DNA of 64,000 nucleotides, from positions 18,660 to 82,659 of IMG/VR virus record IMGVR_UViG_3300027779_002770. One strand, written 5' to 3'. The notes beneath the pieces are model-generated. The model ran no database searches, was not told the origin of the DNA, and saw only the letters and a list, made by a program, of their open reading frames with translations. The translations under genes and the position numbers were made by a program. This DNA comes from a virus. Positions 1 through 64,000 of the stretch are shown piece by piece (positions within the stretch are counted from its first letter, which is position 1; each line of letters opens with the position of its first letter).

Positions 1-1
1 G

Positions 2-88
2 TTAAGAAGCGGGAAACCAAATAACAAAGTACCATCTAGATTTCATAATCAAAAGAGAGATGCTGAAGGAAATTTGGTTGATTGTTAA
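2..88 (+). CDS. C-terminal end of an unidentified protein
   Basis: An open frame runs from the left edge to a TAA at 86-88 whose last base is the A of the next gene's ATG (TAATG overlap). The 28 residues seen are polar and basic and match nothing I recognise. The overlap with a convincing downstream gene is the main reason to treat it as a real truncated gene. Confidence 0.4.
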   Translation, partial: LRSGKPNNKVPSRFHNQKRDAEGNLVDC

Positions 89-489
89 TGATTAAATTGA
101 AAGACATATTATACGAAGAAAAAATTACAGATACTGCTGGAATTATATTAAGAGATAAGCTAGCAGGCATTGTACTGGTTAAAGAAACAGAATGGTGGGG
201 TATTCCAAAAGGAAAAGTGGATCCTGGAGAGACGCCCATACATGCAGCATGTCGTGAAACGCTTGAAGAGGTATCAATTTTAGTTAGTGTTAGCGGATCA
301 CATATTAATGAGCCTATTAGGCTGCTTACAAAAGAAAAAAATTCTAGAGGGGGCGATTTCTATATTTACGAATCAAAACTCAAAATGGCTGTTGTTCCAG
401 TTAAAAGTCATGAGCATGAAGAGGTCCGATACTTTACAAAATTTGAGTTACCTGACAACATAGATCCACGCATTAAGGGGCTACTATAA
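88..489 (+). CDS. Nudix hydrolase
   Basis: Nudix-fold pyrophosphohydrolase of about 133 residues. The Nudix box is clear around residues 45-67: G, five residues, E, seven residues, then RETLEEV and a hydrophobic residue, which supplies the Mg2+-binding glutamates. A WWGIPKGK strand precedes it as is usual. Substrate cannot be told from sequence; phage Nudix proteins act on nucleoside diphosphate derivatives, ADP-ribose or RNA caps. ATG at 88 is preferred over the in-frame TTG at 82 because it forms a TAATG junction with the upstream gene. It overlaps the next gene by one base. Confidence 0.85.
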   Translation: MIKLKDILYEEKITDTAGIILRDKLAGIVLVKETEWWGIPKGKVDPGETPIHAACRETLEEVSILVSVSGSHINEPIRLLTKEKNSRGGDFYIYESKLKMAVVPVKSHEHEEVRYFTKFELPDNIDPRIKGLL

Positions 490-878
490 TGAAGACACAA
501 TTATTATGCACATTTTGTTCAAAAGATGAACTAGATGATTGTACAGAATTAATAAAACTAGGTACATCTGTTGTATTTAATAAAATTTATGTATTTGAGA
601 GTTTAGATGAAGAAAATTATTTAATATGTACCTACAATGTAGAGAAGACAGATGATTTTGTACAAAATTCAAAGACAATGGCAATACATCGTAAAAAAGA
701 AACAAATACACTATACACGATTAATGCCTTAAACGAGGCAATAAGAAAAGCCAACAACGGCCTACTAGATAAGCAATACTCACTAGAATGGTCAGAATAT
801 CAAAATAGCTTATTATTGACAAATGATCAAGGACTCAATGTAGTGAAAACAAAGCTTTACAAAATAGTTGAAATATAA
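489..878 (+). CDS. Unknown protein, 129 aa
   Basis: Starts at an ATG overlapping the TAA of the Nudix gene, so it is probably translationally coupled to it. The protein is acidic to neutral with an N-terminal CxxC (LCTFCSKDE) and a mixed alpha/beta pattern. I do not recognise a family. Position between a Nudix hydrolase and a methyltransferase suggests a small phage accessory protein. Confidence 0.6.
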   Translation: MKTQLLCTFCSKDELDDCTELIKLGTSVVFNKIYVFESLDEENYLICTYNVEKTDDFVQNSKTMAIHRKKETNTLYTINALNEAIRKANNGLLDKQYSLEWSEYQNSLLLTNDQGLNVVKTKLYKIVEI

Positions 879-904
879 AGCAAATAATAGGGAAAAGAAT
901 CAAA

Positions 905-1456
905 GTGGAAAACATCAAAATAAAAGACGTTATAAGTAAAGAGTACAAGACAAAGTTAACCGAATACCACAGTAGTAATAAAAAGTGGGGCGGCGCAGTA
1001 ACAAGTAAAACAGCTGAAATTCATAAATTAATGATCTTAACAGATTCTAAATCAGTATTAGATTATGGTGCTGGTAGCAGTGCTTATCTTGACACAATGA
1101 ACGCATATAATATGGATCTTCCGTATAGCATACATGAGTATGAACCCGGAAGAGAAGAATTATCAGGAGATCCCCCAGTTGTAGATTTCACAGTTTGTTG
1201 TGATGTACTAGAACATGTTGAACCTGCGAAAGTAGATATCACCTTACAGCACATTGCTAATAAAACAAGAAAGTTTGCGTATTTTACAATATGTCTTGTT
1301 CCTTCAAGTGGCACATTTTCTGATGGAACTAACTTACACTTAACTATACATCCAGCAGATTGGTGGCTGAAGAAATTAGAAGCTGATTGGGAAATTATAA
1401 CCAATACCACTACATGGGCACATCTAGTACTGTGTCTTAAGAGAAAATCTAAATAA
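905..1456 (+). CDS. Class I SAM-dependent methyltransferase
   Basis: Rossmann-like methyltransferase of 183 residues. Motif I is visible as VLDYGAGSSAYL (about residues 50-61), and the later VDFTVCCDVLEHVEP resembles the motif II/post-II region of small-molecule and sugar methyltransferases. The start is GTG at 905, preceded by a purine-rich AGGGAAAAG. The substrate is unknown. Lying just before an epimerase, it may belong to sugar modification rather than DNA modification; no DNA-methylase catalytic motif such as DPPY is present. Confidence 0.7.
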   Translation: MENIKIKDVISKEYKTKLTEYHSSNKKWGGAVTSKTAEIHKLMILTDSKSVLDYGAGSSAYLDTMNAYNMDLPYSIHEYEPGREELSGDPPVVDFTVCCDVLEHVEPAKVDITLQHIANKTRKFAYFTICLVPSSGTFSDGTNLHLTIHPADWWLKKLEADWEIITNTTTWAHLVLCLKRKSK

Positions 1457-1486
1457 TATTAAAGTTAACGTATAAAGGAAAATGTT

Positions 1487-2389
1487 ATGAAAGTAATTGT
1501 TACAGGAGGCGCAGGCTTTATAGGCAGCGCATTAGTAGATAAATTAATAAAAAAGAAGCATGAAGTAATAATTTTAGATAATTTATCAACAGGAACAGAA
1601 AAATACTTAAATCCAAAAGCTAGATTTATAGAGTGCGACATTTCAGATGACAAACAGTTTGAATATGCAGAGTACTTTTTTGACGGTGTAGATGTAGTAT
1701 TTCATACAGCTGCAATGCCAAGAGTACAACCATCAATTGATGATCCTATTCGATATCATGAAGTAAATGTTTTAGGGACATTAAAGTTATTAATGGCGTG
1801 TAGAGATAACAATGTAAGAAGGTTTGTATTTAGTTCATCTTCTTCTGTATACGGAAATCCAAAAATACTTCCAGCTTTGGAAGATCATGAGTTGAATCCA
1901 TTGAGTCCCTATGCATTGAATAAACAAATGGGAGAACAGTATTGTAAAATTTTTAGTGAGCTCTATGGCCTTGAAACTGTCGCGTTAAGATACTTTAATG
2001 TGTATGGCGATAGACAACCGACTGAGGGTGCTTATTGCTTGGTCATGGGTGTATTTTTAAATCAGCTTCTTAATGGTAAAAAATTAACAATCAATGGTGA
2101 TGGAGAGCAGCGAAGAGATTTTACTTATGTTGGTGACGTTGTTGATGCAAATATAAAAGCAGCCTATACATCTTTAGATAAGTTTGAGGTCTTTAATATT
2201 GGGGCAGGAAGTAGTAAATCTGTAAATCATGTTGCTGATCTATTTGATTGTGACAGAATACATAGAGATCCTGTTATAGAACCAAGAGAGCTACAGGCAG
2301 ATGTTACTAAAGCAAAAAATATTCTAGATTGGAAGCCAACAGGTGATTTTGATAGTTGGTGTAAAAATTGGATAAAAAAGTATATATAA
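1487..2389 (+). CDS. NAD-dependent sugar epimerase/dehydratase (GalE-like)
   Basis: Extended short-chain dehydrogenase of 300 residues. It has the N-terminal dinucleotide-binding GGAGFIGS (residues 7-14), the SSSSVYG strand, and a YALNK catalytic Tyr/Lys pair. The C-terminal half has NVYGDRQ and the RRDFTYVGDVV motif typical of UDP-hexose 4-epimerases and dTDP-glucose dehydratases. It probably interconverts a nucleotide sugar for the glycan genes found from 18.5 kb on. A good AAAGGA site precedes the ATG. The exact sugar cannot be assigned. Confidence 0.85.
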   Translation: MKVIVTGGAGFIGSALVDKLIKKKHEVIILDNLSTGTEKYLNPKARFIECDISDDKQFEYAEYFFDGVDVVFHTAAMPRVQPSIDDPIRYHEVNVLGTLKLLMACRDNNVRRFVFSSSSSVYGNPKILPALEDHELNPLSPYALNKQMGEQYCKIFSELYGLETVALRYFNVYGDRQPTEGAYCLVMGVFLNQLLNGKKLTINGDGEQRRDFTYVGDVVDANIKAAYTSLDKFEVFNIGAGSSKSVNHVADLFDCDRIHRDPVIEPRELQADVTKAKNILDWKPTGDFDSWCKNWIKKYI

Positions 2390-2414
2390 ACTAACTTTTG
2401 AAAGTCTTGCATAA

Positions 2415-2424
2415 TATATATTAA
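2415..2424 (+). promoter_or_regulatory. Late-type promoter motif TATATATTAA
   Basis: The 10-mer TATATATTAA lies in the intergenic gap about 50 nt before the gp32-like gene. The same 10-mer occurs before at least five other genes in this window. There is no consistent -35 box, which is how T4-type late promoters (TATAAATA) look. Function is inferred from recurrence and position. Confidence 0.55.
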
Positions 2425-2467
2425 CGTATTAAATGAACAATGAACACTTAACGAAGGAGAAATGATA

Positions 2468-3229
2468 ATGGACTTAAGCGTAATAAAATCCAGGTTATCA
2501 CAACTACAACAATCAAATCAAAGAACTACAAATCTATGGAAACCCTCCCCGGGTAAGACTCAAATCCGAATTGTACCTTATAAATTTAACAAGGACAATC
2601 CGTTTATTGAACTCTATTTCCATTATGATATGGGTGAGAAGAATTATCTTTCACCAATTTCATTTGGTCGTCCAGACCCAATGGAAGAGTTCGCAACTAA
2701 GTTAAAGACTTCCGGTAATAAGGAAGACTATAAGCTTGGTAGGAAAATAGAAGCTAAGATGCGTACCTACGCTCCTGTCATCGTTCGCGGTGAGGAGAAT
2801 GAAGGTGTAAAATTCTGGGGCTTCGGAAAAATGGTGTATCAGGAATTACTTTCTGTTATAGCTGATCCAGACTACGGTGACATCACTGATCCAGTAAAAG
2901 GTCGTGATATTGTCGTTGAGTTTAAGACTAGCGAAGAGACAGGACGTGCTTTCCCGATGACGACTATTAGGGTTAAACCTAATCAGACGGCACTCACAGA
3001 GAACACTGAAGTTATGAAAGTAGTAAAAGATACTCAGCGAAACATTACTGATATCTATTCAGAATTAGAGTATGATGATCTTCAAAAGGCATTAGAGGCT
3101 TGGCTAAATCAAGAAAATGATGTTAAAGAAGGTGAGATATCTGATCCTGCAAAAGCTGCTGATTCAAAAAAGAATGGTCAAGTGACTGAAGATGTTTCTT
3201 CAGCTTTCGATGACCTATTTAATTCTTAA
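2468..3229 (+). CDS. 32: Single-stranded DNA-binding protein, T4 gp32-like
   Basis: 253-residue homologue of the T4 gp32 helix-destabilising protein. It has the N-terminal MDLSVIKSRL start typical of marine T4-like phages, a central OB-fold region with FWGFGKMVYQELLSVI, and an acidic C-terminal tail ending SSAFDDLFNS that would bind replisome partners. It contains no cysteine, so the zinc site of T4 gp32 is absent. ATG 2468 is chosen because AGGAG at 2455-2459 is 8 nt upstream, whereas ATG 2462 would be only 2 nt away. It heads the replication block and is preceded by a late-type promoter motif. Confidence 0.88.
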   Translation: MDLSVIKSRLSQLQQSNQRTTNLWKPSPGKTQIRIVPYKFNKDNPFIELYFHYDMGEKNYLSPISFGRPDPMEEFATKLKTSGNKEDYKLGRKIEAKMRTYAPVIVRGEENEGVKFWGFGKMVYQELLSVIADPDYGDITDPVKGRDIVVEFKTSEETGRAFPMTTIRVKPNQTALTENTEVMKVVKDTQRNITDIYSELEYDDLQKALEAWLNQENDVKEGEISDPAKAADSKKNGQVTEDVSSAFDDLFNS

Positions 3230-3246
3230 GTTATAGGAGAACCACT

Positions 3247-4350
3247 ATGAGCGCAAGACGTGATGTTCTTGCTAGTGAGCTAGCAGAAAGTCTAAACTCG
3301 AAAGTAAAAGGGCAAAAAGTAGCATTTTTCTTAGATGGAACAGATGACACGCCAACTGATATTAAAGATTTCATATCTACAGGATCATCTTTACTTGACT
3401 TAGCAGTATCAAACAGACCGAATGGTGGAATAGCAGTGGGAAGAATCACGGAGATCAATGGTCTTCAGGCTTCCGGAAAATCACTGCTTGGTGCACATAT
3501 TCTTGCTGAGACACAGAAAAAAGGTGGCATCGCAGTTTATATTGACACAGAAACTTCTGTTAGTAAGGAATTTCTAGATGCAATTGGTGCTGATACTAAG
3601 AATATCCTGTATCTTCATATGGAAACTGTTGAAGATATATTTCAAGGAATCGAAGATATTGTAACTAAAGTAAGAGAATCTGACAAAAACAAGTATGTTA
3701 CCATACTGGTCGACAGTCTTGCTGGAGCATCTACTAAGGTTGAAATGTCATCTGATTATGAAAAAGATGGATGGGCTACATCCAAAGCAATCATAATCTC
3801 TAAGGCAATGCGTAAGATTACACAGATGATTGGTAGACAAAAAATCACACTTGTGTTTACAAATCAATTGAGACAGAAATTGGGTGTTATGTTTGGTGAT
3901 CCATATACGACTAGTGGTGGTTTGGCATTGCCATTCCACGCTTCAACTCGTATACGATTATCGAATATGGGCATGATTAAGGACAAAGAATCAAATGTAA
4001 TCGGACATAAATGCCGTGCTAAAATTATCAAGAATAGAATCGGACCGCCACTGCGAATATCAGATTACGAGATGTATTTTGATCGTGGTATTGATGATGC
4101 TGGTGGCTGGCTGCTAACTCTTAAGAATATTAAGGTAGCGCAAGGTGCTGGAGCTTGGTATACTATTGACTACAACGGTACACCTGTAAAATTCTTATCA
4201 AAAGACTTCAAAGATAAGCTAGAAGAAATAGACGGACTCAAAGAATATCTCTATGATAAAATCTGTGAAGCTAACATCTTGAAGTATGATGACAAGAGAG
4301 GCATTGATGATGTTGAATTTACAGATGAAGTAGTCGGCGAAGATGCGTGA
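3247..4350 (+). CDS. uvsX: Recombinase UvsX (RecA-like)
   Basis: RecA/UvsX strand-exchange ATPase of 367 residues. Walker A is GLQASGKS (residues 72-79), Walker B is VTILVDSLAG (around 151-160), and the conserved FTNQLRQKLGVMFGDP region with a TTSGG loop follows. It would act with the gp32-like protein in recombination-dependent replication, as in T4. It starts after an AGGAGAACC site and ends in a TGA that overlaps the start of the RNase H gene. Confidence 0.93.
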   Translation: MSARRDVLASELAESLNSKVKGQKVAFFLDGTDDTPTDIKDFISTGSSLLDLAVSNRPNGGIAVGRITEINGLQASGKSLLGAHILAETQKKGGIAVYIDTETSVSKEFLDAIGADTKNILYLHMETVEDIFQGIEDIVTKVRESDKNKYVTILVDSLAGASTKVEMSSDYEKDGWATSKAIIISKAMRKITQMIGRQKITLVFTNQLRQKLGVMFGDPYTTSGGLALPFHASTRIRLSNMGMIKDKESNVIGHKCRAKIIKNRIGPPLRISDYEMYFDRGIDDAGGWLLTLKNIKVAQGAGAWYTIDYNGTPVKFLSKDFKDKLEEIDGLKEYLYDKICEANILKYDDKRGIDDVEFTDEVVGEDA

Positions 4351-5356
4351 GAGGTACAAAGAGATACTTTCTCAAATTAGTGAACATGTAAGAAAAGAGC
4401 ATAGTGTTGATGACCACGTCCTGATAATAGACGGTTTAAATAACTTTATCAGGACGTGGGCCGCATCACCTGCTACTAATTCCGATGGTCAACATATCGG
4501 TGGCATTGTAGGTTTTTTACAGACAATTGGTTTAGCAATTAGAACTCTTGGCCCCACAAGAGTTATTATTACATTTGATGGTAAAGGCGGATCAGCTCGA
4601 AGAAAGAAACTCTACCCAGAATATAAAGCTGGAAGGAAGCCCCTTAAGCGACCGAATAGAGTTGAAGGAATGACAGATGAAGGTGAAGCTGAGAACATGC
4701 GCAGGCAGTTTAGACGCTTAATTGAGTACCTAGACTGTCTGCCTGTTGGAGTAATTACAATTGAAAATATCGAAGCTGATGACACGATAGCTTATATTTC
4801 AAAGCAGATACTCAAAGATTCAAAAGTAACAATAATGAGTACAGATAAAGATTTTTATCAAATTATAAATGATAGAATTTCAGTATGGTCACCAACAAAA
4901 AAAGTTTTATATGATAGAAAAAAGCTTGAAGAAGAATTTGAAATACTTGCTGAAAATTTTGTATATTATAGAATAATTGATGGTGATAAGTCTGATAATA
5001 TAAGCGGAATCAGAGGCTTAGGTCTTAAAACAATTCGAAAGAAATTTCCATTTTTAGAAAATAAAGTAATAGCTGACATTGATAATTTTTTAAATGTTAC
5101 AAAGCTACATGAACATAAAGAAGTTCTAGAACGTAATTATAAATTAATGCAATTACATAATGTCGATATTCCTGGAAATGCAAAGTTACAAATAATAGAC
5201 CAAGTAAGAGATGGATCTTCAAGATTAGTAAAATATAAGATCCATAAAATGTTTTTAGAAGATACAATTGATCATGCAATTAGAAATCCTGATGTCTGGT
5301 TGCAAGACAGTTTTAACAAATTAGATTTGATACTAAATAATGTCCCCAATAAATGA
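4343..5356 (+). CDS. rnh: T4-type RNase H / FEN1-like 5'-3' exonuclease
   Basis: FEN1-family flap nuclease of 337 residues. The acidic metal-binding set is visible: VLIIDGLNNFI near residue 29, IITFDGKGG near 75, IEADDTIAYI and MSTDKDF around 140-165, and IIDGDKSDNISGIRGLG in the helix-hairpin-helix region near 210-225. It would remove RNA primers from lagging-strand fragments. Order uvsX-rnh-helicase and the 8-bp overlap with uvsX support one replication operon. Confidence 0.88.
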   Translation: MRERYKEILSQISEHVRKEHSVDDHVLIIDGLNNFIRTWAASPATNSDGQHIGGIVGFLQTIGLAIRTLGPTRVIITFDGKGGSARRKKLYPEYKAGRKPLKRPNRVEGMTDEGEAENMRRQFRRLIEYLDCLPVGVITIENIEADDTIAYISKQILKDSKVTIMSTDKDFYQIINDRISVWSPTKKVLYDRKKLEEEFEILAENFVYYRIIDGDKSDNISGIRGLGLKTIRKKFPFLENKVIADIDNFLNVTKLHEHKEVLERNYKLMQLHNVDIPGNAKLQIIDQVRDGSSRLVKYKIHKMFLEDTIDHAIRNPDVWLQDSFNKLDLILNNVPNK

Positions 5357-6749
5357 TTCACTAACAAAATACGGATCCGTCTTTCAGACTAAGATCATAA
5401 CATCATTATTAACTGATCAGCAGTTCGCAATAACAGTGTATGATATGATATTGCCAGAACTTTTAGATACAGAAGCAAAACAATGGTTAGTTAGGCAGGT
5501 TAAAGAGTACTATTACGAATATAAAGTTACGCCAACACTAGCAGCATTAAAAGTGAAAATAAATGAAGTATCAACAGAGCTATTAAAAGATGCAATTGTT
5601 GATGAGCTTCGTGAAGTTACAAAAAATATTGAAGCACCTGATCTTCAATTCGTTAAGAATGAAACAGTTATCTTTTGTAAAAATCAAATGTTAAAATCTG
5701 CAATTATTAAGTCTGTTGATCTGCTACAATTAGGGCAATATGATGAGATAAAGCGTGTTGTTGATGATGCATTGCGTGCCGGGACACATAGAGACATTGG
5801 CTTAGAATATGTAAAAGATTTTGATTCAATTTTAGATGATATTGTTAGAGACACTGTTAAAAGTGGCTGGGAGCCAATTGATGAAATAATGGATGGCGGC
5901 CTTGCGGGAGGAGAACTCGGAGTTGTAGTAGCGCCTTCAGGAATTGGAAAGAGTTGGTGCTTACAAGCACTCGGAGTAAATGCATTAAAAGCAGGAAAAA
6001 ATGTCGTACATTACACATTAGAATTAAATCAAGCTTATGTTGGAATGAGATATGCAACAATTTTTGCAGGTGTGCCTGTTGCAAATATCAAAGATAATAA
6101 AGAAGAAGTTAAGACAGTAATTACAAATGAGTGCAAAGGTGAATTAATTATAAAATATTTTCCAACAAGATCAGCAACTGTGCAAACAATTCACACACAT
6201 TTAAAGACAATAGAATTAATGGGTCATAGCCCTGATGTAATACTTCTAGATTATGCAGACTTATTACGAGATGTTGGATCAAATAAGGATGCAGCTGTTC
6301 GACATATGTTAGGAAATATTTATGAAGATTTACGCGGCTTAAGCGGAGAATTTCAAATACCGATTTGGACAGCATCACAGTCTAATAGGTCATCATTAGA
6401 AGATGAGGTAATCGGCGCAGACAAAATTGCAGAATCATATGCAAAAATAATGACGGCTGATTTCGTTATGTCATTATCTAGAAAGATAGAGGATAAGATC
6501 GCAAATACAGGACGTATTCATATTATAAAAAATAGATTCGGTCCTGATGGCATGACTTATCCAACAACTATGAATACATCAATAGGCCATATAGATGTGT
6601 ATGACACCGCATCTGTTAGTGGAAAAGCTGAACAACAAAAGCAAAATAACGGCGCTGAATATACCAGAAAGCTGCTTGCTAAAAAGTACGATGATTTTAA
6701 ACCAACAAATAAAGATGATCAAAAACATAAAGATTTTGTACAAAATTAA
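5340..6749 (+). CDS. 41: Replicative DNA helicase, gp41/DnaB-like
   Basis: RecA-fold hexameric helicase of 469 residues. Walker A is APSGIGKS (residues 198-205), followed by the DnaB H1a-type strand VVHYTLELNQ; Walker B is PDVILLDYADLL; IPIWTASQSNRSS matches the H3/H4 region. The N-terminal 170 residues would hold the helical primase-interaction domain. It overlaps the RNase H gene by 17 bp. A separate primase was not seen in the window. Confidence 0.9.
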   Translation: MSPINDSLTKYGSVFQTKIITSLLTDQQFAITVYDMILPELLDTEAKQWLVRQVKEYYYEYKVTPTLAALKVKINEVSTELLKDAIVDELREVTKNIEAPDLQFVKNETVIFCKNQMLKSAIIKSVDLLQLGQYDEIKRVVDDALRAGTHRDIGLEYVKDFDSILDDIVRDTVKSGWEPIDEIMDGGLAGGELGVVVAPSGIGKSWCLQALGVNALKAGKNVVHYTLELNQAYVGMRYATIFAGVPVANIKDNKEEVKTVITNECKGELIIKYFPTRSATVQTIHTHLKTIELMGHSPDVILLDYADLLRDVGSNKDAAVRHMLGNIYEDLRGLSGEFQIPIWTASQSNRSSLEDEVIGADKIAESYAKIMTADFVMSLSRKIEDKIANTGRIHIIKNRFGPDGMTYPTTMNTSIGHIDVYDTASVSGKAEQQKQNNGAEYTRKLLAKKYDDFKPTNKDDQKHKDFVQN

Positions 6750-6818
6750 TGTATATCTTGTTATTTAAAGTGGCAGTATGAGATCAAGTTTTAATAATTT
6801 TGCAAAGGAGAAGTTTTA

Positions 6819-8789
6819 ATGCAACAAAAGTTCAAGTTATCACAGGCATTTATAGACAAGTTCAAACGAAAAAAACCGCCTTTTGGCTTTAACGGATTAG
6901 GTGAGCTGGTTTACATGAGAACATACTCACGCCTTAAAGAAGATGGAAAAAATGAAAAATGGTGGGAGACAGTAAGGCGAGTTGTAGAAGGCACATATTC
7001 AATGCAAATGAATTGGATTGACTCACATCAGTTAGGATGGAATCCCTGGCGCGCTCAAAAATCTGCACAAGAAATGTATGACCGTATTTTCAATATGAAA
7101 TTCTTGCCGCCTGGTAGAGGTTTATGGGCAATGGGATCACCAATAACAGAAGAAAGAAATTTATATGCAGCACTAAACAATTGTGCCTTCGTTTCTACAG
7201 AAACAATTAAAGATGATGGTTCAAAACCGTTTACATTTTTAATGGATGCCAGTATGTTAGGTGTTGGTGTAGGCTTTGATACAAAGGGTGCAGAAAAAAT
7301 TATGGTCAAGGGACCTTCACTAAAAAGAGATCCTGAACTTTTTGTAGTACCAGATACGCGTGAAGGCTGGGTTGAAGCAGTAGCTGCTTTAATTGATTCT
7401 TATTTTCACGGAACATCTGACTTATCATTTGATTATACAAAAATAAGACCAGCGGGTGTACCAATCAAAGGTTTTGGAGGGCAATCAAGCGGCCCGGAGC
7501 CATTAAAAGAATTACATGATACAATCAGAGAAGTACTAGATAGAAATATTGGAGCACCAATTACTATTACAACAATTGTAGATATAATGAACCTCATCGG
7601 CAAGTGTGTAGTAGCAGGAAATGTACGTAGAACAGCTGAGATTGTATTCGGTGACCCATATTCTGATGAATACATGGACCTCAAAAACTACGATCAAAAC
7701 CCCCACAGAGATCAATATGGATGGACATCAAATAATTCTATATTTGCAGAGTTAGGCATGGATTATTCAGAGCCCTGTAAGAGAATTATAAAAAATGGGG
7801 AACCAGGCTTTGCTTGGCTAGAAAATATGCAAGGCTATTCTAGAATGAAAAATGGGAAAGATGATAAAGATCATAGAGCAGCTGGCGGCAATCCGTGCTT
7901 GGAACAAACGCTTGAAAGCTATGAGCTATGTTGCCTCGTAGAAACATTTCCGTTTGCGCATGATTCATTAGATGATTATAAAAGAACATTAAAATATGCT
8001 TATCTGTATGCCAAAACCGTAACATTAGGAAAGACACACTGGCCAGAAACAAATAGGGTAATGTTAAGAAATCGCAGAATCGGCTGTTCAGTTAGCGGAG
8101 TTGCACAATTTTTAACTTATAGAGGCATTGGTGAGCTAAGAGATTGGTTAGAATCAGGATACGATGAAATCCAAAGATTAGATCATGTCTATTCAGATTT
8201 TTTTGCAATCCCAAAGTCAATTAAAACAACATCAGTAAAACCAAGCGGAACAGTATCCCTGCTTGCAGGTGCTACACCAGGAGTACATTATCCTGAGTCA
8301 AGATTTTATATTCGTAGAATGCGACTATCAAATCAGTCAGAATTATTGCAGCCACTAAGATCTGCAGGTTATAAAATTGAACCAGCATACGGATCTGAAG
8401 ATTCTACAGTCTGTGTAGAGGTACCAATTGATGTTGGTGATGGAGTTAGAACAGCTAAAGAATTGACTATTTGGGAACAATTTAGTCTTGCTGCATTTAT
8501 GCAAAGACACTGGGCAGATAATCAAGTAAGCTGTACTGTGACATTTGATCCTGAAAAAGAAGCTGATCAATTAGAACAAGCACTTAATTATTTTCAATAT
8601 CAATTAAAAGGTATTAGCTGTCTTCCAAGATCTGACACCGGTGCATACAAACAAATGCCTTATGAGGCGATTGATGAGAAAGCATACAATAAAATAAGTA
8701 AAAAACTCAATAAATTATCATTTGCCAAGATGAAAGGTGAAGATGCAGAGGTAGAATTATTTTGTGATGGAGATGTTTGTATTATTTAA
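6819..8789 (+). CDS. nrdJ: Ribonucleotide reductase, class II (adenosylcobalamin-dependent)
   Basis: Monomeric class II enzyme of 656 residues, resembling the RTPR subgroup (GLGELVYMRTYSR near the N-terminus). It makes deoxynucleotides with adenosylcobalamin as radical source. Active-site residues are visible: NNC with Cys122, NPCLEQ with Asn358, Cys360 and Glu362, and Cys371 or Cys372 as the second redox Cys. The C-terminal CDGDVC (Cys649/Cys654) is the relay thiol pair. No NrdB-like partner gene follows, as expected for class II. AAAGGAG precedes the ATG. Confidence 0.92.
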   Translation: MQQKFKLSQAFIDKFKRKKPPFGFNGLGELVYMRTYSRLKEDGKNEKWWETVRRVVEGTYSMQMNWIDSHQLGWNPWRAQKSAQEMYDRIFNMKFLPPGRGLWAMGSPITEERNLYAALNNCAFVSTETIKDDGSKPFTFLMDASMLGVGVGFDTKGAEKIMVKGPSLKRDPELFVVPDTREGWVEAVAALIDSYFHGTSDLSFDYTKIRPAGVPIKGFGGQSSGPEPLKELHDTIREVLDRNIGAPITITTIVDIMNLIGKCVVAGNVRRTAEIVFGDPYSDEYMDLKNYDQNPHRDQYGWTSNNSIFAELGMDYSEPCKRIIKNGEPGFAWLENMQGYSRMKNGKDDKDHRAAGGNPCLEQTLESYELCCLVETFPFAHDSLDDYKRTLKYAYLYAKTVTLGKTHWPETNRVMLRNRRIGCSVSGVAQFLTYRGIGELRDWLESGYDEIQRLDHVYSDFFAIPKSIKTTSVKPSGTVSLLAGATPGVHYPESRFYIRRMRLSNQSELLQPLRSAGYKIEPAYGSEDSTVCVEVPIDVGDGVRTAKELTIWEQFSLAAFMQRHWADNQVSCTVTFDPEKEADQLEQALNYFQYQLKGISCLPRSDTGAYKQMPYEAIDEKAYNKISKKLNKLSFAKMKGEDAEVELFCDGDVCII

Positions 8790-8822
8790 AAAAAATATAT
8801 ATTTTGAATAATTAGCACTATA

Positions 8823-8832
8823 TATATATTAA
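8823..8832 (+). promoter_or_regulatory. Late-type promoter motif TATATATTAA
   Basis: A second copy of the 10-mer, 25 nt before the deoxyribosyltransferase ATG and just upstream of its AAAGGAG site. It sits in an AT-rich intergenic stretch after nrdJ. Confidence 0.55.
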
Positions 8833-8857
8833 ATGGTTATACATAAAGGAGTTATAA

Positions 8858-9292
8858 ATGTACGATTGCTATATTGCTAGTGGTTGGTTCAATGAGAATC
8901 AAGCACGAGACTTAGAAAACATAAAATCTACACTTGATGAAATGGGTGTTAAATATTTTTCACCAAAAGATGAAATCGTTGCCAAGCGTGATGCCACATT
9001 GGAAGAGCAAGAAATGATTTTTAAGGGAAATGTTGATGCTATCACAAGTGGAAAATTTGTTGTTTGTAATACACGTGATAAAGATCTGGGAACAATATTT
9101 GAGGCAGGATTTTCATATGCATCAGGTATTCCGCTAATCTATTATGCTGAAGGGCTACAAGGTAATTTCAATCTTATGCTTTCTCGTAGTGGAAGGGCTG
9201 TTGCAACAAATGTAGATGAATTAAAAGAACACGTAAAAGGAATAATGGAAAATCCAAAATATGAAAAAGAATACGTCGGTTTCGTTGAGTGA
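8858..9292 (+). CDS. Nucleoside 2-deoxyribosyltransferase-like protein
   Basis: 144-residue protein of the nucleoside deoxyribosyltransferase/DNPH-like fold. The N-terminal YIASGWFNENQ, the FSPKDE segment and the GTIFEAGFSYASGIPLIYY segment match the active-site strand/helix layout of the family; the glutamate of the FEAG motif would be the nucleophile. It probably remodels or salvages deoxynucleosides. It follows nrdJ and precedes an HD hydrolase and thyX, so it fits a nucleotide-pool operon. Confidence 0.8.
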   Translation: MYDCYIASGWFNENQARDLENIKSTLDEMGVKYFSPKDEIVAKRDATLEEQEMIFKGNVDAITSGKFVVCNTRDKDLGTIFEAGFSYASGIPLIYYAEGLQGNFNLMLSRSGRAVATNVDELKEHVKGIMENPKYEKEYVGFVE

Positions 9293-9794
9293 TTTTGTAG
9301 ATAATATCTATATTTTAAAAGCACTTACAAGATATAATAATAAATTTAAAATAATTAATGAATCAGTAGCAGAACATTCTTATTTTGTTGCTGTATTAAC
9401 ACTTAAAATGCATGATGATTATAATTTTGATCTAGAAGAGGCGCTCAAAATGGCACTAATTCATGACATTCCGGAATTACATTTATCAGATGTCACACAT
9501 GATGTAAAGCGTAATTTTCCAAAGCTTGCACAAGAAGTAACTAATGCTGAATATGTCATTATGAAGCAAAAATATCCGCAATGGTTCACAGAATTCAAAA
9601 AATTTGAAGATCAGGAGTCAGTTGAGGCATTAGTTGTAAAGATGGCAGATAATCTTAGTTGTGTGCAATATGCAACTGCAGAAATGTTGCTTGGCAATAA
9701 GGGTTATATGAAAGAAGTCGCTGAAAATGCCGCTAAAAGAGTTATGCAATGTGAAAGAAAATTAAAAAAATGGAGAAAAATAAATGCCAATTAA
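9261..9794 (+). CDS. HD-domain nucleotidase (YfbR-like)
   Basis: 177-residue HD phosphohydrolase. Metal ligands are evident: the first His in NESVAEHSYFVA, the HD pair in MALIHDIPELHLSDVTHD, and a later Asp in VVKMADNLS. This arrangement is that of YfbR-type 5'-deoxynucleotidases and related phage proteins. It overlaps the previous gene by 32 bp and the next by 11 bp. It likely dephosphorylates deoxynucleoside monophosphates; substrate is not certain. Confidence 0.8.
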   Translation: MKKNTSVSLSDFVDNIYILKALTRYNNKFKIINESVAEHSYFVAVLTLKMHDDYNFDLEEALKMALIHDIPELHLSDVTHDVKRNFPKLAQEVTNAEYVIMKQKYPQWFTEFKKFEDQESVEALVVKMADNLSCVQYATAEMLLGNKGYMKEVAENAAKRVMQCERKLKKWRKINAN

Positions 9795-10749
9795 CAATGA
9801 TTTACCAGTAGTTGAACTTCCAACTGGTCTGGGATTTAACGAACCAATAAAAACAGACTTCCATGATCATCTGGACTCTGTAAAAATAAAGCTAGTAAGC
9901 AGCCCTTCAATAGAAGAATTAAGAAACTATATACCTGACTTTTGTACTGCTACATGGGCAGAACAGCCTTTCAATAAAGCCGGACTGTCAAATTATGAAA
10001 AAGATAAAATGATTTGGATGTTATTTGATGGAAAGCTATTGCCAACAGCATTCGAAACAATAAACTGTACGTTTACCATAGAGGGTATTGACACTCAATT
10101 TGTAACACACTTAATCAGACATCGTACATTCAGCTTTTCAGCGCAATGTACAGGTGACAGATCACAAAGAAATGATAATGCTGTCATACCCCATGCAATC
10201 ATTAACACACCTGAGATGGCTGAACGCTATAAACAATTAGTCAATGACACAAAGCAGCTTTACGCTGACATGGTTGACACAAAGCAAATTTCTGTTATGG
10301 ATGCCAGGCATATTTTGCCAAAATGCCTAAGTACATTTTACTGGGCAAGAGGTAACATAAGAGATGTAATGGCTTTTATCAAGACCCGCATCGATAAACA
10401 AATCCAACCAACAGAAGATAATTTAGTTGCATACTACATGTGGTTAGAACTGGTAAGGCAATATCCAATGCTTATTGACTGTATCGACATCCACACGCCT
10501 GCAAGATATTATATTTCTACAGCAAGAACAGGTACAGGCACAAATCTTTACTGGCCAGATGAAGACTCTGATCTGTTTGACTATAATGAAGATGATTTTT
10601 TATATCAGTCTATACGTGAAGATCTTAACGGAACTAAAGACTCTGGTAGAAATACATTCATTGAAAAGCTAATAGAAGTAGATAAAGAATTAGAAGAAAT
10701 AAGACAAGTCGCATATGAAAGATATGATTTTTTAAAAGAAGGAAAATAG
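9784..10749 (+). CDS. thyX: Flavin-dependent thymidylate synthase ThyX
   Basis: ThyX of 321 residues, longer than the usual 220-260. The signature region is RHRTFSFSAQCTGDRSQR (starting at Arg112), where the usual RHRxxSxNxxSxR is stretched. The later segment with ARTGTGTNLYW has no counterpart I recognise. It would methylate dUMP with FAD and folate. It sits between the HD nucleotidase and a dUTPase-like gene, all serving the dTMP branch. Confidence 0.85.
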   Translation: MPINNDLPVVELPTGLGFNEPIKTDFHDHLDSVKIKLVSSPSIEELRNYIPDFCTATWAEQPFNKAGLSNYEKDKMIWMLFDGKLLPTAFETINCTFTIEGIDTQFVTHLIRHRTFSFSAQCTGDRSQRNDNAVIPHAIINTPEMAERYKQLVNDTKQLYADMVDTKQISVMDARHILPKCLSTFYWARGNIRDVMAFIKTRIDKQIQPTEDNLVAYYMWLELVRQYPMLIDCIDIHTPARYYISTARTGTGTNLYWPDEDSDLFDYNEDDFLYQSIREDLNGTKDSGRNTFIEKLIEVDKELEEIRQVAYERYDFLKEGK

Positions 10750-11102
10750 TGGAACGGCTAGAAGAAATATACGAACTACAGAAACATTTTACAGAAAGAT
10801 TCTTTAAAGAAAAACAAGGGTTAACATTAGATGAAGTAAGATCTGATAAAGAACAACTTGTAAAATGGAACAAAGAATACATACTCGCTTTAATAGCTGA
10901 GGCGACTGAGGTTTTAAACGAAGTTGATTGGAAGATGCATAAAAAAATGAATCTTCCAAATGATGCAAGAGAACGATTACTGGAAGAAAGTATTGATGTC
11001 ATGAAATTCTTATTGGGACTGATGATAGTCAATGGATTCAGCCTTGAAGACATCTATACTATGTTTGTAAAGAAATCAAAAATAGTTGAAAAAAGACTAT
11101 AA
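10749..11102 (+). CDS. All-alpha NTP pyrophosphatase (dimeric dUTPase/MazG-like)
   Basis: 117-residue all-helical protein. The ALIAEATEVLNEVDWK helix carries the ExxE metal motif and EESIDVMKFLLGL supplies the second ExxD pair of dUTPase_2/MazG-type enzymes. Cleaving dUTP to dUMP would feed the adjacent ThyX. The start is GTG at 10749, overlapping the thyX TAG. The dUTP specificity is inferred from context. Confidence 0.75.
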   Translation: MERLEEIYELQKHFTERFFKEKQGLTLDEVRSDKEQLVKWNKEYILALIAEATEVLNEVDWKMHKKMNLPNDARERLLEESIDVMKFLLGLMIVNGFSLEDIYTMFVKKSKIVEKRL

Positions 11103-11108
11103 AAAGCC

Positions 11109-11137
11109 TTTACACTTAAGCGAAAAAGGCTTAGATT
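11109..11137 (+). promoter_or_regulatory. Promoter of the TTTAC-17-TAGATT family (copy 1)
   Basis: TTTACA at 11109-11114, a 17-bp spacer, then TAGATT at 11132-11137. This is a sigma-70-like layout, 26 nt before the polymerase gene. An AAGCC element precedes the -35, as in other copies, and AAGCCTTT at 11104-11111 could also pair with AAAGGCTT downstream. Confidence 0.7.
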
Positions 11138-11162
11138 CTAATACAATAAAAAAGGTAATAAT

Positions 11163-14100
11163 TTGTCATTAAAAAATATAACACCACCAGATAGATTCAC
11201 CGGGTTACATTCACACACAACATTTAGTACATTCGATGCAATAGGCTACCCATCAGATCATATTGATTTTATTACAAGTGATCCGCAAGGCGGCGATTCA
11301 TGGGCAATTACTGATCATGGAAATGGTAACGGATTAGGCCACGCAAATGCGCATGCCAATATAGTTAAAAAGTCTGGTAGAAAATATCGTCAGTTATACG
11401 GTGTTGAATTTTATTTTATACCCTCAATAAAAACTTGGCAGCAACAATATGAAGCACATCGTGCAACTGTTCAAGCAGAAAGAGATGCTAAAAAACAAGA
11501 GAAGCTAGCAAATACACCAGTTATTATTGATGCTGAAAAAGAAGTAGAGGCAGGCGGCCATGTGTTAGAGGACGAATCTGAAACAAAGGGCTCTGCAAAA
11601 GGTAAACCGGCTTGGAAGAGGTATCATCATCTAGTTGTTGTTGCAAAAAATAGGCAAGGATTAGCTAATCTATTTACACTTGTTAAGAAGTCTTATAAAG
11701 ATGGATTCTATAGATTCCCTCGTATTGATTTTGAAATGCTTAAAGCACATGGTGATGGGCTAGTTGTATCAACAGCATGTGTTGGAGGCCTGGCATCGGG
11801 TATAATTTACAATGAGTTTCAAGATTTAACTTTTGATCAATTCCATCCTGATCTATTAAATAATTCATTGAAATACAATACAATCATGAAAAGATTAACA
11901 AATATGACTGATTATTTTGTTGATTGCGTTGGGCCAGAGAACTTCTTCCTAGAAATACAATTTAATAAATTAACAGCACAACAAATGACAAATCGTATGT
12001 TGCTTGATTTATCTAAAAATACAGGTATCAAATTAGTTGCAACTGCTGATTCACATTATCCATCACCTGATGTTTGGGAGGCAAGAGAACTTTATAAAAA
12101 ATTAGGTTGGTTTAGCAACGATCCTAAAAAGATGATACTCCCAAAAGAAGAAGAACTAAAGTGCTTATTATACCCTAAAAATGCACAACAGATGTGGTCT
12201 GAATTTACAGAAAATTATAATGAATATGATTTTTATAAAGGTCATGAAACTGAAGTTCGCGATGCGATAAATAGAACACATGATATTGCGTGGGATCTAT
12301 GTGAAGATACATGGATTGATCAATCAGCAAAGCTACCAATTCACGGAACAACAGAAAAACCTGCATTTAATATGCTTGTTGATTTAGCTAGAGAGGGCTT
12401 GATCCGTGAAGGCTTAGATAAAAAACAGGAATATATTGATCGTACAAAAAAAGAGTTAGCAGATATAAAGACACTTGGTCATGAATCATATTTTATAACA
12501 ATGTATCAGATCTTTGACAAGTCTTCCAAGCGGACATTATTGGGCCCCGGTCGTGGTTCAGGCGCAGGTAGTCTTGTAAACTTCTTATTAGGAATAACTC
12601 AGCTTGATCCACTTGAATATGGCTTATTATGGGAAAGATTTTTAGGACCGCATAAAGTATCCTGGCCAGATATTGATACTGATGCAGGTGATCGCGATGT
12701 CCTAATTGAGGTATCAAAAGAGCTGTATGGCGAAGAATCAGTTATTCCTGTATCAAATTTCAATACACTAAAATTAAAATCACTTCTTAAAGATGTATCA
12801 AAGTTTTATGGCGTACCATTTGCAGAAGTAAACAATCTTTCAAACGGACTCCAGGAAGAAGTCATGCCTTTTGCACGTGGTGATAATGAAGAAAAATCAA
12901 TGTTCATGCTTAAACATGAAGATTGTATGGAACATTCCAAACGTTACAAAGATTTTATGGAAAAATATCCTAATGTTGCAAGACAAATCAGTTCTTTATT
13001 TTTACAAAATAGAAGTATTGGACGACATGCAGGCGGTGTTATAATAGCACCTGAAAAAGATCTCACAAGCTGTATGCCTATTATATCAGTTAGAGGTGAA
13101 TTACAAACACCGTGGTCTGAAGGCATGAATGTTAGAAATTTAGAACCTAATGGATTCCTTAAATTTGATTTCTTAGGTTTAACATTGTTACGAGATGTAG
13201 AAAATTGTATTAGACGTATTCTTAAAAAACAAGGTAATTCTGATCCAACATTTTTAGAAGTAAAAGAGTTCTTTGATAAAAAATTAAATTGTCGAAATGC
13301 AAAGATGGATGACCCAAAAGTCTGGAAACATGTGTATGAAGATGGAAAGTTTACAGCAATCTTCCAGTTTACTGCAGATGGTGCAAGACGATTTTGTCTA
13401 GACGCAAAGCCAACCGACATTGAAACACTTGGAGCGATAACAGCAATCTACAGACCTGGTCCGCTTAAAGCTAATGTACATCAAAAATTTGTTAAAAATA
13501 AACGACAAGCAGCGATGATAGACTATGATCATCCTTTAATTGAAAAAATATTAGGACCAACATTCAATAATATTGTATTTCAAGAACAGTTCATGTTGCT
13601 AGCACAAGATCTTTCAGGCTTTACATTAGGTGAGGCAGATAAGCTTAGGAAGACATTAGTTAAGATGTCACATGATTCTCTTAGCGGTAAGAAAAATGAA
13701 AGACAATTTGCAAAAGAGAAGTTTATTTCTGGTGCTAAGAAGCTTAATGGCATTGATGAAAAAATTACAACTGATTTGTGGGAAAAAATTGAAGCATTTT
13801 CTACGTATGGATTTAATAAATCACATGCAATTGCTTACGCAATTGACTCTTACTATGGTGCATGGTTACACACATATTATGAAGTAGAATGGTTAGCAAC
13901 AATACTTGATTCTGAAAATAATAATCCCAAAGGCTTAACAAAAACAATTTCTGAAATAAAATCTTATGGCTACCAAATTATTGATGCTGATATAAACTAT
14001 TCTGGTATACAATGGGAATATTCAACTGAAATAGATGCATTTGTTCCTCCGCTATCTTCAATCAAAGGTGTAGGTGCTGCAGCAATGAATGAAGTTATGG

Positions 14101-14798
14101 GAGCTAGACCCTTTAGAAATATTAAAGAATTGTTATATGATTCTGAAGGTAGCTGGAGATGGTCAAAGTTTAATAAGTCTGCAATTAAATCACTGTGTAC
14201 TGTTGAGGCATTAGGCTCGATTGCGGAATTCAATAATGGAACTTTAAATAATCATAATCAATTACTCCACGTGCTAACAGATGATAAAAATTATGAAACA
14301 CTTAGAAAGCACATAAGCGGTTTAACAAAGACACAACGTCAGAAACTTGAAAAGCAAAATGAATACCCAACAGACTATATTGATGGATTATTTAGTAAAT
14401 ATGCAGATATTCCTGATTGGTCTAGAATGGAAAAGATCGAGAATTATGCTTCAATGACAGCAACAATAAAAAATGATCTTGTATTTCCGGAAGAAGTTAT
14501 GGACCAAATTGGCTTACATAATGTAATATGTGCTTTTGATATACCTGAAGGGACAAGGAAGCAAGGATGGTTTTCTGTTATTGAAAAGACTAAAAAGAAA
14601 TCAAAAAATAATAGAGTTTTCTGGAGTCTAAAGATAATCGATAATCAAAATAATACAGGCTGGTTACGTGTTTGGGGCGATTTTTACGAAGATAAAGAGC
14701 CAGGTAAATATACATTTTGTCTTGCTGATATTCACAATGATTCACAATGGGGAATGTCAACAAATGCAGCAAAATTTAAAATAATACCTTTACAATAA
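11163..14798 (+). CDS. DNA polymerase III alpha-like (C-family) polymerase with PHP domain
   Basis: C-family replicative polymerase of 1211 residues, near the length of bacterial DnaE. The N-terminal PHP domain begins with LHSHTTFSTFDA (residues 15-26) and has ITDHGN and GVEFYF. The palm has LGPGRGSGAGSLVNFLLGIT and the catalytic PDIDTDAGDRD (about residue 500), with the third Asp in LKFDFLGLTLL. A helix-hairpin-helix region (LSSIKGVGAAAMNEV) lies near residue 965. The start is TTG at 11163, in frame at the first codon after the promoter leader. T4 itself uses a family B polymerase, so this is a different replicase beside T4-type accessory proteins. Confidence 0.92.
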   Translation: MSLKNITPPDRFTGLHSHTTFSTFDAIGYPSDHIDFITSDPQGGDSWAITDHGNGNGLGHANAHANIVKKSGRKYRQLYGVEFYFIPSIKTWQQQYEAHRATVQAERDAKKQEKLANTPVIIDAEKEVEAGGHVLEDESETKGSAKGKPAWKRYHHLVVVAKNRQGLANLFTLVKKSYKDGFYRFPRIDFEMLKAHGDGLVVSTACVGGLASGIIYNEFQDLTFDQFHPDLLNNSLKYNTIMKRLTNMTDYFVDCVGPENFFLEIQFNKLTAQQMTNRMLLDLSKNTGIKLVATADSHYPSPDVWEARELYKKLGWFSNDPKKMILPKEEELKCLLYPKNAQQMWSEFTENYNEYDFYKGHETEVRDAINRTHDIAWDLCEDTWIDQSAKLPIHGTTEKPAFNMLVDLAREGLIREGLDKKQEYIDRTKKELADIKTLGHESYFITMYQIFDKSSKRTLLGPGRGSGAGSLVNFLLGITQLDPLEYGLLWERFLGPHKVSWPDIDTDAGDRDVLIEVSKELYGEESVIPVSNFNTLKLKSLLKDVSKFYGVPFAEVNNLSNGLQEEVMPFARGDNEEKSMFMLKHEDCMEHSKRYKDFMEKYPNVARQISSLFLQNRSIGRHAGGVIIAPEKDLTSCMPIISVRGELQTPWSEGMNVRNLEPNGFLKFDFLGLTLLRDVENCIRRILKKQGNSDPTFLEVKEFFDKKLNCRNAKMDDPKVWKHVYEDGKFTAIFQFTADGARRFCLDAKPTDIETLGAITAIYRPGPLKANVHQKFVKNKRQAAMIDYDHPLIEKILGPTFNNIVFQEQFMLLAQDLSGFTLGEADKLRKTLVKMSHDSLSGKKNERQFAKEKFISGAKKLNGIDEKITTDLWEKIEAFSTYGFNKSHAIAYAIDSYYGAWLHTYYEVEWLATILDSENNNPKGLTKTISEIKSYGYQIIDADINYSGIQWEYSTEIDAFVPPLSSIKGVGAAAMNEVMGARPFRNIKELLYDSEGSWRWSKFNKSAIKSLCTVEALGSIAEFNNGTLNNHNQLLHVLTDDKNYETLRKHISGLTKTQRQKLEKQNEYPTDYIDGLFSKYADIPDWSRMEKIENYASMTATIKNDLVFPEEVMDQIGLHNVICAFDIPEGTRKQGWFSVIEKTKKKSKNNRVFWSLKIIDNQNNTGWLRVWGDFYEDKEPGKYTFCLADIHNDSQWGMSTNAAKFKIIPLQ

Positions 14799-14817
14799 CA
14801 TGAAAAAGTATTAGATT
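14789..14817 (+). promoter_or_regulatory. Promoter of the TTTAC-17-TAGATT family (copy 2)
   Basis: TTTACA at 14789-14794, 17-bp spacer, TAGATT at 14812-14817. It overlaps the last codons of the polymerase gene. The next ATG (14823) begins 5 nt after the -10, so transcripts should be leaderless. Confidence 0.7.
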
Positions 14818-14822
14818 CTATT

Positions 14823-15731
14823 ATGCTATTATTAAATAATATTACACTTGAAGGTGCAGATTTGGCAGGAAAAACTACGCTAATGAAAAGACTTCACAAA
14901 GAGACAAAAAATAAATACAATATTATTGACAGATCTCTTATGTCAGCGCTAGTTTATGCTAGGTTATATAAACGACCAAATATCTCACTTCTAGAAAAAC
15001 AACTAAGAGATGATTTAAATAACTTAAATAATCGGACAATCGTATTAATGCCAGATTTAGAGTTATTAGGAGAGCGATACAATAAAAGAGGTGATGAGAT
15101 TCAAAATTGGCATGGAATTATAAAGATAAGAGAAGCATACGAAGAAGTATTAAATATTTATGAATCATTTAGCACTGTCCATGTTGTTAGAAACTCATCT
15201 GAACTCCCATGGGAACCACATGATGAAGTATTGAAATATCTTGCGAATAGTGAGACTAGTGATATTCCTTATCAAGTTAGACAAAATGCTATTGCTTCTG
15301 ATAATGAAGCATTTCCGGTAACATTTGAAGTTAATCTTAGCGCTAGTTTTATGACATCACATGCTGATGCATTAGAACATCAATCTGAAAAAGCTTATTA
15401 TACAAAAATACTTTCTAAGATGTTGACAACAATTACAAAAGAAAATATTGGTGATAATCCTTACGGCAAACCACAAGATCCAAAAGCTACGAGACGATAT
15501 ATTTATGCAGATGATTCTTGTATAGCATTATTTCATATGATGTATCGCAAAGATAGATTAAATTTCTATGCAACGTTAAGGTCATCAGATGTTGTAAATA
15601 TATTTGAACACGATTATAAATTCTTATTGTATTTATGTGGTCAATGTGCAAAAGCCGTGGGAATAAAAGATTATGAAATACCAAAAGAAAATACGTTAAC
15701 AATTACGCTACATTCAGCACACATAACATAA
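14823..15731 (+). CDS. Fusion of P-loop (thymidylate kinase-like) and thymidylate synthase-like domains
   Basis: 302 residues in two parts. The N-terminal part has a P-loop GADLAGKTT (residues 11-19) and a DRSLMSALVYARLYKR segment like the DR(Y/F)xxS motif of thymidylate kinases. The C-terminal part (about 175-300) has LNFYATLRSSDVVNIFEHDYKFL and ends TITLHSAHIT. This resembles the dUMP-binding RSxD and HxxxY regions of ThyA/dCMP hydroxymethylases, but no catalytic PC motif is seen, so the second domain may be non-catalytic or act on a modified base. It is followed without gap by dCMP deaminase. Confidence 0.7.
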   Translation: MLLLNNITLEGADLAGKTTLMKRLHKETKNKYNIIDRSLMSALVYARLYKRPNISLLEKQLRDDLNNLNNRTIVLMPDLELLGERYNKRGDEIQNWHGIIKIREAYEEVLNIYESFSTVHVVRNSSELPWEPHDEVLKYLANSETSDIPYQVRQNAIASDNEAFPVTFEVNLSASFMTSHADALEHQSEKAYYTKILSKMLTTITKENIGDNPYGKPQDPKATRRYIYADDSCIALFHMMYRKDRLNFYATLRSSDVVNIFEHDYKFLLYLCGQCAKAVGIKDYEIPKENTLTITLHSAHIT

Positions 15732-16165
15732 TGCCAAATTATAACAAGTACTTTAAACAAATATTAAAAGAGACAGCTGCTATGTCAACATGTGCAAGGG
15801 TACAAGTTGGTTGTGTAATTGTAAGAGATGGAAGAATAATATCAACAGGATGGAACGGTGTACCTGCTGGACAAGAGCATTGTAAAGATGAGTATGTATT
15901 TGGTGGTTTGCCAATTGAATCACATCACACATGGTCAACAAAGCATGAAGTTCATGCTGAGACAAACGCAATAGGCTATGCTGCGAAAAATGGGGTAGCT
16001 ACACAAGGTGCAACAATTTACACGTCAGTCTCACCTTGTATTGACTGCGCAAAATTAATAATAGCAGCAGGTATAAAGTGTGTTTATTATATAGACGAGT
16101 ATGATAGAAGTAATACTGGAGAAGCATTTTTACGTAGAAATAAAATAGGTTGTACAAAATTATGA
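15731..16165 (+). CDS. dCMP deaminase
   Basis: Zinc-dependent deaminase of 144 residues. HAETNAI provides the zinc His and catalytic Glu, and SPCIDCAKLI provides the PCxxC zinc cysteines; the N-terminal MSTCARVQVGCVIV is typical of the family. It converts dCMP to dUMP, feeding thymidylate synthesis. It starts at the ATG overlapping the stop of the kinase/ThyA-like gene. Confidence 0.92.
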   Translation: MPNYNKYFKQILKETAAMSTCARVQVGCVIVRDGRIISTGWNGVPAGQEHCKDEYVFGGLPIESHHTWSTKHEVHAETNAIGYAAKNGVATQGATIYTSVSPCIDCAKLIIAAGIKCVYYIDEYDRSNTGEAFLRRNKIGCTKL

Positions 16166-16572
16166 AAAGAATAAATAGAAATCTTTACAAGATAGAAGAA
16201 GATGATAGAGACAGTGCTGAAAGCAAGAACTGGAACAACAGCATAAATACTTTTATAGGTAATCTTTCTGAGATAGCAGCATGCAGTTATTTGGGAATTG
16301 ACTGGTCAACAGCAGATAAAGCTACAGCTGATATTATCGATGATGATGGGCTAAGGTATCAAGTAAAAGGGACAAAAGAAGGGTTCAATAAAAAAAGATA
16401 CTGGCTAGAACAGGGTATAACTAAACAATTTGATAGGTACATATTTGTTGTAGTTGATGAAGAAGAAAAGTTTGCTAAAATAGAAATGGATGTAGTTAAG
16501 CAAATACCACACCAAAACGTGCATGAAGTCACATTAAGTGGTAAAAGGCTTCAAGCTATATTTAGAAAATAG
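16162..16572 (+). CDS. Putative PD-(D/E)XK nuclease-fold protein
   Basis: 136 residues from ATG 16162, which overlaps the end of the dCMP deaminase gene. FIGNLSEIAACSYLGI followed by ADIIDDDGLRYQVKGT gives the pattern E...D...(Q)xK seen in restriction-endonuclease-like folds. It lies beside a Cas4-like nuclease and may process DNA. Recognition rests on the short motif only. Confidence 0.5.
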   Translation: MKRINRNLYKIEEDDRDSAESKNWNNSINTFIGNLSEIAACSYLGIDWSTADKATADIIDDDGLRYQVKGTKEGFNKKRYWLEQGITKQFDRYIFVVVDEEEKFAKIEMDVVKQIPHQNVHEVTLSGKRLQAIFRK

Positions 16573-16580
16573 GAGTTGTA

Positions 16581-16997
16581 ATGAGTATCAGAGAGAGTGA
16601 TATGACAATAAAAAAGAGTTTAAAGAAGAATGCAAGAACGCAGGCTGGGAGACAGAAAAGTAATGCAGAATCAGTACTTAGACAAGCTTACCCTCAAATG
16701 ATCAATGAATTTAGACAAATTCAAGAAGAACAATTTGATTTATTTTGTAAAAAGCAGCATGATTACGGCCCAGGGAATATTTCAGTTGGAACACAATTAC
16801 AGACAGAAGAAGAAATAAAATTATCTCTTACAGGATTATGGTTCAGAATTAATGACAAATGCCAGAGACTAAAAACTTTGTTAATGAACAACCGAGAAAG
16901 TGCAGTTAAAGATGAACCATTAGAAGATACATTTCTTGACATTTCTAATTATGGAATTATGGCAACTATTGTCAGTAGAGGGAAGTGGGGTAAATAA
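16581..16997 (+). CDS. Nucleotide modification associated domain 1 (DUF1599-like) protein
   Basis: 138 residues. The KKQHDYGPGNIS motif, GLWFRINDKCQRLKTLL helix and EPLEDTFLDISNYGIMA helix match a family (DUF1599/Nmad1) found beside phage nucleotide-modification genes. Conserved acidic and His residues suggest a metal-dependent fold. Its exact role is unknown. It is preceded by TAGGAGTTG. Context is nucleotide metabolism, so a part in a modified-base pathway is a reasonable guess. Confidence 0.6.
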   Translation: MSIRESDMTIKKSLKKNARTQAGRQKSNAESVLRQAYPQMINEFRQIQEEQFDLFCKKQHDYGPGNISVGTQLQTEEEIKLSLTGLWFRINDKCQRLKTLLMNNRESAVKDEPLEDTFLDISNYGIMATIVSRGKWGK

Positions 16998-17000
16998 CTA

Positions 17001-17864
17001 ATGGGAAGAATTAGCTGGTCGCAAGTCCAAACATATACACAGTGTCCTTATAAGTGGAAGTTAAATTATATTGATGGGCACAAAACATTCACAGATTCAA
17101 TATTTACAGTGTATGGTAAGGCACTTCACGATACACTACAAACATACTTAACAAAAATGTATTCTGTGTCTATTAAAGAAGCTGACGAAATAGATTTGTC
17201 AAATATGGTCGTTGACAGGCTTAAGTATCATTATGGTGAAGGTGTTAAAAATGCAAATGGAGTTCATTTTTCTACACAATCACAACTAACTGAGTTTTGT
17301 ATTCAAGGAGCAAAAGCACTTGATTGGTTTAAACGACATAGATCTGATTATTTTAACAAGAAAGACTGGGAATTATTGGGTGTTGAGACACCGATAGAGA
17401 CACATTATAAGACTGTAGACGTGCTGGGCTATATTGATGTATTAATGAGAAATACAAAGACAGGTCGAATTAAGGTTATTGATATCAAGACATCAACTAG
17501 AGGCTGGAAAAAAGAAAAGACAGACCAAATGAAGCGAGGCCAACTTTTATTTTATAAAAAATTCACAGCTGAAAAATATAATGTCGATATTTCAATGGTA
17601 GATGTAGAATTCATTATCGTAAAACGAATGGTGTGGGAAAATTCAGACTTTCCAGTAAAATATATTCAAAGATTTGAGCCACCGTCTGCAGGTGTATCAA
17701 TTAATAGAATTTTTGATAAAGTTGACCTATTTATTAGTGAATGTTTTAATAAAGATGGAAGTTACAAGGTAGAAACAAAGTATGAAAAACTTGGCGTACA
17801 AAATAAATGTAAGTGGTGTGAATTTGCGGACAAGCCAGCACTATGCGATAAGGGCAAATCATGA
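17001..17864 (+). CDS. Cas4/RecB-like PD-(D/E)XK nuclease
   Basis: 287-residue PDDEXK_1-type nuclease. The N-terminal SWSQVQTYTQCPYKWKLNYI is the Cas4/AddB-type motif with the first Cys. Nuclease residues are DVLGYIDVLM and KVIDIKTS, followed by QMKRGQLLFYKKF. The C-terminal CKWCEFADKPALC gives three more Cys, making a four-Cys iron-sulfur site likely. A role in recombination or end processing with UvsX is likely. Confidence 0.85.
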   Translation: MGRISWSQVQTYTQCPYKWKLNYIDGHKTFTDSIFTVYGKALHDTLQTYLTKMYSVSIKEADEIDLSNMVVDRLKYHYGEGVKNANGVHFSTQSQLTEFCIQGAKALDWFKRHRSDYFNKKDWELLGVETPIETHYKTVDVLGYIDVLMRNTKTGRIKVIDIKTSTRGWKKEKTDQMKRGQLLFYKKFTAEKYNVDISMVDVEFIIVKRMVWENSDFPVKYIQRFEPPSAGVSINRIFDKVDLFISECFNKDGSYKVETKYEKLGVQNKCKWCEFADKPALCDKGKS

Positions 17865-18289
17865 TACCAACTGTTAGAATACCAGCAAATTTTATAATGT
17901 CTGAATATAGAGATCCAGTTTGGAAATATATTTCTAATACAATTGATGAAACTAAAGACTTTATACTGTGTATTTATTGTGACACTACACATGATATGGC
18001 AGAAGTTGCAAATTTTGTTGATAGCCATAGTGAAAAATTAAGAATAAAGACAACAATAAAGGTTTGGGATGTATGCAAACAAGAAAGAGTGTTCTTGGAT
18101 GTACCAAATGGCAACAAAACAGACGCTAGATTTGTTGTAGGACGACATAATGTTGATGGAATTATAGCAGCTATGGTTTTTTTAAGAAGTCATTTTGAAT
18201 TTCTTAGTCGCGAGAAAACAGGACATCCTGTTATAAAACATCAAAAAAGGAACGATTCAAAGAATTATGATGGTATATATAAAAAGTAA
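17861..18289 (+). CDS. Unknown protein, 142 aa
   Basis: Starts at an ATGA overlap with the Cas4-like gene. The protein has an IYCDTTHDMAEVANFVD segment and a C-terminal basic tail. I do not recognise a family. Close coupling suggests a role linked to the nuclease. Confidence 0.55.
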   Translation: MIPTVRIPANFIMSEYRDPVWKYISNTIDETKDFILCIYCDTTHDMAEVANFVDSHSEKLRIKTTIKVWDVCKQERVFLDVPNGNKTDARFVVGRHNVDGIIAAMVFLRSHFEFLSREKTGHPVIKHQKRNDSKNYDGIYKK

Positions 18290-18309
18290 TTTTTTATCTC
18301 ATTTCTTGA

Positions 18310-18336
18310 TATATATTAAAAATAGATATATATTAA
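18310..18336 (+). promoter_or_regulatory. Tandem late-type promoter motifs
   Basis: TATATATTAA occurs twice, at 18310-18319 and 18327-18336, 17 bp apart, directly before the AAAGG site and start of the small gene at 18351. The large glycan cluster follows it, so a strong tandem late promoter would make sense. Confidence 0.55.
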
Positions 18337-18350
18337 AAATAAAGGATGTT

Positions 18351-18566
18351 ATGATGATAAAACAAACACATGATTTTTGGAAATTGACATCGATTAAAGT
18401 GCTAGTAGAACTATACACGGACTTTCGAAAAAGCAGTAAATCAGAGAATATGACACTACAAAAACTAGTTAATAGATCAATGTATCTTTTTCTAAACGAT
18501 CCAGATTTTAAAAGTACTATAAAAGATGTTAATGAATTAAAAGAAAACTATAAAAAAGGTTATTAA
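18351..18566 (+). CDS. Small protein, possible DNA-binding regulator
   Basis: 71 residues from ATG 18351 (AAAGGATG site upstream; the longer frame back to 18267 would run through the promoter motifs). The layout of a short N-terminal strand, TSIKVLVELYTDFRK helix and MTLQKLVNRSMYLFLND helix resembles ribbon-helix-helix proteins, but the match is weak. First gene of the glycan operon. Confidence 0.5.
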   Translation: MMIKQTHDFWKLTSIKVLVELYTDFRKSSKSENMTLQKLVNRSMYLFLNDPDFKSTIKDVNELKENYKKGY

Positions 18567-20045
18567 ATGCTTAAGCTAGGTGACGTTCGTAATGGATACG
18601 AAGTTCTCCCGCATAACAAAAGAAAAACAGTCCTGCTATTAAGTGACGATTTAAGAATGACGTCAGGTGTCGGGAATATGTCAAGAGAATTTGTTATGGG
18701 AACTTTGCATCAAATTAATTGGATTCAAATTGGTGGTGCAATAAACCATCCAGACGCTGATAAGGCGATAGACATGAATGAAGATGTGCAAAAAAGAACT
18801 GGAATTGAAGACGCATATTTAAAAATACATCCAGTAAATGGTTATGGAAACCAAGAGATTGTTCGACAATGTCTAAATTTTTATAAACCTGATGCAATCA
18901 TGATCTATACAGATCCAAGATTCTGGGGATGGTTGTTCCAAATGGAAAATGAAATACGTCAAAATCTGCCTATTTTTTATTACAATATATGGGATGATCT
19001 TCCGTACCCGATGTGGAACCAAAAATATTATGATTCTGTAGATGCATTATTTAATATATCACGACAAAGTGTTAATATTGTAAAGCAAGTAAGATCATCA
19101 TACGAAGATTGGCAAGCAACATACATTCCGCATGGTATCAATGAAGATGATTTTTTTCCATTACCTAAGAAATATGAGAAACAAAAAGAATACGAAGAAT
19201 TTAAAAAAGATGCATTGCAACACAGTAAAAAAGATTTTGTACTTTTCTATAATGCTAGAAATATTAGAAGGAAATTACCAGCAGATATTGTTTATGCGTA
19301 TAGAACATTTTGTGATTCTATTCCAAAAGAAGATGCTGCTAGGTGTTTATTATTAATGCATTGTGCACCAGCAGATGAAAATGGAACTGATCTTCCTGAA
19401 GTTGTAGCAAATTTATGCCCTGATTATTCTGTTGGCTTCTCTTCCGGAAAGCTTGAAAGAGAACAAATGAATTGGTTATATAATTTATCAGATTGTTCGA
19501 TACTAATAAGTTCTAATGAAGGATTTGGCTTAATGGGTGCAGAATCATTAATTACTGGCACGCCATTAATTGTAAATGTTTCAGGCGGAATGCAAGATTA
19601 TTGTGGATTTAAAAAAGAAAACGGAGAGTATCTAACAGTTGATGATTACACTCTAGAGTGGGGATCAAATCATGATGGACGATATAAGGATCACGGTGAG
19701 TGGGTATTTCCTGTATATCCAATGTCGCGATCAATTCAGGGCTCAATACCAACTCCATATATTTCTGATGATAGACCTGATTGGCAAGATGTTGCAATAC
19801 AAATTAAAAAAGCATGGTCTATGAGAGGTAAGAAATTACAAGAAGCAGGTATGAAAGGAAGAGAATTTATTCTTGATCCGGAAATAGGAATGACATCATC
19901 AGAAATGTGTAGAAGGTTTGTACATGATATGCATCAAGTATGGGAAAACTGGAAACCAAGAGCAAGAATGACAATAGATAATGCTACATTATGGAATCCA
20001 AGAAAGATAAAATTTAACGGTCTAACATTAAACAAGGAGATATAA
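18567..20045 (+). CDS. GT-B glycosyltransferase (GT4-like)
   Basis: 492-residue retaining GT-B enzyme. The N-terminal VLLLSDDLRMTSGVGNMSREFV resembles acceptor-domain starts of GT4 proteins, and the C-terminal SNEGFGLMGAESLITGTPLIV carries the EGFG...E nucleotide-sugar motif. Phage-encoded GT4 enzymes modify virion glycans, host surface glycans or DNA; the cluster context favours glycan. It begins one base after the upstream stop codon. Confidence 0.85.
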   Translation: MLKLGDVRNGYEVLPHNKRKTVLLLSDDLRMTSGVGNMSREFVMGTLHQINWIQIGGAINHPDADKAIDMNEDVQKRTGIEDAYLKIHPVNGYGNQEIVRQCLNFYKPDAIMIYTDPRFWGWLFQMENEIRQNLPIFYYNIWDDLPYPMWNQKYYDSVDALFNISRQSVNIVKQVRSSYEDWQATYIPHGINEDDFFPLPKKYEKQKEYEEFKKDALQHSKKDFVLFYNARNIRRKLPADIVYAYRTFCDSIPKEDAARCLLLMHCAPADENGTDLPEVVANLCPDYSVGFSSGKLEREQMNWLYNLSDCSILISSNEGFGLMGAESLITGTPLIVNVSGGMQDYCGFKKENGEYLTVDDYTLEWGSNHDGRYKDHGEWVFPVYPMSRSIQGSIPTPYISDDRPDWQDVAIQIKKAWSMRGKKLQEAGMKGREFILDPEIGMTSSEMCRRFVHDMHQVWENWKPRARMTIDNATLWNPRKIKFNGLTLNKEI

Positions 20046-21337
20046 TGGGAAAACCGAGTGTTTTAGTTACTGCACCTGTTGCAACAAGATCAGGATACGG
20101 GGCAAGATCAAGAGACGTTGTGCATGCATTATTAAAATTAGATAAGTATGACGTCAGTGTATTTCCTGTACCGTGGGGAACAACAGCACAAAATGCTCTA
20201 GTCATTGATAACCCTAGAGATAAAGCAATATTTGATTGTATAGTAACAAGTCAAGATGCGCTACCAAAGAATCCTGATGTTCATATACATATCGTTGTTC
20301 CAAATGAATTTATGCCAGTTGGAAAATATAATATTGGAATAACAGCCGGCCTCGAGGCAACAGCAATTCCGCAATCTTGGATCGAAGGTATTAATCGAAT
20401 GGACTTGACACTGGTAAGCTCAGTATTTAGCAAGGATGTTTGTCTGCTAACAGAGTACACTGACAAGGCTGTAAACAAAGTTATGAAAGTTGAAAAGCCA
20501 GTTGAGGTTTTATTTGAAGGAACAGATACTGATATATTTCATAAGAAAGCTTCAGGGTCAAGCTTCTCAAAGCCTATTGTTGATGTAATGAAACAAATTA
20601 AAGAGAACTGGTGCTTTTTATTTGTTGGCCATTGGCTTCAAGGACCAGAAGGACATGATAGAAAAGATGTTGCAAATCTTATTAGATCTTTTATGACAAC
20701 TTTTAGAAATAAAAAAGATACTGCGCTAATACTAAAGACATCTGGCGCAACAAATTGTGTATTAGATAGAGAAGAGTTATTACGAAAAATAAGAAATATA
20801 AAAATATCACTTGATCTCCCTGAGAGCGCGCTACCAAGTGTTTATCTATTACATGCAGATTTATATGATGATGAAGTGAATGATTTGTACAACCATCCAA
20901 AGGTAAAAGCTCATATTACATTTACACACGGAGAAGGATTTGGAAGGCCATTGCTAGAAGCAAGTCTGTCAGCTAAGCCAATTCTTGCTACAGGGTGGTC
21001 CGGACACACAGATTTTCTTAATAAAACCAATACAGTTTTATTGCCAGGCAGCATGATAGATGTTCATCCTGCTTCACTTCCAGAGAATATTTTTGTCAAA
21101 GGACAACAATGGTTTTGTGTTAATTATCCTGAGGCAGCAAGACAAATGCTAAGTGTTCGAAAAAATCATAAGGTATTTAAAGCAAAGGCTGCAAAACAAG
21201 CAATGTGGAACAAATCAAAATTTAGTTTTGATAGTATGACGAAGAGGTTAGGCAGTATATTAAATGATAATCTTCCAAAATTTACAGAAACAGTTATACC
21301 AAAGATTAACTTACCAAAATTAGAAAAAACATCATGA
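20045..21337 (+). CDS. GT-B glycosyltransferase (GT4-like)
   Basis: 430 residues. N-terminal TRSGYGARSRDVVHALLKL and C-terminal THGEGFGRPLLEASLSAKPILATGWSGHTDFL identify a GT4-type enzyme related to the preceding gene. It has an AAGGAGAT site overlapping the end of that gene. Specificity cannot be assigned. Confidence 0.85.
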   Translation: MGKPSVLVTAPVATRSGYGARSRDVVHALLKLDKYDVSVFPVPWGTTAQNALVIDNPRDKAIFDCIVTSQDALPKNPDVHIHIVVPNEFMPVGKYNIGITAGLEATAIPQSWIEGINRMDLTLVSSVFSKDVCLLTEYTDKAVNKVMKVEKPVEVLFEGTDTDIFHKKASGSSFSKPIVDVMKQIKENWCFLFVGHWLQGPEGHDRKDVANLIRSFMTTFRNKKDTALILKTSGATNCVLDREELLRKIRNIKISLDLPESALPSVYLLHADLYDDEVNDLYNHPKVKAHITFTHGEGFGRPLLEASLSAKPILATGWSGHTDFLNKTNTVLLPGSMIDVHPASLPENIFVKGQQWFCVNYPEAARQMLSVRKNHKVFKAKAAKQAMWNKSKFSFDSMTKRLGSILNDNLPKFTETVIPKINLPKLEKTS

Positions 21338-21546
21338 TGCAACTAGGCTCATCAATTGTGAAAGCTATAAGAAAAAAGCTTGAAGGCGAAATTGAAACTC
21401 ATAAAGTTAACATTCAAATTATGCTTGAAAACACGGTTGGCATTGCTAACCATCCTAATGTTATAGAGACAATTGAAGATAAGCTTAGCATTATGGCTGC
21501 TTGTGAAGATAAAATATTAGTTTTAGAAAAATACTTTGAGGTATGA
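21334..21546 (+). CDS. Small unknown protein, 70 aa
   Basis: ATGA overlap with the glycosyltransferase. Predicted helical, with amphipathic repeats (VKAIRKKLEGEIETHKVNI), possibly a short coiled coil. No family recognised. Confidence 0.5.
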   Translation: MMQLGSSIVKAIRKKLEGEIETHKVNIQIMLENTVGIANHPNVIETIEDKLSIMAACEDKILVLEKYFEV

Positions 21547-21665
21547 ATATGATGTTAGCTATAATACCAAGCTTTATGCAAAATTGGGAAATGATCTACT
21601 TTTGTATGTTTTGCTTATTAATGATGGATTTTACAGATTGGATAGATAGAAAATGGAAAAAGTAA
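21543..21665 (+). CDS. Small membrane peptide, 40 aa
   Basis: Starts at an ATGA overlap with the previous gene and ends inside the next one. The hydrophobic middle (IYFCMFCLLMM) could form one membrane segment, followed by a basic tail DRKWKK. Chained overlaps on both sides support it as a real gene. Confidence 0.45.
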   Translation: MNMMLAIIPSFMQNWEMIYFCMFCLLMMDFTDWIDRKWKK

Positions 21666-22099
21666 TACAATGTTTTGTGTGTGAAGATCTAGACCACTGC
21701 TTCGAAGAAGTACAAGAAGCATATAGCAGTTTTATGTGTTTTAAATGTGGCTTCATGAGTGATACAAGATTCAATAATGATCATGATAGAGAGTCTGAAC
21801 AAAATATGGCGTTGTTAATGAATAAGATTAAAGTCTTTGATGAAGTAAGAAGAATCTGGTGGTATCCCTCTGTTGTTAATATGGGTAAGTTGGGTATGAT
21901 TTTTCCTGAAGGCTCTAGCAAATATGACTGGCAATGGAAATTTGCTAAGGTCGTACCTGTTTCACAAGGTGATACTGCGGCAGAAGGTTATACTGAAAAA
22001 TTAGATATTGAAAATGCAGATACCTATAACAAAGCTGATTTTATATCAGCTATCAAAGATATGGGAATAACAAAGGATCTAAGAAATGCGAAGAATTAG
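21653..22099 (+). CDS. Zinc-ribbon protein of unknown function, 148 aa
   Basis: The N-terminus has two Cys pairs (CFVCEDLDHC and CFKCGF), suggesting a zinc ribbon. The rest is a mixed domain with WWYPSVVNMGKLGMIFPEG. Its companion gene overlaps by 14 bp. The pair looks like conserved phage proteins, but I cannot assign a role. Confidence 0.6.
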   Translation: MEKVIQCFVCEDLDHCFEEVQEAYSSFMCFKCGFMSDTRFNNDHDRESEQNMALLMNKIKVFDEVRRIWWYPSVVNMGKLGMIFPEGSSKYDWQWKFAKVVPVSQGDTAAEGYTEKLDIENADTYNKADFISAIKDMGITKDLRNAKN

Positions 22100-22580
22100 T
22101 TGGGCATCTTCACAGCCAGGCCAAGTTGTAAAATTTAGATACAAAGGCAAACGTCCAGGCGCAAAAGCTCGTCTTCGTGAGTGTTTTATTTTAAACCCAC
22201 AACACATGTATAAACGAAAAGATGGAAAAAGAGTAAGATTAGTTCACGCAGTGCAATTTAGTGCAGTACCTCCCAAAAAAGGAACAAGAAATCTACAAAC
22301 AAATCAAATTAGCATGATCTTAGAAGGACTATCAGATGAATTATTACTTCTAGAAAGCGGTGAAGTGGAAGCTCTTGTAAAAAACCCACCAAGAGTGACA
22401 TACCAAAAAGTTCAAAGATTGCTCAAGCAGATATCATCACCAATATACAGAACTTTTTCTTGGCAACTTCTTCAGAGAAGCGCTGTATTTGTTGTTGACG
22501 ATCTTGAGTTGACACCTGCCCTTCAAAGCAAGCTAATTTCATTCAGCCCTGATCCAAATGTTGATGAGTCTGACATATGA
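22086..22580 (+). CDS. Unknown basic protein, 164 aa
   Basis: Strongly basic N-terminal half (FRYKGKRPGAKARLRE, YKRKDGKRVRLVH) suggests nucleic-acid binding. No motif names it. It is coupled to the zinc-ribbon gene before it and, by ATGA, to the GT2 gene after it. Confidence 0.55.
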   Translation: MRRISWASSQPGQVVKFRYKGKRPGAKARLRECFILNPQHMYKRKDGKRVRLVHAVQFSAVPPKKGTRNLQTNQISMILEGLSDELLLLESGEVEALVKNPPRVTYQKVQRLLKQISSPIYRTFSWQLLQRSAVFVVDDLELTPALQSKLISFSPDPNVDESDI

Positions 22581-23212
22581 TTTCAATAAGTTACGCGGTT
22601 ACAACACATAATGAACATAAAGAGATAGAAGAGCTTATACCTTTTATACTAAATAATAAAGATAAAGAAGATGAGCTAGTTATCCTTGATGATTATTCCA
22701 GCTATGAGACATGGCGAGTATTTGATGAGTACATTCATATTCCAGATGCAAATATTAAATTTGTAGAACGTGGATTTCATGGAGACTTTTCTACACATAA
22801 AAATTTTATGAATGATCAATGCAGTGGAGATTGGATTGTTAATATTGATGCCGATGAAATGCCAAATAAATTTTTAATGTCAAATATTAAGGGTTTACTA
22901 GAGGCGAATCCAGAAGTTGAATTATTTTGGGTGCCAAGAGTGAATACTGTCAAGGGTATAACACCACAACATGCAAGACAATGGCATTATAAGATAAATG
23001 AACAGGGATGGGTTAATTGGCCAGACCCACAACAAAGAATTTATAAAAATAAAGATGATATTAAGTGGACAAGAAGAGTTCATGAACGATTAATTGGTGC
23101 AAAAAAAGATGCATTCTTGCCGTATGAAGAACAATGGTGTTTTTATCATCATAAGACAATAGAAAAACAAGAAGCACAAAATAAGTTATATGGAGACATA
23201 CAAGCTAATTGA
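22577..23212 (+). CDS. Family 2 glycosyltransferase
   Basis: GT-A enzyme of 211 residues. ISYAVTTHNEHKEIEELIPFIL opens the fold and DELVILDDYSS follows; the DxD-type motif is VNIDADEMP. It is short, ending after the conserved RRVHERLIG region. It transfers a sugar from an NDP donor within the glycan cluster. Confidence 0.85.
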   Translation: MISISYAVTTHNEHKEIEELIPFILNNKDKEDELVILDDYSSYETWRVFDEYIHIPDANIKFVERGFHGDFSTHKNFMNDQCSGDWIVNIDADEMPNKFLMSNIKGLLEANPEVELFWVPRVNTVKGITPQHARQWHYKINEQGWVNWPDPQQRIYKNKDDIKWTRRVHERLIGAKKDAFLPYEEQWCFYHHKTIEKQEAQNKLYGDIQAN

Positions 23213-23984
23213 GTTTATAGTTCCAGAACCTTTTCGTTTTGGAAATAGAACTAATACAACAGCAGATGATTTAAGATCTGTTCGAGGTGATGTGAAAATA
23301 TCATCTAGATTAAATGAGCGTTTAAAGGGCAAGTCAGTTATTATAATAGGTCCTTCTCCATACTTACAAGGGTTAGGCAGAGGAAAAGAAATTGATAAAT
23401 TTGATGTGGTTATTAGGCTAAATAAAGGCTGGAATGTTAGCAAAGAACTACAAGCTGATTATGGAAAAAAGACGACAATGAGGTATCATTGTATGATGGA
23501 ACATGAAAGTAATGGTGGAAAATACGACATAAGTGGTATGAAAGACTATGGCGTAGAATGGTTGGCATCCCAATTTCCATATAATCTAGACTATTTCCAT
23601 GAAGATAATAAAAAATTTAGAGATCTAAATGAAAATCAAATTAATTTTCATGTTCCAGCTGATTTATTATATCACTTAAACTTACATGAAATGATGGAGA
23701 CAAGAGCAAATGTTGCAACGTCAGCAGTCTTTGATTTAATCAATTATGACATAGATCATTTACACCTATCAGGTATCTCATTTTATAGAGATGGATGGGT
23801 TGGTAATTATAAAGACGGTGCTGAAAATACAGATGATGAGGGCAATTATAAAATGGACATGAAACATATGCAGAAAGAAGGTCACGCACAGGAAGCACAA
23901 ATGCATTTACTTAAACTTTTATTATCAACGGACGACAAGTTTTCTGTTGATAATGAGATACAAAATATACTGGAGTCAAAATGA
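23190..23984 (+). CDS. GT29-like (sialyltransferase-type) glycosyltransferase
   Basis: 264 residues. KSVIIIGPSPYLQGLGRGKEIDKFDVVIRLN (about 48-78) closely follows the large sialyl motif of GT29 enzymes, where a glycine-rich loop is followed by GKEID and VVIRLN. A downstream VATSAVFDLINYDIDHLHLSGISFY region resembles the small motif, and SFYRDGW follows. Related bacterial and viral proteins exist, but the donor may be a CMP-sugar other than sialic acid. A CMP-sugar synthetase-like gene is encoded at 29171. Confidence 0.7.
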   Translation: METYKLIEFIVPEPFRFGNRTNTTADDLRSVRGDVKISSRLNERLKGKSVIIIGPSPYLQGLGRGKEIDKFDVVIRLNKGWNVSKELQADYGKKTTMRYHCMMEHESNGGKYDISGMKDYGVEWLASQFPYNLDYFHEDNKKFRDLNENQINFHVPADLLYHLNLHEMMETRANVATSAVFDLINYDIDHLHLSGISFYRDGWVGNYKDGAENTDDEGNYKMDMKHMQKEGHAQEAQMHLLKLLLSTDDKFSVDNEIQNILESK

Positions 23985-24955
23985 ATTCTTTAAACATACA
24001 TGATCAGAAAATATTAATTACAGGTGGCGCAGGTTATATTGGAACGGAGCTCACGAAGTTACTATTAGAAAGCGGATACTATGTCACAGTGTACGATAGG
24101 TTAATGTACGATGGTGCAGTTTTAATTCCATTTTTCAGCGATCCAAATTTCAACTTTATAAAAGGAGACATCCTAGACAAAGACAAATTATCAGATGCAA
24201 TGACAGATAAAGATGTTATTATTCATTTAGCAGCTGTTGTGGGCTATTTTGCATGTGACAAGAATAAGAACATGTCAACAGATATTAATGTACAAGGTAC
24301 ACAAAATGTACTTGACGCAATTGAACCATCTCAACTGCTATTATTCGGATCAACAGGATCAAATTACGGCAAAGTTGATGGTATATGTCTCGAGACAACG
24401 CCGTTAAACCCATCAACACTTTATGGAAGAACAAAAACAGAAGCAGAAGATATTGTAATGAATCAACATAATAATTCAATTGCGTATAGATTTGCAACAG
24501 CATTCGGTATTTCACCAAGACTTCGTATGGATTTATTAATAAATGATCTTGTGTATAAAGCTGTAACTGAGGGAGCATTAGTAATCTATCAATCAAGCGC
24601 AATGAGAACATTCATTCATGTTAGAGATATGGCGATGTCATTTTTATTTGCAATTGTAAATCATGATAAAATGTCAGGTGAAGTATACAATTGCGGATCT
24701 AATGACTTAAACTATTCAAAACGTGATATTTGTGATATGATTAAGGATAAGACTGGGTGCTATATACACTATAATGATTTTGACTATGACAAAGATAACA
24801 GAGATTATGAGGTATCGTATGACAAGTTATATGATTTGGGCTATGATATCAGTGTAAGTATTGATGAAGGGATTGATGAATTATTAAATGTTTACAATGT
24901 ACTAAATTTTGTTGATAAGAGATATTTGAATACTGGATTTCCAGAAATAAATTAA
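23981..24955 (+). CDS. NAD-dependent sugar epimerase/dehydratase
   Basis: Extended SDR of 324 residues. ITGGAGYIGTEL binds NAD(P), VIIHLAAVVGYFACD and LFGSTGSNYG follow, and YGRTK is the catalytic Tyr/Lys pair. The ATGA overlap links it to the GT29-like gene. It likely makes a nucleotide sugar for this cluster together with the aminotransferase-fold gene that follows. Confidence 0.85.
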   Translation: MNSLNIHDQKILITGGAGYIGTELTKLLLESGYYVTVYDRLMYDGAVLIPFFSDPNFNFIKGDILDKDKLSDAMTDKDVIIHLAAVVGYFACDKNKNMSTDINVQGTQNVLDAIEPSQLLLFGSTGSNYGKVDGICLETTPLNPSTLYGRTKTEAEDIVMNQHNNSIAYRFATAFGISPRLRMDLLINDLVYKAVTEGALVIYQSSAMRTFIHVRDMAMSFLFAIVNHDKMSGEVYNCGSNDLNYSKRDICDMIKDKTGCYIHYNDFDYDKDNRDYEVSYDKLYDLGYDISVSIDEGIDELLNVYNVLNFVDKRYLNTGFPEIN

Positions 24956-24964
24956 GGAGTTATA

Positions 24965-26209
24965 ATGAAAACAATAGAGACATATTGGCCGCTAATGAAA
25001 GACTGCATAACACAGGAAGATAAAGATGAAATGCTACAGTTTATTAGCACATCAAATAGATTTACAAATGGACCTCATGTAAAAGAATTTGAGAAACAAT
25101 GGTCTGCGTGGCTGGGTGTTAAAAAATCATTATTTGTTTCCTCAGGTAGCACAGCAAATTTTTTATTGTTAGCTTCGCTTAAAGAATTATATGGATTAAA
25201 AGATGGAGATAAAGTTGTTGTTCCTGCTATAACATGGGTAACTAATATTTCACCAGTGATTCAACTAGGACTTAAACCAATTTTTTGTGATGTAGATAAA
25301 AGAACATTTTCATTTGATAAAAAAGCACTTTATAAAATTGCAAAAGAACATGATGATATAAAAGCATGTTTTGTATCACATTTATTCGGCGTCCCTGCAG
25401 AAATAGAAGATTATAAATCCATATTTAAAGATGCAGGATATGACTATGAATATGTTAAATGGATTGAAGATGTATGTGAATCACATGGAGCAGTCTGTGA
25501 CGGCCAGATGGGCGTAGCAAATGCTGGTACACTGAGTGAGGGATCAACATTTAGTTTTTATTTTGGGCATCACATGACAACAGTTGAAGGCGGAATGGTA
25601 TCAACTGACAATGAAGAGTTGTATCAAGTAATGAAAGCAAAAAGATCACATGGAATGGCGCGTGAATTAGATGAAGAATATTATGAAGCAGCTAAGAAGA
25701 AGAATCCTAAAATTCATCCAATGTTCTTATTTGTTACAGATGGCTATAATTTTAGAAATACAGAAATATATGCTGTTCTTGGCAAAAGTCAATTAAAAAG
25801 ATTGAACTCGCAAAATTTCCAACGTAAGCAAAATTATAACCGATTTTTAGAAATAATCTCTGAGTATAAGTCTTTTATACATAATGATCTTATTAAAGAA
25901 GGCGTTTCATCATTCTGTTTACAATTTATTTGTAAGACAGAAGCAATCAGAAATAAGCTTGAAAAATCTTTACAAGAAGCTGGTGTTGAAACAAGGCCAC
26001 TTTGCAGTGGAAATTTATTACGTCAACCATTTTTAACAGAATATGGTTATAAGCCAGAAGACTTCCCAAATGCAGAATATCTAGATGCGCATGGCTTTTT
26101 TATAGGAAATAATCATTTAATAACAGATGATGATTTTAATAAACTTCATGCTAATATTGATGCTGTATGCAAACAGATGTCAGAAAAAGTTACAAAATTA
26201 AACAAATAA
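24965..26209 (+). CDS. DegT/AHBA-fold PLP enzyme with His in place of the Schiff-base Lys
   Basis: 414 residues of the DegT/DnrJ/EryC1 family. FVSSGSTANFLLL binds PLP phosphate, and WIEDVCESHGAVCDG carries the ring-stacking and PLP-N Asp region. At the site that normally carries lysine the sequence reads SFYFGHHMTTVEGG, so His replaces Lys. That change marks sugar 3-dehydratases of the ColD/RfbH type rather than aminotransferases. The protein likely deoxygenates C3 of a nucleotide 4-keto sugar. AAGGAG precedes the ATG. Confidence 0.85.
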   Translation: MKTIETYWPLMKDCITQEDKDEMLQFISTSNRFTNGPHVKEFEKQWSAWLGVKKSLFVSSGSTANFLLLASLKELYGLKDGDKVVVPAITWVTNISPVIQLGLKPIFCDVDKRTFSFDKKALYKIAKEHDDIKACFVSHLFGVPAEIEDYKSIFKDAGYDYEYVKWIEDVCESHGAVCDGQMGVANAGTLSEGSTFSFYFGHHMTTVEGGMVSTDNEELYQVMKAKRSHGMARELDEEYYEAAKKKNPKIHPMFLFVTDGYNFRNTEIYAVLGKSQLKRLNSQNFQRKQNYNRFLEIISEYKSFIHNDLIKEGVSSFCLQFICKTEAIRNKLEKSLQEAGVETRPLCSGNLLRQPFLTEYGYKPEDFPNAEYLDAHGFFIGNNHLITDDDFNKLHANIDAVCKQMSEKVTKLNK

Positions 26210-26214
26210 AAGCC

Positions 26215-26243
26215 TTTACATTTAAACAAAAAAGGGTTAGATT
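26215..26243 (+). promoter_or_regulatory. Promoter of the TTTAC-17-TAGATT family (copy 3)
   Basis: TTTACA at 26215-26220, 17-bp spacer, TAGATT at 26238-26243, 28 nt before the next gene. The AAAAGCC element precedes it. Confidence 0.7.
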
Positions 26244-26270
26244 CTAATACAATAATCAAAGGAATACAGA

Positions 26271-26453
26271 ATGACAAGAAGAGAAGAGCTAGACACAAAG
26301 CATGAATTTTCAATTTACGGAGTGTTTAGATTTGCAGCGTACTTACTGGCTTCAATGGCCATGTACTTAGATAATTTACAAATAGCTGCAATAGCATTTG
26401 GATTTGGAGCCACACTTGGCTTTATTCGTAGGCTAGCAAGGATTTGGGAATAA
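26271..26453 (+). CDS. Small membrane protein, 60 aa
   Basis: Begins after an AAAGGA site behind a family-1 promoter. It has one or two hydrophobic segments (FRFAAYLLASMAMYL and IAAIAFGFGATLGFI) flanked by charged ends. No family recognised. Confidence 0.6.
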   Translation: MTRREELDTKHEFSIYGVFRFAAYLLASMAMYLDNLQIAAIAFGFGATLGFIRRLARIWE

Positions 26454-26493
26454 TAATTACCATGAAAATAAAATACAAAAAGGAAACAACAAA

Positions 26494-26709
26494 ATGAAAT
26501 ACTATGTTGCAACAGTTATACAGGAAATAGAAGTACCGGTTGGTAACAAAGGCCAGGTGAAGACAAAGAAACTAAAAGAAGAAATTCTTGTAGGTGAATC
26601 TACATCTGTATCTATTGTCGAAAAGAAAGTTGGCGAATTGATGTCTGCTAATCCCAATGAGTGGGAACTAACGTCAGTAAGAGAATCACGCATTGTAGAA
26701 GTAATTTAA
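26494..26709 (+). CDS. Small unknown protein, 71 aa
   Basis: Has an AAAGGAAAC site before the ATG. It appears to be a small beta-rich protein (YYVATVIQEIEVPV ... ESTSVSIVEKKVGELM). No function assigned. Confidence 0.6.
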   Translation: MKYYVATVIQEIEVPVGNKGQVKTKKLKEEILVGESTSVSIVEKKVGELMSANPNEWELTSVRESRIVEVI

Positions 26710-26724
26710 CAAAAAGGAATTAAT

Positions 26725-26961
26725 ATGCCAAGAATGAAAAAATATGTAAGAGAGACAATAAGAAGAAAATGTCATCATTGTGGAAAGATGGCGACAAATC
26801 CGCTTGTCCACCATACAGTCCCGGGATTAATGGTTATCGGTGAGGCACCACCTACATATTCTAGAAATGCAGTGAAAACTAATCGAGTTGATTTGCGGGG
26901 TGATATGAAGATAATAACTAAAAATTATTGTAATAGAGAATGTAAACGGCTGGCAACGTGA
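26725..26961 (+). CDS. Zinc-ribbon / HNH-like small protein
   Basis: 78 residues with CHHCGK near the N-terminus and CNREC near the C-terminus, a likely four-Cys zinc site, plus a PLVHHTVPG segment. HNH nucleases share a Cys-pair frame, but a clear HNH core is not seen. AAAGGAA precedes the ATG. Confidence 0.55.
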   Translation: MPRMKKYVRETIRRKCHHCGKMATNPLVHHTVPGLMVIGEAPPTYSRNAVKTNRVDLRGDMKIITKNYCNRECKRLAT

Positions 26962-27977
26962 TTCACAAAGACAAATACGTAATTTATCTTTGTGGTTATA
27001 CACAGTTTGGGCATACAAATTGGTATCCGTGGAAAAAATTCTATGATGTTTTCAAGCATTTAGGCTATGAAGTATACTGGACAGAAAAAGAACAAATAAA
27101 AAAGCACACAGGAAAAAATAGAGTTTTTATTACTTGGTGCAATCCTGATACTATTGAACTTTTGAACGATAGCATTTATGAAGAAGGTGATGTAATTTTG
27201 CATAAGTTAGTTGCATTTGGTCAATATGATTCTGGCATAGAGTGGGGAAATAACATGGATGAGTGTCTAGAATTTTTTAAAAATTTTAGATGGTCGTTAT
27301 ACCAAGTTTTAGAACAAGCTTATGATGCAGGTGTTAATATATGGGGATTCGGCGCAAAAACAGAACATAAAGGTTTTGGTGAGAAAGAAAGAATTGTAGA
27401 GAAATTAAAAGATAGAATCTTTTGGATCCCATGGGGATCTAGTCTATGTACATATGATGAGGTTTATAACTCAAAACCGATTATGGACGGATTTACACAA
27501 GATCTGGGTTTTGTTGGCTCAATATGGGGAACGCCAGGAAGAGGAAATATAATGTCAGTTCAAGATTATATGGTTCCTCTTTTAGATGATCCAGAAATAA
27601 CGTCAGATCTTGGAGGTCCAGGAACAGCTAGAGGACATGTTGATGATGCAACACACATGCATATTCTAAGACATTCGCGTGTTTGTCCAATTATTAATGC
27701 ACCATCTTTTAAGGTTGAAAAAGGTGTCATGGACAGATTTTGGACAATTCATACAATAGGGAGATTTGGCGTTGCAGATACAGAAGGCGTCTATGAATTT
27801 TTTAATGAAGATGAGGTTGTATATGCAGCAACACCTGAAGAATGGAGAGATAAAGTAAAATATTACATAAAGAATGTTGATAAGCAACTTCCTTTTATAG
27901 AAAAGATACAAAAAAGAATTAGAGAAGAGTACAATTATTATCACACATGGGAAAATATTTTAAATTCTGCAAATTGA
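26958..27977 (+). CDS. Putative glycosyltransferase (CgeB-like GT-B)
   Basis: 339 residues. GTG start at 26958 overlaps the upstream TGA (GTGA). The FVGSIWGTPGRGN segment, SFKVEKGVMDRFWTIHTIGRFGVAD and VVYAATPEEWRDKVKYY resemble the C-terminal half of CgeB/GT1-like proteins, where the nucleotide-sugar site precedes a final helix. The match is by pattern only. Confidence 0.6.
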   Translation: MIHKDKYVIYLCGYTQFGHTNWYPWKKFYDVFKHLGYEVYWTEKEQIKKHTGKNRVFITWCNPDTIELLNDSIYEEGDVILHKLVAFGQYDSGIEWGNNMDECLEFFKNFRWSLYQVLEQAYDAGVNIWGFGAKTEHKGFGEKERIVEKLKDRIFWIPWGSSLCTYDEVYNSKPIMDGFTQDLGFVGSIWGTPGRGNIMSVQDYMVPLLDDPEITSDLGGPGTARGHVDDATHMHILRHSRVCPIINAPSFKVEKGVMDRFWTIHTIGRFGVADTEGVYEFFNEDEVVYAATPEEWRDKVKYYIKNVDKQLPFIEKIQKRIREEYNYYHTWENILNSAN

Positions 27978-27983
27978 ATACTA

Positions 27984-27993
27984 TATATATTAA
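27984..27993 (+). promoter_or_regulatory. Late-type promoter motif TATATATTAA
   Basis: Another copy of the 10-mer, 20 nt before the cupin gene and just after the stop of the preceding glycosyltransferase gene. Confidence 0.5.
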
Positions 27994-28012
27994 TGTAAAA
28001 TAAAAAGTTATA

Positions 28013-28435
28013 ATGAAATCAGAAACAGATGTTGTAAAAGTGTTGCAAGATGATGGTCTAAAAGATATAGACTGGAATACTTTAGAAAAGTATCAAAATG
28101 CAACAACCACTAATTTAGATAACCTTAGAGATGAGTTCGGATGGCATGATTCATGGGCAGTGAGAATCGCTTACAATGATGCCTTTGGTGGCGTCATAAT
28201 AAATCAACAGTCAGGAGAAGGCAATAGAAAGCATTACCATCCAGATGCAGATGAAAACTGGGTCATTCTTGATGGTGAATGGGAGTGGTGGATAGATGGA
28301 CAAGGCACAAAAAAAGTATGGCAGAATGATATCATAGTGGTTCCAAAAGGAGTACCACACCTAATAAAATGCATTAGAGGCCCAGGAGCTAGATATGCAA
28401 TAACAAAACCGGATGTAAATCATGTATACGCTTAA
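28013..28435 (+). CDS. Cupin-domain protein
   Basis: 140-residue single cupin. The metal-binding first motif is visible as KHYHPDADENWVILDGEWEWWID and the second as DIIVVPKGVPHLIKC. It probably isomerises or stabilises a sugar or binds a small ligand. It heads a tightly overlapping run (cupin, SDR, cytidylyltransferase, SIS-HAD, deacetylase), which suggests sugar biosynthesis. Confidence 0.8.
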   Translation: MKSETDVVKVLQDDGLKDIDWNTLEKYQNATTTNLDNLRDEFGWHDSWAVRIAYNDAFGGVIINQQSGEGNRKHYHPDADENWVILDGEWEWWIDGQGTKKVWQNDIIVVPKGVPHLIKCIRGPGARYAITKPDVNHVYA

Positions 28436-29171
28436 AGAAGAAAATATTGGAATGCCATATAAAAAAGCATTAGTTGTAGGTGGCAGTAAAGGAATTGGGA
28501 AAGGTATTGTAAATGCATTTCAAGGGCTTGGATACGATACATACTATTTTTCTAGAACAGAAAAGCCAAAAGAAAGAGTTCCAAGTCAAAGACCCTATCA
28601 CCATTCAACTCATATTAAAGTAGATCTAAGTTCTTCAGGAAATATCATGGCAGGATTTAAGCAATATGATAAATATGAAAGCTCGCTTGACATACTAGTC
28701 AATGCTGCAGGAATAAACTACTGTAAGCATAATGAAGAAATTTCAAATAATGAATGGGATGAAGTTTTAAATACAAATTTAAGATCGTTCTTTATTACAT
28801 GCAGAGAAGCAATAAATAGAATGCCCGCCGGCGGAAAAATAGTGAATGTATCATCAATTGCAGGGCGAAATAAAAGTATCGTTAGTGGCGTCCACTATAC
28901 AGCATCAAAGGCAGGAATCATTGGGTTAACACGCCAATTGGCACATGAAGTAGAGGACATTAATATTAATTGCGTGTGTCCGAGCCAAACACTGACTAAA
29001 ATGCTAGATAAATCAATGAATGAAAAACAAAAGAAAGAATTAGCATCAAAAATACCGCTTAAAAGATTGGCAACAGTTGATGAAATTGTTAAGCCAATTC
29101 TATTTTTATGTTCTAATGATGCAGCATATATTCACGGCGCATGTCTGGATATAAACGGAGGTCAATTATAA
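28422..29171 (+). CDS. Short-chain dehydrogenase/reductase
   Basis: Classical SDR of about 249 residues. VVGGSKGIGKGI is the cofactor motif, VNAAGINY the NNAG-like strand, and the YTASKAG segment the catalytic YxxxK. IHGACLDINGGQL at the C-terminus is typical of the FabG-like group. The start could also be ATG 28452, which lies just before the fold begins; 28422 overlaps the cupin gene by 14 bp. Substrate is presumably a sugar or its precursor. Confidence 0.85.
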   Translation: MYTLKEENIGMPYKKALVVGGSKGIGKGIVNAFQGLGYDTYYFSRTEKPKERVPSQRPYHHSTHIKVDLSSSGNIMAGFKQYDKYESSLDILVNAAGINYCKHNEEISNNEWDEVLNTNLRSFFITCREAINRMPAGGKIVNVSSIAGRNKSIVSGVHYTASKAGIIGLTRQLAHEVEDININCVCPSQTLTKMLDKSMNEKQKKELASKIPLKRLATVDEIVKPILFLCSNDAAYIHGACLDINGGQL

Positions 29172-29815
29172 TGATAGCTGTTATTGCTGTTAGAGCCGGC
29201 TCACAAAGAATTAAAAATAAGAATTTACAAAAATTAGGTGAGCTAACATTGTTAGAGCATAAGATTAATACTTTGTTAAAAGTCCGCGCAGCAGGATTTA
29301 TAGATAGTATTGTTGTCAATAGCGATAGTGAAGAAATGTTAAAGATAGGAGCTGATGCCGGCATTGAGACACAGAAGAGGGACGCTTATTTTGCTAGCTC
29401 AGACTGCACAAATTCTGAATTTCATAGACATATTGGTGAAGTAACAAAAGCAGATGATATATTTTTAGCGCCTGTTTGCTCACCATTTGTTACTGTAGCA
29501 ACGCATATTACTGCAATAAAATATTATCATGATAAGTCATTCGATTCACTAACATCAGTTACTGACGTAAAAAATCATTTGTGGATGGGTGGACATCCTC
29601 TAAACTATGAATTAGATAATGTACCAAATAGTCAGGATCTTCCTGATGTTGTAAAATTAAATTATGGTGTTACAATAGTAAAGAAAGAAATTATGAGAGC
29701 TCTAGGGCGAGTTGTTGGAGATAATCCTGGATTTTTAAAAATTGATGAAAAAGAATCAATTGATATTGACACACCATTTGATCTCGCAATTGCAAGGGGA
29801 ATTTTAAATGCTTAA
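29171..29815 (+). CDS. CMP-sugar (acylneuraminate/Kdo-type) cytidylyltransferase
   Basis: 214 residues from ATG 29171, which overlaps the TAA of the SDR gene. IAVRAGSQRIKNKNLQKLGELTLLEHKI matches the CTP-binding start of NeuA/KdsB enzymes, and the IDIDTPFDLAIARGIL end matches the metal-binding IDxxxD region of NeuA-like proteins. It would activate a nonulosonic acid or related sugar as a CMP derivative. The kdsA gene at 38584 and the GT29-like gene at 23190 fit such a donor. Confidence 0.8.
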   Translation: MIAVIAVRAGSQRIKNKNLQKLGELTLLEHKINTLLKVRAAGFIDSIVVNSDSEEMLKIGADAGIETQKRDAYFASSDCTNSEFHRHIGEVTKADDIFLAPVCSPFVTVATHITAIKYYHDKSFDSLTSVTDVKNHLWMGGHPLNYELDNVPNSQDLPDVVKLNYGVTIVKKEIMRALGRVVGDNPGFLKIDEKESIDIDTPFDLAIARGILNA

Positions 29816-30773
29816 TATGGAAAGTATAGAACAGAAGTTTTATAATACTATTGAATCAGAAGAGTGGCTAGCACTTCAAGAGAAGTTTAATAACTGTAAT
29901 GACATATTTGTTTTGGGTCACGGCGGCAATTTAGCTGTTGCAAGTCATGCTGCAATTGACATTACAAGGTTGAGTAATGGAACAAAAAATGCTACTTGCC
30001 CTGACAGTGCTACAGTTGTTACGTCACTAATCAACGACACAGATTTTGATCATTGGATGCATCAATGGCTTAAACAGGTAACATCAACAAAGACACAGGA
30101 ACAGAAGAAAAAATGTTTAATTCTTGGAATATCATCATCAGGGACATCACGTGATTTAATTAAGGCATTACAATGGGGTTATTCAAATGATTTCCAACTG
30201 GGTTGCTTGACAGGAAGATCAATGGTTGAAAAAATACCAAAGGTAACAGAGATCAATTTAGATTGCCAATACTATCACACAGTTGAATGCTTATCTCTCA
30301 TGCTACAATATGAGTTAACTCATGGCAGCGGGAAGGTTTGTCCACCCATTGGCGGAAATAAGCCAGAAGATATTGCACATTATAATGCAAATCAAGAGAT
30401 AAGAGAGCATAGCTTTCTTGATGAATCAAAAAATATAGCAGTTGATTTTGATGGCGTCATCCACAACAGCAACAAAGGCTATCATGATGGTACAGTTTAT
30501 GGTGATGTTATAGAGGGCTCAAAAGATTCATTGAAAAAGTTATCTGAGAAGTACGATGTCGTAATATTTACAGCAAAAGCAAAGCCTGATAGGGGATTAA
30601 TAAACGGAAAGACAGGCACACAGTTAGTATGGGAATGGTTAAAGCAACATGATATGGACCAATATGTAACAAAAGTTACTGCTGAGAAACCAAGAGCTGT
30701 TGCATATATTGATGATAAAGCTATAAAATTTAAAACATGGAAAGAATATTGGAAGACTCACAAAAAGATTTAA
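29808..30773 (+). CDS. SIS-domain sugar isomerase fused to HAD-like phosphatase
   Basis: 321 residues. Residues about 30-185 form a SIS domain: DIFVLGHGGNLAVASHAAIDI, SLINDTDFDHWMHQWLKQ and ILGISSSGTSRDLIKAL match the GmhA pattern of sedoheptulose-7-phosphate isomerases. Residues about 207-320 form a HAD fold: NIAVDFDGVIHNS (nucleophile DxD), VVIFTAKAK, and a later AYIDDKA. GmhA plus a GmhB- or KdsC-like phosphatase in one chain would link two steps of heptose or Kdo-type sugar phosphate synthesis. Substrate assignment is inference. Confidence 0.75.
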   Translation: MLNMESIEQKFYNTIESEEWLALQEKFNNCNDIFVLGHGGNLAVASHAAIDITRLSNGTKNATCPDSATVVTSLINDTDFDHWMHQWLKQVTSTKTQEQKKKCLILGISSSGTSRDLIKALQWGYSNDFQLGCLTGRSMVEKIPKVTEINLDCQYYHTVECLSLMLQYELTHGSGKVCPPIGGNKPEDIAHYNANQEIREHSFLDESKNIAVDFDGVIHNSNKGYHDGTVYGDVIEGSKDSLKKLSEKYDVVIFTAKAKPDRGLINGKTGTQLVWEWLKQHDMDQYVTKVTAEKPRAVAYIDDKAIKFKTWKEYWKTHKKI

Positions 30774-31414
30774 TAATATTTGTTGCACATGCTGATGATG
30801 TAGAGCTTTCATCTTTTGGTTACATAGCAAAGCATTACGATGAGTACGAATCAATTAAAATTATTTTAGCTACAGAATGGGAGCCTAAAGAAGCTACGTG
30901 GCTTGAAAATTTAGCACAAATAAACAATTATCTTTCATGCACAACAATACCTCATAGGTTTGATATTATAGAATATACAAATTTGGGTTATCCAGCAAGA
31001 CGACTTCATAGTGAATTTGATAATTTAAAAGATGATTTCTATAAGTTGATAGACTTTAAGAAAAGGTTTGACATTTTGACACATGATAGTAAAGATTGTC
31101 ATACTGATCATTTGGCAGTGAATCAAATCGCGATGGGCATGTATAAGTACGCGAATAGATTCTTGACAGCATACTCTCCAAGCTCTGCACATTTTGATGC
31201 AAATTATTTTGTCCCAATGGATGAGGGTGCTTACTCTCTTAAGAAAGAAATGTGTATGAAATATGATATTGCCAAAGAGCAATCGTATTCAAAATTAGGA
31301 TACTATCTTGAAAGTGAAGAACATTGGAATATTGGAAAAGCTTACCAAATGGAAAATTTTGTACATACAGATTATGAACATTACGAAGTATATAGGATTA
31401 TAAAATGGCTTTAA
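30737..31414 (+). CDS. LmbE/PIG-L-type deacetylase
   Basis: 225 residues. IFVAHADDVELS corresponds to the zinc-binding AHPDDE motif and SKDCHTDHLAV to the HPDH motif. PIG-L enzymes remove N-acetyl groups from amino sugars. It overlaps the SIS-HAD gene by 37 bp, so ATG 30737 (no obvious strong site) should be treated as tentative. Confidence 0.8.
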   Translation: MERILEDSQKDLIIFVAHADDVELSSFGYIAKHYDEYESIKIILATEWEPKEATWLENLAQINNYLSCTTIPHRFDIIEYTNLGYPARRLHSEFDNLKDDFYKLIDFKKRFDILTHDSKDCHTDHLAVNQIAMGMYKYANRFLTAYSPSSAHFDANYFVPMDEGAYSLKKEMCMKYDIAKEQSYSKLGYYLESEEHWNIGKAYQMENFVHTDYEHYEVYRIIKWL

Positions 31415-32073
31415 TTGATATAGCAAATAGAGACAGAGGCACTATGATTAATAGGACACATGGTACTAGAAGTGTCGTAAAGTACTTACAAGATAATGCT
31501 GTAATAAATGAAGTATTAGATGTGTTTGCAGGTGACGGCAGCTTCTGTAGTTATTTATTATACAGGCTTAACAGCGCGCTATCCCTTCCAAGCATAACAC
31601 ATTTAGAGCAGGATGCTGTAAAGTGGAAAAAACTAAATAATCAGTTTGGTAGAAATAGAAATAATTGTTTGAATGTTGATTCATATGATTGGATGAGTAA
31701 TAAATCTGAACCGAATAAATATGATTTAATTTTTTGTGACAACGGAATGAATTCAAATGAGTATTTTGATATTATCCCATTATTGGGAGCAAATTTAAAT
31801 AATACATCTGATGGAATAAACTCTTGGTTTGTGCATAATATAAACGTAAGACCTTATGGCAATTTTTCAAGTAACGTAGCTTGGCAACAACAAAGATCAC
31901 ATTTTTATGAAATGGATGATACATCAGATTGTGACCCTGAAGATTTATTAGAAGCAACAGCAAAGAGAATAAAGGAGCATTATGGGGATGTTGTTAACTA
32001 CGGAACATTATTTCCACGTGAGCTATACAATGGCCACACTTATTTATATCATGCTGTATGGAGTCTTAAGTGA
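31405..32073 (+). CDS. Probable SAM-dependent methyltransferase
   Basis: 222 residues. VLDVFAGDGSFCSYLLYRL is a motif-I-like segment and KYDLIFCDNGMNSNEYFDII resembles motif IV, so a Rossmann methyltransferase is likely. It sits among sugar-modifying genes and may methylate a glycan precursor. Moderate confidence because no substrate motif is visible. Confidence 0.55.
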   Translation: MALIDIANRDRGTMINRTHGTRSVVKYLQDNAVINEVLDVFAGDGSFCSYLLYRLNSALSLPSITHLEQDAVKWKKLNNQFGRNRNNCLNVDSYDWMSNKSEPNKYDLIFCDNGMNSNEYFDIIPLLGANLNNTSDGINSWFVHNINVRPYGNFSSNVAWQQQRSHFYEMDDTSDCDPEDLLEATAKRIKEHYGDVVNYGTLFPRELYNGHTYLYHAVWSLK

Positions 32074-32639
32074 TAGTATCAATACACCAACCAGAACATT
32101 TTCCTTACTTAGGCTACTTCCAAAAAATGGCTGATGCTGACATGTTTGTATTCTTAGACAATGTAAATTATAGGAAAAATTATTTTCAAAATAGAAATAG
32201 GTTTCTTAATAAAAACGGTATTGAAGAATGGTTTACAATACCAGTGCCAAAAGACTCAGTTAAAAAACACATAAAAGATGTTGTTCCTATTGAAAGTAAC
32301 TGGAGAAGAAAAATTATAAAGCAACATAAACAACACTTTGGACTAGACTTAAGCTTTGTATATGATATGGAAACATTGACTAAAATCAATATAGCAAGTA
32401 TAGTATATTGCATGCATAGATTACATATCACTACGCCCTTTATCAGGGTATCGACGCTATCTGTGACAGGAACAAAATCAGAATTGTTAGCTAACATATG
32501 CAAAGAGCTCAAAGCTACAAAATATATCAGTGGTCCTTCTGGTAAGGATTATTTAGAAATGAAATATTTTGAAGGAATTGAAGTAGAATTTTTTAAACCA
32601 AACGTACCAGATATTTACACAACATTGAGCCACATATGA
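32070..32639 (+). CDS. WbqC-like family protein
   Basis: 189 residues, GTG start in a GTGA overlap. The N-terminal MIVSIHQPEHFPYLGYFQKMADADMFVFLD and VNYRKNYFQNRNRF are the hallmark of the WbqC family, found in O-antigen gene clusters. The biochemical role of WbqC proteins is not settled; a role in amino-sugar handling has been proposed. Confidence 0.85.
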   Translation: MIVSIHQPEHFPYLGYFQKMADADMFVFLDNVNYRKNYFQNRNRFLNKNGIEEWFTIPVPKDSVKKHIKDVVPIESNWRRKIIKQHKQHFGLDLSFVYDMETLTKINIASIVYCMHRLHITTPFIRVSTLSVTGTKSELLANICKELKATKYISGPSGKDYLEMKYFEGIEVEFFKPNVPDIYTTLSHI

Positions 32640-33601
32640 AAATAAATTATTGTACTACAGAGATGGGAATAATAGGCAAAATGCCTAAAGACAATCCTAA
32701 CATGAGAGTTTTAGAATCACAAATACTTGCGTGGGATGCTGAACACATTCCAATAACCAAACTGCTAAGTGAGGATACAGTATACGATGGCAATGTTGTT
32801 GTTGTTCTTCCAAAAGGCGGTGCAGATAAAGAACTTATTGGCTGGTTAGTAGAAAAGTATTTTAATACGTTCAAAAGTATAAAATCAAAATTCACAGGAG
32901 AAGTATGGTTTTATCAAGATGGCGAAGCAGGATATTGGAATCAACATACAGCTACACTACAAGTTTGGTGGTATAATAATGTAAGCCAATGTGATAAAAT
33001 TTTATGTCCTAACGAAACAGATGTAAAATATTATAAAGGGATGTTTCCTGATATTCCAGTTGCAGTAATGAGAAGTATAATGGCACATGTGCCCGATGTG
33101 TCTGTTGCTATGGAAGAAAAAGTTATTATTTCTGGTCCGCTAACCAGAGAATACAATGGATTACAGCAGATTATTGTTGCAAAACAATTTGATGTACCTA
33201 TTTTTATTCCACCCATGGGACTAGAAAGAATGCCAGCTGATTCATGGACAACAGCTAGCTCACTTGATGTTAAATATTTAGATTATACAGACTGGAATAC
33301 CTGGATGAAGAATTTGGGAACATATAAATATGCAGTTAATCTCCCGGGTGTGACAGCAGCTGCAAGTTTTAGTTTAAATTGTGCTTGGCATGGAATTCCA
33401 TGTATTGGCGATAGAAAAGCAGATACACAATCGATATGTTACCCGTGGACATCTGTTGATTATAATGATATTGATTCTGCAGTTAAGATAGCAAGAGGAT
33501 TAAAGACAGATAAAAAGTTTTATAATAAGTGTGCAGATTATGCACAAAAATCAGCTAGAAAGCACTTTACAAATGAAACATTTCTAAAAGGGCTTATATG
33601 A
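32636..33601 (+). CDS. Putative GT-B glycosyltransferase
   Basis: 321 residues. CDKILCPNETDVKYYKGMFPDIPV looks like the central linker seen in GT-B enzymes, and AASFSLNCAWHGIPCIGDRKADTQSICYP resembles the donor-binding helix. It overlaps WbqC by ATGA. No named family. Confidence 0.6.
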   Translation: MKINYCTTEMGIIGKMPKDNPNMRVLESQILAWDAEHIPITKLLSEDTVYDGNVVVVLPKGGADKELIGWLVEKYFNTFKSIKSKFTGEVWFYQDGEAGYWNQHTATLQVWWYNNVSQCDKILCPNETDVKYYKGMFPDIPVAVMRSIMAHVPDVSVAMEEKVIISGPLTREYNGLQQIIVAKQFDVPIFIPPMGLERMPADSWTTASSLDVKYLDYTDWNTWMKNLGTYKYAVNLPGVTAAASFSLNCAWHGIPCIGDRKADTQSICYPWTSVDYNDIDSAVKIARGLKTDKKFYNKCADYAQKSARKHFTNETFLKGLI

Positions 33602-35592
33602 CACAACGCAAAAGTGGGATACAGCTTACCAATGCAACGGTAGGCAAAAAAGGAAACGCGAAAATACTATGTACAGGTGCACCGAGATCTGGAACTAGTA
33701 TGCTTACTTTGTTAATGACATATTTTAAAGGCATTAATGTATTTACACATGGCACACCAAGCGACCTTTGGAAAAAGCATGATTGCTTTACAACACAGCA
33801 AAGACCTGATGGTTTAATTTGGAATGACTTCATTCAAAAAACATCATTAAGAGAGATCGCAGATGACAATGTAAAGGTTGTTTGCATTTACAGGGATGGA
33901 AGAGATTCACTAATTTCAAAAAGAAAGCAATTCGTAGAAAGCTCATTAGGAAAAATAGAAAGCAAAGTGGATGATGCTTATTGGTACGGGCCTGAGATAC
34001 ATCACACTAAAAAATGGATAACATCAATTGATGTTGTTTTAGATATTATTGAAAACCCTCATGACAATATTTTTCTTATAAAGTACGAAGAACTAGTATC
34101 AAATCATAGTAAAGTAATGCCAGAGTTAGCAAAGTTTTTGGGACTAGAATTAAGAAAAGGATACACAGAATTTTATAAAGACTACTCGGGCAAATATAAT
34201 TTATCAACTGAGGGCGCGATTGGTGCAGAGCATGATGGGCTGAGACCTTTAGCACCAAATTCTGGCAATTGGAAAATGCAAAAGCATTTTGAAAGAATGA
34301 CAGAAATTGTGAATTATATTCCAGAGATTTCTGATAGATTAATTAAACTAGATTATGAAGATGATGATAAATGGAGGGAAAGATTTGGTCCAATTACATT
34401 CGTCATACCCAGTAGAAATAATTTAGAACTTTTACAGTTAGCATATAAATCAATAAAGCAGTTAGGAAATAATCATCACATTTTAGTTTTAGATGATGCG
34501 AGTGAAGATGGAACTGATAAATGGTTAAAACGATCCGAAATAGCTTCAGATGAAAATCTTCATGTTTATACAAATCCAGGGCCAGAAAGAGTTGGAATAG
34601 TCGGCATGTTTGATAAGGGTATTGAGATGGCACCAACATCAATAATAATGGCATTCCATTCAGATATGGTTGCTGGCAGAAATTTAGACATGCATGTATT
34701 GAAACACCTTAAAAGAGGAAATGTTGTAACTGCAACAAGATTAGAGCCACCACTACACCCACCCGGCCCAGAAAAAATTATAGTAGATTGTGGTGTTGAG
34801 CCAGCGGATTTTAATACAAATCTATTTCACACGACTGTTTATGATTTGCAAACAAAACCTGAACTGAGGTATAACAGAGACGTGACAAGTGGAATATTCG
34901 CACCGTGGTGTATGTACAAAGAAGATTTCTTAGCAATCGGCGGCCATGATGAATTATTTGCACCTCAGTCTAGAGAGGATTCAGATTTATTTAACCGGTT
35001 TTTATTAAACGGTTATAAGTTAATACAAACTTGGGAAGGATTTGTATATCATTTTACTAGTAGAGGAAGTAGGTTTAATACGTATGCAGGTGGTGATATT
35101 GGAAAAGATTCACCAGAATGGCAACAAACAAATGAAAAGAATATGAGAAATTTTATTCGTAAATGGAAATCTACTGTATTACATGATGAGCTAATGTTGC
35201 CAGTAGTGGCGCCAATATATAACATAGGCTTCGTAGTACATAACTGTTCAACAGAGCATCTTGCAGCCTTAGAGATATGGTGTGATGATATTTATGGCGA
35301 TTGGGTTGGTCATAAAGGGTATGGTGTAAATGGTTATATCGAAGAAGAACAAAAGAAGACAACAATAGACCTCAGCAAAAAGATACATTCACAGTACTAT
35401 GAAGACTACAAAAATGATGTTGTTCTAGAATTTGATGTGACAAGGCTGACAGACGATGATTACAAGGTAATTCAAAATTTAGGGTCGATTTTAGAAGATA
35501 GCGGTTCTGTTGGTAATTTTAAATTAGGAAATTTAAAATTTATAATTAATAAGTTAGAACAACTTCAAAATAATAATATAAAATCTAAGTAA
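33598..35592 (+). CDS. Sulfotransferase-glycosyltransferase 2 fusion
   Basis: 664 residues with two enzymatic domains. Residues about 18-265 are a sulfotransferase: CTGAPRSGTSMLTLLM is the 5'-phosphosulfate loop and VVCIYRDGRDSLISKR the 3'-phosphate motif that binds PAPS. Residues about 268-480 are a GT-A family 2 glycosyltransferase: TFVIPSRNNLELLQLAYKSIK, ILVLDDASEDGTDKWL and the donor motif region MAFHSDMV. The protein could both add and sulfate a sugar on a surface glycan. It ends the glycan cluster. Confidence 0.8.
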   Translation: MTQRKSGIQLTNATVGKKGNAKILCTGAPRSGTSMLTLLMTYFKGINVFTHGTPSDLWKKHDCFTTQQRPDGLIWNDFIQKTSLREIADDNVKVVCIYRDGRDSLISKRKQFVESSLGKIESKVDDAYWYGPEIHHTKKWITSIDVVLDIIENPHDNIFLIKYEELVSNHSKVMPELAKFLGLELRKGYTEFYKDYSGKYNLSTEGAIGAEHDGLRPLAPNSGNWKMQKHFERMTEIVNYIPEISDRLIKLDYEDDDKWRERFGPITFVIPSRNNLELLQLAYKSIKQLGNNHHILVLDDASEDGTDKWLKRSEIASDENLHVYTNPGPERVGIVGMFDKGIEMAPTSIIMAFHSDMVAGRNLDMHVLKHLKRGNVVTATRLEPPLHPPGPEKIIVDCGVEPADFNTNLFHTTVYDLQTKPELRYNRDVTSGIFAPWCMYKEDFLAIGGHDELFAPQSREDSDLFNRFLLNGYKLIQTWEGFVYHFTSRGSRFNTYAGGDIGKDSPEWQQTNEKNMRNFIRKWKSTVLHDELMLPVVAPIYNIGFVVHNCSTEHLAALEIWCDDIYGDWVGHKGYGVNGYIEEEQKKTTIDLSKKIHSQYYEDYKNDVVLEFDVTRLTDDDYKVIQNLGSILEDSGSVGNFKLGNLKFIINKLEQLQNNNIKSK

Positions 35593-35645
35593 ATACTAAT
35601 ATCTATAAATGCAAATTTCACATATGCAGTAAGAAGAACCAGCGG

Positions 35646-35679
35646 ATAGGCAGTTGACGCACCTATAGAAAAATGCGTC
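35646..35679 (+). promoter_or_regulatory. Candidate H-type pseudoknot leader of the TonB receptor gene
   Basis: Stem 1 pairs ATAGG (35646-35650) with CCTAT (35662-35666). Stem 2 pairs GACGCA (35656-35661), lying in the stem-1 loop directly before its 3' strand, with TGCGTC (35674-35679). Loop 1 is CAGTT and loop 3 is A-rich AGAAAAA. The Shine-Dalgarno AAGGAG and the ATG (35709) lie 16 and 30 nt downstream. The layout is that of small pseudoknot riboswitches or autoregulatory leaders. The ligand is unknown. Confidence 0.5.
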
Positions 35680-35708
35680 TTAAACGTAATAACAAAAGGA
35701 GAACGTTT

Positions 35709-38477
35709 ATGAATAAGCGTAACCTAGTAATATCATTATTAATGATGACAGGATTGTTCGCGCAATCTATTGTTGGAGTTGTTAATAGTGGTACTGAACC
35801 ATTGATTGGAGCAAATGTTGCTGTCGAAGGAACTGACAAAGGTGGTGTAACAGATGAATCTGGTAAATACACTATCGATGTTGGGGCTGAAGGCACATTC
35901 ACATTGACAGCTTCATTCATTGGGTACTCATCTGCAACATTAGATGTTGTGGTGGGTGATATAGTTGGAACACTCAACTTCAATTTAGAAGAAGATGTTC
36001 TAATTATGTCAGCATTAGAAGTCTTGGCTTCTAGAGCTGATGAAAATACACCTGTTGCACACACTACAGTTGGCAAAGCCGAAATGGAAATGCGTCTTGG
36101 ATCTCAAGACCTTCCAATGGCACTTAACATGACGCCAAGTGTGTATGCAACTCAACAAGGCGGCGGCGCAGGTGATGCACGTATCAATGTTCGTGGGTTC
36201 AACCAGAATAACGTAGCTGTTATGATAAATGGTGTTCCGCAAAATGATATGGAGAACGGATGGGTCTACTGGTCTAACTGGGATGGTGTAGCTGATGCTG
36301 CTCATTCTATTCAGATGCAAAGAGGATTAAGTGCAGTTAACTTAGCAACACCCTCAATTGGTGGAACGATGAACATCATTACAGATCCTGCTGCTTATGA
36401 AAAAGGCGGCAAGGTAAAACAAGAAGGTGGTGCAGGTGGTTTTTTAAAGACTACACTTAACTACAATTCTGGTCTTATGATGGGCGACAAGTTAGCTTTA
36501 AGCGGAACAGTCGTGCGCAAGACAGGTGATGGAATCATTGATGGTACTTGGACAGATGCATGGGCATACTATTTTGGTAGTAGCTATGCAATGAATAATG
36601 ATCATCGCTTTGAGTTGTATGCAATAGGTGCACCGCAACGTCATGGACATAACTTATACAAACAGAACATAGCTACATATTCACAAGAATTGGCTGGTGA
36701 TGTTAGTGGCTACGATGTAGCGGCTTTTGCAGATAGTGCAAAATTCGAAACTGAAGCTGGTAGGTTATTCAATCAAAATGTTGCAAATGTCGACGCATCA
36801 TACACTGGAAAACAGTACTACTATATGTACGGTGAAAATACTGTTGACAGACATGATCCCAATTCTCTAAACGAAAGAGAGAATTATTTTCATAAACCGC
36901 TTGTTAACTTAAACCATTTCTGGACAATAAACGATAAGGCACGATTAAGTTCAGTAGCTTATTGGTCCGGCGGATCTGGTGGAGGTACTGGTACTTATGG
37001 AAGCGTTAAACGATTCGTTGCCGCAGGTGCTTCAGATCAAGATTTATCTTGGTACAAGAGCTCTCCGTGGACTTGGGATTGGAATGGCGAAATTGCTGAA
37101 AACTCAGCAAACGTTGATTCAGCCTGGTCAGACACAGAGAACAGATCAACGGGTATTCTTCGTAATAGTATCAATCGTCAAAATACTTACGGCTTGATTT
37201 CTAAACTTAACTATGACATTAGTGATGAGTTTGAAGTTCAAGTTGGTATTGATTGGAGAACTGCTAGTATAGAACACGCACGTGAAGTTCGTGATCTACT
37301 CGGTGGTGACTACTATGTAGATTATGCTGATGACAATACACCTGATGGTAAAGTAGTTAAGTTAGGTGATGAGATCGCTTATCACTATGATACTTCAGTT
37401 GATTGGTTTGGTACATTTGCGCAAGGTAAGTATACCACTGATAAGTTTAATGTGTATGGTATGGGCGGTTTGTCCACAATCGCATACTCTTATGAGGACC
37501 ATTTTGCAGCAGATACTGATTCTCTTGGTGAAACAATCGACAACTATGACGAAGCTGATGCTATCACTACTTTTCAATTGAAAGGTGGCGGTACCTATAA
37601 CTTGGATGATCGTATGTCTGTATTTGCTAATGCTGGATACGTTCAAAAACCACCAATTATGGATAATGTAATTGGCTCCGGGTATGTATCATCAGATCCA
37701 GATAATGAGAAGTTTAAAAGCTTTGAGTTAGGTGGAAAGTACAACAGCGACTTGGTTAGCATTAAGTTGAGCACGTATGCTACACAATGGATTGATAGAA
37801 ACGTTGTTAAAAATGTATCTACTGGACAAGGTGATAGCGGTGATTCAGACATAATTTTCTTACGCGGTGTACAACAAGATCATTCAGGCTTTGAAGTCGA
37901 AAGCAAAATCGCACTTCATGAAATGGTTGATCTAGATCTTGTAATCAGTAAGGGAAAATGGGAATTTGTTGGTGACGCAGATGGTTCGTATAAAGAGCAG
38001 GAGTTTAATGAAGCAGACGAAGTCATTGGTATGACATCAACTGAGTATTCTTATGCACTTAACGGGCTTATGGTTGGCGATCAACCACAAACATCATATG
38101 CCGGCGGATTAACAGTTAAACCAATTAAGGGACTCAACATACAGGGTATTTACAAAATGTATGATGACAACTACGCTGATTGGTCTCCCGATTCTCGTGA
38201 GATTGGTAGTGATGACTACAATGATGCTCCAGTTTGGCAAGCTCCTAAGTATGGAAGATTAGATATTCATGCTTCATACAAGCTGCCAGAAGTTGCTGGG
38301 CTAGATGTAACAGTATCAGCACATATTTTCAATGCACTTGATGAAGTATACATTCAAGATGCAGTTGATAATAGTCAATACAATGGGTTTGGTGATGGAA
38401 ATCACTTGGCTCATAACGCGGAAGTATTTCTTGGGACACCAAGATATGCTAACGTAGGAATTTCAGTTAATTTCTAA
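35709..38477 (+). CDS. TonB-dependent outer-membrane receptor
   Basis: 922 residues from ATG 35709, chosen for AAAGGAG upstream and an N-terminal signal peptide (KRNLVISLLMMTGLFAQS). Residues about 20-100 form a carboxypeptidase-regulatory-like beta domain, then a plug domain with DARINVRGFNQNNVAVMINGVPQND and GGTMNIITDP. The rest has the alternating pattern of a 22-strand barrel and ends in the terminal Phe of VGISVNF. It should import a siderophore, vitamin or glycan across the outer membrane with host TonB. Such genes are normally bacterial; here it sits on one strand with phage genes. Confidence 0.93.
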   Translation: MNKRNLVISLLMMTGLFAQSIVGVVNSGTEPLIGANVAVEGTDKGGVTDESGKYTIDVGAEGTFTLTASFIGYSSATLDVVVGDIVGTLNFNLEEDVLIMSALEVLASRADENTPVAHTTVGKAEMEMRLGSQDLPMALNMTPSVYATQQGGGAGDARINVRGFNQNNVAVMINGVPQNDMENGWVYWSNWDGVADAAHSIQMQRGLSAVNLATPSIGGTMNIITDPAAYEKGGKVKQEGGAGGFLKTTLNYNSGLMMGDKLALSGTVVRKTGDGIIDGTWTDAWAYYFGSSYAMNNDHRFELYAIGAPQRHGHNLYKQNIATYSQELAGDVSGYDVAAFADSAKFETEAGRLFNQNVANVDASYTGKQYYYMYGENTVDRHDPNSLNERENYFHKPLVNLNHFWTINDKARLSSVAYWSGGSGGGTGTYGSVKRFVAAGASDQDLSWYKSSPWTWDWNGEIAENSANVDSAWSDTENRSTGILRNSINRQNTYGLISKLNYDISDEFEVQVGIDWRTASIEHAREVRDLLGGDYYVDYADDNTPDGKVVKLGDEIAYHYDTSVDWFGTFAQGKYTTDKFNVYGMGGLSTIAYSYEDHFAADTDSLGETIDNYDEADAITTFQLKGGGTYNLDDRMSVFANAGYVQKPPIMDNVIGSGYVSSDPDNEKFKSFELGGKYNSDLVSIKLSTYATQWIDRNVVKNVSTGQGDSGDSDIIFLRGVQQDHSGFEVESKIALHEMVDLDLVISKGKWEFVGDADGSYKEQEFNEADEVIGMTSTEYSYALNGLMVGDQPQTSYAGGLTVKPIKGLNIQGIYKMYDDNYADWSPDSREIGSDDYNDAPVWQAPKYGRLDIHASYKLPEVAGLDVTVSAHIFNALDEVYIQDAVDNSQYNGFGDGNHLAHNAEVFLGTPRYANVGISVNF

Positions 38478-38487
38478 CATGAAATTA

Positions 38488-38560
38488 GGGGCTGTAGCTC
38501 AGTTGGGAGAGCGCCGCACTTGCACTGCGGAGGTCGTAGGTTCGATCCCTATCAGCTCCA
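38488..38560 (+). tRNA. tRNA-Ala (anticodon UGC)
   Basis: Full cloverleaf. The acceptor GGGGCTG pairs with CAGCTCC including the G3:U70 pair that identifies alanine tRNAs. D arm GCTC/GAGC, anticodon arm CCGCA/TGCGG with TGC at 38520-38522, T arm with TTCGATC, discriminator A. The CCA end is not encoded. It lies 10 nt after the receptor gene. Confidence 0.97.
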
Positions 38561-38583
38561 CTTAAAATTATAGAGGTCTACTC

Positions 38584-39288
38584 ATGAAAATTATAGCAGG
38601 ACCATGCGCAATAGAAGGCAGAGAAATGGCCTTCATAACAGCAGAACAAGTTGTACTACAACAGGAAATATTCCCATATTTTGATTTTGTGTATAAGTCA
38701 TCGTATGATAAAGCAAATCGTACAAGCATCAATTCAAAACGTGGAATAGGGCTTGATGAAGGACTCAAAATACTTCAAGAAGTTAAAGATAATTTTGGCC
38801 TTAAGCTCACAACTGATGTACACGAAACATATCAAGTAGAAGCTGTTGCTGAAGTAGTAGACGAAATCCAAATTCCAGCACTATTAAGTAGACAGACAGA
38901 TTTAATACGTGCAGCTGCAGATACTGGAAAATATGTTAATATAAAACGATCTCAATCAGCATCAGGAATGGACGCAAATACGATGATTGAAAAGTGTTGG
39001 CCGAATACAAAAGTACAGATGATTGAAAGAGGAAGTTCAGTTTTAAATGATATAGTTATAGACTGGAGAAATGTAATTGATATGATGAATTTCGATTGTA
39101 AAGTCATAGTGGATATTACTCATCCTCACGGCCCAACATACGCAACTCAATACGCAATGATGGCAGAATCTATAGGCTGTGATGGTTTATTTATGGAAGT
39201 TCATCCCGATCCGTTAAACGGACATTCTGATGGAAGTAAAATGATAGATTTTAAACAATTTTCTGAAATACTTAACACTGTAGCATAG
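38584..39288 (+). CDS. kdsA: 3-deoxy-D-manno-octulosonate 8-phosphate synthase (KdsA-like)
   Basis: 234 residues of the DAHP/Kdo8P synthase TIM-barrel fold. IAGPCAIEG (Cys8), FVYKSSYDKANRTSINSKRGIGLDEG, TTDVHETYQ, IPALLSRQTDLIRAAA and MEVHPDPLNGHSDGSK match Kdo8P synthase landmarks. The Cys of AGPC suggests the metal-dependent class. It condenses arabinose-5-phosphate with phosphoenolpyruvate. It is shorter than the usual 280 residues, mainly at the ends. Kdo or a related sugar could feed the cytidylyltransferase at 29171. Confidence 0.85.
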   Translation: MKIIAGPCAIEGREMAFITAEQVVLQQEIFPYFDFVYKSSYDKANRTSINSKRGIGLDEGLKILQEVKDNFGLKLTTDVHETYQVEAVAEVVDEIQIPALLSRQTDLIRAAADTGKYVNIKRSQSASGMDANTMIEKCWPNTKVQMIERGSSVLNDIVIDWRNVIDMMNFDCKVIVDITHPHGPTYATQYAMMAESIGCDGLFMEVHPDPLNGHSDGSKMIDFKQFSEILNTVA

Positions 39289-39344
39289 AAAGTACAACTT
39301 ATAAATAATGCTAGCTATATTTAATAATATAAAGGAGCAACAAC

Positions 39345-39446
39345 ATGATACACGAAACTCATGAATGCGATTGTAAAAAATGTAAATGTAAAGAATCGGA
39401 ATCTTGCAAATGTAAATGTTGTAATTGTAAAAATATAAATGCGTAA
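39345..39446 (+). CDS. Metallothionein-like Cys-rich peptide, 33 aa
   Basis: 33-residue peptide with nine cysteines in 21 residues, arranged as CxC, CxC, CxCxCC and CxC, with lysines between and no aromatic residues. That composition is like metallothioneins, so metal binding is likely. An AAAGGAG site lies 8 nt before the ATG. It follows kdsA and precedes a nuclease gene. No known family name is claimed. Confidence 0.65.
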   Translation: MIHETHECDCKKCKCKESESCKCKCCNCKNINA

Positions 39447-39458
39447 TGGAGAAAAGTT

Positions 39459-39974
39459 ATGCCACAAAAGCCGGCGTCGTTTGAATATAACGGCACACTC
39501 ATTAAAGTTTTAGATGGAGATACAATAGATTGTTTTATTGATTTAGGTTTCGATTTAAAAATAAAGAAAAGAATTAGATACATGGGTATCGATACTTGGG
39601 AAAGTAGAACAAGAGATTTAGATGAGAAAGCAAAAGGACTGTTAGCAAAAGCTCGTAATAAAGAATTGCTAGAGGCTGGAGTTTTTAAAATCATATCTCA
39701 TGGAACTGGTAAATTTGGCAGAGTACTTGGTGAAATATTTGTATCGCCAGATGCAGTAGGACATGCAGTATCAGAAGACATAGATAGAAGCTCAGATGGT
39801 CTTGTAAGCATCAATGATATTTTGATTGCTGAAGGTCATGCTTACGAATACTCAGGTGGAAAGAAGAAAGACTTTAAAGCTGAAATAGCAAAAGAAAAGG
39901 CAGCTAAGAAAGAAGACTTAATTGACAAGCCAGCAGAAGAAGCAGAATCGAAAGACAATTCACAAGAGGTATAA
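39459..39974 (+). CDS. Thermonuclease-like (staphylococcal nuclease fold) protein
   Basis: 171 residues. KVLDGDTIDCFIDLGFDLKIKKRIRYMGIDTWESRTRD holds the SNase catalytic Asp/Arg/Glu region; LAKARNKELLEAG and FGRVLGEIFV follow. The C-terminal lysine/glutamate tail is not part of the fold. No signal peptide is evident, so it would act inside the cell, perhaps in host DNA breakdown. Confidence 0.8.
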   Translation: MPQKPASFEYNGTLIKVLDGDTIDCFIDLGFDLKIKKRIRYMGIDTWESRTRDLDEKAKGLLAKARNKELLEAGVFKIISHGTGKFGRVLGEIFVSPDAVGHAVSEDIDRSSDGLVSINDILIAEGHAYEYSGGKKKDFKAEIAKEKAAKKEDLIDKPAEEAESKDNSQEV

Positions 39975-39989
39975 AAGCAAACAAATACC

Positions 39990-40018
39990 TTTCATTTGTG
40001 GCAAATAAGTATTAGATT
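39990..40018 (+). promoter_or_regulatory. Promoter of the TTTAC-17-TAGATT family (copy 4)
   Basis: TTTCAT at 39990-39995, 17-bp spacer, TAGATT at 40013-40018. The ATG of the next gene lies 5 nt after the -10, the same spacing as in copies 2 and 9. Confidence 0.7.
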
Positions 40019-40023
40019 CTTAT

Positions 40024-40269
40024 ATGACAACATATTACATTAAGATGGAAGGTGACTCTAATCATGAGTTACAATTCGATAGCAATATATTAGGCAATGA
40101 AAGCTTTGGTACATTTTATACTGAAAGAGGTGTGAAAGCATTAATTAATATAATAGCAACTCAACCAGAGGTTATTGACACTATAAAGATAGTCACTGAC
40201 AAAGGTGAGGAATTTACAATTACAGAGTTCATTGATAAGTTAAATGAGCTCAAGGTTTTGTTTAATTAA
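40024..40269 (+). CDS. Small unknown protein, 81 aa, leaderless
   Basis: The first codon would coincide with the predicted transcription start, and no Shine-Dalgarno is present. The protein appears alpha/beta (TTYYIKMEGDSNHELQF ... GVKALINIIATQPEVIDTIKIV). No family recognised. Confidence 0.6.
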   Translation: MTTYYIKMEGDSNHELQFDSNILGNESFGTFYTERGVKALINIIATQPEVIDTIKIVTDKGEEFTITEFIDKLNELKVLFN

Positions 40270-40281
40270 GGAGCGGTAGCT

Positions 40282-40449
40282 GTGAGTCAACATTGGACAA
40301 GATATATTGAAGATATAGAGCATGAAAATGATCGTGAACACGTTAAATCACGTAAACACAAAAAACAAAAACTTAATCATAAACAAGCCAAGCAGCTCAA
40401 GGAGGCTAAGCGAAATGGTATTAAATACCCTAAAAAACATAAGCGTTAG
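40282..40449 (+). CDS. Small basic protein, 55 aa
   Basis: GTG start at 40282 with AAGGAG upstream. The protein is rich in Lys, His and Arg, suggesting nucleic-acid binding. Its end overlaps the next gene, whose Shine-Dalgarno lies within it. Confidence 0.5.
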   Translation: MSQHWTRYIEDIEHENDREHVKSRKHKKQKLNHKQAKQLKEAKRNGIKYPKKHKR

Positions 40450-40936
40450 TGCGCTTTTAATATTAATAGTTGGTTGTGAATTACCAACTACACCGAATGA
40501 ACCAGTTGATGATTTACATGGCACAACTTTTGTTGAAGTTGAAGCCATTGATGAAATCGAATTGCATGATGGTACATATCAAACTCTTTATACGATGTGG
40601 GGACTCATGTGGTCAGAGTCTTATGATGTAACACATACTCGAATTGAATGGGAGTCTAATATGTACTGGAAGGTATATGATACAGATGGATATTTTAAGG
40701 TAGACTGCCGAGGATGTACGTCTGGAACTTGGTATGATGGTGATGGCAGCACTGCGCAAGAGACACTTGATTTACATACAATGGCTCCTGTTACAAATCA
40801 AGTTTCTTTAGTCAATGGGGATGGTGAATTTTATAATGTGCTAGCACCTGTAACTTCTATGAACGGAAAATATATGTTACTTTGGTGGTCAACAGCTGAT
40901 GCTGTAATTGACTCACAAATGATATACATAAATTAG
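40415..40936 (+). CDS. Putative lipoprotein, 173 aa
   Basis: Start ATG 40415 is chosen because AAGGAGG lies just upstream and the protein then begins with a signal sequence ending in a lipobox (LLILIVGC, Cys21 or nearby). The mature part is acidic with a CRGCTSGTW stretch. Likely anchored to the outer or inner membrane. Host-derived look, like the genes around it. Confidence 0.65.
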   Translation: MVLNTLKNISVSALLILIVGCELPTTPNEPVDDLHGTTFVEVEAIDEIELHDGTYQTLYTMWGLMWSESYDVTHTRIEWESNMYWKVYDTDGYFKVDCRGCTSGTWYDGDGSTAQETLDLHTMAPVTNQVSLVNGDGEFYNVLAPVTSMNGKYMLLWWSTADAVIDSQMIYIN

Positions 40937-40948
40937 AGAGGAATGCTA

Positions 40949-41497
40949 ATGAAACAAATAGGCAGTGGAATAATATGTGCATGCATTTTTGTATTTATAT
41001 CATATTCTATAATGCACATGTCAAAGATAAATGATAAAGTAGATGAATGGGAAAAGTCTTATAAGCTCATAGAGCAAGATGTGTCTGCATTTATTAAAGT
41101 TTCAGATCCAAAAACAATTCGATTGTATGTTAATGAATTAAATAAGATATTAGATGAGATACATTTTCTTGGAAAACTTATTGAGAATGGACAGTTAGCA
41201 GATGACGGACTTACAGCGATATTAAATCAGCAGTCCGAACTGAACAAGAAGATTCTAGAGATGGTAACACTGAAAGCTCATAATAAAACTAGAGATGAGA
41301 TTGAAGATCTATCCGATCGAACTGTAGGTGCCTTAGATCAGACATATGAAGACATGATGGACATTGATAACAAGTTAGATAAGACAAATAAAAAGATTCA
41401 TAAACAATTAGATGGTATACAGGATGAGATTAATGATATCAAAGGTATATTAAAGACTATGAGCAAAAAGAAATTTTTTCATACGCATAAGGATTAG
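40949..41497 (+). CDS. Membrane-anchored coiled-coil protein
   Basis: 182 residues from ATG 40949 (GAGAGG site 8 nt upstream; 40943 is too close). One N-terminal membrane segment (GSGIICACIFVFISYSIMHM) precedes long charged helices. It would expose a coiled coil outside the cytoplasmic membrane. Function unknown. Confidence 0.6.
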   Translation: MKQIGSGIICACIFVFISYSIMHMSKINDKVDEWEKSYKLIEQDVSAFIKVSDPKTIRLYVNELNKILDEIHFLGKLIENGQLADDGLTAILNQQSELNKKILEMVTLKAHNKTRDEIEDLSDRTVGALDQTYEDMMDIDNKLDKTNKKIHKQLDGIQDEINDIKGILKTMSKKKFFHTHKD

Positions 41498-41504
41498 GTA
41501 AAAA

Positions 41505-41651
41505 ATGGCAAAAGCAAAATCAATTACAACAATAGGAAAACCAACTACAACCAAAAAAAAGACACGACAAGGCATGGGTAGAGGGACAAAATTTAATACA
41601 ACTCCTACAAGTAAAAGATTCAAAAAAAAATATAGAGGACAAGGAAAATAA
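41505..41651 (+). CDS. Small basic conserved-type phage protein, 48 aa
   Basis: Lysine/threonine-rich (ITTIGKPTTTKKKTRQGMGRGTKF) with a C-terminal KKKYRGQGK. Short proteins with this ending occur in marine T4-like phages as I recall them; no role is known. Confidence 0.55.
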   Translation: MAKAKSITTIGKPTTTKKKTRQGMGRGTKFNTTPTSKRFKKKYRGQGK

Positions 41652-41652
41652 A

Positions 41653-41844
41653 GTGGAAAAATTAATTAAAGAATTTCTAGACAAATATAAGAAAACTGAT
41701 GTGCCAAACGATCAATTAGCTAAACTATTAATGACAACTATAAGAACAAATAAAGGTGGATGGCTAATGGATTTAAATAGACTTGCCGGAAGACCAGAAG
41801 CTGATGCGGCATTTATACAGATGGCTGAGGAGGACTGGCGATGA
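41653..41844 (+). CDS. Small unknown protein, 63 aa
   Basis: GTG start with AAGGA upstream. Amphipathic helices (KLIKEFLDKYKK) are predicted. It overlaps the next gene by ATGA. Confidence 0.5.
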   Translation: MEKLIKEFLDKYKKTDVPNDQLAKLLMTTIRTNKGGWLMDLNRLAGRPEADAAFIQMAEEDWR

Positions 41845-42098
41845 AGTATGTGTTAGTGGATAATCATGACAATATCGTCCACACAGTTAGCTTACCTACT
41901 GAATATACTCAAGAAGAAGCACGATTATATTTTTTAAATTTAAAAAAAATAGATGACAAGTCCTTTGATGAGTTGTGGAAAGTTCATTCTTCAGAAGAAT
42001 GGAAAAATATTCAACATGCTCACCAAAGACCTCCATCATCATCTCCAAACAGGGATTGGTGGAAAGAAGAAGAGCCATGGTTAGATTTAGAAAAATGA
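41841..42098 (+). CDS. Small unknown protein, 85 aa
   Basis: Starts at an ATGA overlap after GAGGA. N-terminal strand/helix (YVLVDNHDNIVHTVSL). Its TGA overlaps the ATG of the thiol-redox selenoprotein candidate. Confidence 0.5.
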   Translation: MKYVLVDNHDNIVHTVSLPTEYTQEEARLYFLNLKKIDDKSFDELWKVHSSEEWKNIQHAHQRPPSSSPNRDWWKEEEPWLDLEK

Positions 42099-42985
42099 TG
42101 AAAACATTTATAAGAAAACTCATATTTTGGTTTTGTATTTGTACAACATTTGTAGATGCTCAAACCTACACAGTAGGTGATATTGTAGATAATTTTGGTG
42201 CAGAGGCATGTGTTAACGGAGAAGGTTACTGGGATTACGATACAGATGGTTTAAACAAAATTGTATGGTTAAACTTATTCACATCATGGTGACCAAGTTG
42301 TCAAGCGGAGGCTCCGTTGTCAGAATTTATTCACCAATCATATCAAGACTTACCAGTAACAGTAATAGCCGCCGGAAGTGATTGGTCAACTTATAGTTGT
42401 GAGGGATGGGCAAATGCATTTGGAATAACGTATCCGATATTGGATGATGATGTTGGTACTATCTATCCCTTGTTTGGAACTGGATACATACCACACAATA
42501 TTGTAATCGATGGAAGCGGTGTAGTTTTATATTCCCAATCAGGTTTTAATCAAGATGCCATTCTTGCTGCAATACAAGAGGGATTATCTTATCTTGAAGT
42601 GGATACTGATAGTGATGGTCTATTAGATGAGTACGATAATTGTCCAGAAGATTACAACCCGAACCAAGATGATATTGATAATGATGGAGATGGAGATGCT
42701 TGTGATCAATGTAATAACTTAATATTTACTGGTGGTAATATTGATGGTAACGAAAGTATAGATATAATAGATGTACTAATGTTAGTAGATGTTATTTTAG
42801 GTGAGAATGAATATATTTGTTCATTCGAGGCGGGTGATATAACACAAGACGGATTTTTAAATGTTATGGATGTTATAGGTTTAATTCAAATAATAATGGG
42901 TAGTACTGAATCTCAAGCGATGATATGGATAGAAAAGAGCTTCGAATACATCCCAATGAACACAATCACTATTGATACACTTTGA
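42095..42985 (+). CDS. Probable secreted selenoprotein: TlpA-like redoxin with TSP3 and dockerin domains
   Basis: An in-frame TGA at 42290-42292 splits two open segments that together make one protein of 296 residues. Residues 1-22 are a signal peptide. Residues about 23-165 are a thioredoxin-like TlpA/redoxin domain. Its active site reads FTSW-TGA-PSC (residue 66 TGA, residue 69 Cys), which is the WCxxC motif of TlpA with the first Cys replaced by a TGA codon, as expected if selenocysteine is inserted. Residues about 170-210 are a thrombospondin-type-3 repeat (DTDSDG, DIDNDGDGDACD). Residues about 214-272 are a type I dockerin-like repeat pair. The protein would act in the periplasm or outside. 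A nonsense mutation or sequencing error cannot be ruled out. The terminal stop is also TGA. Confidence 0.75.
42298..42323 (+). promoter_or_regulatory. SECIS-like hairpin downstream of in-frame TGA
   Basis: Pairs 298-300 with 321-323, 302-304 with 317-319 and 306-309 with 313-316 (last three digits of 42 kb positions), giving ten base pairs with one U.U mismatch and one bulged G, and an apical GGC loop beginning with G. The loop starts 17 nt after the TGA. Bacterial SECIS elements have a loop with a G in its first two positions about 16-37 nt from the UGA. No equivalent hairpin was noted behind the final TGA. Confidence 0.55.
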
Positions 42986-42992
42986 ATCATAT

Positions 42993-43033
42993 TGTTACAC
43001 TAATAACACAATGTTACACTATATGTTATACTA
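42993..43033 (+). repeat. Three short direct repeats upstream of the pilin genes
   Basis: TGTTACACTA occurs at 42993-43002 and 43012-43021, and the variant TGTTATACTA at 43024-43033. They lie 65-100 bp upstream of the predicted pilin promoter and may bind a regulator. Confidence 0.4.
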
Positions 43034-43082
43034 TAAAATATTTAAAATCAAAAGTTATGTTCAATAATATTGATACTTATAG

Positions 43083-43126
43083 AGTATTTTAAAATACTTT
43101 ACAAAATCAGCAGGGTTTGGCATAGT
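43083..43126 (+). promoter_or_regulatory. Predicted pilin promoter with overlapping palindromic operator
   Basis: A perfect 16-bp palindrome AGTATTTTAAAATACT (43083-43098) abuts TTTACA (43098-43103). A 17-bp spacer and CATAGT (43121-43126) complete a promoter with the same geometry as the phage family but a poorer -10. A repressor or activator at the palindrome is inferred. Confidence 0.45.
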
Positions 43127-43177
43127 TTTTTCCTTATATAGTATGTAAACACTAATTAATTCTTAAAGGAGAAGAAA

Positions 43178-43834
43178 ATGTTTAACAATTTAATGAAAAA
43201 AATAAAGAATAACAGAGGTAATTCACTTGCTGAATTCGCTGTTGTTACTGCAATGATGGCTACGATGGCTACTACTGCCGCCCCAAAATTTGGTGCTGTT
43301 GGTGATTCTGCTAAATCTAAAACATCAATTGCTAATCTAGATAAAATCAAGTCTGCAGCTAATAACTTTTATAACGCTGCTGTGTCTGAAGAAGGTCGTG
43401 GAAGATTTCCAGGACAAACTAAGTATGATGTAAAAGTTGGTGGATTTGATTTACCTGCTGAGACTACTACGGATATGGCATTGGAATTGTATTTAGAAAC
43501 TATTCTAAATTCTTATGAAGGATATGAAGCTGACTTAACTGATTTCGTATATGTATTCTCAACTTCAATAACTGATGAAGATGCTCTACAAGGTGATTGG
43601 ATGAGTGTTGATAATGATGGTGCACACCAGATAGATGCTGGATTTGATGAAGATGGTGCTTTAGATTTCAAAGAAAACTTTGGTAACTCAGGTATCTCAT
43701 CTCCGTTTCAGGATGGTGCTTACATCTATCTTGTTATACCAGGAAGTGGTAGTGGTTCAGACGCTCAAGCTCCTTGTATGATTATAGCAGATGCTGAGAA
43801 TCCTGCTGAAATGTACAAAGTATTAACACCTTAA
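43178..43834 (+). CDS. Type IV pilin-like protein with divergent head
   Basis: 218 residues. NNRG|NSLAEFAVVTAMMATMATTAAPKF has the prepilin-peptidase Gly, Glu at position 5 of the mature chain and a hydrophobic helix, although the first mature residue is Asn instead of Phe or Tyr. The globular part is acidic (FDEDGALDFKENF). AAAGGAGAAG precedes the ATG. First gene of a four-pilin run. It could be a major or minor pilin. Confidence 0.75.
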   Translation: MFNNLMKKIKNNRGNSLAEFAVVTAMMATMATTAAPKFGAVGDSAKSKTSIANLDKIKSAANNFYNAAVSEEGRGRFPGQTKYDVKVGGFDLPAETTTDMALELYLETILNSYEGYEADLTDFVYVFSTSITDEDALQGDWMSVDNDGAHQIDAGFDEDGALDFKENFGNSGISSPFQDGAYIYLVIPGSGSGSDAQAPCMIIADAENPAEMYKVLTP

Positions 43835-43855
43835 TTTTGTGAAAGGAGAATGACA

Positions 43856-44281
43856 ATGAGAAATAACAAAGGATTTACCCTTATTGAATTAATAATGGTT
43901 ACAATCATATTAGGTATTCTTGCTGCTGTCGCTATCCCTCGGTACATGACAACAGTTGCTAAAGCCGAATCGGCTGCAGAAAATGCAGTAATAGGTTCTA
44001 TATTGGCTGGTTTAGAAGTCTTTGCTACAGAACAATTGATGGATAATGGTCGAAGATCATGGCCTGATAATCCATTTGACGGTTTGGACACAAAGCCAAA
44101 TGGTTACACTACAGATGCAACTGATGCTAATGTTGACGGGGAGTGGACATTTAATACCACTTCACTAAAAATTACACATCAACGTCTTGATAATTCACGT
44201 GTTGGCTGGGTTTATGCTAAAGGCACACAAACAGGAGATGCTGCTAACGTGGGTACTCTCGGTGCTAGAGCAACTTTGTAG
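43856..44281 (+). CDS. Type IV pilin / type II pseudopilin
   Basis: 141 residues from ATG 43856 (AGGAG 7 nt upstream; 43850 is too close). NNKG|FTLIELIMVTIILGILAAVAIPRY is the classical class III signal with Glu5. The tail has DGLDTKPNGY and TTSLKITHQR. Needs a host prepilin peptidase and assembly ATPase, neither encoded in this window. Confidence 0.9.
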   Translation: MRNNKGFTLIELIMVTIILGILAAVAIPRYMTTVAKAESAAENAVIGSILAGLEVFATEQLMDNGRRSWPDNPFDGLDTKPNGYTTDATDANVDGEWTFNTTSLKITHQRLDNSRVGWVYAKGTQTGDAANVGTLGARATL

Positions 44282-44293
44282 AGGAGACTACTT

Positions 44294-44731
44294 ATGAATA
44301 ACTCTGCTGGATTCACTTTAGCGGAATTAGTCGTAACTATCGTATTGGTGGGGATACTTGCAGCAGCAGCTATCCCCACTTTTAATAATGTGATGGTATC
44401 AACTCAACTCCAAATAAACAAATCAAATATGGAAAGTATAAAGAATGCCTTTATGCGGTATTATTTTGTAACTCAAAATGATCCTCCACCAATACCAGAA
44501 AACCATTTGCTAGATTCAGAATACAAAGATTTAGTTTTACCTGACGGTAGAACACCCGATAATTTATTTAATGGTAAAGCTGGTTTACCTTATAATAGCA
44601 ATGGAGACCCTTATAGTTATTACCTAGAGAACGACACAAATTCCACAGGATTTGTAACACGGACAATAATAATAAAAGATATGAATACAGATAGCCCGTC
44701 ATACGAGGAATATGTAATCGGAGGGATTTAA
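44294..44731 (+). CDS. Type IV pilin / pseudopilin
   Basis: 145 residues. NNSAG|FTLAELVVTIVLVGILAAAAIPTF is a prepilin signal with Glu5. GAGGAGAC precedes the ATG. The globular region has LLDSEYKDLVLPDGRTPDNLF and ends EEYVIGGI. It abuts the next pilin gene. Confidence 0.9.
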   Translation: MNNSAGFTLAELVVTIVLVGILAAAAIPTFNNVMVSTQLQINKSNMESIKNAFMRYYFVTQNDPPPIPENHLLDSEYKDLVLPDGRTPDNLFNGKAGLPYNSNGDPYSYYLENDTNSTGFVTRTIIIKDMNTDSPSYEEYVIGGI

Positions 44732-45126
44732 TGAACAGAGGATATACGCTGATCGAAATGGTCGTAGTTATTCTCATAATTGGTATTATGAGTGCAGTAG
44801 CAGTACCGAGATACCAAAGAATAATTGAATTAAAAGAATTAGAAGCTGAAACAGAATTTGTACATCAGATGTGGAAAGAATTAGAATTATATGCTGAAGA
44901 ACGATTTGTAGCAACAGGCACAGAGAGCTGGCCGGTAAATCCACTTTCTGTTTTAGGTCGCACAAGAGGTGTCATCGTTACTATGGACTTGGGAATACCC
45001 GATGAAGATAATGAATGGCAATTTGATGGAACTGACTTATTTCATAGGAGAAGGAACAATGAGACTTGGTATTTCAATTACACCCCTAGTAATTTTCATT
45101 TGTCTGAACTTCCAGTTAAGTTTTAG
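44731..45126 (+). CDS. Type IV pilin / pseudopilin
   Basis: 131 residues. MNRG|YTLIEMVVVILIIGIMSAVAVPRY gives a very short leader and Glu5. GGAGGG precedes the ATG, which overlaps the stop of the previous pilin gene. The globular part includes WKELELYAEERF and WQFDGTDLFHRRRNN. Confidence 0.9.
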   Translation: MNRGYTLIEMVVVILIIGIMSAVAVPRYQRIIELKELEAETEFVHQMWKELELYAEERFVATGTESWPVNPLSVLGRTRGVIVTMDLGIPDEDNEWQFDGTDLFHRRRNNETWYFNYTPSNFHLSELPVKF

Positions 45127-45442
45127 TCAAGATGAAGTTGACTTGGATTTTGATGCCATGTGGGATAATACTATATGGAACGAAATCGAAGATATAGCAG
45201 ATGAAGAAATACAAGAGGTAGATAACATAACAGCAACAGCTGGTGTTCGTGGAGCTGAAGCAGAAGATGAAGCGTTAGCACTATTGTATTATAGACGAAG
45301 TATGAAAGGACTATCCAAATTAGATTTACAAAAAGCATTAGGTAAGTTAATCATCAAGCGACAAAAGATGTCCGATGATAGCAATACAAAAAAGATAGAT
45401 GGTTATATTTTACAATTAAAAATAAAAATAAAGAAAGTATGA
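45059..45442 (+). CDS. Secreted acidic protein, 127 aa
   Basis: ATG 45059 follows AGGAGAAGG and starts a signal peptide (RLGISITPLVIFICLNFQLSFS). The gene overlaps the end of the last pilin gene in another frame. The mature part is acidic then basic (AEDEALALLYYRRSMKGLSK). Possible pilus-accessory protein by context. Confidence 0.6.
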   Translation: MRLGISITPLVIFICLNFQLSFSQDEVDLDFDAMWDNTIWNEIEDIADEEIQEVDNITATAGVRGAEAEDEALALLYYRRSMKGLSKLDLQKALGKLIIKRQKMSDDSNTKKIDGYILQLKIKIKKV

Positions 45443-45882
45443 AAATTAATGAAGTTATAGAAGTTGGAATTGGTACATTAATCATTGTAATATTAAGCTC
45501 AGTATTAAACAAACATTTGAACACTGAAGCTGACAATAAGCCTGAAAATATAGAAGCTGCTTTTGATGATTATCCGTTAGTAGCATGGCCATCTACTCAA
45601 AAAAAATGGAATGGCGAAGAGGGTGATGTTATAAAAATTAAATATAGGGCTCAACATGAGAAGACGTTCATACAGGTACTAGATATTAATGGAAATGTCG
45701 TTCATAAGCAACCATACACTAGAAACCCATGGGAAGATGGCAGATACAGAGATTTTACATATCACTGGATGTTATATTATACAGAAGACTATGGACCTGA
45801 CATTCCACCGGGAGATTATCAAATACAGGTGTGTCACACCAATTCACTCAATGTTGATATGGTTCTGGATATATCAATTTAA
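45439..45882 (+). CDS. Membrane-anchored protein with FlgD-like Ig domain
   Basis: 147 residues. The N-terminal IEVGIGTLIIVILSSVL is one membrane segment. The C-terminal part (KTFIQVLDINGNVVHKQPYTRN ... IPPGDYQIQVCH) has the pattern of FlgD-type immunoglobulin-like domains common in FCB-group bacteria. It ends the pilin block and is followed by a terminator. Confidence 0.65.
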   Translation: MKINEVIEVGIGTLIIVILSSVLNKHLNTEADNKPENIEAAFDDYPLVAWPSTQKKWNGEEGDVIKIKYRAQHEKTFIQVLDINGNVVHKQPYTRNPWEDGRYRDFTYHWMLYYTEDYGPDIPPGDYQIQVCHTNSLNVDMVLDISI

Positions 45883-45892
45883 TCTTACAGAA

Positions 45893-45925
45893 ATGGGCCG
45901 CATTACACGGCCCATATCCTTTTTA
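45893..45925 (+). terminator. Rho-independent terminator
   Basis: ATGGGCCG (45893-45900) pairs with CGGCCCAT (45908-45915) across a 7-nt loop, followed by ATCCTTTTT. It closes the pilin block and stands between it and the convergent minus-strand gene. Confidence 0.7.
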
Positions 45926-45946
45926 AACAGTTATACTGTTATTCCT

Positions 45947-46168
45947 TTATTTGCGGAACAATCCAACTAATACTAACATAGCAACTAAGCCAGCAAATCC
46001 GGAGGATCCGAATTTACTTATAATATTTGTTAGATTTCCAATAACATTTACACCGAAGATACCATTGCCGAAGAGGACTTCTGACATAGCACCAACCGCC
46101 ACAAAGGACATTAGTAGATGAACAAAGTCATCTATCCAATCCTTGACCATTGTGATAGTTTCTCTCAT
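45947..46168 (-). CDS. Small two-helix membrane protein, 73 aa
   Basis: The only well-supported minus-strand gene here. ATG at 46168 has AAAGGAG upstream. Two hydrophobic segments are seen: LLMSFVAVGAMSEVLFG and GFAGLVAMLVLVGLF, with a short basic end. Holins share this topology, but the strand and neighbours give no further support. Confidence 0.65.
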   Translation of the reverse strand: MRETITMVKDWIDDFVHLLMSFVAVGAMSEVLFGNGIFGVNVIGNLTNIISKFGSSGFAGLVAMLVLVGLFRK

Positions 46169-46197
46169 GATGTTATTCTCCTTTTGTTCCAAAGAAA

Positions 46198-46220
46198 AAG
46201 AGGACTAACATAGCCCTCTT
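46198..46220 (-). terminator. Possible minus-strand terminator or attenuator
   Basis: On the minus strand AAGAGG pairs with CCTCTT, followed by TTTCTTT, directly before the Shine-Dalgarno of the minus-strand gene. It could end read-through transcripts or attenuate that gene. Confidence 0.35.
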
Positions 46221-46291
46221 ATGTTATCAATAAATAGTGTTATATATGTAAAAAAGTCTCCTGGACATTATCTTTTGCAATTAGGTTTAGA

Positions 46292-46301
46292 TATATATTA
46301 A
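46292..46301 (+). promoter_or_regulatory. Late-type motif TATATATTAA abutting a start codon
   Basis: The motif ends 2 nt before the ATG at 46303. If it is a promoter, transcription would begin inside the predicted gene, so either the gene starts later or this copy is not a promoter. Confidence 0.35.
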
Positions 46302-46302
46302 T

Positions 46303-46575
46303 ATGAAACATCACGATAATACTGAATTATTTTTAATTGATGGAAAACAATTAAATTTATCAATATGGTCAATTGAGCAGATGATGGACTTGTTCCAAGA
46401 AAACGAGAATATGCTTATTAAGCTTGGAAGATTAAGAGAATGCTTGATCAATAAAACTAGTTATACTGAGTTGCTTAATATACTAGGCATACCGCAAGCA
46501 CCATCTGCAAATGACGTATCTTGGACAGAATTCTTAAATGATTTTGGAATCAGCCCAGCAGAAAAGAATACATAA
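46303..46575 (+). CDS. Small unknown protein, 90 aa
   Basis: Mostly helical (IEQMMDLFQENENMLIKLGRLRECL). No ribosome-binding site before ATG 46303; an internal ATG at 46381 is possible. No family recognised. Confidence 0.45.
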   Translation: MKHHDNTELFLIDGKQLNLSIWSIEQMMDLFQENENMLIKLGRLRECLINKTSYTELLNILGIPQAPSANDVSWTEFLNDFGISPAEKNT

Positions 46576-46581
46576 GTGAAA

Positions 46582-46627
46582 AAAGGCAAAAAAAAGCCTT
46601 TACTTTGTCGCGGATTATGCGTAGATT
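46582..46627 (+). promoter_or_regulatory. Hairpin plus promoter of the TTTAC-17-TAGATT family (copy 5)
   Basis: AAAGGC (46582-46587) pairs with GCCTTT (46596-46601), and the 3' arm runs into TTTACT (46599-46604). TAGATT is at 46622-46627, 17-bp spacer. A terminator for the upstream gene thus overlaps the promoter of the next. Confidence 0.7.
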
Positions 46628-46652
46628 GTAACTCAATAAACAAGAGGTTACA

Positions 46653-46997
46653 ATGAAAGCAGGATTAGACTATAGAACAATTGGAAGAAATGCAAAGGGA
46701 GAGCTGGAGTTTTTTTCTTCAAAACCAAAATTATCAATCACACCTAAAAGGGCTAATGGTAAGGGCTTGACCAGAGACGAAAAAGAGTACTCTTGGAATT
46801 GGTACCAAAACAATGCCAATCGCGTAAATGTTACAGATGCATTCATCAGGGCATTAAGAGAATTTTCAGGTAGAAAGGATGGCAAATCTACAGACTTGAA
46901 GATATTAAAGAGTTATTTTAGTTATGGTAATAATGAACAATCACGAGATGCATACATGAATCTTACATCATTAAGCTTGCTAGCTAATGCAAAATAA
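46653..46997 (+). CDS. Unknown protein, 114 aa
   Basis: AGAGGTTACA precedes the ATG, the same leader as the DNA ligase gene at 60351. The protein is basic with KRANGKGLTRDEKEYSWNWYQNN. No family recognised. Confidence 0.6.
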   Translation: MKAGLDYRTIGRNAKGELEFFSSKPKLSITPKRANGKGLTRDEKEYSWNWYQNNANRVNVTDAFIRALREFSGRKDGKSTDLKILKSYFSYGNNEQSRDAYMNLTSLSLLANAK

Positions 46998-47235
46998 AAT
47001 GAATTTAGCTGACTTACTTATGGAAAAATTCAATGGCACATTGATAGATGAGTACGGTATAGAACATTATAAGCTAAAAGGAAAGAAGCATGATATACAG
47101 AGGAATGACAGAAGAGACTGGTCATGCTCCTGTCCAGCATTCAGATGGCAAAAGAAATCTAAGAAATTAGGTTGTAAACATGTAAAAGAAGCAAAAATGA
47201 TGAGGTTCAATTGGCTAAGTACGCACCAGTATTAA
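46987..47235 (+). CDS. SWIM-type zinc-finger protein, 82 aa
   Basis: WSCSCPAFRWQKKSKKLGCKHVKEAKMM fits the CxC...CxH SWIM zinc finger. It overlaps both neighbours. SWIM proteins bind DNA or protein partners; the partner here is unknown. Confidence 0.75.
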   Translation: MQNKMNLADLLMEKFNGTLIDEYGIEHYKLKGKKHDIQRNDRRDWSCSCPAFRWQKKSKKLGCKHVKEAKMMRFNWLSTHQY

Positions 47236-47711
47236 AAAAAGATCACAAGAACTTTAAGCTCGACAGGAAATGGCAGCAGTTGAGTCATATCTTAGATGAT
47301 GCAGCCTATTGGCCAGAGGGGTTAAGCGTAACATCGCTACGCCCTACTCGTGATGCACACACAACTAGTTATAAAAAATTTGTTATCGCTATGATGGTAG
47401 CAATTAAAAATGGCAGAAAAATTACTCCAAAAATGTCATCAGCGATTGATGGTATTATTAAGAGATACGTTAACAGTAAAGCACCAAATCCTGAACGTGA
47501 AGAAAGAATTGAAAAAATAATAAAAAAGTTAGATGCAGTAAGAAGGGAAATGTTTGAGGCAAGATATAAAGACCAATATCATAATTTCCTCTCAGGTCTT
47601 GCAACTTCAGCAATGAAGTTTGGTCAATTAACAAACAATCAAAAAATAGCCGTCAACAGACTTTATAAGAAGGCACGAAAGAAAAATGAAAAAGAACACA
47701 GTTATATTTGA
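47211..47711 (+). CDS. Unknown basic protein, 166 aa
   Basis: Likely TTG start at 47211 with GAGG nearby. Basic and helical (RIEKIIKKLDAVRREMFEARYKDQ). It overlaps the SWIM gene and the phosphatase gene. Confidence 0.55.
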   Translation: MAKYAPVLKKDHKNFKLDRKWQQLSHILDDAAYWPEGLSVTSLRPTRDAHTTSYKKFVIAMMVAIKNGRKITPKMSSAIDGIIKRYVNSKAPNPEREERIEKIIKKLDAVRREMFEARYKDQYHNFLSGLATSAMKFGQLTNNQKIAVNRLYKKARKKNEKEHSYI

Positions 47712-48189
47712 CTTAGATGGAACACTTGCTACTATTGAAGCTAGGAGAGCTAAATCCTTAACCAATGATAAAATGGATTGGGATGTATTTTTTAATGCTG
47801 AGAATATTCAACTTGACTTACCTAACAAACCAGTTATTAAGATGGCTCAATTGCTTAAACAAGATGGGTTTGAAATCGTTATCTTCTCCGGAAGAAATGA
47901 TAGAAGTTTCTTTGCTACTAAAGATTGGTTGAAGGTCAACAAAGTTCCATTTGATTTGTTAGTTATGAGACCTGATAAATTTCAATCAAATTCATGGCCT
48001 GTTGCTGATGGAAATCCAGCTACTAAAGAAATGAGGTTTATGCCTGATGAGCTTCTCAAAAAAGAAATGTTAGATACTTTTGTAAATATAGATGAAGTTT
48101 TTCTTGTGGTTGATGATAGAGATAAGGTTGTCAAGATGTGGAGAGATCTAGGATTAAATACTTTTCAGGTCAATTTTGGGAATTTTTAA
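47686..48189 (+). CDS. HAD-type polynucleotide 3'-phosphatase-like protein
   Basis: 167 residues. VIFDLDGTLATIEARR is the HAD nucleophile motif, EIVIFSGRNDRSFFATKDWL the second motif and FLVVDDRDKVVKMWRDLGLNTFQV the third. The order and spacing match the 3'-phosphatase domain of T4 polynucleotide kinase. No kinase P-loop is present. Likely repairs 3'-phosphate RNA or DNA ends. Confidence 0.8.
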   Translation: MKKNTVIFDLDGTLATIEARRAKSLTNDKMDWDVFFNAENIQLDLPNKPVIKMAQLLKQDGFEIVIFSGRNDRSFFATKDWLKVNKVPFDLLVMRPDKFQSNSWPVADGNPATKEMRFMPDELLKKEMLDTFVNIDEVFLVVDDRDKVVKMWRDLGLNTFQVNFGNF

Positions 48190-48190
48190 A

Positions 48191-48400
48191 ATGTCCAAAG
48201 TAAATATAAAATTATTAAATATTTCAGAAGAACAATATAATCACTATTATCAAAAGTGGTTGTATACCTTTGGAGGTGCACCGGATATTGTTTCATTAGA
48301 AAATTATATTAAAGCTTATAATGATGAGTTAGATGGCGATGTAGATATTTATTCCTCTTCTGTATGTCCGTGTATAATATGTGTAAATATTAATGAGTAA
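48191..48400 (+). CDS. Small unknown protein, 69 aa
   Basis: ATG 48191 lies 1 nt after the previous stop. N-terminal KLLNISEEQYNHYYQKW and a C-terminal CPCIIC run of cysteines. No family recognised. Confidence 0.45.
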   Translation: MSKVNIKLLNISEEQYNHYYQKWLYTFGGAPDIVSLENYIKAYNDELDGDVDIYSSSVCPCIICVNINE

Positions 48401-48542
48401 GAAACCAAAAATTAAAAAAGAAAAATCAAAACCAAAAAGTAAGTATTCTGATGCCGGTAAGGGCGACAAAAGCAGAGTAGATAACCTTAGCAAGTACGCT
48501 GAGAATTGGGAAAAGATTTTTGGAAAAAAGGATGACAAATGA
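48393..48542 (+). CDS. Small basic protein, 49 aa
   Basis: Lysine-rich N-terminus then DNLSKYAENWEKIFGKK. Overlaps the genes on both sides, which supports it. Confidence 0.5.
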   Translation: MSKKPKIKKEKSKPKSKYSDAGKGDKSRVDNLSKYAENWEKIFGKKDDK

Positions 48543-48724
48543 AAGACAAATGTGTAAGTTGTAATGTTGAAACTAAATATAGTAAACACGATCATATAGA
48601 TTATAGGCTTGGGTATGTTAGTGGTGCCGGCCAGCTATGTTTGGAATGTTATGATAAAATTTATATAAGAAAGGAAACTAGTTATGCAAAAAATCATAAA
48701 AGCAGTCTTAGACGATCTAGCTGA
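48539..48724 (+). CDS. Small zinc-ribbon protein, 61 aa
   Basis: CVSCNVE and CLECYD supply two Cys pairs. The start is an ATGA overlap. Unknown role. Confidence 0.55.
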   Translation: MKDKCVSCNVETKYSKHDHIDYRLGYVSGAGQLCLECYDKIYIRKETSYAKNHKSSLRRSS

Positions 48725-48980
48725 AGGGCAAATCAATCTTGGCTCTAATGCTGCAAGAAAAACAATAGCAGATCTTATAACAGTAGCATTAAAAACTAGA
48801 GGGATCTATACCGCCGTAGGTAAAAAAGAAGATCAAAAGGCAATTGATTCTTGGGTATGTGAAATTTGTGGCAAAAATACATGGGATGTTGATTGTGATT
48901 ACATTGGATCAGGAACAAATCACTTAGGTTGCGAACTCAGTGATGACGCGTCACAGTTGCTAAACCTTGTAAAAAAGTAA
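48684..48980 (+). CDS. Unknown protein with Cys motif, 98 aa
   Basis: N-terminal helix (KIIKAVLDDLAEG) and CEICGKNTWDVDCD. AAAGGAAAC precedes the ATG. No family recognised. Confidence 0.55.
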   Translation: MQKIIKAVLDDLAEGQINLGSNAARKTIADLITVALKTRGIYTAVGKKEDQKAIDSWVCEICGKNTWDVDCDYIGSGTNHLGCELSDDASQLLNLVKK

Positions 48981-48982
48981 AA

Positions 48983-49028
48983 AAAGGCAAAAAAAAGCCT
49001 TTACTTTGTCGCGGATTATGCCTAGATT
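48983..49028 (+). promoter_or_regulatory. Hairpin plus promoter of the TTTAC-17-TAGATT family (copy 6)
   Basis: AAAGGC (48983-48988) pairs with GCCTTT (48997-49002). TTTACT (49000-49005), 17-bp spacer, TAGATT (49023-49028). Nearly identical to copy 5. Confidence 0.7.
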
Positions 49029-49059
49029 AGAGTATCAATTACAAGAGGTTACACATCAA

Positions 49060-51090
49060 ATGACAAAAATAAATCAAAACTCAAACTACTGGACTGGAAA
49101 TCTTACTGGATCTTTAGACATGTGGTGGAGGGAAGATGCAGAAGAAACACAAAAAGGACGTGATGTTGTTGCGCTAGCTTCCTATCGTGCTGCAATCGCA
49201 AATTATGTAAATATCGTTACAGGTCGTACAGACATTCCAGTTACTTATAATTCAGCTGATGAATCATTTACTGATGGTAAAAAAGTTTACCTTTCAGGTA
49301 ACATGAATGAAAAGAATTTTGATCCTAATGTTGGACTTGCTCTTCATGAAGGCAGTCACATTGTTCATAGTGATTTTGATCTTATTAAAGATCTTTGGAG
49401 ATATGTTACAGAGAAATACAGTCTCACCACTAATGATTATAAAGAATCATCTGCCGCAGAACAAACAACTAAGCGCATTAAAAATTTACTTAACTACGTT
49501 GAAGATCGTCGTATTGATTACTTGACTTTTAAGTCAGCTCCTGGGTATAAAAATTATTATCACGCAATGTATAATAAATATTTTAATTTTAGTGTTATTG
49601 ATAAGGCACTCAAATCAAATACACATCGTGAAGCCGATTGGGACAGCTATATGTTTCGTATCATGAACTTTACAAATGAGAACACTGATCTTGATGCACT
49701 CCCAGGTTTAAGAGAAATTTATCGTACAATTGGTTTTCAAAATATTTCTAGACTTAGAACAACTAACGATGCACTTGATGTTGCCTTTGAAGTTTATGAT
49801 CTTATTCTTAAACATGCTGATATTGATGCTATCAAGGACAATGATGAAGAAGCAGGAGATAATGGTGAAGGCGCTGAGGGGAACGAAGACGACGAATCTT
49901 CAGAAGGCACAGGTAGTGGTTCAGGAGAATCTGGTGATGCAGATCCTAATCAGGAAGCTGCACCTAGCTCTGATGATTCAGGTGAAGGCACAACAATTGA
50001 TTTACCTGAATTAACACCTAATCAAGAAAGGTCACTTGAAAGTGCTATTAAGAAACAAGAAGAATTACAAAATGGCAAATCTAAAAAAGTTAAATTGACA
50101 AAAGCTGAAAAGGGATCTGTAAAATCTGTTGAAGATTCAGGCGCTTATCAGGTTGAAGTTGGCACAGGTTCACATTCAACTCAAAAAACACATGTTGTTA
50201 TTTATCCTAGACTTACTGATTCAATGGTTAAATCATGTCAATCTTGGGAAAATAGAGAGCTGTATCCTTTCATGAGAACAAACAGCTATCATGGAGATAC
50301 TACAGCGGAGGCAATCAATAGAGGCCTTCTTCTTGGTAAGATTCTTGGTAAAAAACTTAAAGTTCGTAATGAGGAAAGAGTTACAAAGTGGTCACGCCAA
50401 GAGTCAGGAAGACTTGATAAAAGAATTATTGCAGAGCTAGGTTTTAATAATGATCGTGTGTTTAAAACACAATTGATAGAAAAATATAATGATGCATTTA
50501 TCCATATTTCAATAGATGCTTCTGGCTCAATGAGTGGTGAAAACTTTAATAATGCTCTTAAATCAACGGCTGCTATTTGTCAGGCTGCTTCAATGGCTGG
50601 AAACATACATGTTCAAGTTACATTGAGAACCACACTAACAAATAAAGGAATTGGCAGACCATTAATGGCCATTCTTTATGATTCAAAAGTTAATAAGATC
50701 GTTCACATTAAGAAATTTTGGAAGTACTTAACAGCATCAGGAACTACACCTGAAGGATTATGTTTCGAGGCTATTTCAAATCAAATCATTACTGATTCAG
50801 CTGGTCGTGATGCATTCTTTTTAAATTACTCTGACGGCATGCCATACTTCAGTGGTAAAGATTTTTACTACTCAGGTCATACAGCTGTTAAGCACACAAG
50901 AAGAGAGATCGAAAAATTTCGTAACGTTGGAATTGAAGTACTATCATTTTATGTTACTGATGGTTGGACTAGAGACGGTGCAATGTTAGATTTCAAAAAA
51001 ATGTATGGCAAAGATGCAACAACTATCGATCCCACAAAAATGGTTGCATTAGCAAAAGAATTAAATAAAAAATTCCTTCAAAAGTCATAA
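49060..51090 (+). CDS. VWA/metallopeptidase-like protein (CobT-like partner of CobS)
   Basis: 676 residues from ATG 49060. The N-terminal half has LALHEGSHIVHSDF (HExxH, residues 96-100), like the putative metallopeptidase domain of VWA-associated families. A long acidic linker (about 265-335) is followed by a VWA domain whose MIDAS reads IDASGSMSG (about residue 486). MoxR-type ATPases work with such VWA proteins, and one is encoded at 55295. The two share almost the same 5' leader. Cobaltochelatase CobS/CobT is the nearest analogy, but the actual substrate is unknown. Confidence 0.75.
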   Translation: MTKINQNSNYWTGNLTGSLDMWWREDAEETQKGRDVVALASYRAAIANYVNIVTGRTDIPVTYNSADESFTDGKKVYLSGNMNEKNFDPNVGLALHEGSHIVHSDFDLIKDLWRYVTEKYSLTTNDYKESSAAEQTTKRIKNLLNYVEDRRIDYLTFKSAPGYKNYYHAMYNKYFNFSVIDKALKSNTHREADWDSYMFRIMNFTNENTDLDALPGLREIYRTIGFQNISRLRTTNDALDVAFEVYDLILKHADIDAIKDNDEEAGDNGEGAEGNEDDESSEGTGSGSGESGDADPNQEAAPSSDDSGEGTTIDLPELTPNQERSLESAIKKQEELQNGKSKKVKLTKAEKGSVKSVEDSGAYQVEVGTGSHSTQKTHVVIYPRLTDSMVKSCQSWENRELYPFMRTNSYHGDTTAEAINRGLLLGKILGKKLKVRNEERVTKWSRQESGRLDKRIIAELGFNNDRVFKTQLIEKYNDAFIHISIDASGSMSGENFNNALKSTAAICQAASMAGNIHVQVTLRTTLTNKGIGRPLMAILYDSKVNKIVHIKKFWKYLTASGTTPEGLCFEAISNQIITDSAGRDAFFLNYSDGMPYFSGKDFYYSGHTAVKHTRREIEKFRNVGIEVLSFYVTDGWTRDGAMLDFKKMYGKDATTIDPTKMVALAKELNKKFLQKS

Positions 51091-51120
51091 TGAAATATTT
51101 ATTAAAAATAGGAATTTCAT

Positions 51121-51402
51121 ATGAACACGAAAGACAAGCAAGATCTAGAATTGGTGCACTACAGGCTAGATGAGATGGATAAGAAGATTGATGAGCTAAA
51201 GTACACAATGAGAGATGATCACAAGAAGGTGGCTGAAAGCTTGAGTTTTATAAAAGAAAATTTATTTAATCCGAATGAAGGATTATGGGCAGAAACTAAA
51301 CAAAACACGCTATTCAGAGACAATACAACAAAGTGGCGAAGTGTCATTGGAGTTGGTTTTATTGGATTAATGATAGATAAAGTATGGAATATGTTTAATT
51401 AA
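51121..51402 (+). CDS. Coiled-coil protein with C-terminal membrane helix, 93 aa
   Basis: Charged coiled coil (VHYRLDEMDKKIDELKYTMRDDHKKVAESL) followed by one membrane helix (VIGVGFIGLMIDKVW). The layout resembles XhlA-type lysis accessory proteins, but no lysis gene is adjacent. Confidence 0.55.
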   Translation: MNTKDKQDLELVHYRLDEMDKKIDELKYTMRDDHKKVAESLSFIKENLFNPNEGLWAETKQNTLFRDNTTKWRSVIGVGFIGLMIDKVWNMFN

Positions 51403-51426
51403 TTAAAAAAGCAAAGGTTATTAAGT

Positions 51427-52014
51427 ATGCAAGACAAGAACACATTGGCAGCAAATAGTAATGAGAACAATAATGTTGTATTATCGGATGACAGCAAACA
51501 ACATCCTAATTTTAAAAATACAAGGCATCATATAAGTTGGCCTAGCTGGGAAGAAGATGTTGCTGAGTTAACAACACAGCTAAACTTCCATGGAAATCCG
51601 CTAGATAGAGATTACCAATTTGTTTATGGCATCCCAAGAGGCGGTCTAACACTCGCGACACAACTTTCACATAGACTCGGAATTCCACTAGTTTCAGATG
51701 CTCCTGGCTATTGGATGCTAGACTGGTATCACTGGCGTATGAAACAAGGTATAGAGCTTAAAAGCAATTGTAAAAATATCTTAATAGCAGATGCAATATG
51801 TGATACAGGAGCTACAATAGATTATGTAGTTAAAGATTTCATGAATGCGATAAGACAAACAAAAGATCCTGATCAGTGGAGCATAACATTTTGTGCTGTT
51901 GACGTAGATCCTTCTGTTATTGATAAAGTCGACTACTACGTAAATATAAAGAACCCAAAACAGTGGTATGTATATCCCTGGGAGATTGGTTCACAAGAAT
52001 TATTAAGTTTATAA
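51427..52014 (+). CDS. Phosphoribosyltransferase
   Basis: 195 residues of the type I PRTase fold. ILIADAICDTGATIDYV is the PRPP-binding loop, and YGIPRGGLTLATQLSHRL the pyrophosphate loop region. Likely salvage of a base or nucleotide. An AAAGG site precedes the ATG. Confidence 0.8.
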   Translation: MQDKNTLAANSNENNNVVLSDDSKQHPNFKNTRHHISWPSWEEDVAELTTQLNFHGNPLDRDYQFVYGIPRGGLTLATQLSHRLGIPLVSDAPGYWMLDWYHWRMKQGIELKSNCKNILIADAICDTGATIDYVVKDFMNAIRQTKDPDQWSITFCAVDVDPSVIDKVDYYVNIKNPKQWYVYPWEIGSQELLSL

Positions 52015-52026
52015 TGGAGAAGTATA

Positions 52027-52272
52027 ATGAGTATAGATAAATTCATGAAAGCAATCGAAGATGTAACATCTTTTATTGGTGCTAATAATGATGGTGACCA
52101 TTGGGGAACTATAACGTGGCATGATTCTGGGTGGGATAGAAAATGGAATGAAATAGGTACTGTGATCTCTCCCGATCACATTCAAAAAAGATCAGGTAGC
52201 GAGCGTAGAGATGAGATAAAAAAAGTACCAAAAAACGTTAAAGCAAAAAGAAAATCAATACGAAGAAAATAA
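52027..52272 (+). CDS. Small unknown protein, 81 aa
   Basis: GGAGAAG precedes the ATG. Tryptophan-rich middle (DHWGTITWHDSGWDRKWNE) and a strongly basic C-terminus. No family recognised. Confidence 0.5.
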   Translation: MSIDKFMKAIEDVTSFIGANNDGDHWGTITWHDSGWDRKWNEIGTVISPDHIQKRSGSERRDEIKKVPKNVKAKRKSIRRK

Positions 52273-52273
52273 T

Positions 52274-52405
52274 ATGAAACAAAAAGAAAGTAACAGAAGT
52301 GCTAAAATAATTAGTGTATTGAGAAGTATGAATGACACTGCTCAAAAGACAATAGAAATATTAGAAAGAATTGAAACTAAATTGGAGAAGATAAATGGCA
52401 ATTAA
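52274..52405 (+). CDS. Small helical protein, 43 aa
   Basis: Amphipathic helix (AQKTIEILERIETKLEKI). It overlaps the next start. Real-gene status rests on the chained overlap. Confidence 0.4.
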   Translation: MKQKESNRSAKIISVLRSMNDTAQKTIEILERIETKLEKINGN

Positions 52406-52655
52406 AATAATGGCTGAACGTCAGGCCCCTGGAGACCGATGGCTGCTAACTGAAGAGGCGATTGATAACTATGATGATCAAATCGTGCAAACTAGTCTAA
52501 CATCATGTCTTAATGAAATATTTAAACATACGGGCGAGACAAATTTTATTGTTGATGCTAAAGCTGGTGAAGTAAGAGTTGAAACTGAGAAGACTAAAGG
52601 CCCACAAATTTGGGACTTATATGGCGAAAAACAACAACAAGTATTGCGAGGTTAA
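52395..52655 (+). CDS. Small unknown protein, 86 aa
   Basis: TTGGAGAAG precedes the ATG. Acidic alpha/beta protein (WLLTEEAIDNYDDQIVQ). No family recognised. Confidence 0.5.
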   Translation: MAIKIMAERQAPGDRWLLTEEAIDNYDDQIVQTSLTSCLNEIFKHTGETNFIVDAKAGEVRVETEKTKGPQIWDLYGEKQQQVLRG

Positions 52656-52658
52656 AGT

Positions 52659-52898
52659 ATGCAAAATCTAAACAAACCTGCACAATTAAACATTGATCCA
52701 AAAGATTTAGATGATATTGCGTGTAACGGACGTGGACATTTAAGCTGTGGCAGTATAAACTTCAAACAAGTCTTCCAAATGAAAAAGCTATCAGCCCTTA
52801 TGGCACCTGATGGCCGTGATCAAATGATTACAATACCAGTTTTTATTTGTGATGACTGCGGACTACAATTAAACTGGGGTACAGAAGCAACAACATGA
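52659..52898 (+). CDS. Small Cys-containing protein, 79 aa
   Basis: C-terminal FICDDCGLQL and an earlier CNGRGHLSCGS give four cysteines, a likely zinc site. KKLSALMAPDGRDQMITIPVF is a distinctive core. Unknown role. Confidence 0.55.
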   Translation: MQNLNKPAQLNIDPKDLDDIACNGRGHLSCGSINFKQVFQMKKLSALMAPDGRDQMITIPVFICDDCGLQLNWGTEATT

Positions 52899-53248
52899 CA
52901 AAACGAATTATCTCAGCAATACACATAGTGATAGTTTCTGTAGCATTGTTATACTGTTCACTAAGGGCACAAAAGATTTATTCTGTCAAGTATCGTAATC
53001 AATCTGATTTATCAGTTTACGTGACTGATTATCCTGCACAGGCAGATTTATTAGTATACAAAGTAAAATACCGTGATAGAGCTGGTGATAAAAGTGGTTG
53101 GTGGTATTTTGAAAAATATTCTAATACAGCAGACAAGAAGATTTATTTTGAAAAATATCCTGTAAGTGCAGACTTGAAGATTCATTTTGTACAATACAAG
53201 AGTAACGCAGGCTGGAGAAGGCCACATAGACAATACCTACTACAATGA
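52895..53248 (+). CDS. Secreted protein with short beta repeats (DUF6150-like)
   Basis: Signal peptide (IISAIHIVIVSVALLYCSLRAQ) followed by about five repeats of the form (K)IYxVKYxxxADL, for example KIYSVKYRNQSDL and KIYFEKYPVSADL. Similar repeat proteins are known mainly from bacteria of the FCB group. Function unknown. Confidence 0.65.
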   Translation: MTKRIISAIHIVIVSVALLYCSLRAQKIYSVKYRNQSDLSVYVTDYPAQADLLVYKVKYRDRAGDKSGWWYFEKYSNTADKKIYFEKYPVSADLKIHFVQYKSNAGWRRPHRQYLLQ

Positions 53249-53415
53249 AATTAACTGACATCATATTCTTTTATACCAATCTAGTATTCACTGGTATTGT
53301 AATACTAACCACAGTATTAGCAGGACTATTCATATACTCCCTATTCTGGTTGCTAATAGTGCCACCAATGTTTTTATCAGATGTGTTTACTACACTCATA
53401 CGCAATAGACGATGA
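53245..53415 (+). CDS. Small membrane protein, 56 aa
   Basis: Starts in an ATGA overlap with the previous gene. One long or two short hydrophobic segments (VFTGIVILTTVLAGLFIYSLFWLLIV). Basic C-terminus. Confidence 0.5.
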   Translation: MKLTDIIFFYTNLVFTGIVILTTVLAGLFIYSLFWLLIVPPMFLSDVFTTLIRNRR

Positions 53416-53549
53416 AGAATCTATTTATATTTGTATTCCCATTCTTAAGAACACCAACTGAGGAAGAGATGGAAGGATTTAAAGATTACATAATAATGTT
53501 CTATGAGTTTAGGTATGAGCTTATAAGTTTCGAGTTGGCATATGCATAA
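53412..53549 (+). CDS. Small protein, 45 aa
   Basis: ATGA overlap with the previous gene. Hydrophobic N-terminus (LFIFVFPFL) and an acidic remainder. Last coding unit before the non-coding RNA region. Confidence 0.45.
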   Translation: MKNLFIFVFPFLRTPTEEEMEGFKDYIIMFYEFRYELISFELAYA

Positions 53550-54037
53550 CATCACGCGCGACCCGGCCGAGGACACTGAACGCCGGCTGCCGCGCGCGAC
53601 GCGCGGCGCCGCCGAAATTTCTCACGTGCCCGAACTTTCCGGATCTAACAGTAATGAAGGCAAAGCGAGAGCTCTCATATCAGGTGACCTCCCCGCGGGG
53701 CGGGGGCCTAACGGCGATCCAACCAACCAGAGTAATAATGACAACTGGTTCCATGCATTTGCATGGACCTCAATGCGGATGTTGAACCCCCATTATCTCC
53801 ATGGAGATATAGATGGAAAAAACTGGATACACCGAGAGGGGCCAGAACTCTTGCAAGGGACATCCGCAAAAACATCGGCTAGCTCCGCAGGTAGTTATAT
53901 GGATGCCTTGAGACTGCAGACTCGCGTAAAGCGAGTCCAATATGACTCAACACCAGGATATAACGCGCCATCCCTTTGGGATGGCTGCTTAGTAAATCCT
54001 CGGAGCAGCCGATCCACATCTATTCACGAATTGATGT

Positions 54038-54108
54038 GCGAGTATCGTATAGCGGTAATACCCCAGCCTTCCAAGCTGGTGACGTCAGTTCGATTCTGTC
54101 TACTCGCT
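54038..54108 (+). tRNA. tRNA-Gly (anticodon UCC)
   Basis: Acceptor GCGAGTA pairs perfectly with TACTCGC. D arm GTAT/ATAC with AGCGGTA loop; anticodon arm CCAGC/GCTGG with TCC at 54070-54072; T loop TTCGATT. One T.T mismatch is seen in the T stem. Discriminator T, as usual for bacterial Gly tRNAs. CCA is not encoded. Confidence 0.9.
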
Positions 54109-54319
54109 CAAACTCCTATTCCAGGTAACCACTATAGCAATGGTCTACCGGACAGTAGACCTGCAGAGGCCTCCTATCATATGCTAACACCATAAGATAC
54201 TTTGCAGAGACATACTATATAATATAATACATGGGATAGGAGTAATTTGACTAAGTCATAGTCACAGTGACCATGCTAATGACCAAGGTACATGTATTCA
54301 CATGATACCAATAAACTAG

Positions 54320-54372
54320 TCTTTCAGGAAGATAACTGATCCTACGAATGTATCTTTCAGGAAGATAACTGA
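54320..54372 (+). repeat. Direct repeat of a 20-nt hairpin-forming unit
   Basis: The 20-mer from 54320 to 54339 recurs exactly at 54353-54372. Its core ATCTT(T)CAGGAAGAT can form a small hairpin. It belongs to the structured region after tRNA-Gly. Two copies 33 bp apart with a 13-bp gap do not fit a CRISPR array. Confidence 0.6.
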
Positions 54373-54667
54373 CCCCCCACCCAATACAATATAAACGGTA
54401 CATGTATACAAGTACATCCATCCATGCCCACATGGATACCCCGCAAGTATCATTTAAGGCTCTCCGCTACCCTGTAATATACATCAATGCACTATGTAGC
54501 ATAGATGATACACTGATGGTAGAGTGTTATGGGTGCTGTTGTATATGACCACGTCACACATCCTCCAGTACTTGGCAGCTATCGTAGAAGCTTACTCACG
54601 TATTTATCAAGTTAATGCCTATTTATTGGTATGAAGTATCAGAATCAACATATCCCTACTATGCTCA

Positions 54668-54690
54668 CGCGCGCGTCGCTTTTTCTTTTT
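54668..54690 (+). terminator. Possible terminator of the structured RNA
   Basis: A CGCGCGCG-type self-complementary run is followed by CGC and TTTTTCTTTTT (54680-54690). It would end transcripts before the HTH gene. The hairpin is short, so the call is tentative. Confidence 0.35.
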
Positions 54691-54770
54691 CCGCCCGGCA
54701 GTGTAAGTGAGGCTAAGTATATATGACATAATGACATACCCAGTATATACAGAAACATTAAAGGAATTAC

Positions 54771-55121
54771 ATGATGGACTCGTTTAAGCATAATGGACAA
54801 TTAGAGAACAACCAGAGGTATATTACCAAGAAGCAGCTAGCAGAGAGACTCGGGGTAACTGAGGTAAGCATCGACAATTGGCGGAGGACCGGGGCTCTAC
54901 CGTATATCAAGATGGGTGCTAGTACTAATAGCAGGGTTTTGTTTGATATGAATGATGTTGAAGACTATATGGAGAGGCGTAAGCTGAATGTGGGTGAGAG
55001 ACGACACCTTCAGGGGTTACATAGGGCTAATGGTTCTTTTAAGCCTAAGCATGAGGATGAAGCTGATGATAGTCACGTAGAAGATACAGCTAATTGGGAT
55101 GCACCGCCAGACATATACTAA
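54771..55121 (+). CDS. HTH DNA-binding protein (MerR/excisionase-like helix-turn-helix)
   Basis: 116 residues. YITKKQLAERLGVTEVSIDNWRRTGALPYIKMG is the HTH_17-type winged helix found in excisionases and small regulators, with FDMNDVEDYMERRKL following as is typical. Composition is richer in G+C than genes before 53 kb. TAAAGGAAT precedes the ATG. It could regulate the nearby RNA region or promoters. Confidence 0.75.
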   Translation: MMDSFKHNGQLENNQRYITKKQLAERLGVTEVSIDNWRRTGALPYIKMGASTNSRVLFDMNDVEDYMERRKLNVGERRHLQGLHRANGSFKPKHEDEADDSHVEDTANWDAPPDIY

Positions 55122-55234
55122 ATAGCACGTCTAGCAAGACGTCGGTTTTACCTCGAGGGCCGCAGCCTAGAGCCCTACGGCTCAGAATCAGCAGTTACTA
55201 AACAAAAATACTTTCACTTTTAGCAAAAAAAGCC

Positions 55235-55263
55235 TTTCATCTTAAGCTTAGAATGCTTATATT
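55235..55263 (+). promoter_or_regulatory. Promoter of the TTTAC-17-TAGATT family (copy 7)
   Basis: TTTCAT (55235-55240), 17-bp spacer, TATATT (55258-55263). The AAAAAAAGCC element precedes it. It drives the CobS-like gene. Confidence 0.7.
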
Positions 55264-55294
55264 AGGGCATCAAATACAAGAGGTTACACATCAA

Positions 55295-56485
55295 ATGAAA
55301 CAATACAATTTAACACCAGACACCGTCGTAGTAAAAATCGAGGCACGTGGTACGCGACTCGTAGCTATTGACGCTAAGGGTAACAAGGTTAACGGTCCTT
55401 CCAAAAAGTGGAAGACTACTGCCTTCGATACTAACTGTGCGCTAGCAGAGATCATAGGTTCAACCGGCAGGGGCTACTGGAGACCGGTAGAGATGGATGA
55501 GTTCAACAGCCGGGCTAACATACCTGCTCCAATGGAGCCGATTGAAGTACCCAACGATCATGGTGAAGTACTAGATTTTATCCATTCATCTTATAAGCTT
55601 AAACCGGCTAGCCTGGTTATGAATGAGTTGAAGTGGAAGTACCTTGTACGCTCTGCTGTACGTGGTAAGAATATTATGATGACCGGTCCTGCTGGTTGTG
55701 GTAAGACTATGGCTGCTAGAGCACTGGTTAAATCACTAGACAGACCGGACTTCTATTTTAATATGGGTGCTACCCAAGATCCCCGAGCTACCTTAATCGG
55801 CAACACACACTTTTCAAAGGACACTGGGACTTATTTCACTGAGTCAGCCTTTGTTAAAGCGATTATGACATCTAATGCCGTTATACTAATGGATGAGTTA
55901 TCCAGGGCTCACCCAGACGCATGGAACATCCTAATGACCGTGTTAGACGAAGGACAAAGATATCTTCGGTTGGATGAGGCAGAAGGACAGGCAACTATTA
56001 AGGTAGCTGAAGGGGTAACATTCATCGCGACTGCTAACGTTGGTAATGAGTACACCTCTACCAGAGTTATGGATAGAGCGCTAGTTGATAGGTTCACACA
56101 GATCGAGATGGATGTACTGAATAAAGATCAAGAAGCTGGACTACTTAAAGCACTCTACCCAGACGTAGACTTTAATATACTTGAGAACCTTGCTGAACTA
56201 TCCCATATAACTAGGGTAGAGTCACAAGGCGACGATGGTAAGTTATCAACCCACGTATCTACTAGAACATCAGTAGAAGCGGCAAGTCTAATACATGATG
56301 GCTTCACCCTTAGTGAAGCAGCCGAAGTAACAGTGCTACCCCGATTCGATAGTACAGGTGGGCTAGAATCAGAGAGAACCTACGTAAAGCAGGTCCTCCA
56401 GAAGTTCCTTAACGATGGCTCCTCCGATGAGTTATTCTCCGATGTAGAAGAAGATGCTGAAAATCTAATGGACTCCAGCATATAG
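55295..56485 (+). CDS. cobS: CobS/MoxR-type AAA+ ATPase
   Basis: 396 residues from ATG 55295. Walker A is GPAGCGKT (131-138), Walker B VILMDELSR (about 195), and the sensor region FIATANVGNEY follows, with VDRFTQIEMDV as sensor-2/Arg-finger region. The closest families are CobS of cobaltochelatase and other MoxR ATPases, which are frequent in marine T4-like phages. ATG is preceded by AGAGGTTACACATCAA, the same leader as the VWA gene at 49060, so the two should be co-expressed. The role in phages is not established. Confidence 0.8.
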   Translation: MKQYNLTPDTVVVKIEARGTRLVAIDAKGNKVNGPSKKWKTTAFDTNCALAEIIGSTGRGYWRPVEMDEFNSRANIPAPMEPIEVPNDHGEVLDFIHSSYKLKPASLVMNELKWKYLVRSAVRGKNIMMTGPAGCGKTMAARALVKSLDRPDFYFNMGATQDPRATLIGNTHFSKDTGTYFTESAFVKAIMTSNAVILMDELSRAHPDAWNILMTVLDEGQRYLRLDEAEGQATIKVAEGVTFIATANVGNEYTSTRVMDRALVDRFTQIEMDVLNKDQEAGLLKALYPDVDFNILENLAELSHITRVESQGDDGKLSTHVSTRTSVEAASLIHDGFTLSEAAEVTVLPRFDSTGGLESERTYVKQVLQKFLNDGSSDELFSDVEEDAENLMDSSI

Positions 56486-56509
56486 CAATCGCAAGATATG
56501 TAACCTCGT

Positions 56510-56590
56510 GGGGCGAAGGGCTGGTCTTTACTGATCAGCCGCCCCATGAACTCTCTGCCGAAATCGAAAACGGTTTTTTCTTTTTTTCAT
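56510..56590 (+). terminator. Terminator after the CobS-like gene
   Basis: GGGGC pairs with GCCCC and GGCTG with CAGCC, forming one long hairpin at 56510-56545 with a GAAG bulge. A second small CCG/CGG stem then leads into T6CT7 at 56575-56588. Strong rho-independent termination is likely. Confidence 0.75.
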
Positions 56591-56639
56591 GGCTCAAGTC
56601 TATTTTTATATCAAGCATGCTTTTCAACCCTAGGAACAA

Positions 56640-56649
56640 TATATATTAA
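56640..56649 (+). promoter_or_regulatory. Late-type promoter motif TATATATTAA
   Basis: Another copy of the 10-mer, 45 nt before the gene at 56695 and after a strong terminator, which fits a promoter role. Confidence 0.5.
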
Positions 56650-56694
56650 TAATGGCAGGCCATTACAGTTATATCAAATACATTGGTTATTAGC

Positions 56695-56880
56695 ATGAAA
56701 ACAATAAGACATAGCAGACTACCTATCACACTAACTAGCTCAGATCGCCTTACACCTGATTTTTTAAGGGCTATAACTTTAGATCTTGGATGGTATGGTT
56801 GGGATAAATGGATAGACGAGTATGGGGAATGGTTCAGACCTAATAAGCAAAATAAAAATCAAATGGAGTTATTTAAATGA
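56695..56880 (+). CDS. Small unknown protein, 61 aa
   Basis: ATG 56695 is preferred to TTG 56683. Tryptophan-rich C-terminal half (DLGWYGWDKWIDEYGEWFR). It overlaps the next gene by ATGA. Confidence 0.5.
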   Translation: MKTIRHSRLPITLTSSDRLTPDFLRAITLDLGWYGWDKWIDEYGEWFRPNKQNKNQMELFK

Positions 56881-57182
56881 GACTTATACTACTAATGCTT
56901 GCTAGCATACTATACAGCCAAGAGCTGCCAGAGATGGTACCGTACAGATTACTACCTTGTGACTATAGCCCAGATGAATGGTTAGAACTAGAGATAGAGA
57001 TCATAGCACCCATAACAACAGATGGGTTTCCCGCAGTGCACAAGGCAGAGACGTTAGAGATACTCTATGAAAGAATTAACTTTGAAGTTATTAACCCAGA
57101 GATGCGCAATGAAATGTTTAAGATAGATGGACAACAGTATTATTTAATTAGACTACCGTTTAATGGAGTACCATGGCAATAA
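56877..57182 (+). CDS. Small secreted protein, 101 aa
   Basis: Short signal peptide (RLILLMLASILYS) then an acidic domain (DEWLELEIEIIAP). One Cys. It overlaps the next start by 10 bp. Confidence 0.55.
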   Translation: MRLILLMLASILYSQELPEMVPYRLLPCDYSPDEWLELEIEIIAPITTDGFPAVHKAETLEILYERINFEVINPEMRNEMFKIDGQQYYLIRLPFNGVPWQ

Positions 57183-57532
57183 GAAAGAATACTATAATAT
57201 CAGATGCATCAGAAGTTACGTACAGCGTAGTTGAGAATTATGGATGGGATGCTCGCGATAAGAAACAACGAAAGGTTGGTACGATTACACAACTACAATT
57301 TATAGATTTAAAGGCAGAGGAAGCAGGTAAGCTCAGCAGGGCAGCATTGCTTGAGGAACTAAACTCAGAAAGGCAACATCCAAAGGTGGGGTCCGAGCGG
57401 CAGACCGATGACACGTTTTTGAAAAGTGGTAGAGTAATTGGAGAATGGCTTGAGTATCCACACAACAGAATAGTTTCTAACCCTCCCTTTTCTACCCGCA
57501 ATCCTTTCAGCTCTAGCAAAGATGACATTTAG
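57173..57532 (+). CDS. Unknown protein, 119 aa
   Basis: Starts inside the previous gene and overlaps the HNH gene. It has YGWDARDKKQRKVGTI and a C-terminal FSTRNPFSSSKDD. No family recognised. Confidence 0.5.
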   Translation: MAIRKNTIISDASEVTYSVVENYGWDARDKKQRKVGTITQLQFIDLKAEEAGKLSRAALLEELNSERQHPKVGSERQTDDTFLKSGRVIGEWLEYPHNRIVSNPPFSTRNPFSSSKDDI

Positions 57533-58034
57533 ATTCGGTGGTTTCGGTAAGGGCAGTTGTGCTAGCCCACGATGCAGTGGGACACGTAAGGGTAAAGCTA
57601 GCATCCGCCAGCCGGACAAAACGTATAAGAAGACAGCATCACCATTATGTCCCAGATGTACAAGGTACTACCAGGGTAAAGGTACACTTAAGGAAAATGT
57701 TGGTTTAGTTAAAAAAACGTTTTGTGAGAATTATGGTTGGTATGGCAGCATTGATGAATGGGGTGTAATACAGAGAGCTAATAGAACTGGACGTGATATG
57801 GCTGGTGGAGTTAATAAGGGCGCACTGTTTCCCTTCCTATGCCGCACAATACACGATGCTGATGGTACTATTCCGAATGGTTTATTACACTTAGATCATA
57901 TAGTCTCTGAAAGAGATAACGGTCCCAATACAGCAGATAATCTTAGAACATTATGTAGTCACTGTCACAGTACAATATCACTGTCAAGCGGTGATTATGT
58001 GAACCGACCTATACATATTAATAAAGAGGAGTAG
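57522..58034 (+). CDS. HNH endonuclease with N-terminal zinc ribbon
   Basis: 170 residues. The C-terminal LLHLDHIVSERDNGPNTADNLRTLCSHCHSTIS has the His-Asp-His/Asn pattern plus CxxC pair of HNH nucleases. The N-terminal CASPRC and CPRCTRYY are a zinc ribbon. In phages such genes are homing enzymes or nicking nucleases. No intron was seen around it. Confidence 0.8.
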   Translation: MTFRFGGFGKGSCASPRCSGTRKGKASIRQPDKTYKKTASPLCPRCTRYYQGKGTLKENVGLVKKTFCENYGWYGSIDEWGVIQRANRTGRDMAGGVNKGALFPFLCRTIHDADGTIPNGLLHLDHIVSERDNGPNTADNLRTLCSHCHSTISLSSGDYVNRPIHINKEE

Positions 58035-58036
58035 TC

Positions 58037-58279
58037 ATGAGTGATATAGTTATGTGTGCAGTTATTACATTTTTGCTTGTTAAAAGCTTTTATCAGAATA
58101 GACTCAGTTACTACCGTCGTGAGGTAGCAGAGTTACGAGAGGAATCTGAGCAATTAGCAGTACTTGTACAATCATTGCAAGTTAAACTTGGATCTCATGA
58201 TATTGACTGGGATTTAAATGATTTCCTAGATGATGAAGACGAGTGGACGCAGTTTGACGATAGACGCAATGAAGCATGA
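58037..58279 (+). CDS. Membrane coiled-coil protein, 80 aa
   Basis: One membrane segment (IVMCAVITFLLVKSF) then a coiled coil (RREVAELREESEQLAVLVQSLQ) and an acidic tail. Similar to spanin-type proteins in layout, but no lipobox partner is obvious. Confidence 0.55.
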   Translation: MSDIVMCAVITFLLVKSFYQNRLSYYRREVAELREESEQLAVLVQSLQVKLGSHDIDWDLNDFLDDEDEWTQFDDRRNEA

Positions 58280-58508
58280 TACGGTATATAACAAACCCAA
58301 TAATGCGATTATGGTCCGTACGCGTGGGAACGAGATACACATTATATGTGATACCGAGGATAAAGTGGATAGCGTAGTTAAGAGACTTAGTACACCAAAC
58401 TGCTTTCTTGCAGGGTATGAAGAGTGGGATGATGGTCCGGATAAGAAGTGGATCCTTACTTTTCTAGTGGGTACCGAAGATTTTGAGATCACTCCGGTGT
58501 TAAATTGA
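58269..58508 (+). CDS. Small unknown protein, 79 aa
   Basis: ATG 58269 is chosen because the longer frame lies within the previous gene. The protein is beta-rich (NAIMVRTRGNEIHIICDTEDKVDSVV). No family recognised. Confidence 0.5.
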   Translation: MKHDTVYNKPNNAIMVRTRGNEIHIICDTEDKVDSVVKRLSTPNCFLAGYEEWDDGPDKKWILTFLVGTEDFEITPVLN

Positions 58509-58569
58509 GTGTAACACCACGGTCCAATGCTAGTAGGAGCGGGCAAAAAAAAATTTTTCTCAAAAGGCA

Positions 58570-58620
58570 ATGGATATGTATACACATGAAAGAAAAGATT
58601 ACAAACAATGGAGGTTATAA
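58570..58620 (+). CDS. Upstream short ORF (16 codons) coupled to next gene
   Basis: ATG at 58570 (or 58576) opens a 14-16-residue ORF whose TAA overlaps the ATG at 58620. The Shine-Dalgarno of the next gene (GGAGG) lies inside it. Such leader ORFs often couple translation; function is inferred. Confidence 0.35.
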   Translation: MDMYTHERKDYKQWRL

Positions 58621-58829
58621 TGAAAGTAACAAGACAAACTTGGTTAGATGAAAAAGTCACATGTGATGAGTGGGGAAGACCACCATCATTAGCAGATGTG
58701 CCTATAGCAGTAATGACAAGAGGTGAAGCTTTTGTAAAGCAAGGTGGCTCTAAACACGACATAGATTCAATGTGGAAACAGAAACAGCAGTCATTAAAAG
58801 AAAATGCACACCTGACTATATCAATCTAG
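58620..58829 (+). CDS. Small unknown protein, 69 aa
   Basis: ATG 58620 is 4-5 nt after GGAGG. The protein has WGRPPSLADVPIAVMTRGEAFVKQGG. No family recognised. Confidence 0.55.
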   Translation: MKVTRQTWLDEKVTCDEWGRPPSLADVPIAVMTRGEAFVKQGGSKHDIDSMWKQKQQSLKENAHLTISI

Positions 58830-58835
58830 AACATA

Positions 58836-59093
58836 ATGAAATATACGTTATCACAGTTATACACCAATAATAAAACTAAGCCATTCGTTAACGTCACAGA
58901 TATTGATGTTGAAATACAATGGGATGAATGTAACTTAGAAGGTATGCCTGACAAGGTAACAGGTACTTCTTATCACAACATGGGTAAGACTTCCAAGGTG
59001 TCGTATGATGAGCTGCCTAAAACATTTAAAGCCATAGATGGTAATGAATACCTTATTGAAGATATACACACGATATGGGGTGGCAGTAAATGA
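58836..59093 (+). CDS. Small unknown protein, 85 aa
   Basis: Acidic alpha/beta protein (FVNVTDIDVEIQWDECNLEGMP). It overlaps the next start by ATGA. No family recognised. Confidence 0.5.
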   Translation: MKYTLSQLYTNNKTKPFVNVTDIDVEIQWDECNLEGMPDKVTGTSYHNMGKTSKVSYDELPKTFKAIDGNEYLIEDIHTIWGGSK

Positions 59094-59191
59094 ATTTAAG
59101 TTTAGAATACTTAACCCTGTATTGGAAAGTAGTCCTTTGTATAGGATTATTAATGATGTTATTGTCAGTTAATTTAAACAAGGAGAAGTAA
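59090..59191 (+). CDS. Small membrane peptide, 33 aa
   Basis: One hydrophobic segment (WKVVLCIGLLMMLLSV). The Shine-Dalgarno for the next gene lies in its end. Starts in an ATGA overlap. Confidence 0.45.
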   Translation: MNLSLEYLTLYWKVVLCIGLLMMLLSVNLNKEK

Positions 59192-59192
59192 A

Positions 59193-59519
59193 ATGAACAA
59201 GCGGTTATTACCTATACTACTACTTATATCAGCATTAGCGTCTCAAACTCATACAGCAGGTGACACGCTGATGTTTAAAGTTAGTGGTCTTGTTTGCTCA
59301 TTTTGCGCACACGGCCTCAATAAGGGCATCGGCAATATGAAGTATACAGACAAGGATAAGGTGTTCGTTGATATCAACAACCAGATTGTTAAGGTGGCGC
59401 TCAATAAGAAGCATAAGCATCTGCCTTCATTAATCATAAATGAAACTATTGCAGTAATAATAGAAAGTGGGTATGAAGTTAACAAGGTCTTCTTTAACGG
59501 AAGGCCATTGATAAAGTAA
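59193..59519 (+). CDS. Periplasmic MerP/HMA-like metal-binding protein
   Basis: 108 residues. Signal peptide (RLLPILLLISALASQ), then FKVSGLVCSFCAHGLNKGI, where CSFC (35-38) is the HMA metal motif, and a beta-alpha-beta body. It would bind a soft metal ion outside the cytoplasm. AAGGAGAAG precedes the ATG. Confidence 0.75.
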   Translation: MNKRLLPILLLISALASQTHTAGDTLMFKVSGLVCSFCAHGLNKGIGNMKYTDKDKVFVDINNQIVKVALNKKHKHLPSLIINETIAVIIESGYEVNKVFFNGRPLIK

Positions 59520-59533
59520 ACAGGAGAAGTAAA

Positions 59534-60283
59534 ATGGATAACAAAAAATTTGGGTGGGCAATGGCTAAATGCTCAGAAGCCGCCTATATGGATGGTAAGA
59601 CAGCTAAGCCCCTGTACAAAGGATTAGGGTTTAATAGGCATAAGTACTTTGATGTCAAAGGTGCACAGTGCCATGCTGCTTATAATAAGGAGTATTTTGT
59701 CTTAGCGTTTAGGGGCACTGAGGTTAAATCTTGGTCCGATATAAAAGCGGATTTGAATGTTAGTTCAACTCCTGCTAAGCATTCTTATGGTAAGGTCCAT
59801 GAGGGGTTTGAGAAAGAAGTTGATAAGCTCTGGACACAGATAAGGGATTATGTATTAAAGCAATGTAAGGATAGAAAGTTGATCGTTACTGGTCACTCAC
59901 TTGGAGCATCGATGGCTACTATAGTTGCGGCTAGATTGAAAACGGCTGGATGGAATGTTAACGGACTATACACATACGGTTCCCCTCGAGTAGGGAATGC
60001 ATCGTTCAAGAAGAGCTTAGATATATCACACTACAGATTTGTCAACAACTCTGATGATGTAACCAAGATGCCGTTCTACCATTGGGGCTATAGGCACCAC
60101 GGTGAGCTACGTTATATTAACTCTAAGGGCGCTGTTGAACTCGGCACTAACGTGATGCGTAGGACACTAGATCGACTGGCTGGCAGGTGGAGTGGCTTCA
60201 AGAACAAGGACTACTTCGATGGATTATCAGATCACAGTATCACAGGATACGCAGATAACTTACTTGAATATATTGAAAAATAA
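59534..60283 (+). CDS. Class 3 lipase
   Basis: 249 residues of the alpha/beta-hydrolase class 3 lipase family. VLAFRGTEVKSWSDIKADLN, KLIVTGHSLGASMATIVA (nucleophile Ser122), TYGSPRVGN and FVNNSDDVTKMPF (likely catalytic Asp) are seen, and DHSITGYADNL gives a candidate His. No signal peptide. A phage lipase might act on host membrane lipids or at lysis. Confidence 0.9.
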   Translation: MDNKKFGWAMAKCSEAAYMDGKTAKPLYKGLGFNRHKYFDVKGAQCHAAYNKEYFVLAFRGTEVKSWSDIKADLNVSSTPAKHSYGKVHEGFEKEVDKLWTQIRDYVLKQCKDRKLIVTGHSLGASMATIVAARLKTAGWNVNGLYTYGSPRVGNASFKKSLDISHYRFVNNSDDVTKMPFYHWGYRHHGELRYINSKGAVELGTNVMRRTLDRLAGRWSGFKNKDYFDGLSDHSITGYADNLLEYIEK

Positions 60284-60296
60284 ATGAAAAAAAGCC

Positions 60297-60325
60297 TTTA
60301 CTTTGTCGCGGATTATGTGTAGATT
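60297..60325 (+). promoter_or_regulatory. Promoter of the TTTAC-17-TAGATT family (copy 8)
   Basis: TTTACT (60297-60302), 17-bp spacer, TAGATT (60320-60325). Drives the ligase gene through the AGAGGTTACA leader also used at 46653. Confidence 0.7.
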
Positions 60326-60350
60326 GTAGTACAATAAACAAGAGGTTACA

Positions 60351-61694
60351 ATGAAAAGACAACAACTACATCCGGATATAAAATTACTTGGGAAGCTTAG
60401 TTCACTTCACACCAAGCTTCATAAATCAAATAGTAGCAATGATAAGATTGCTATACTTGAGGCTGTTGTCGGCGGTGAAATGGATTTGCTACGACTTTTA
60501 AGTTATATGTATGATCCTTATAAACAGTACTATTCATCTTGGAAGAATATTCTTAAGCGTGATGATTTACACAGACATTTTACTGGTACTATATTTAATT
60601 TACTTGACATGCTTAGCAATCGCGCAGTAACAGGGCATGATGCACTTGGCTTGATTAATGATTATCGTTCTAAAATGAATAATGATGCTGCTATTGAATT
60701 GATATTCGAACGTAGTCTTAAGGCACGCATTGATTCAAAACTAATTAACAGAGTATTTCCTGGTCTTATCCCAACATTTGATGTTGCTCTTGCAACAAAG
60801 TATGAAAACTATGCTGATAGGTTTAATCCCGAAGAAGAGCGATGGATGTGGTCTAGAAAGCTAGACGGTGTAAGAGTTATAATGCGTATTGAAAATGGTA
60901 CAATCAAGTACTTTTCACGTCAAGGTAAGGAATTCAATACATTAGACAGGATAACACAAAGTCTTAAAGCACACAGCATCATGAAGGAGAATATCGTGCT
61001 AGACGGAGAGCTGTGCATCGTAGACGAGAACGGAAATGAAAACTTCCAATCAGTTATTAAAGAGATCAGACGTAAAGATCACACAATAAAAAAGCCAAGA
61101 TTTAAAGTATTTGATTGCCTTACAATAGAAGAATTCGATTCAGGTGTATCAAGCGAACACAGAGCTTTCGCTGCTAGATATGATGATATACAGTGGAAGC
61201 TTGGCAATCCTTTATGGGATGCAGACTTTCCAATTGATCTCGTAGTACATGAATTTGTGCTGTCAAAAGGAGAGATTCCTATCTTACTTGATAATGCTGA
61301 TGACAGCGGCTGGGAAGGAATCATGCTTCGTAAAGATGTACATTATAAAGGCAAACGTTCAAATGATATCTTAAAAGTAAAGAAGATGCACGATGCAGAG
61401 TATGTTGTTGAAGATGTAGAATATGGTCCATTTAGAATGATCGATCCAAAGACAGGGTTAGAAACTACAATTGAGACAATGACAAATGTCATTATTAAAC
61501 ACAAGGGCAATGTTGTGTCAGTCGGCTCAGGATTCTCATTGGCTCAAAGGGCTAGATACTTTGGCTATCCAGAAAGAATTGTTGGTAAGGAAATCACCGT
61601 TCAGTACTTCGAGGAATCACAGGACAAGACAGGTAAACACTCACTTAGATTTCCTGTTTGTAAAGCAGTGTGGGAAGATGGAAGACAAGTATAA
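60351..61694 (+). CDS. ATP-dependent DNA ligase
   Basis: 447 residues, T4 gp30-like size class. The adenylated lysine is in WSRKLDGVRV (Lys170, motif I). LDGELCIVD, FKVFDCL, GWEGIMLR and ILKVKK match motifs III, IIIa, IV and V, with an OB domain behind. It seals nicks in replication. The stop overlaps the start of the next gene (TAATG). Confidence 0.92.
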   Translation: MKRQQLHPDIKLLGKLSSLHTKLHKSNSSNDKIAILEAVVGGEMDLLRLLSYMYDPYKQYYSSWKNILKRDDLHRHFTGTIFNLLDMLSNRAVTGHDALGLINDYRSKMNNDAAIELIFERSLKARIDSKLINRVFPGLIPTFDVALATKYENYADRFNPEEERWMWSRKLDGVRVIMRIENGTIKYFSRQGKEFNTLDRITQSLKAHSIMKENIVLDGELCIVDENGNENFQSVIKEIRRKDHTIKKPRFKVFDCLTIEEFDSGVSSEHRAFAARYDDIQWKLGNPLWDADFPIDLVVHEFVLSKGEIPILLDNADDSGWEGIMLRKDVHYKGKRSNDILKVKKMHDAEYVVEDVEYGPFRMIDPKTGLETTIETMTNVIIKHKGNVVSVGSGFSLAQRARYFGYPERIVGKEITVQYFEESQDKTGKHSLRFPVCKAVWEDGRQV

Positions 61695-62500
61695 TGAAAA
61701 ATAAAAAGATGAAGGTGAATAGCCGAACATTCCAAGACGGCACTGTTATAAAATTTTCAGTACCAGATGGTGCTGGTATGCTGCGTTACCGCGCTGAAAC
61801 CTTGATGACTAAAGAGCCGGAAACTATTATGTGGTTAGATCGGATGAATAAAGAAGACGTGTTGTGGGACGTCGGTGCGTGTATCGGAAGCTATAGCATA
61901 TACGCCGCTGTAAGGCGGGGTGTAAATGTATGCGCATTTGAACCTGCGAGTTATAATAATGCTGTGTTAGAAACCAATATACAATTAAATAATGTGAGTG
62001 ACAAAGTTATATCGTATCCTATAGCTATAGGCACAGAATTTGCGTATACTCAATTAGCACATATCAATGATACAGACACAGGAAGTAGTTGCAACGATAT
62101 TGTGACGTCAGGTTATAGTAAGGCAAGTAATTATAGGAACGTAAGTTTGACAGGTTGTGTAGTTGATAGTATTGATAATTTAGTAGAACATGGATTGCCG
62201 TACCCAACACATCTAAAAATAGATGTAGATGGAGCAGAGCCTGATGTGATCAAAGGGGCAATGAAAACTTTACCTAATCTGAAGTCGATACTGATTGAAC
62301 TATGGCCCGACCCGCCCAAACACCTCGCTCATTATCACTATAGAAAACAACATAAAAAAGTAGACAAAGATTTACAATCTATGGGATGGGTATTAGACGA
62401 AGAGTTATTTGAACTCTCAGTAAAAGAAAACGACGAATCAAATGGATTCCCTGGACAACGAAATTTTATATATTATATGGGAGACAAGCATAATGTCTGA
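61694..62500 (+). CDS. FkbM-family methyltransferase
   Basis: 268 residues from ATG 61694. VLWDVGACIGSYSIYAAVRRGVNVCAFEPASYN is FkbM motif I with the acidic ribose-binding Glu, and HLKIDVDGAEPDVIKGAMKTL is the conserved FkbM IDVDG(A/N)E motif. It likely methylates a sugar or lipid hydroxyl. It may belong functionally to the glycan cluster. Confidence 0.85.
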   Translation: MKNKKMKVNSRTFQDGTVIKFSVPDGAGMLRYRAETLMTKEPETIMWLDRMNKEDVLWDVGACIGSYSIYAAVRRGVNVCAFEPASYNNAVLETNIQLNNVSDKVISYPIAIGTEFAYTQLAHINDTDTGSSCNDIVTSGYSKASNYRNVSLTGCVVDSIDNLVEHGLPYPTHLKIDVDGAEPDVIKGAMKTLPNLKSILIELWPDPPKHLAHYHYRKQHKKVDKDLQSMGWVLDEELFELSVKENDESNGFPGQRNFIYYMGDKHNV

Positions 62501-62852
62501 TTTTGAAAATATTGCATGTAAAGTTTTAGGTATTATTTTGTTTATAGTACTTTGTATACTAACACTTCAATTGAATGGATGTGCTACTGGTGGCACTATG
62601 ACAGGCTGGACAGATAGTGGGGCACCGATTGTTGTTAAGCGAACTTATCCTTTGCTTGATTATAATGGGATAGAACATCAATACAAAGGTGATGTATCGA
62701 ATTTTATTTTTCCCAAGCACAACAGAGAATTAACACAGTATTGTAGTATTCATTTTTGTTGGGAAGATATTCAAGCCAGGTGGTCTCAAGATAAACAAGC
62801 TGAGCCGGGCAATCATAGATGGAATTATTTCGTTACAGAGAATAAAAGATGA
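62493..62852 (+). CDS. Putative lipoprotein, 119 aa
   Basis: ATG 62493 overlaps the end of the FkbM gene. Hydrophobic N-terminus (VLGIILFIVLCILTLQLNGC) ends in a lipobox-like LNGC. The remainder is soluble with GGTMTGWTDSGAPIVV. Could be a spanin-type lipoprotein or an envelope protein. Confidence 0.55.
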   Translation: MSDFENIACKVLGIILFIVLCILTLQLNGCATGGTMTGWTDSGAPIVVKRTYPLLDYNGIEHQYKGDVSNFIFPKHNRELTQYCSIHFCWEDIQARWSQDKQAEPGNHRWNYFVTENKR

Positions 62853-63016
62853 CAAACATAGACTACAGAGAAACTATACTATACTGGCTTCATCGCAAAA
62901 TAAAATGGCTACCGTTCTTGCCGCCTTTCCCTTATGGGTTTTGGGCCTCATTAGCATGCCCCGATAAAGAACCGTTACATTTTCACCATGACGGCTGTCC
63001 GCATTGCGATATGTAA
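62849..63016 (+). CDS. Small Cys-containing protein, 55 aa
   Basis: ATGA overlap with the lipoprotein gene. Proline/aromatic-rich (WLPFLPPFPYGFW) with a C-terminal CPHC. Role unknown. Confidence 0.45.
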   Translation: MTNIDYRETILYWLHRKIKWLPFLPPFPYGFWASLACPDKEPLHFHHDGCPHCDM

Positions 63017-63043
63017 TGTATAAAAAATAAGTTAAAATAGTCC

Positions 63044-63072
63044 TTTCATTTGTGGCAAATAAGTATTAGATT
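63044..63072 (+). promoter_or_regulatory. Promoter of the TTTAC-17-TAGATT family (copy 9)
   Basis: TTTCAT (63044-63049), 17-bp spacer, TAGATT (63067-63072). An ATG follows 5 nt later at 63078. Confidence 0.7.
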
Positions 63073-63077
63073 CTTAA

Positions 63078-63122
63078 ATGAATGGTGTCCCGGAAATAGG
63101 AGTTACAGAAAATAAAAGATGA
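63078..63122 (+). CDS. Leaderless 14-residue upstream ORF
   Basis: ATG 63078 would be at the transcription start. Its TGA (63120-63122) overlaps the ATG of the next gene (ATGA). It probably couples translation of that gene, which has only a weak site of its own. Confidence 0.4.
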   Translation: MNGVPEIGVTENKR

Positions 63123-63484
63123 CTAGAATAAATGCAGGAATAAAACCAGCCGAGTTAACAGATAAACATTTGTTAGCTGAGGCACGTGAAATAAAACGAA
63201 TACCCAACTGTATCAATAAAGGGCGTTATTCTATGGATGACAGACCCTCTATGTTCAAGTTAGGTACAGGACATGTAAAGTTTTTTTATGATAAACTATT
63301 ATACTTGAAAAAACGATATGACACAATCTACAATGAGTGTGTTAAGCGTGGTTTTAATGTGACATACTTTGGTGGTGCATGGAGTAATGTGCCAAATGAT
63401 TTAATGAACGACTACACCCCTACAGAGGCTGATAGGTTAATAGTTCAGGAACGAATAAGTGAGAGATTAAATAAAACAAAATGA
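63119..63484 (+). CDS. Putative pyrimidine-dimer DNA glycosylase-like protein
   Basis: 121 residues beginning MTRINAGIKPAELTDKHLLAEAREIKRIPN, which strongly recalls the start of T4 endonuclease V (DenV: TRINL...LADQHLMAEYREL.R), whose Thr2 is the catalytic amine. KLGTGHVKFFYDKLLYLKKRY resembles the DenV segment with GKGHV..F. It likely cuts at pyrimidine dimers in repair. Recognised by pattern. Confidence 0.7.
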   Translation: MTRINAGIKPAELTDKHLLAEAREIKRIPNCINKGRYSMDDRPSMFKLGTGHVKFFYDKLLYLKKRYDTIYNECVKRGFNVTYFGGAWSNVPNDLMNDYTPTEADRLIVQERISERLNKTK

Positions 63485-63912
63485 AATTTAAAACAATAAA
63501 ATTAGATGGCGAGTACCCAAGTGATTTTAAACCATCAGTATCAGTACAGGAAGTACAACTATTTTTTGAGGCGTACAAATTCTTTGATGGAAGAATGATA
63601 GGCGGCAGTAAAACTGGATATAGAGATCAACATCCAGATGATTTAATAGTTTTTAATGCTAATATATTAATGCCAGGTTATGGTAAAGTATGGTATGGTG
63701 ATTTAAATCTTACTGAAGATTATTTAGCATTAAGAGAAATTGCTCAAAATTTAAATACAGAGTTATATGTGTTGTGGGAGAGTGATGGAAGATTTGGAGA
63801 TGAGAATAAACCATTTGATTCGTTGATTAAAAAAGCAGTATGGAATACGGATGAACTTAAACCAACTAAAGAATGGTATTTAAACAAACAGGATAAAAAA
63901 TACGATAGTTGA
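63481..63912 (+). CDS. Unknown protein, 143 aa
   Basis: ATGA overlap with the DenV-like gene. Contains GGSKTGYRDQHPDDLIVFNANI and LYVLWESDGRFG. No family recognised. Confidence 0.55.
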   Translation: MKFKTIKLDGEYPSDFKPSVSVQEVQLFFEAYKFFDGRMIGGSKTGYRDQHPDDLIVFNANILMPGYGKVWYGDLNLTEDYLALREIAQNLNTELYVLWESDGRFGDENKPFDSLIKKAVWNTDELKPTKEWYLNKQDKKYDS

Positions 63913-63929
63913 ACCAAGCAAGATCAGTT

Positions 63930-64000
63930 ATGGATAAAACTAAGAAACTACATATAACAATGTTGAGTGACTCACACAACAGTACTCACGATGTAATCAT
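63930..64000 (+). CDS. Start of a metallophosphoesterase-like gene (truncated by window)
   Basis: MDKTKKLHITMLSDSHNSTHDVI reads like the DxH metal motif at the start of calcineurin-like phosphoesterases. Only 23 codons are visible, so the call is tentative. Confidence 0.45.
   Translation, partial: MDKTKKLHITMLSDSHNSTHDVI

What the first reader, a model, noticed from the sequence alone, without database searches (positions are those of the whole stretch)
42095..42985. In-frame TGA exactly at the redox cysteine of a TlpA-like protein: a phage-borne selenoprotein
Seen: two open segments in one frame are separated by one TGA that occupies the first Cys position of WCxxC (W-TGA-P-S-C). The upstream part has a signal peptide, the downstream part completes the thioredoxin fold and continues into TSP3 and dockerin-like domains. 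A 10-bp hairpin with GGC loop follows 17 nt after TGA. Elsewhere TGA is an ordinary stop, so this is not a recoded genome. Known: Sec commonly replaces this Cys in bacterial redoxins. Inference: the phage uses host SelA/B/C machinery.
Basis: partly seen in the sequence, partly recalled or inferred. Interest (0 to 1): 0.92.

Follow-up and report, generated by a model that had tools for sequence, protein, structure and literature searches.

The report
Phage-borne selenocysteine redox protein
Phages predicted to infect the ocean bacterium group Marinimicrobia carry a gene for a secreted redox protein whose active-site cysteine is replaced by selenocysteine, written as an in-frame TGA and dependent on the host's selenium machinery; it appears to be the first well-supported selenoprotein gene in a bacterial virus.

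Summary
In the frame 42095-42985 a single TGA (42290-42292) sits at the first redox position of a ResA/TlpA-type thioredoxin domain (W-TGA-P-S-C). It is not an error or a pseudogene. The same TGA is present in all 17 IMG/VR viral contigs found that carry the gene; these share many phage genes, while the eight aligned redoxins are 51-66% identical to the window's. No Cys version was found in viruses. Directly after the UGA lies a bacterial-type SECIS hairpin (GGAGGCUCC core, GGC loop 17 nt after UGA). It covaries, and across phage and host homologs its core is complete in 56/57 TGA genes and 0/16 Cys genes. The likely hosts, Marinimicrobia, encode SelB (43/50 genomes), SelA and tRNA-Sec, and carry cellular Sec and Cys homologs. 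No SelB or tRNA-Sec was found in 12 phage contigs. The tree needs at least two host-phage transfers. Most likely the gene makes an exported (often T9SS-targeted) selenocysteine thiol-disulfide reductase decoded by host machinery. A 2026 review of prokaryotic selenoproteins does not mention phages. Actual Sec incorporation and function are untested.

The parts
42095..42985 (+). Coding sequence of the redox selenoprotein, 296 residues with TGA 42290-42292 read as Sec; stop TGA at 42983-42985
   Evidence: conserved across 17 viral contigs
42095..42160 (+). Signal-peptide-like N-terminus (MMKTFIRKLIFWFCICTTFVDA)
   Evidence: read from the sequence; no signal-peptide predictor was run
42236..42532 (+). 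Redoxin (AhpC-TSA / ResA-TlpA type thioredoxin) domain
42290..42292 (+). In-frame TGA, the selenocysteine codon, at the first redox position
   Evidence: same codon in all viral homologs found and in the closest host homologs; Cys in others
42299..42301 (+). Second redox residue, Cys69 of U-P-S-C
   Evidence: invariant in the alignment of nine phage copies
42304..42318 (+). bSECIS core hairpin: stem 42304-42309 with 42313-42318, loop GGC 42310-42312
   Evidence: covariation; core in 56/57 TGA homologs, 0/16 Cys homologs
42491..42493 (+). Pro133, the likely cis-proline of the thioredoxin fold (GYIPHN)
   Evidence: invariant column; role inferred from the fold
42599..42892 (+). TSP3-like and dockerin-like C-terminal region
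   Evidence: weak in the window copy; Dockerin_1 over cut-off in L034; TSP3 structures matched by the family profile

Best explanation
A lineage of tailed phages (contractile tail in the window's contig), predicted to infect Marinimicrobia, carries a host-derived gene for an exported selenocysteine-containing thiol-disulfide oxidoreductase. Shown by comparison: the TGA at the redox position is a conserved sense codon, it is followed by a SECIS hairpin, and the likely hosts have SelA, SelB and tRNA-Sec. Inferred: host SelB binds the hairpin and delivers Sec-tRNA at the UGA, so the phage borrows the host's selenium machinery. Inferred with less confidence: the product is exported by the Sec pathway (and by T9SS in copies with the sorting tail) and works at the cell envelope as a ResA/TlpA-like reductase with a Sec-Cys active site, keeping envelope or surface thiols reduced or countering oxidants during infection. 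The confidence given is for the decoding as Sec in a phage gene; the physiological role is about even odds.
For: Same TGA in 17 viral contigs that share phage genes. SECIS core in 56/57 TGA and 0/16 Cys homologs; covariation above all shuffles and slid controls; published bSECIS limits on loop, spacing and stem met. Host phylum has SelB in 43/50 genomes, SelA in 13/15, tRNA-Sec by ARAGORN in seven. Sec homologs in Marinimicrobia up to 59% identical. ResA-type fold. T9SS sorting tail in relatives.
Against: No protein evidence of Sec. The hairpin's folding energy is not unusual for single sequences (window z -0.61), and three of the nine phage copies (L007, L009, L016) miss the published energy limit of -7.5 kcal/mol in a 45-nt fold. 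Host assignment rests on similarity of the TonB receptor and redoxin, not on direct linkage. One TGA homolog (L178) lacks the core.
Confidence: 0.92

Rival explanations
1. Sequencing error or a decaying pseudogene: the TGA is a nonsense change in a Cys-type gene.
For: The window copy is shortened at its C-terminus relative to most relatives, and metagenome contigs can carry errors.
Against: The same TGA occurs in 17 contigs and in many host genomes, with both sides of the frame conserved.
Confidence: 0.01
2. TGA is a sense codon throughout these phages (recoded genome, TGA as Trp) or is read as Cys or Trp by suppression.
For: The frame is open through the TGA, and some phages do recode stops.
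Against: TGA ends 19 of 71 long ORFs in the window's contig and is used as a stop in all the phages counted. ARAGORN found no tRNA with a UCA anticodon in the phage contigs. The aligned residue in non-TGA homologs is mostly Cys and never Trp, and the hairpin is found with TGA but not with Cys codons.
Confidence: 0.03
3. Two genes: a short N-terminal peptide ending at TGA, and a second gene starting downstream.
For: Gene callers split the frame here; start-like codons exist downstream.
Against: The residues between TGA and those codons, including the second redox Cys, are conserved, and the downstream start-like codons lie at different places in different phages.
Confidence: 0.02
4. Role rival: the decoding is as described, but the protein serves in the virion, in handling the phage's own pilin-like proteins, or in surface display and attachment, rather than in general envelope redox.
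For: Pilin-like genes lie beside it in the window and in some relatives; the phage carries a TonB receptor; TSP3, dockerin-like and T9SS parts suggest surface display.
Against: The neighbourhood changes from contig to contig, so no fixed partner is evident.
Confidence: 0.35

Closest known systems
Bacterial redoxin and TlpA-family selenoproteins (UxxC 'Redoxin family protein'; 'UGC-containing TlpA disulfide reductase family protein'; listed in PMC13188914)
   Same: Thioredoxin-fold protein with Sec at the first redox position and a SECIS in the coding region.
   Different: Known ones are cellular. This one is on phage contigs, and the NCBIfam ResA-like WAxxUGC model matches only weakly, below its cut-off.
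Omp28-related selenoprotein NF045500 (GOS_C, marine metagenome)
   Same: Its C-terminal region matches the TSP3/dockerin-like part of this protein (6e-28).
   Different: Below the curated cut-off (98 of 200 bits), and the match does not include the Sec-bearing redoxin domain.
Poxvirus glutathione peroxidases (molluscum contagiosum virus, fowlpox virus; PMC8310308)
   Same: Selenoprotein genes captured by viruses and decoded by host machinery.
   Different: Eukaryotic viruses, a different protein family and a eukaryotic SECIS system.
Predicted tRNA-Sec gene in Basilisk-like Bacillus phages (PMC6145125)
   Same: Another hint of selenocysteine biology in phages.
   Different: Only a predicted tRNA of unknown significance; here there is a selenoprotein gene and no tRNA-Sec was found.
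ResA / TlpA / CcmG thiol-disulfide oxidoreductases
   Same: Fold and active-site position.
   Different: Typical members have Cys at that position and lack the TSP3, dockerin-like and T9SS parts; sequence identity about 20%.

Membership tests
Selenoprotein gene (bacterial) | In-frame UGA conserved, aligned with Cys in homologs | tested here: met
Selenoprotein gene (bacterial) | SECIS in the coding region just downstream: loop 3-9 nt, stem 4-16 bp, G in the first two loop positions, 16-37 nt from UGA | tested here: met
   GGC loop, 5-6 bp stem, 17 nt; covariation
Selenoprotein gene (bacterial) | bSECIS minimum free energy at or below -7.5 kcal/mol | tested here: inconclusive
   Window -8.8, but L007, L009 and L016 are -5.8 to -6.7 in a 45-nt fold, and z-scores are unremarkable
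Selenoprotein gene (bacterial) | SelA, SelB and tRNA-Sec available in the cell | tested here: met
   Marinimicrobia genomes; the host link itself is inferred
Selenoprotein gene (bacterial) | Sec present in the protein | not testable with these tools
   needs mass spectrometry or 75Se labelling
ResA/TlpA thiol-disulfide oxidoreductase | Thioredoxin fold of this class | tested here: met
   Pfam, PDB profile and Foldseek
ResA/TlpA thiol-disulfide oxidoreductase | CxxC (here UxxC) motif | tested here: met
   W-U-P-S-C; second Cys invariant
ResA/TlpA thiol-disulfide oxidoreductase | Disulfide reductase activity | not testable with these tools
   needs an enzyme assay
Omp28-related selenoprotein NF045500 | Curated score of 200 bits | tested here: not met
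   98 bits, C-terminal region only
Host-derived phage cargo gene | Lies among phage genes on viral contigs and nests among cellular homologs | tested here: met
   at least two host-phage changes forced by supported branches

The most novel reading that the evidence does not exclude
This is the first selenoprotein family of bacterial viruses: a recurrent cargo gene of a phage lineage predicted to infect Marinimicrobia, exchanged with hosts more than once, that ties part of phage biology to host selenium status and puts a viral selenoenzyme in the envelope or, through the host's type 9 secretion, on the cell surface.
Probability: 0.8. Interest if true: 0.82.

Novelty: new variant of a known kind. 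Interest (0 to 1): 0.78.

Why it matters
Selenoproteins were known in cells and in two poxviruses; a 2026 review of prokaryotic selenoproteins does not mention phages. A phage gene that can only be made in a host with working SelA, SelB and tRNA-Sec is an unusual form of host dependence, and gives a sequence-based host constraint for uncultured viruses. Standard gene callers split such genes at the TGA, so other phage selenoproteins may be overlooked. The data also suggest that Sec use is widespread in Marinimicrobia, where an earlier survey listed three SAR406 genomes as having only orphan SelD.

Tried and rejected
Sequencing error, pseudogene, recoded genome and two-gene readings were tested and rejected. 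Rfam SECIS_1 and an Rfam scan of the window gave no SECIS hit; SECIS_1 rang in none of the control genomes, so that says nothing. Energy z-scores of single hairpins were mostly not significant, so the case rests on comparison. Weak tRNA-Sec candidates in phage contigs G007 and G010 were tRNA-Gly, tRNA-Tyr and tRNA-Ala by ARAGORN. A scan for further conserved in-frame TGA genes in the 12 contigs found only the redoxin with the TGA shared across the contigs; the other candidates I looked at read as a gene junction or as frames without clear coding signs. The first genome scan with the three-protein alignment found nothing. INPHARED phages hold only distant redoxins. The best TonB hits labelled Flavobacteriales and Euryarchaeota carry runs of this lineage's phage genes and were read as misbinned phage contigs.

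Full report
What is there. The frame 42095-42985 on the + strand encodes a 296-residue protein with one internal TGA at 42290-42292. The TGA replaces the first cysteine of the redox motif, reading FTSW-U-PSC. The domain is a redoxin by Pfam (AhpC-TSA 3.9e-9), by profile search against solved structures (ResA 7e-15) and by predicted structure, a model of moderate confidence (mean pLDDT 68) whose best matches are ResA-type proteins with TM about 0.8 by target. A signal-peptide-like start, a TSP3-like region and a dockerin-like region complete it; six of nine aligned phage copies also carry a type 9 secretion sorting tail, which the window copy lacks.

The window lies in an 82,659-base IMG/VR record. 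It is a phage with a contractile tail: tail sheath, baseplate hub, UvsX, DnaB helicase and ribonucleotide reductase match PHROGs.

The TGA is not an error. Two relatives found by protein search had the same TGA, two more followed, and a W-TGA-P-x-C-x-x-E-x-P pattern scan brought the total to 12 contigs with the window. Another scan with a W-TGA-[GA]-P-C pattern added five. All 17 contigs share phage genes with one another. Redoxin identity to the window copy is 51-66% for the eight aligned relatives. A scan allowing any TGN codon at that place in FTSW-x-P-x-C found the family only with TGA. Some contigs are near copies (G006/G007, G008/G009, G010/G011; L240 and L249 are close), so the distinct copies number about 13-14.

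The hairpin. After the UGA a stem of 5-6 bp closes a GGC loop 17 nt downstream, within published bacterial SECIS limits on loop, stem and spacing (PMC13188914). Single-sequence folding energies are mostly not unusual, and three of nine phage copies miss the published energy limit in a 45-nt fold, so the argument is comparative. Among 79 homologs from phages and Marinimicrobia, the 4-bp core is complete in 56 of 57 TGA genes and 0 of 16 Cys genes (Fisher p 3e-15, though the sequences are not independent). On 41 sequences four of six pairs change on both sides, and the covariation score exceeds all 500 shuffles and all slid versions. All nine distinct phage copies in the table keep GAG GCT, although GAA is the preferred Glu codon in these phages (0.73). 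One phage, L250, lacks that sequence but folds another 4-bp hairpin whose loop also starts 17 nt after the UGA.

The host. The phage's TonB receptor has its cellular relatives almost only in Candidatus Neomarinimicrobiota; two high-ranking hits with other labels carry runs of this lineage's phage genes and look misbinned. Of 50 genomes reached this way, 43 have SelB above cut-off. Of 15 genomes with the closest redoxins, 13 have SelA, and ARAGORN names tRNA-Sec with anticodon TCA in seven. No SelB or tRNA-Sec was found in the 12 phage contigs, which may be fragments. SelA was not searched in the phage contigs.

Origin. Of 245 Marinimicrobia genomes, 150 have homologs of the redoxin domain; the best carry one TGA, weaker ones TGA, Cys or other residues. 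In the tree, phage sequences sit among host Sec sequences; supported branches force at least two host-phage changes, and six phages including the window form one clade (98/86). The direction host to phage is inferred from the wider host spread. The gene's neighbours differ between phages, as expected of cargo.

Mechanism. Well supported by comparison: UGA is read as selenocysteine with the downstream SECIS. Inferred: host SelB and tRNA-Sec do this during infection. Inferred with less confidence: the product is exported and reduces envelope or surface disulfides or oxidants; a virion, pilin-related or surface role is the main rival.

Novelty. Bacterial UxxC redoxin selenoproteins are known, and poxviruses carry selenoproteins. 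A tRNA-Sec has been reported in Bacillus phages with unknown significance. A marine survey found viral shares for RNR II, plastocyanin and Cu-Zn SOD and few or none for the other families it examined. I found no report of a phage selenoprotein in the library searched; papers outside that library were not seen.

Noticed in passing
window 43178-45126: Four consecutive pilin-like genes, three with the N-terminal methylation motif over Pfam cut-off, lie next to the selenoprotein gene; homologs occur in several related phages.
   Followed up: partly
window 35673-38477: The phage carries a full TonB-dependent receptor whose cellular relatives are almost all in Marinimicrobia; the related contig G010 has one 81% identical.
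   Followed up: partly
window 38584-39288: A DAHP synthetase I family gene (KdsA-like from its sequence) follows the TonB receptor and a tRNA-Ala; G010 has a 74% identical gene.
   Followed up: no
window 53542-54195: An ORF of odd composition overlaps the phage tRNA-Gly at 54038-54109 and is probably not a real protein gene.
   Followed up: no
L088 and L135: GTDB-derived contigs labelled Flavobacteriales and Euryarchaeota carry runs of this phage lineage's genes and look like misbinned phage contigs.
   Followed up: partly
L175, host homolog of G128: A Marinimicrobia homolog has two TGA codons in a row at the redox site (W-TGA-TGA-P-C), a possible double Sec or a fresh mutation.
   Followed up: no
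Marinimicrobia genomes: SelB is present in 43 of 50 genomes, so Sec use looks widespread in this phylum.
   Followed up: partly
L075 13478-13885 (contig G011): A related phage contig carries a predicted tmRNA gene.
   Followed up: no
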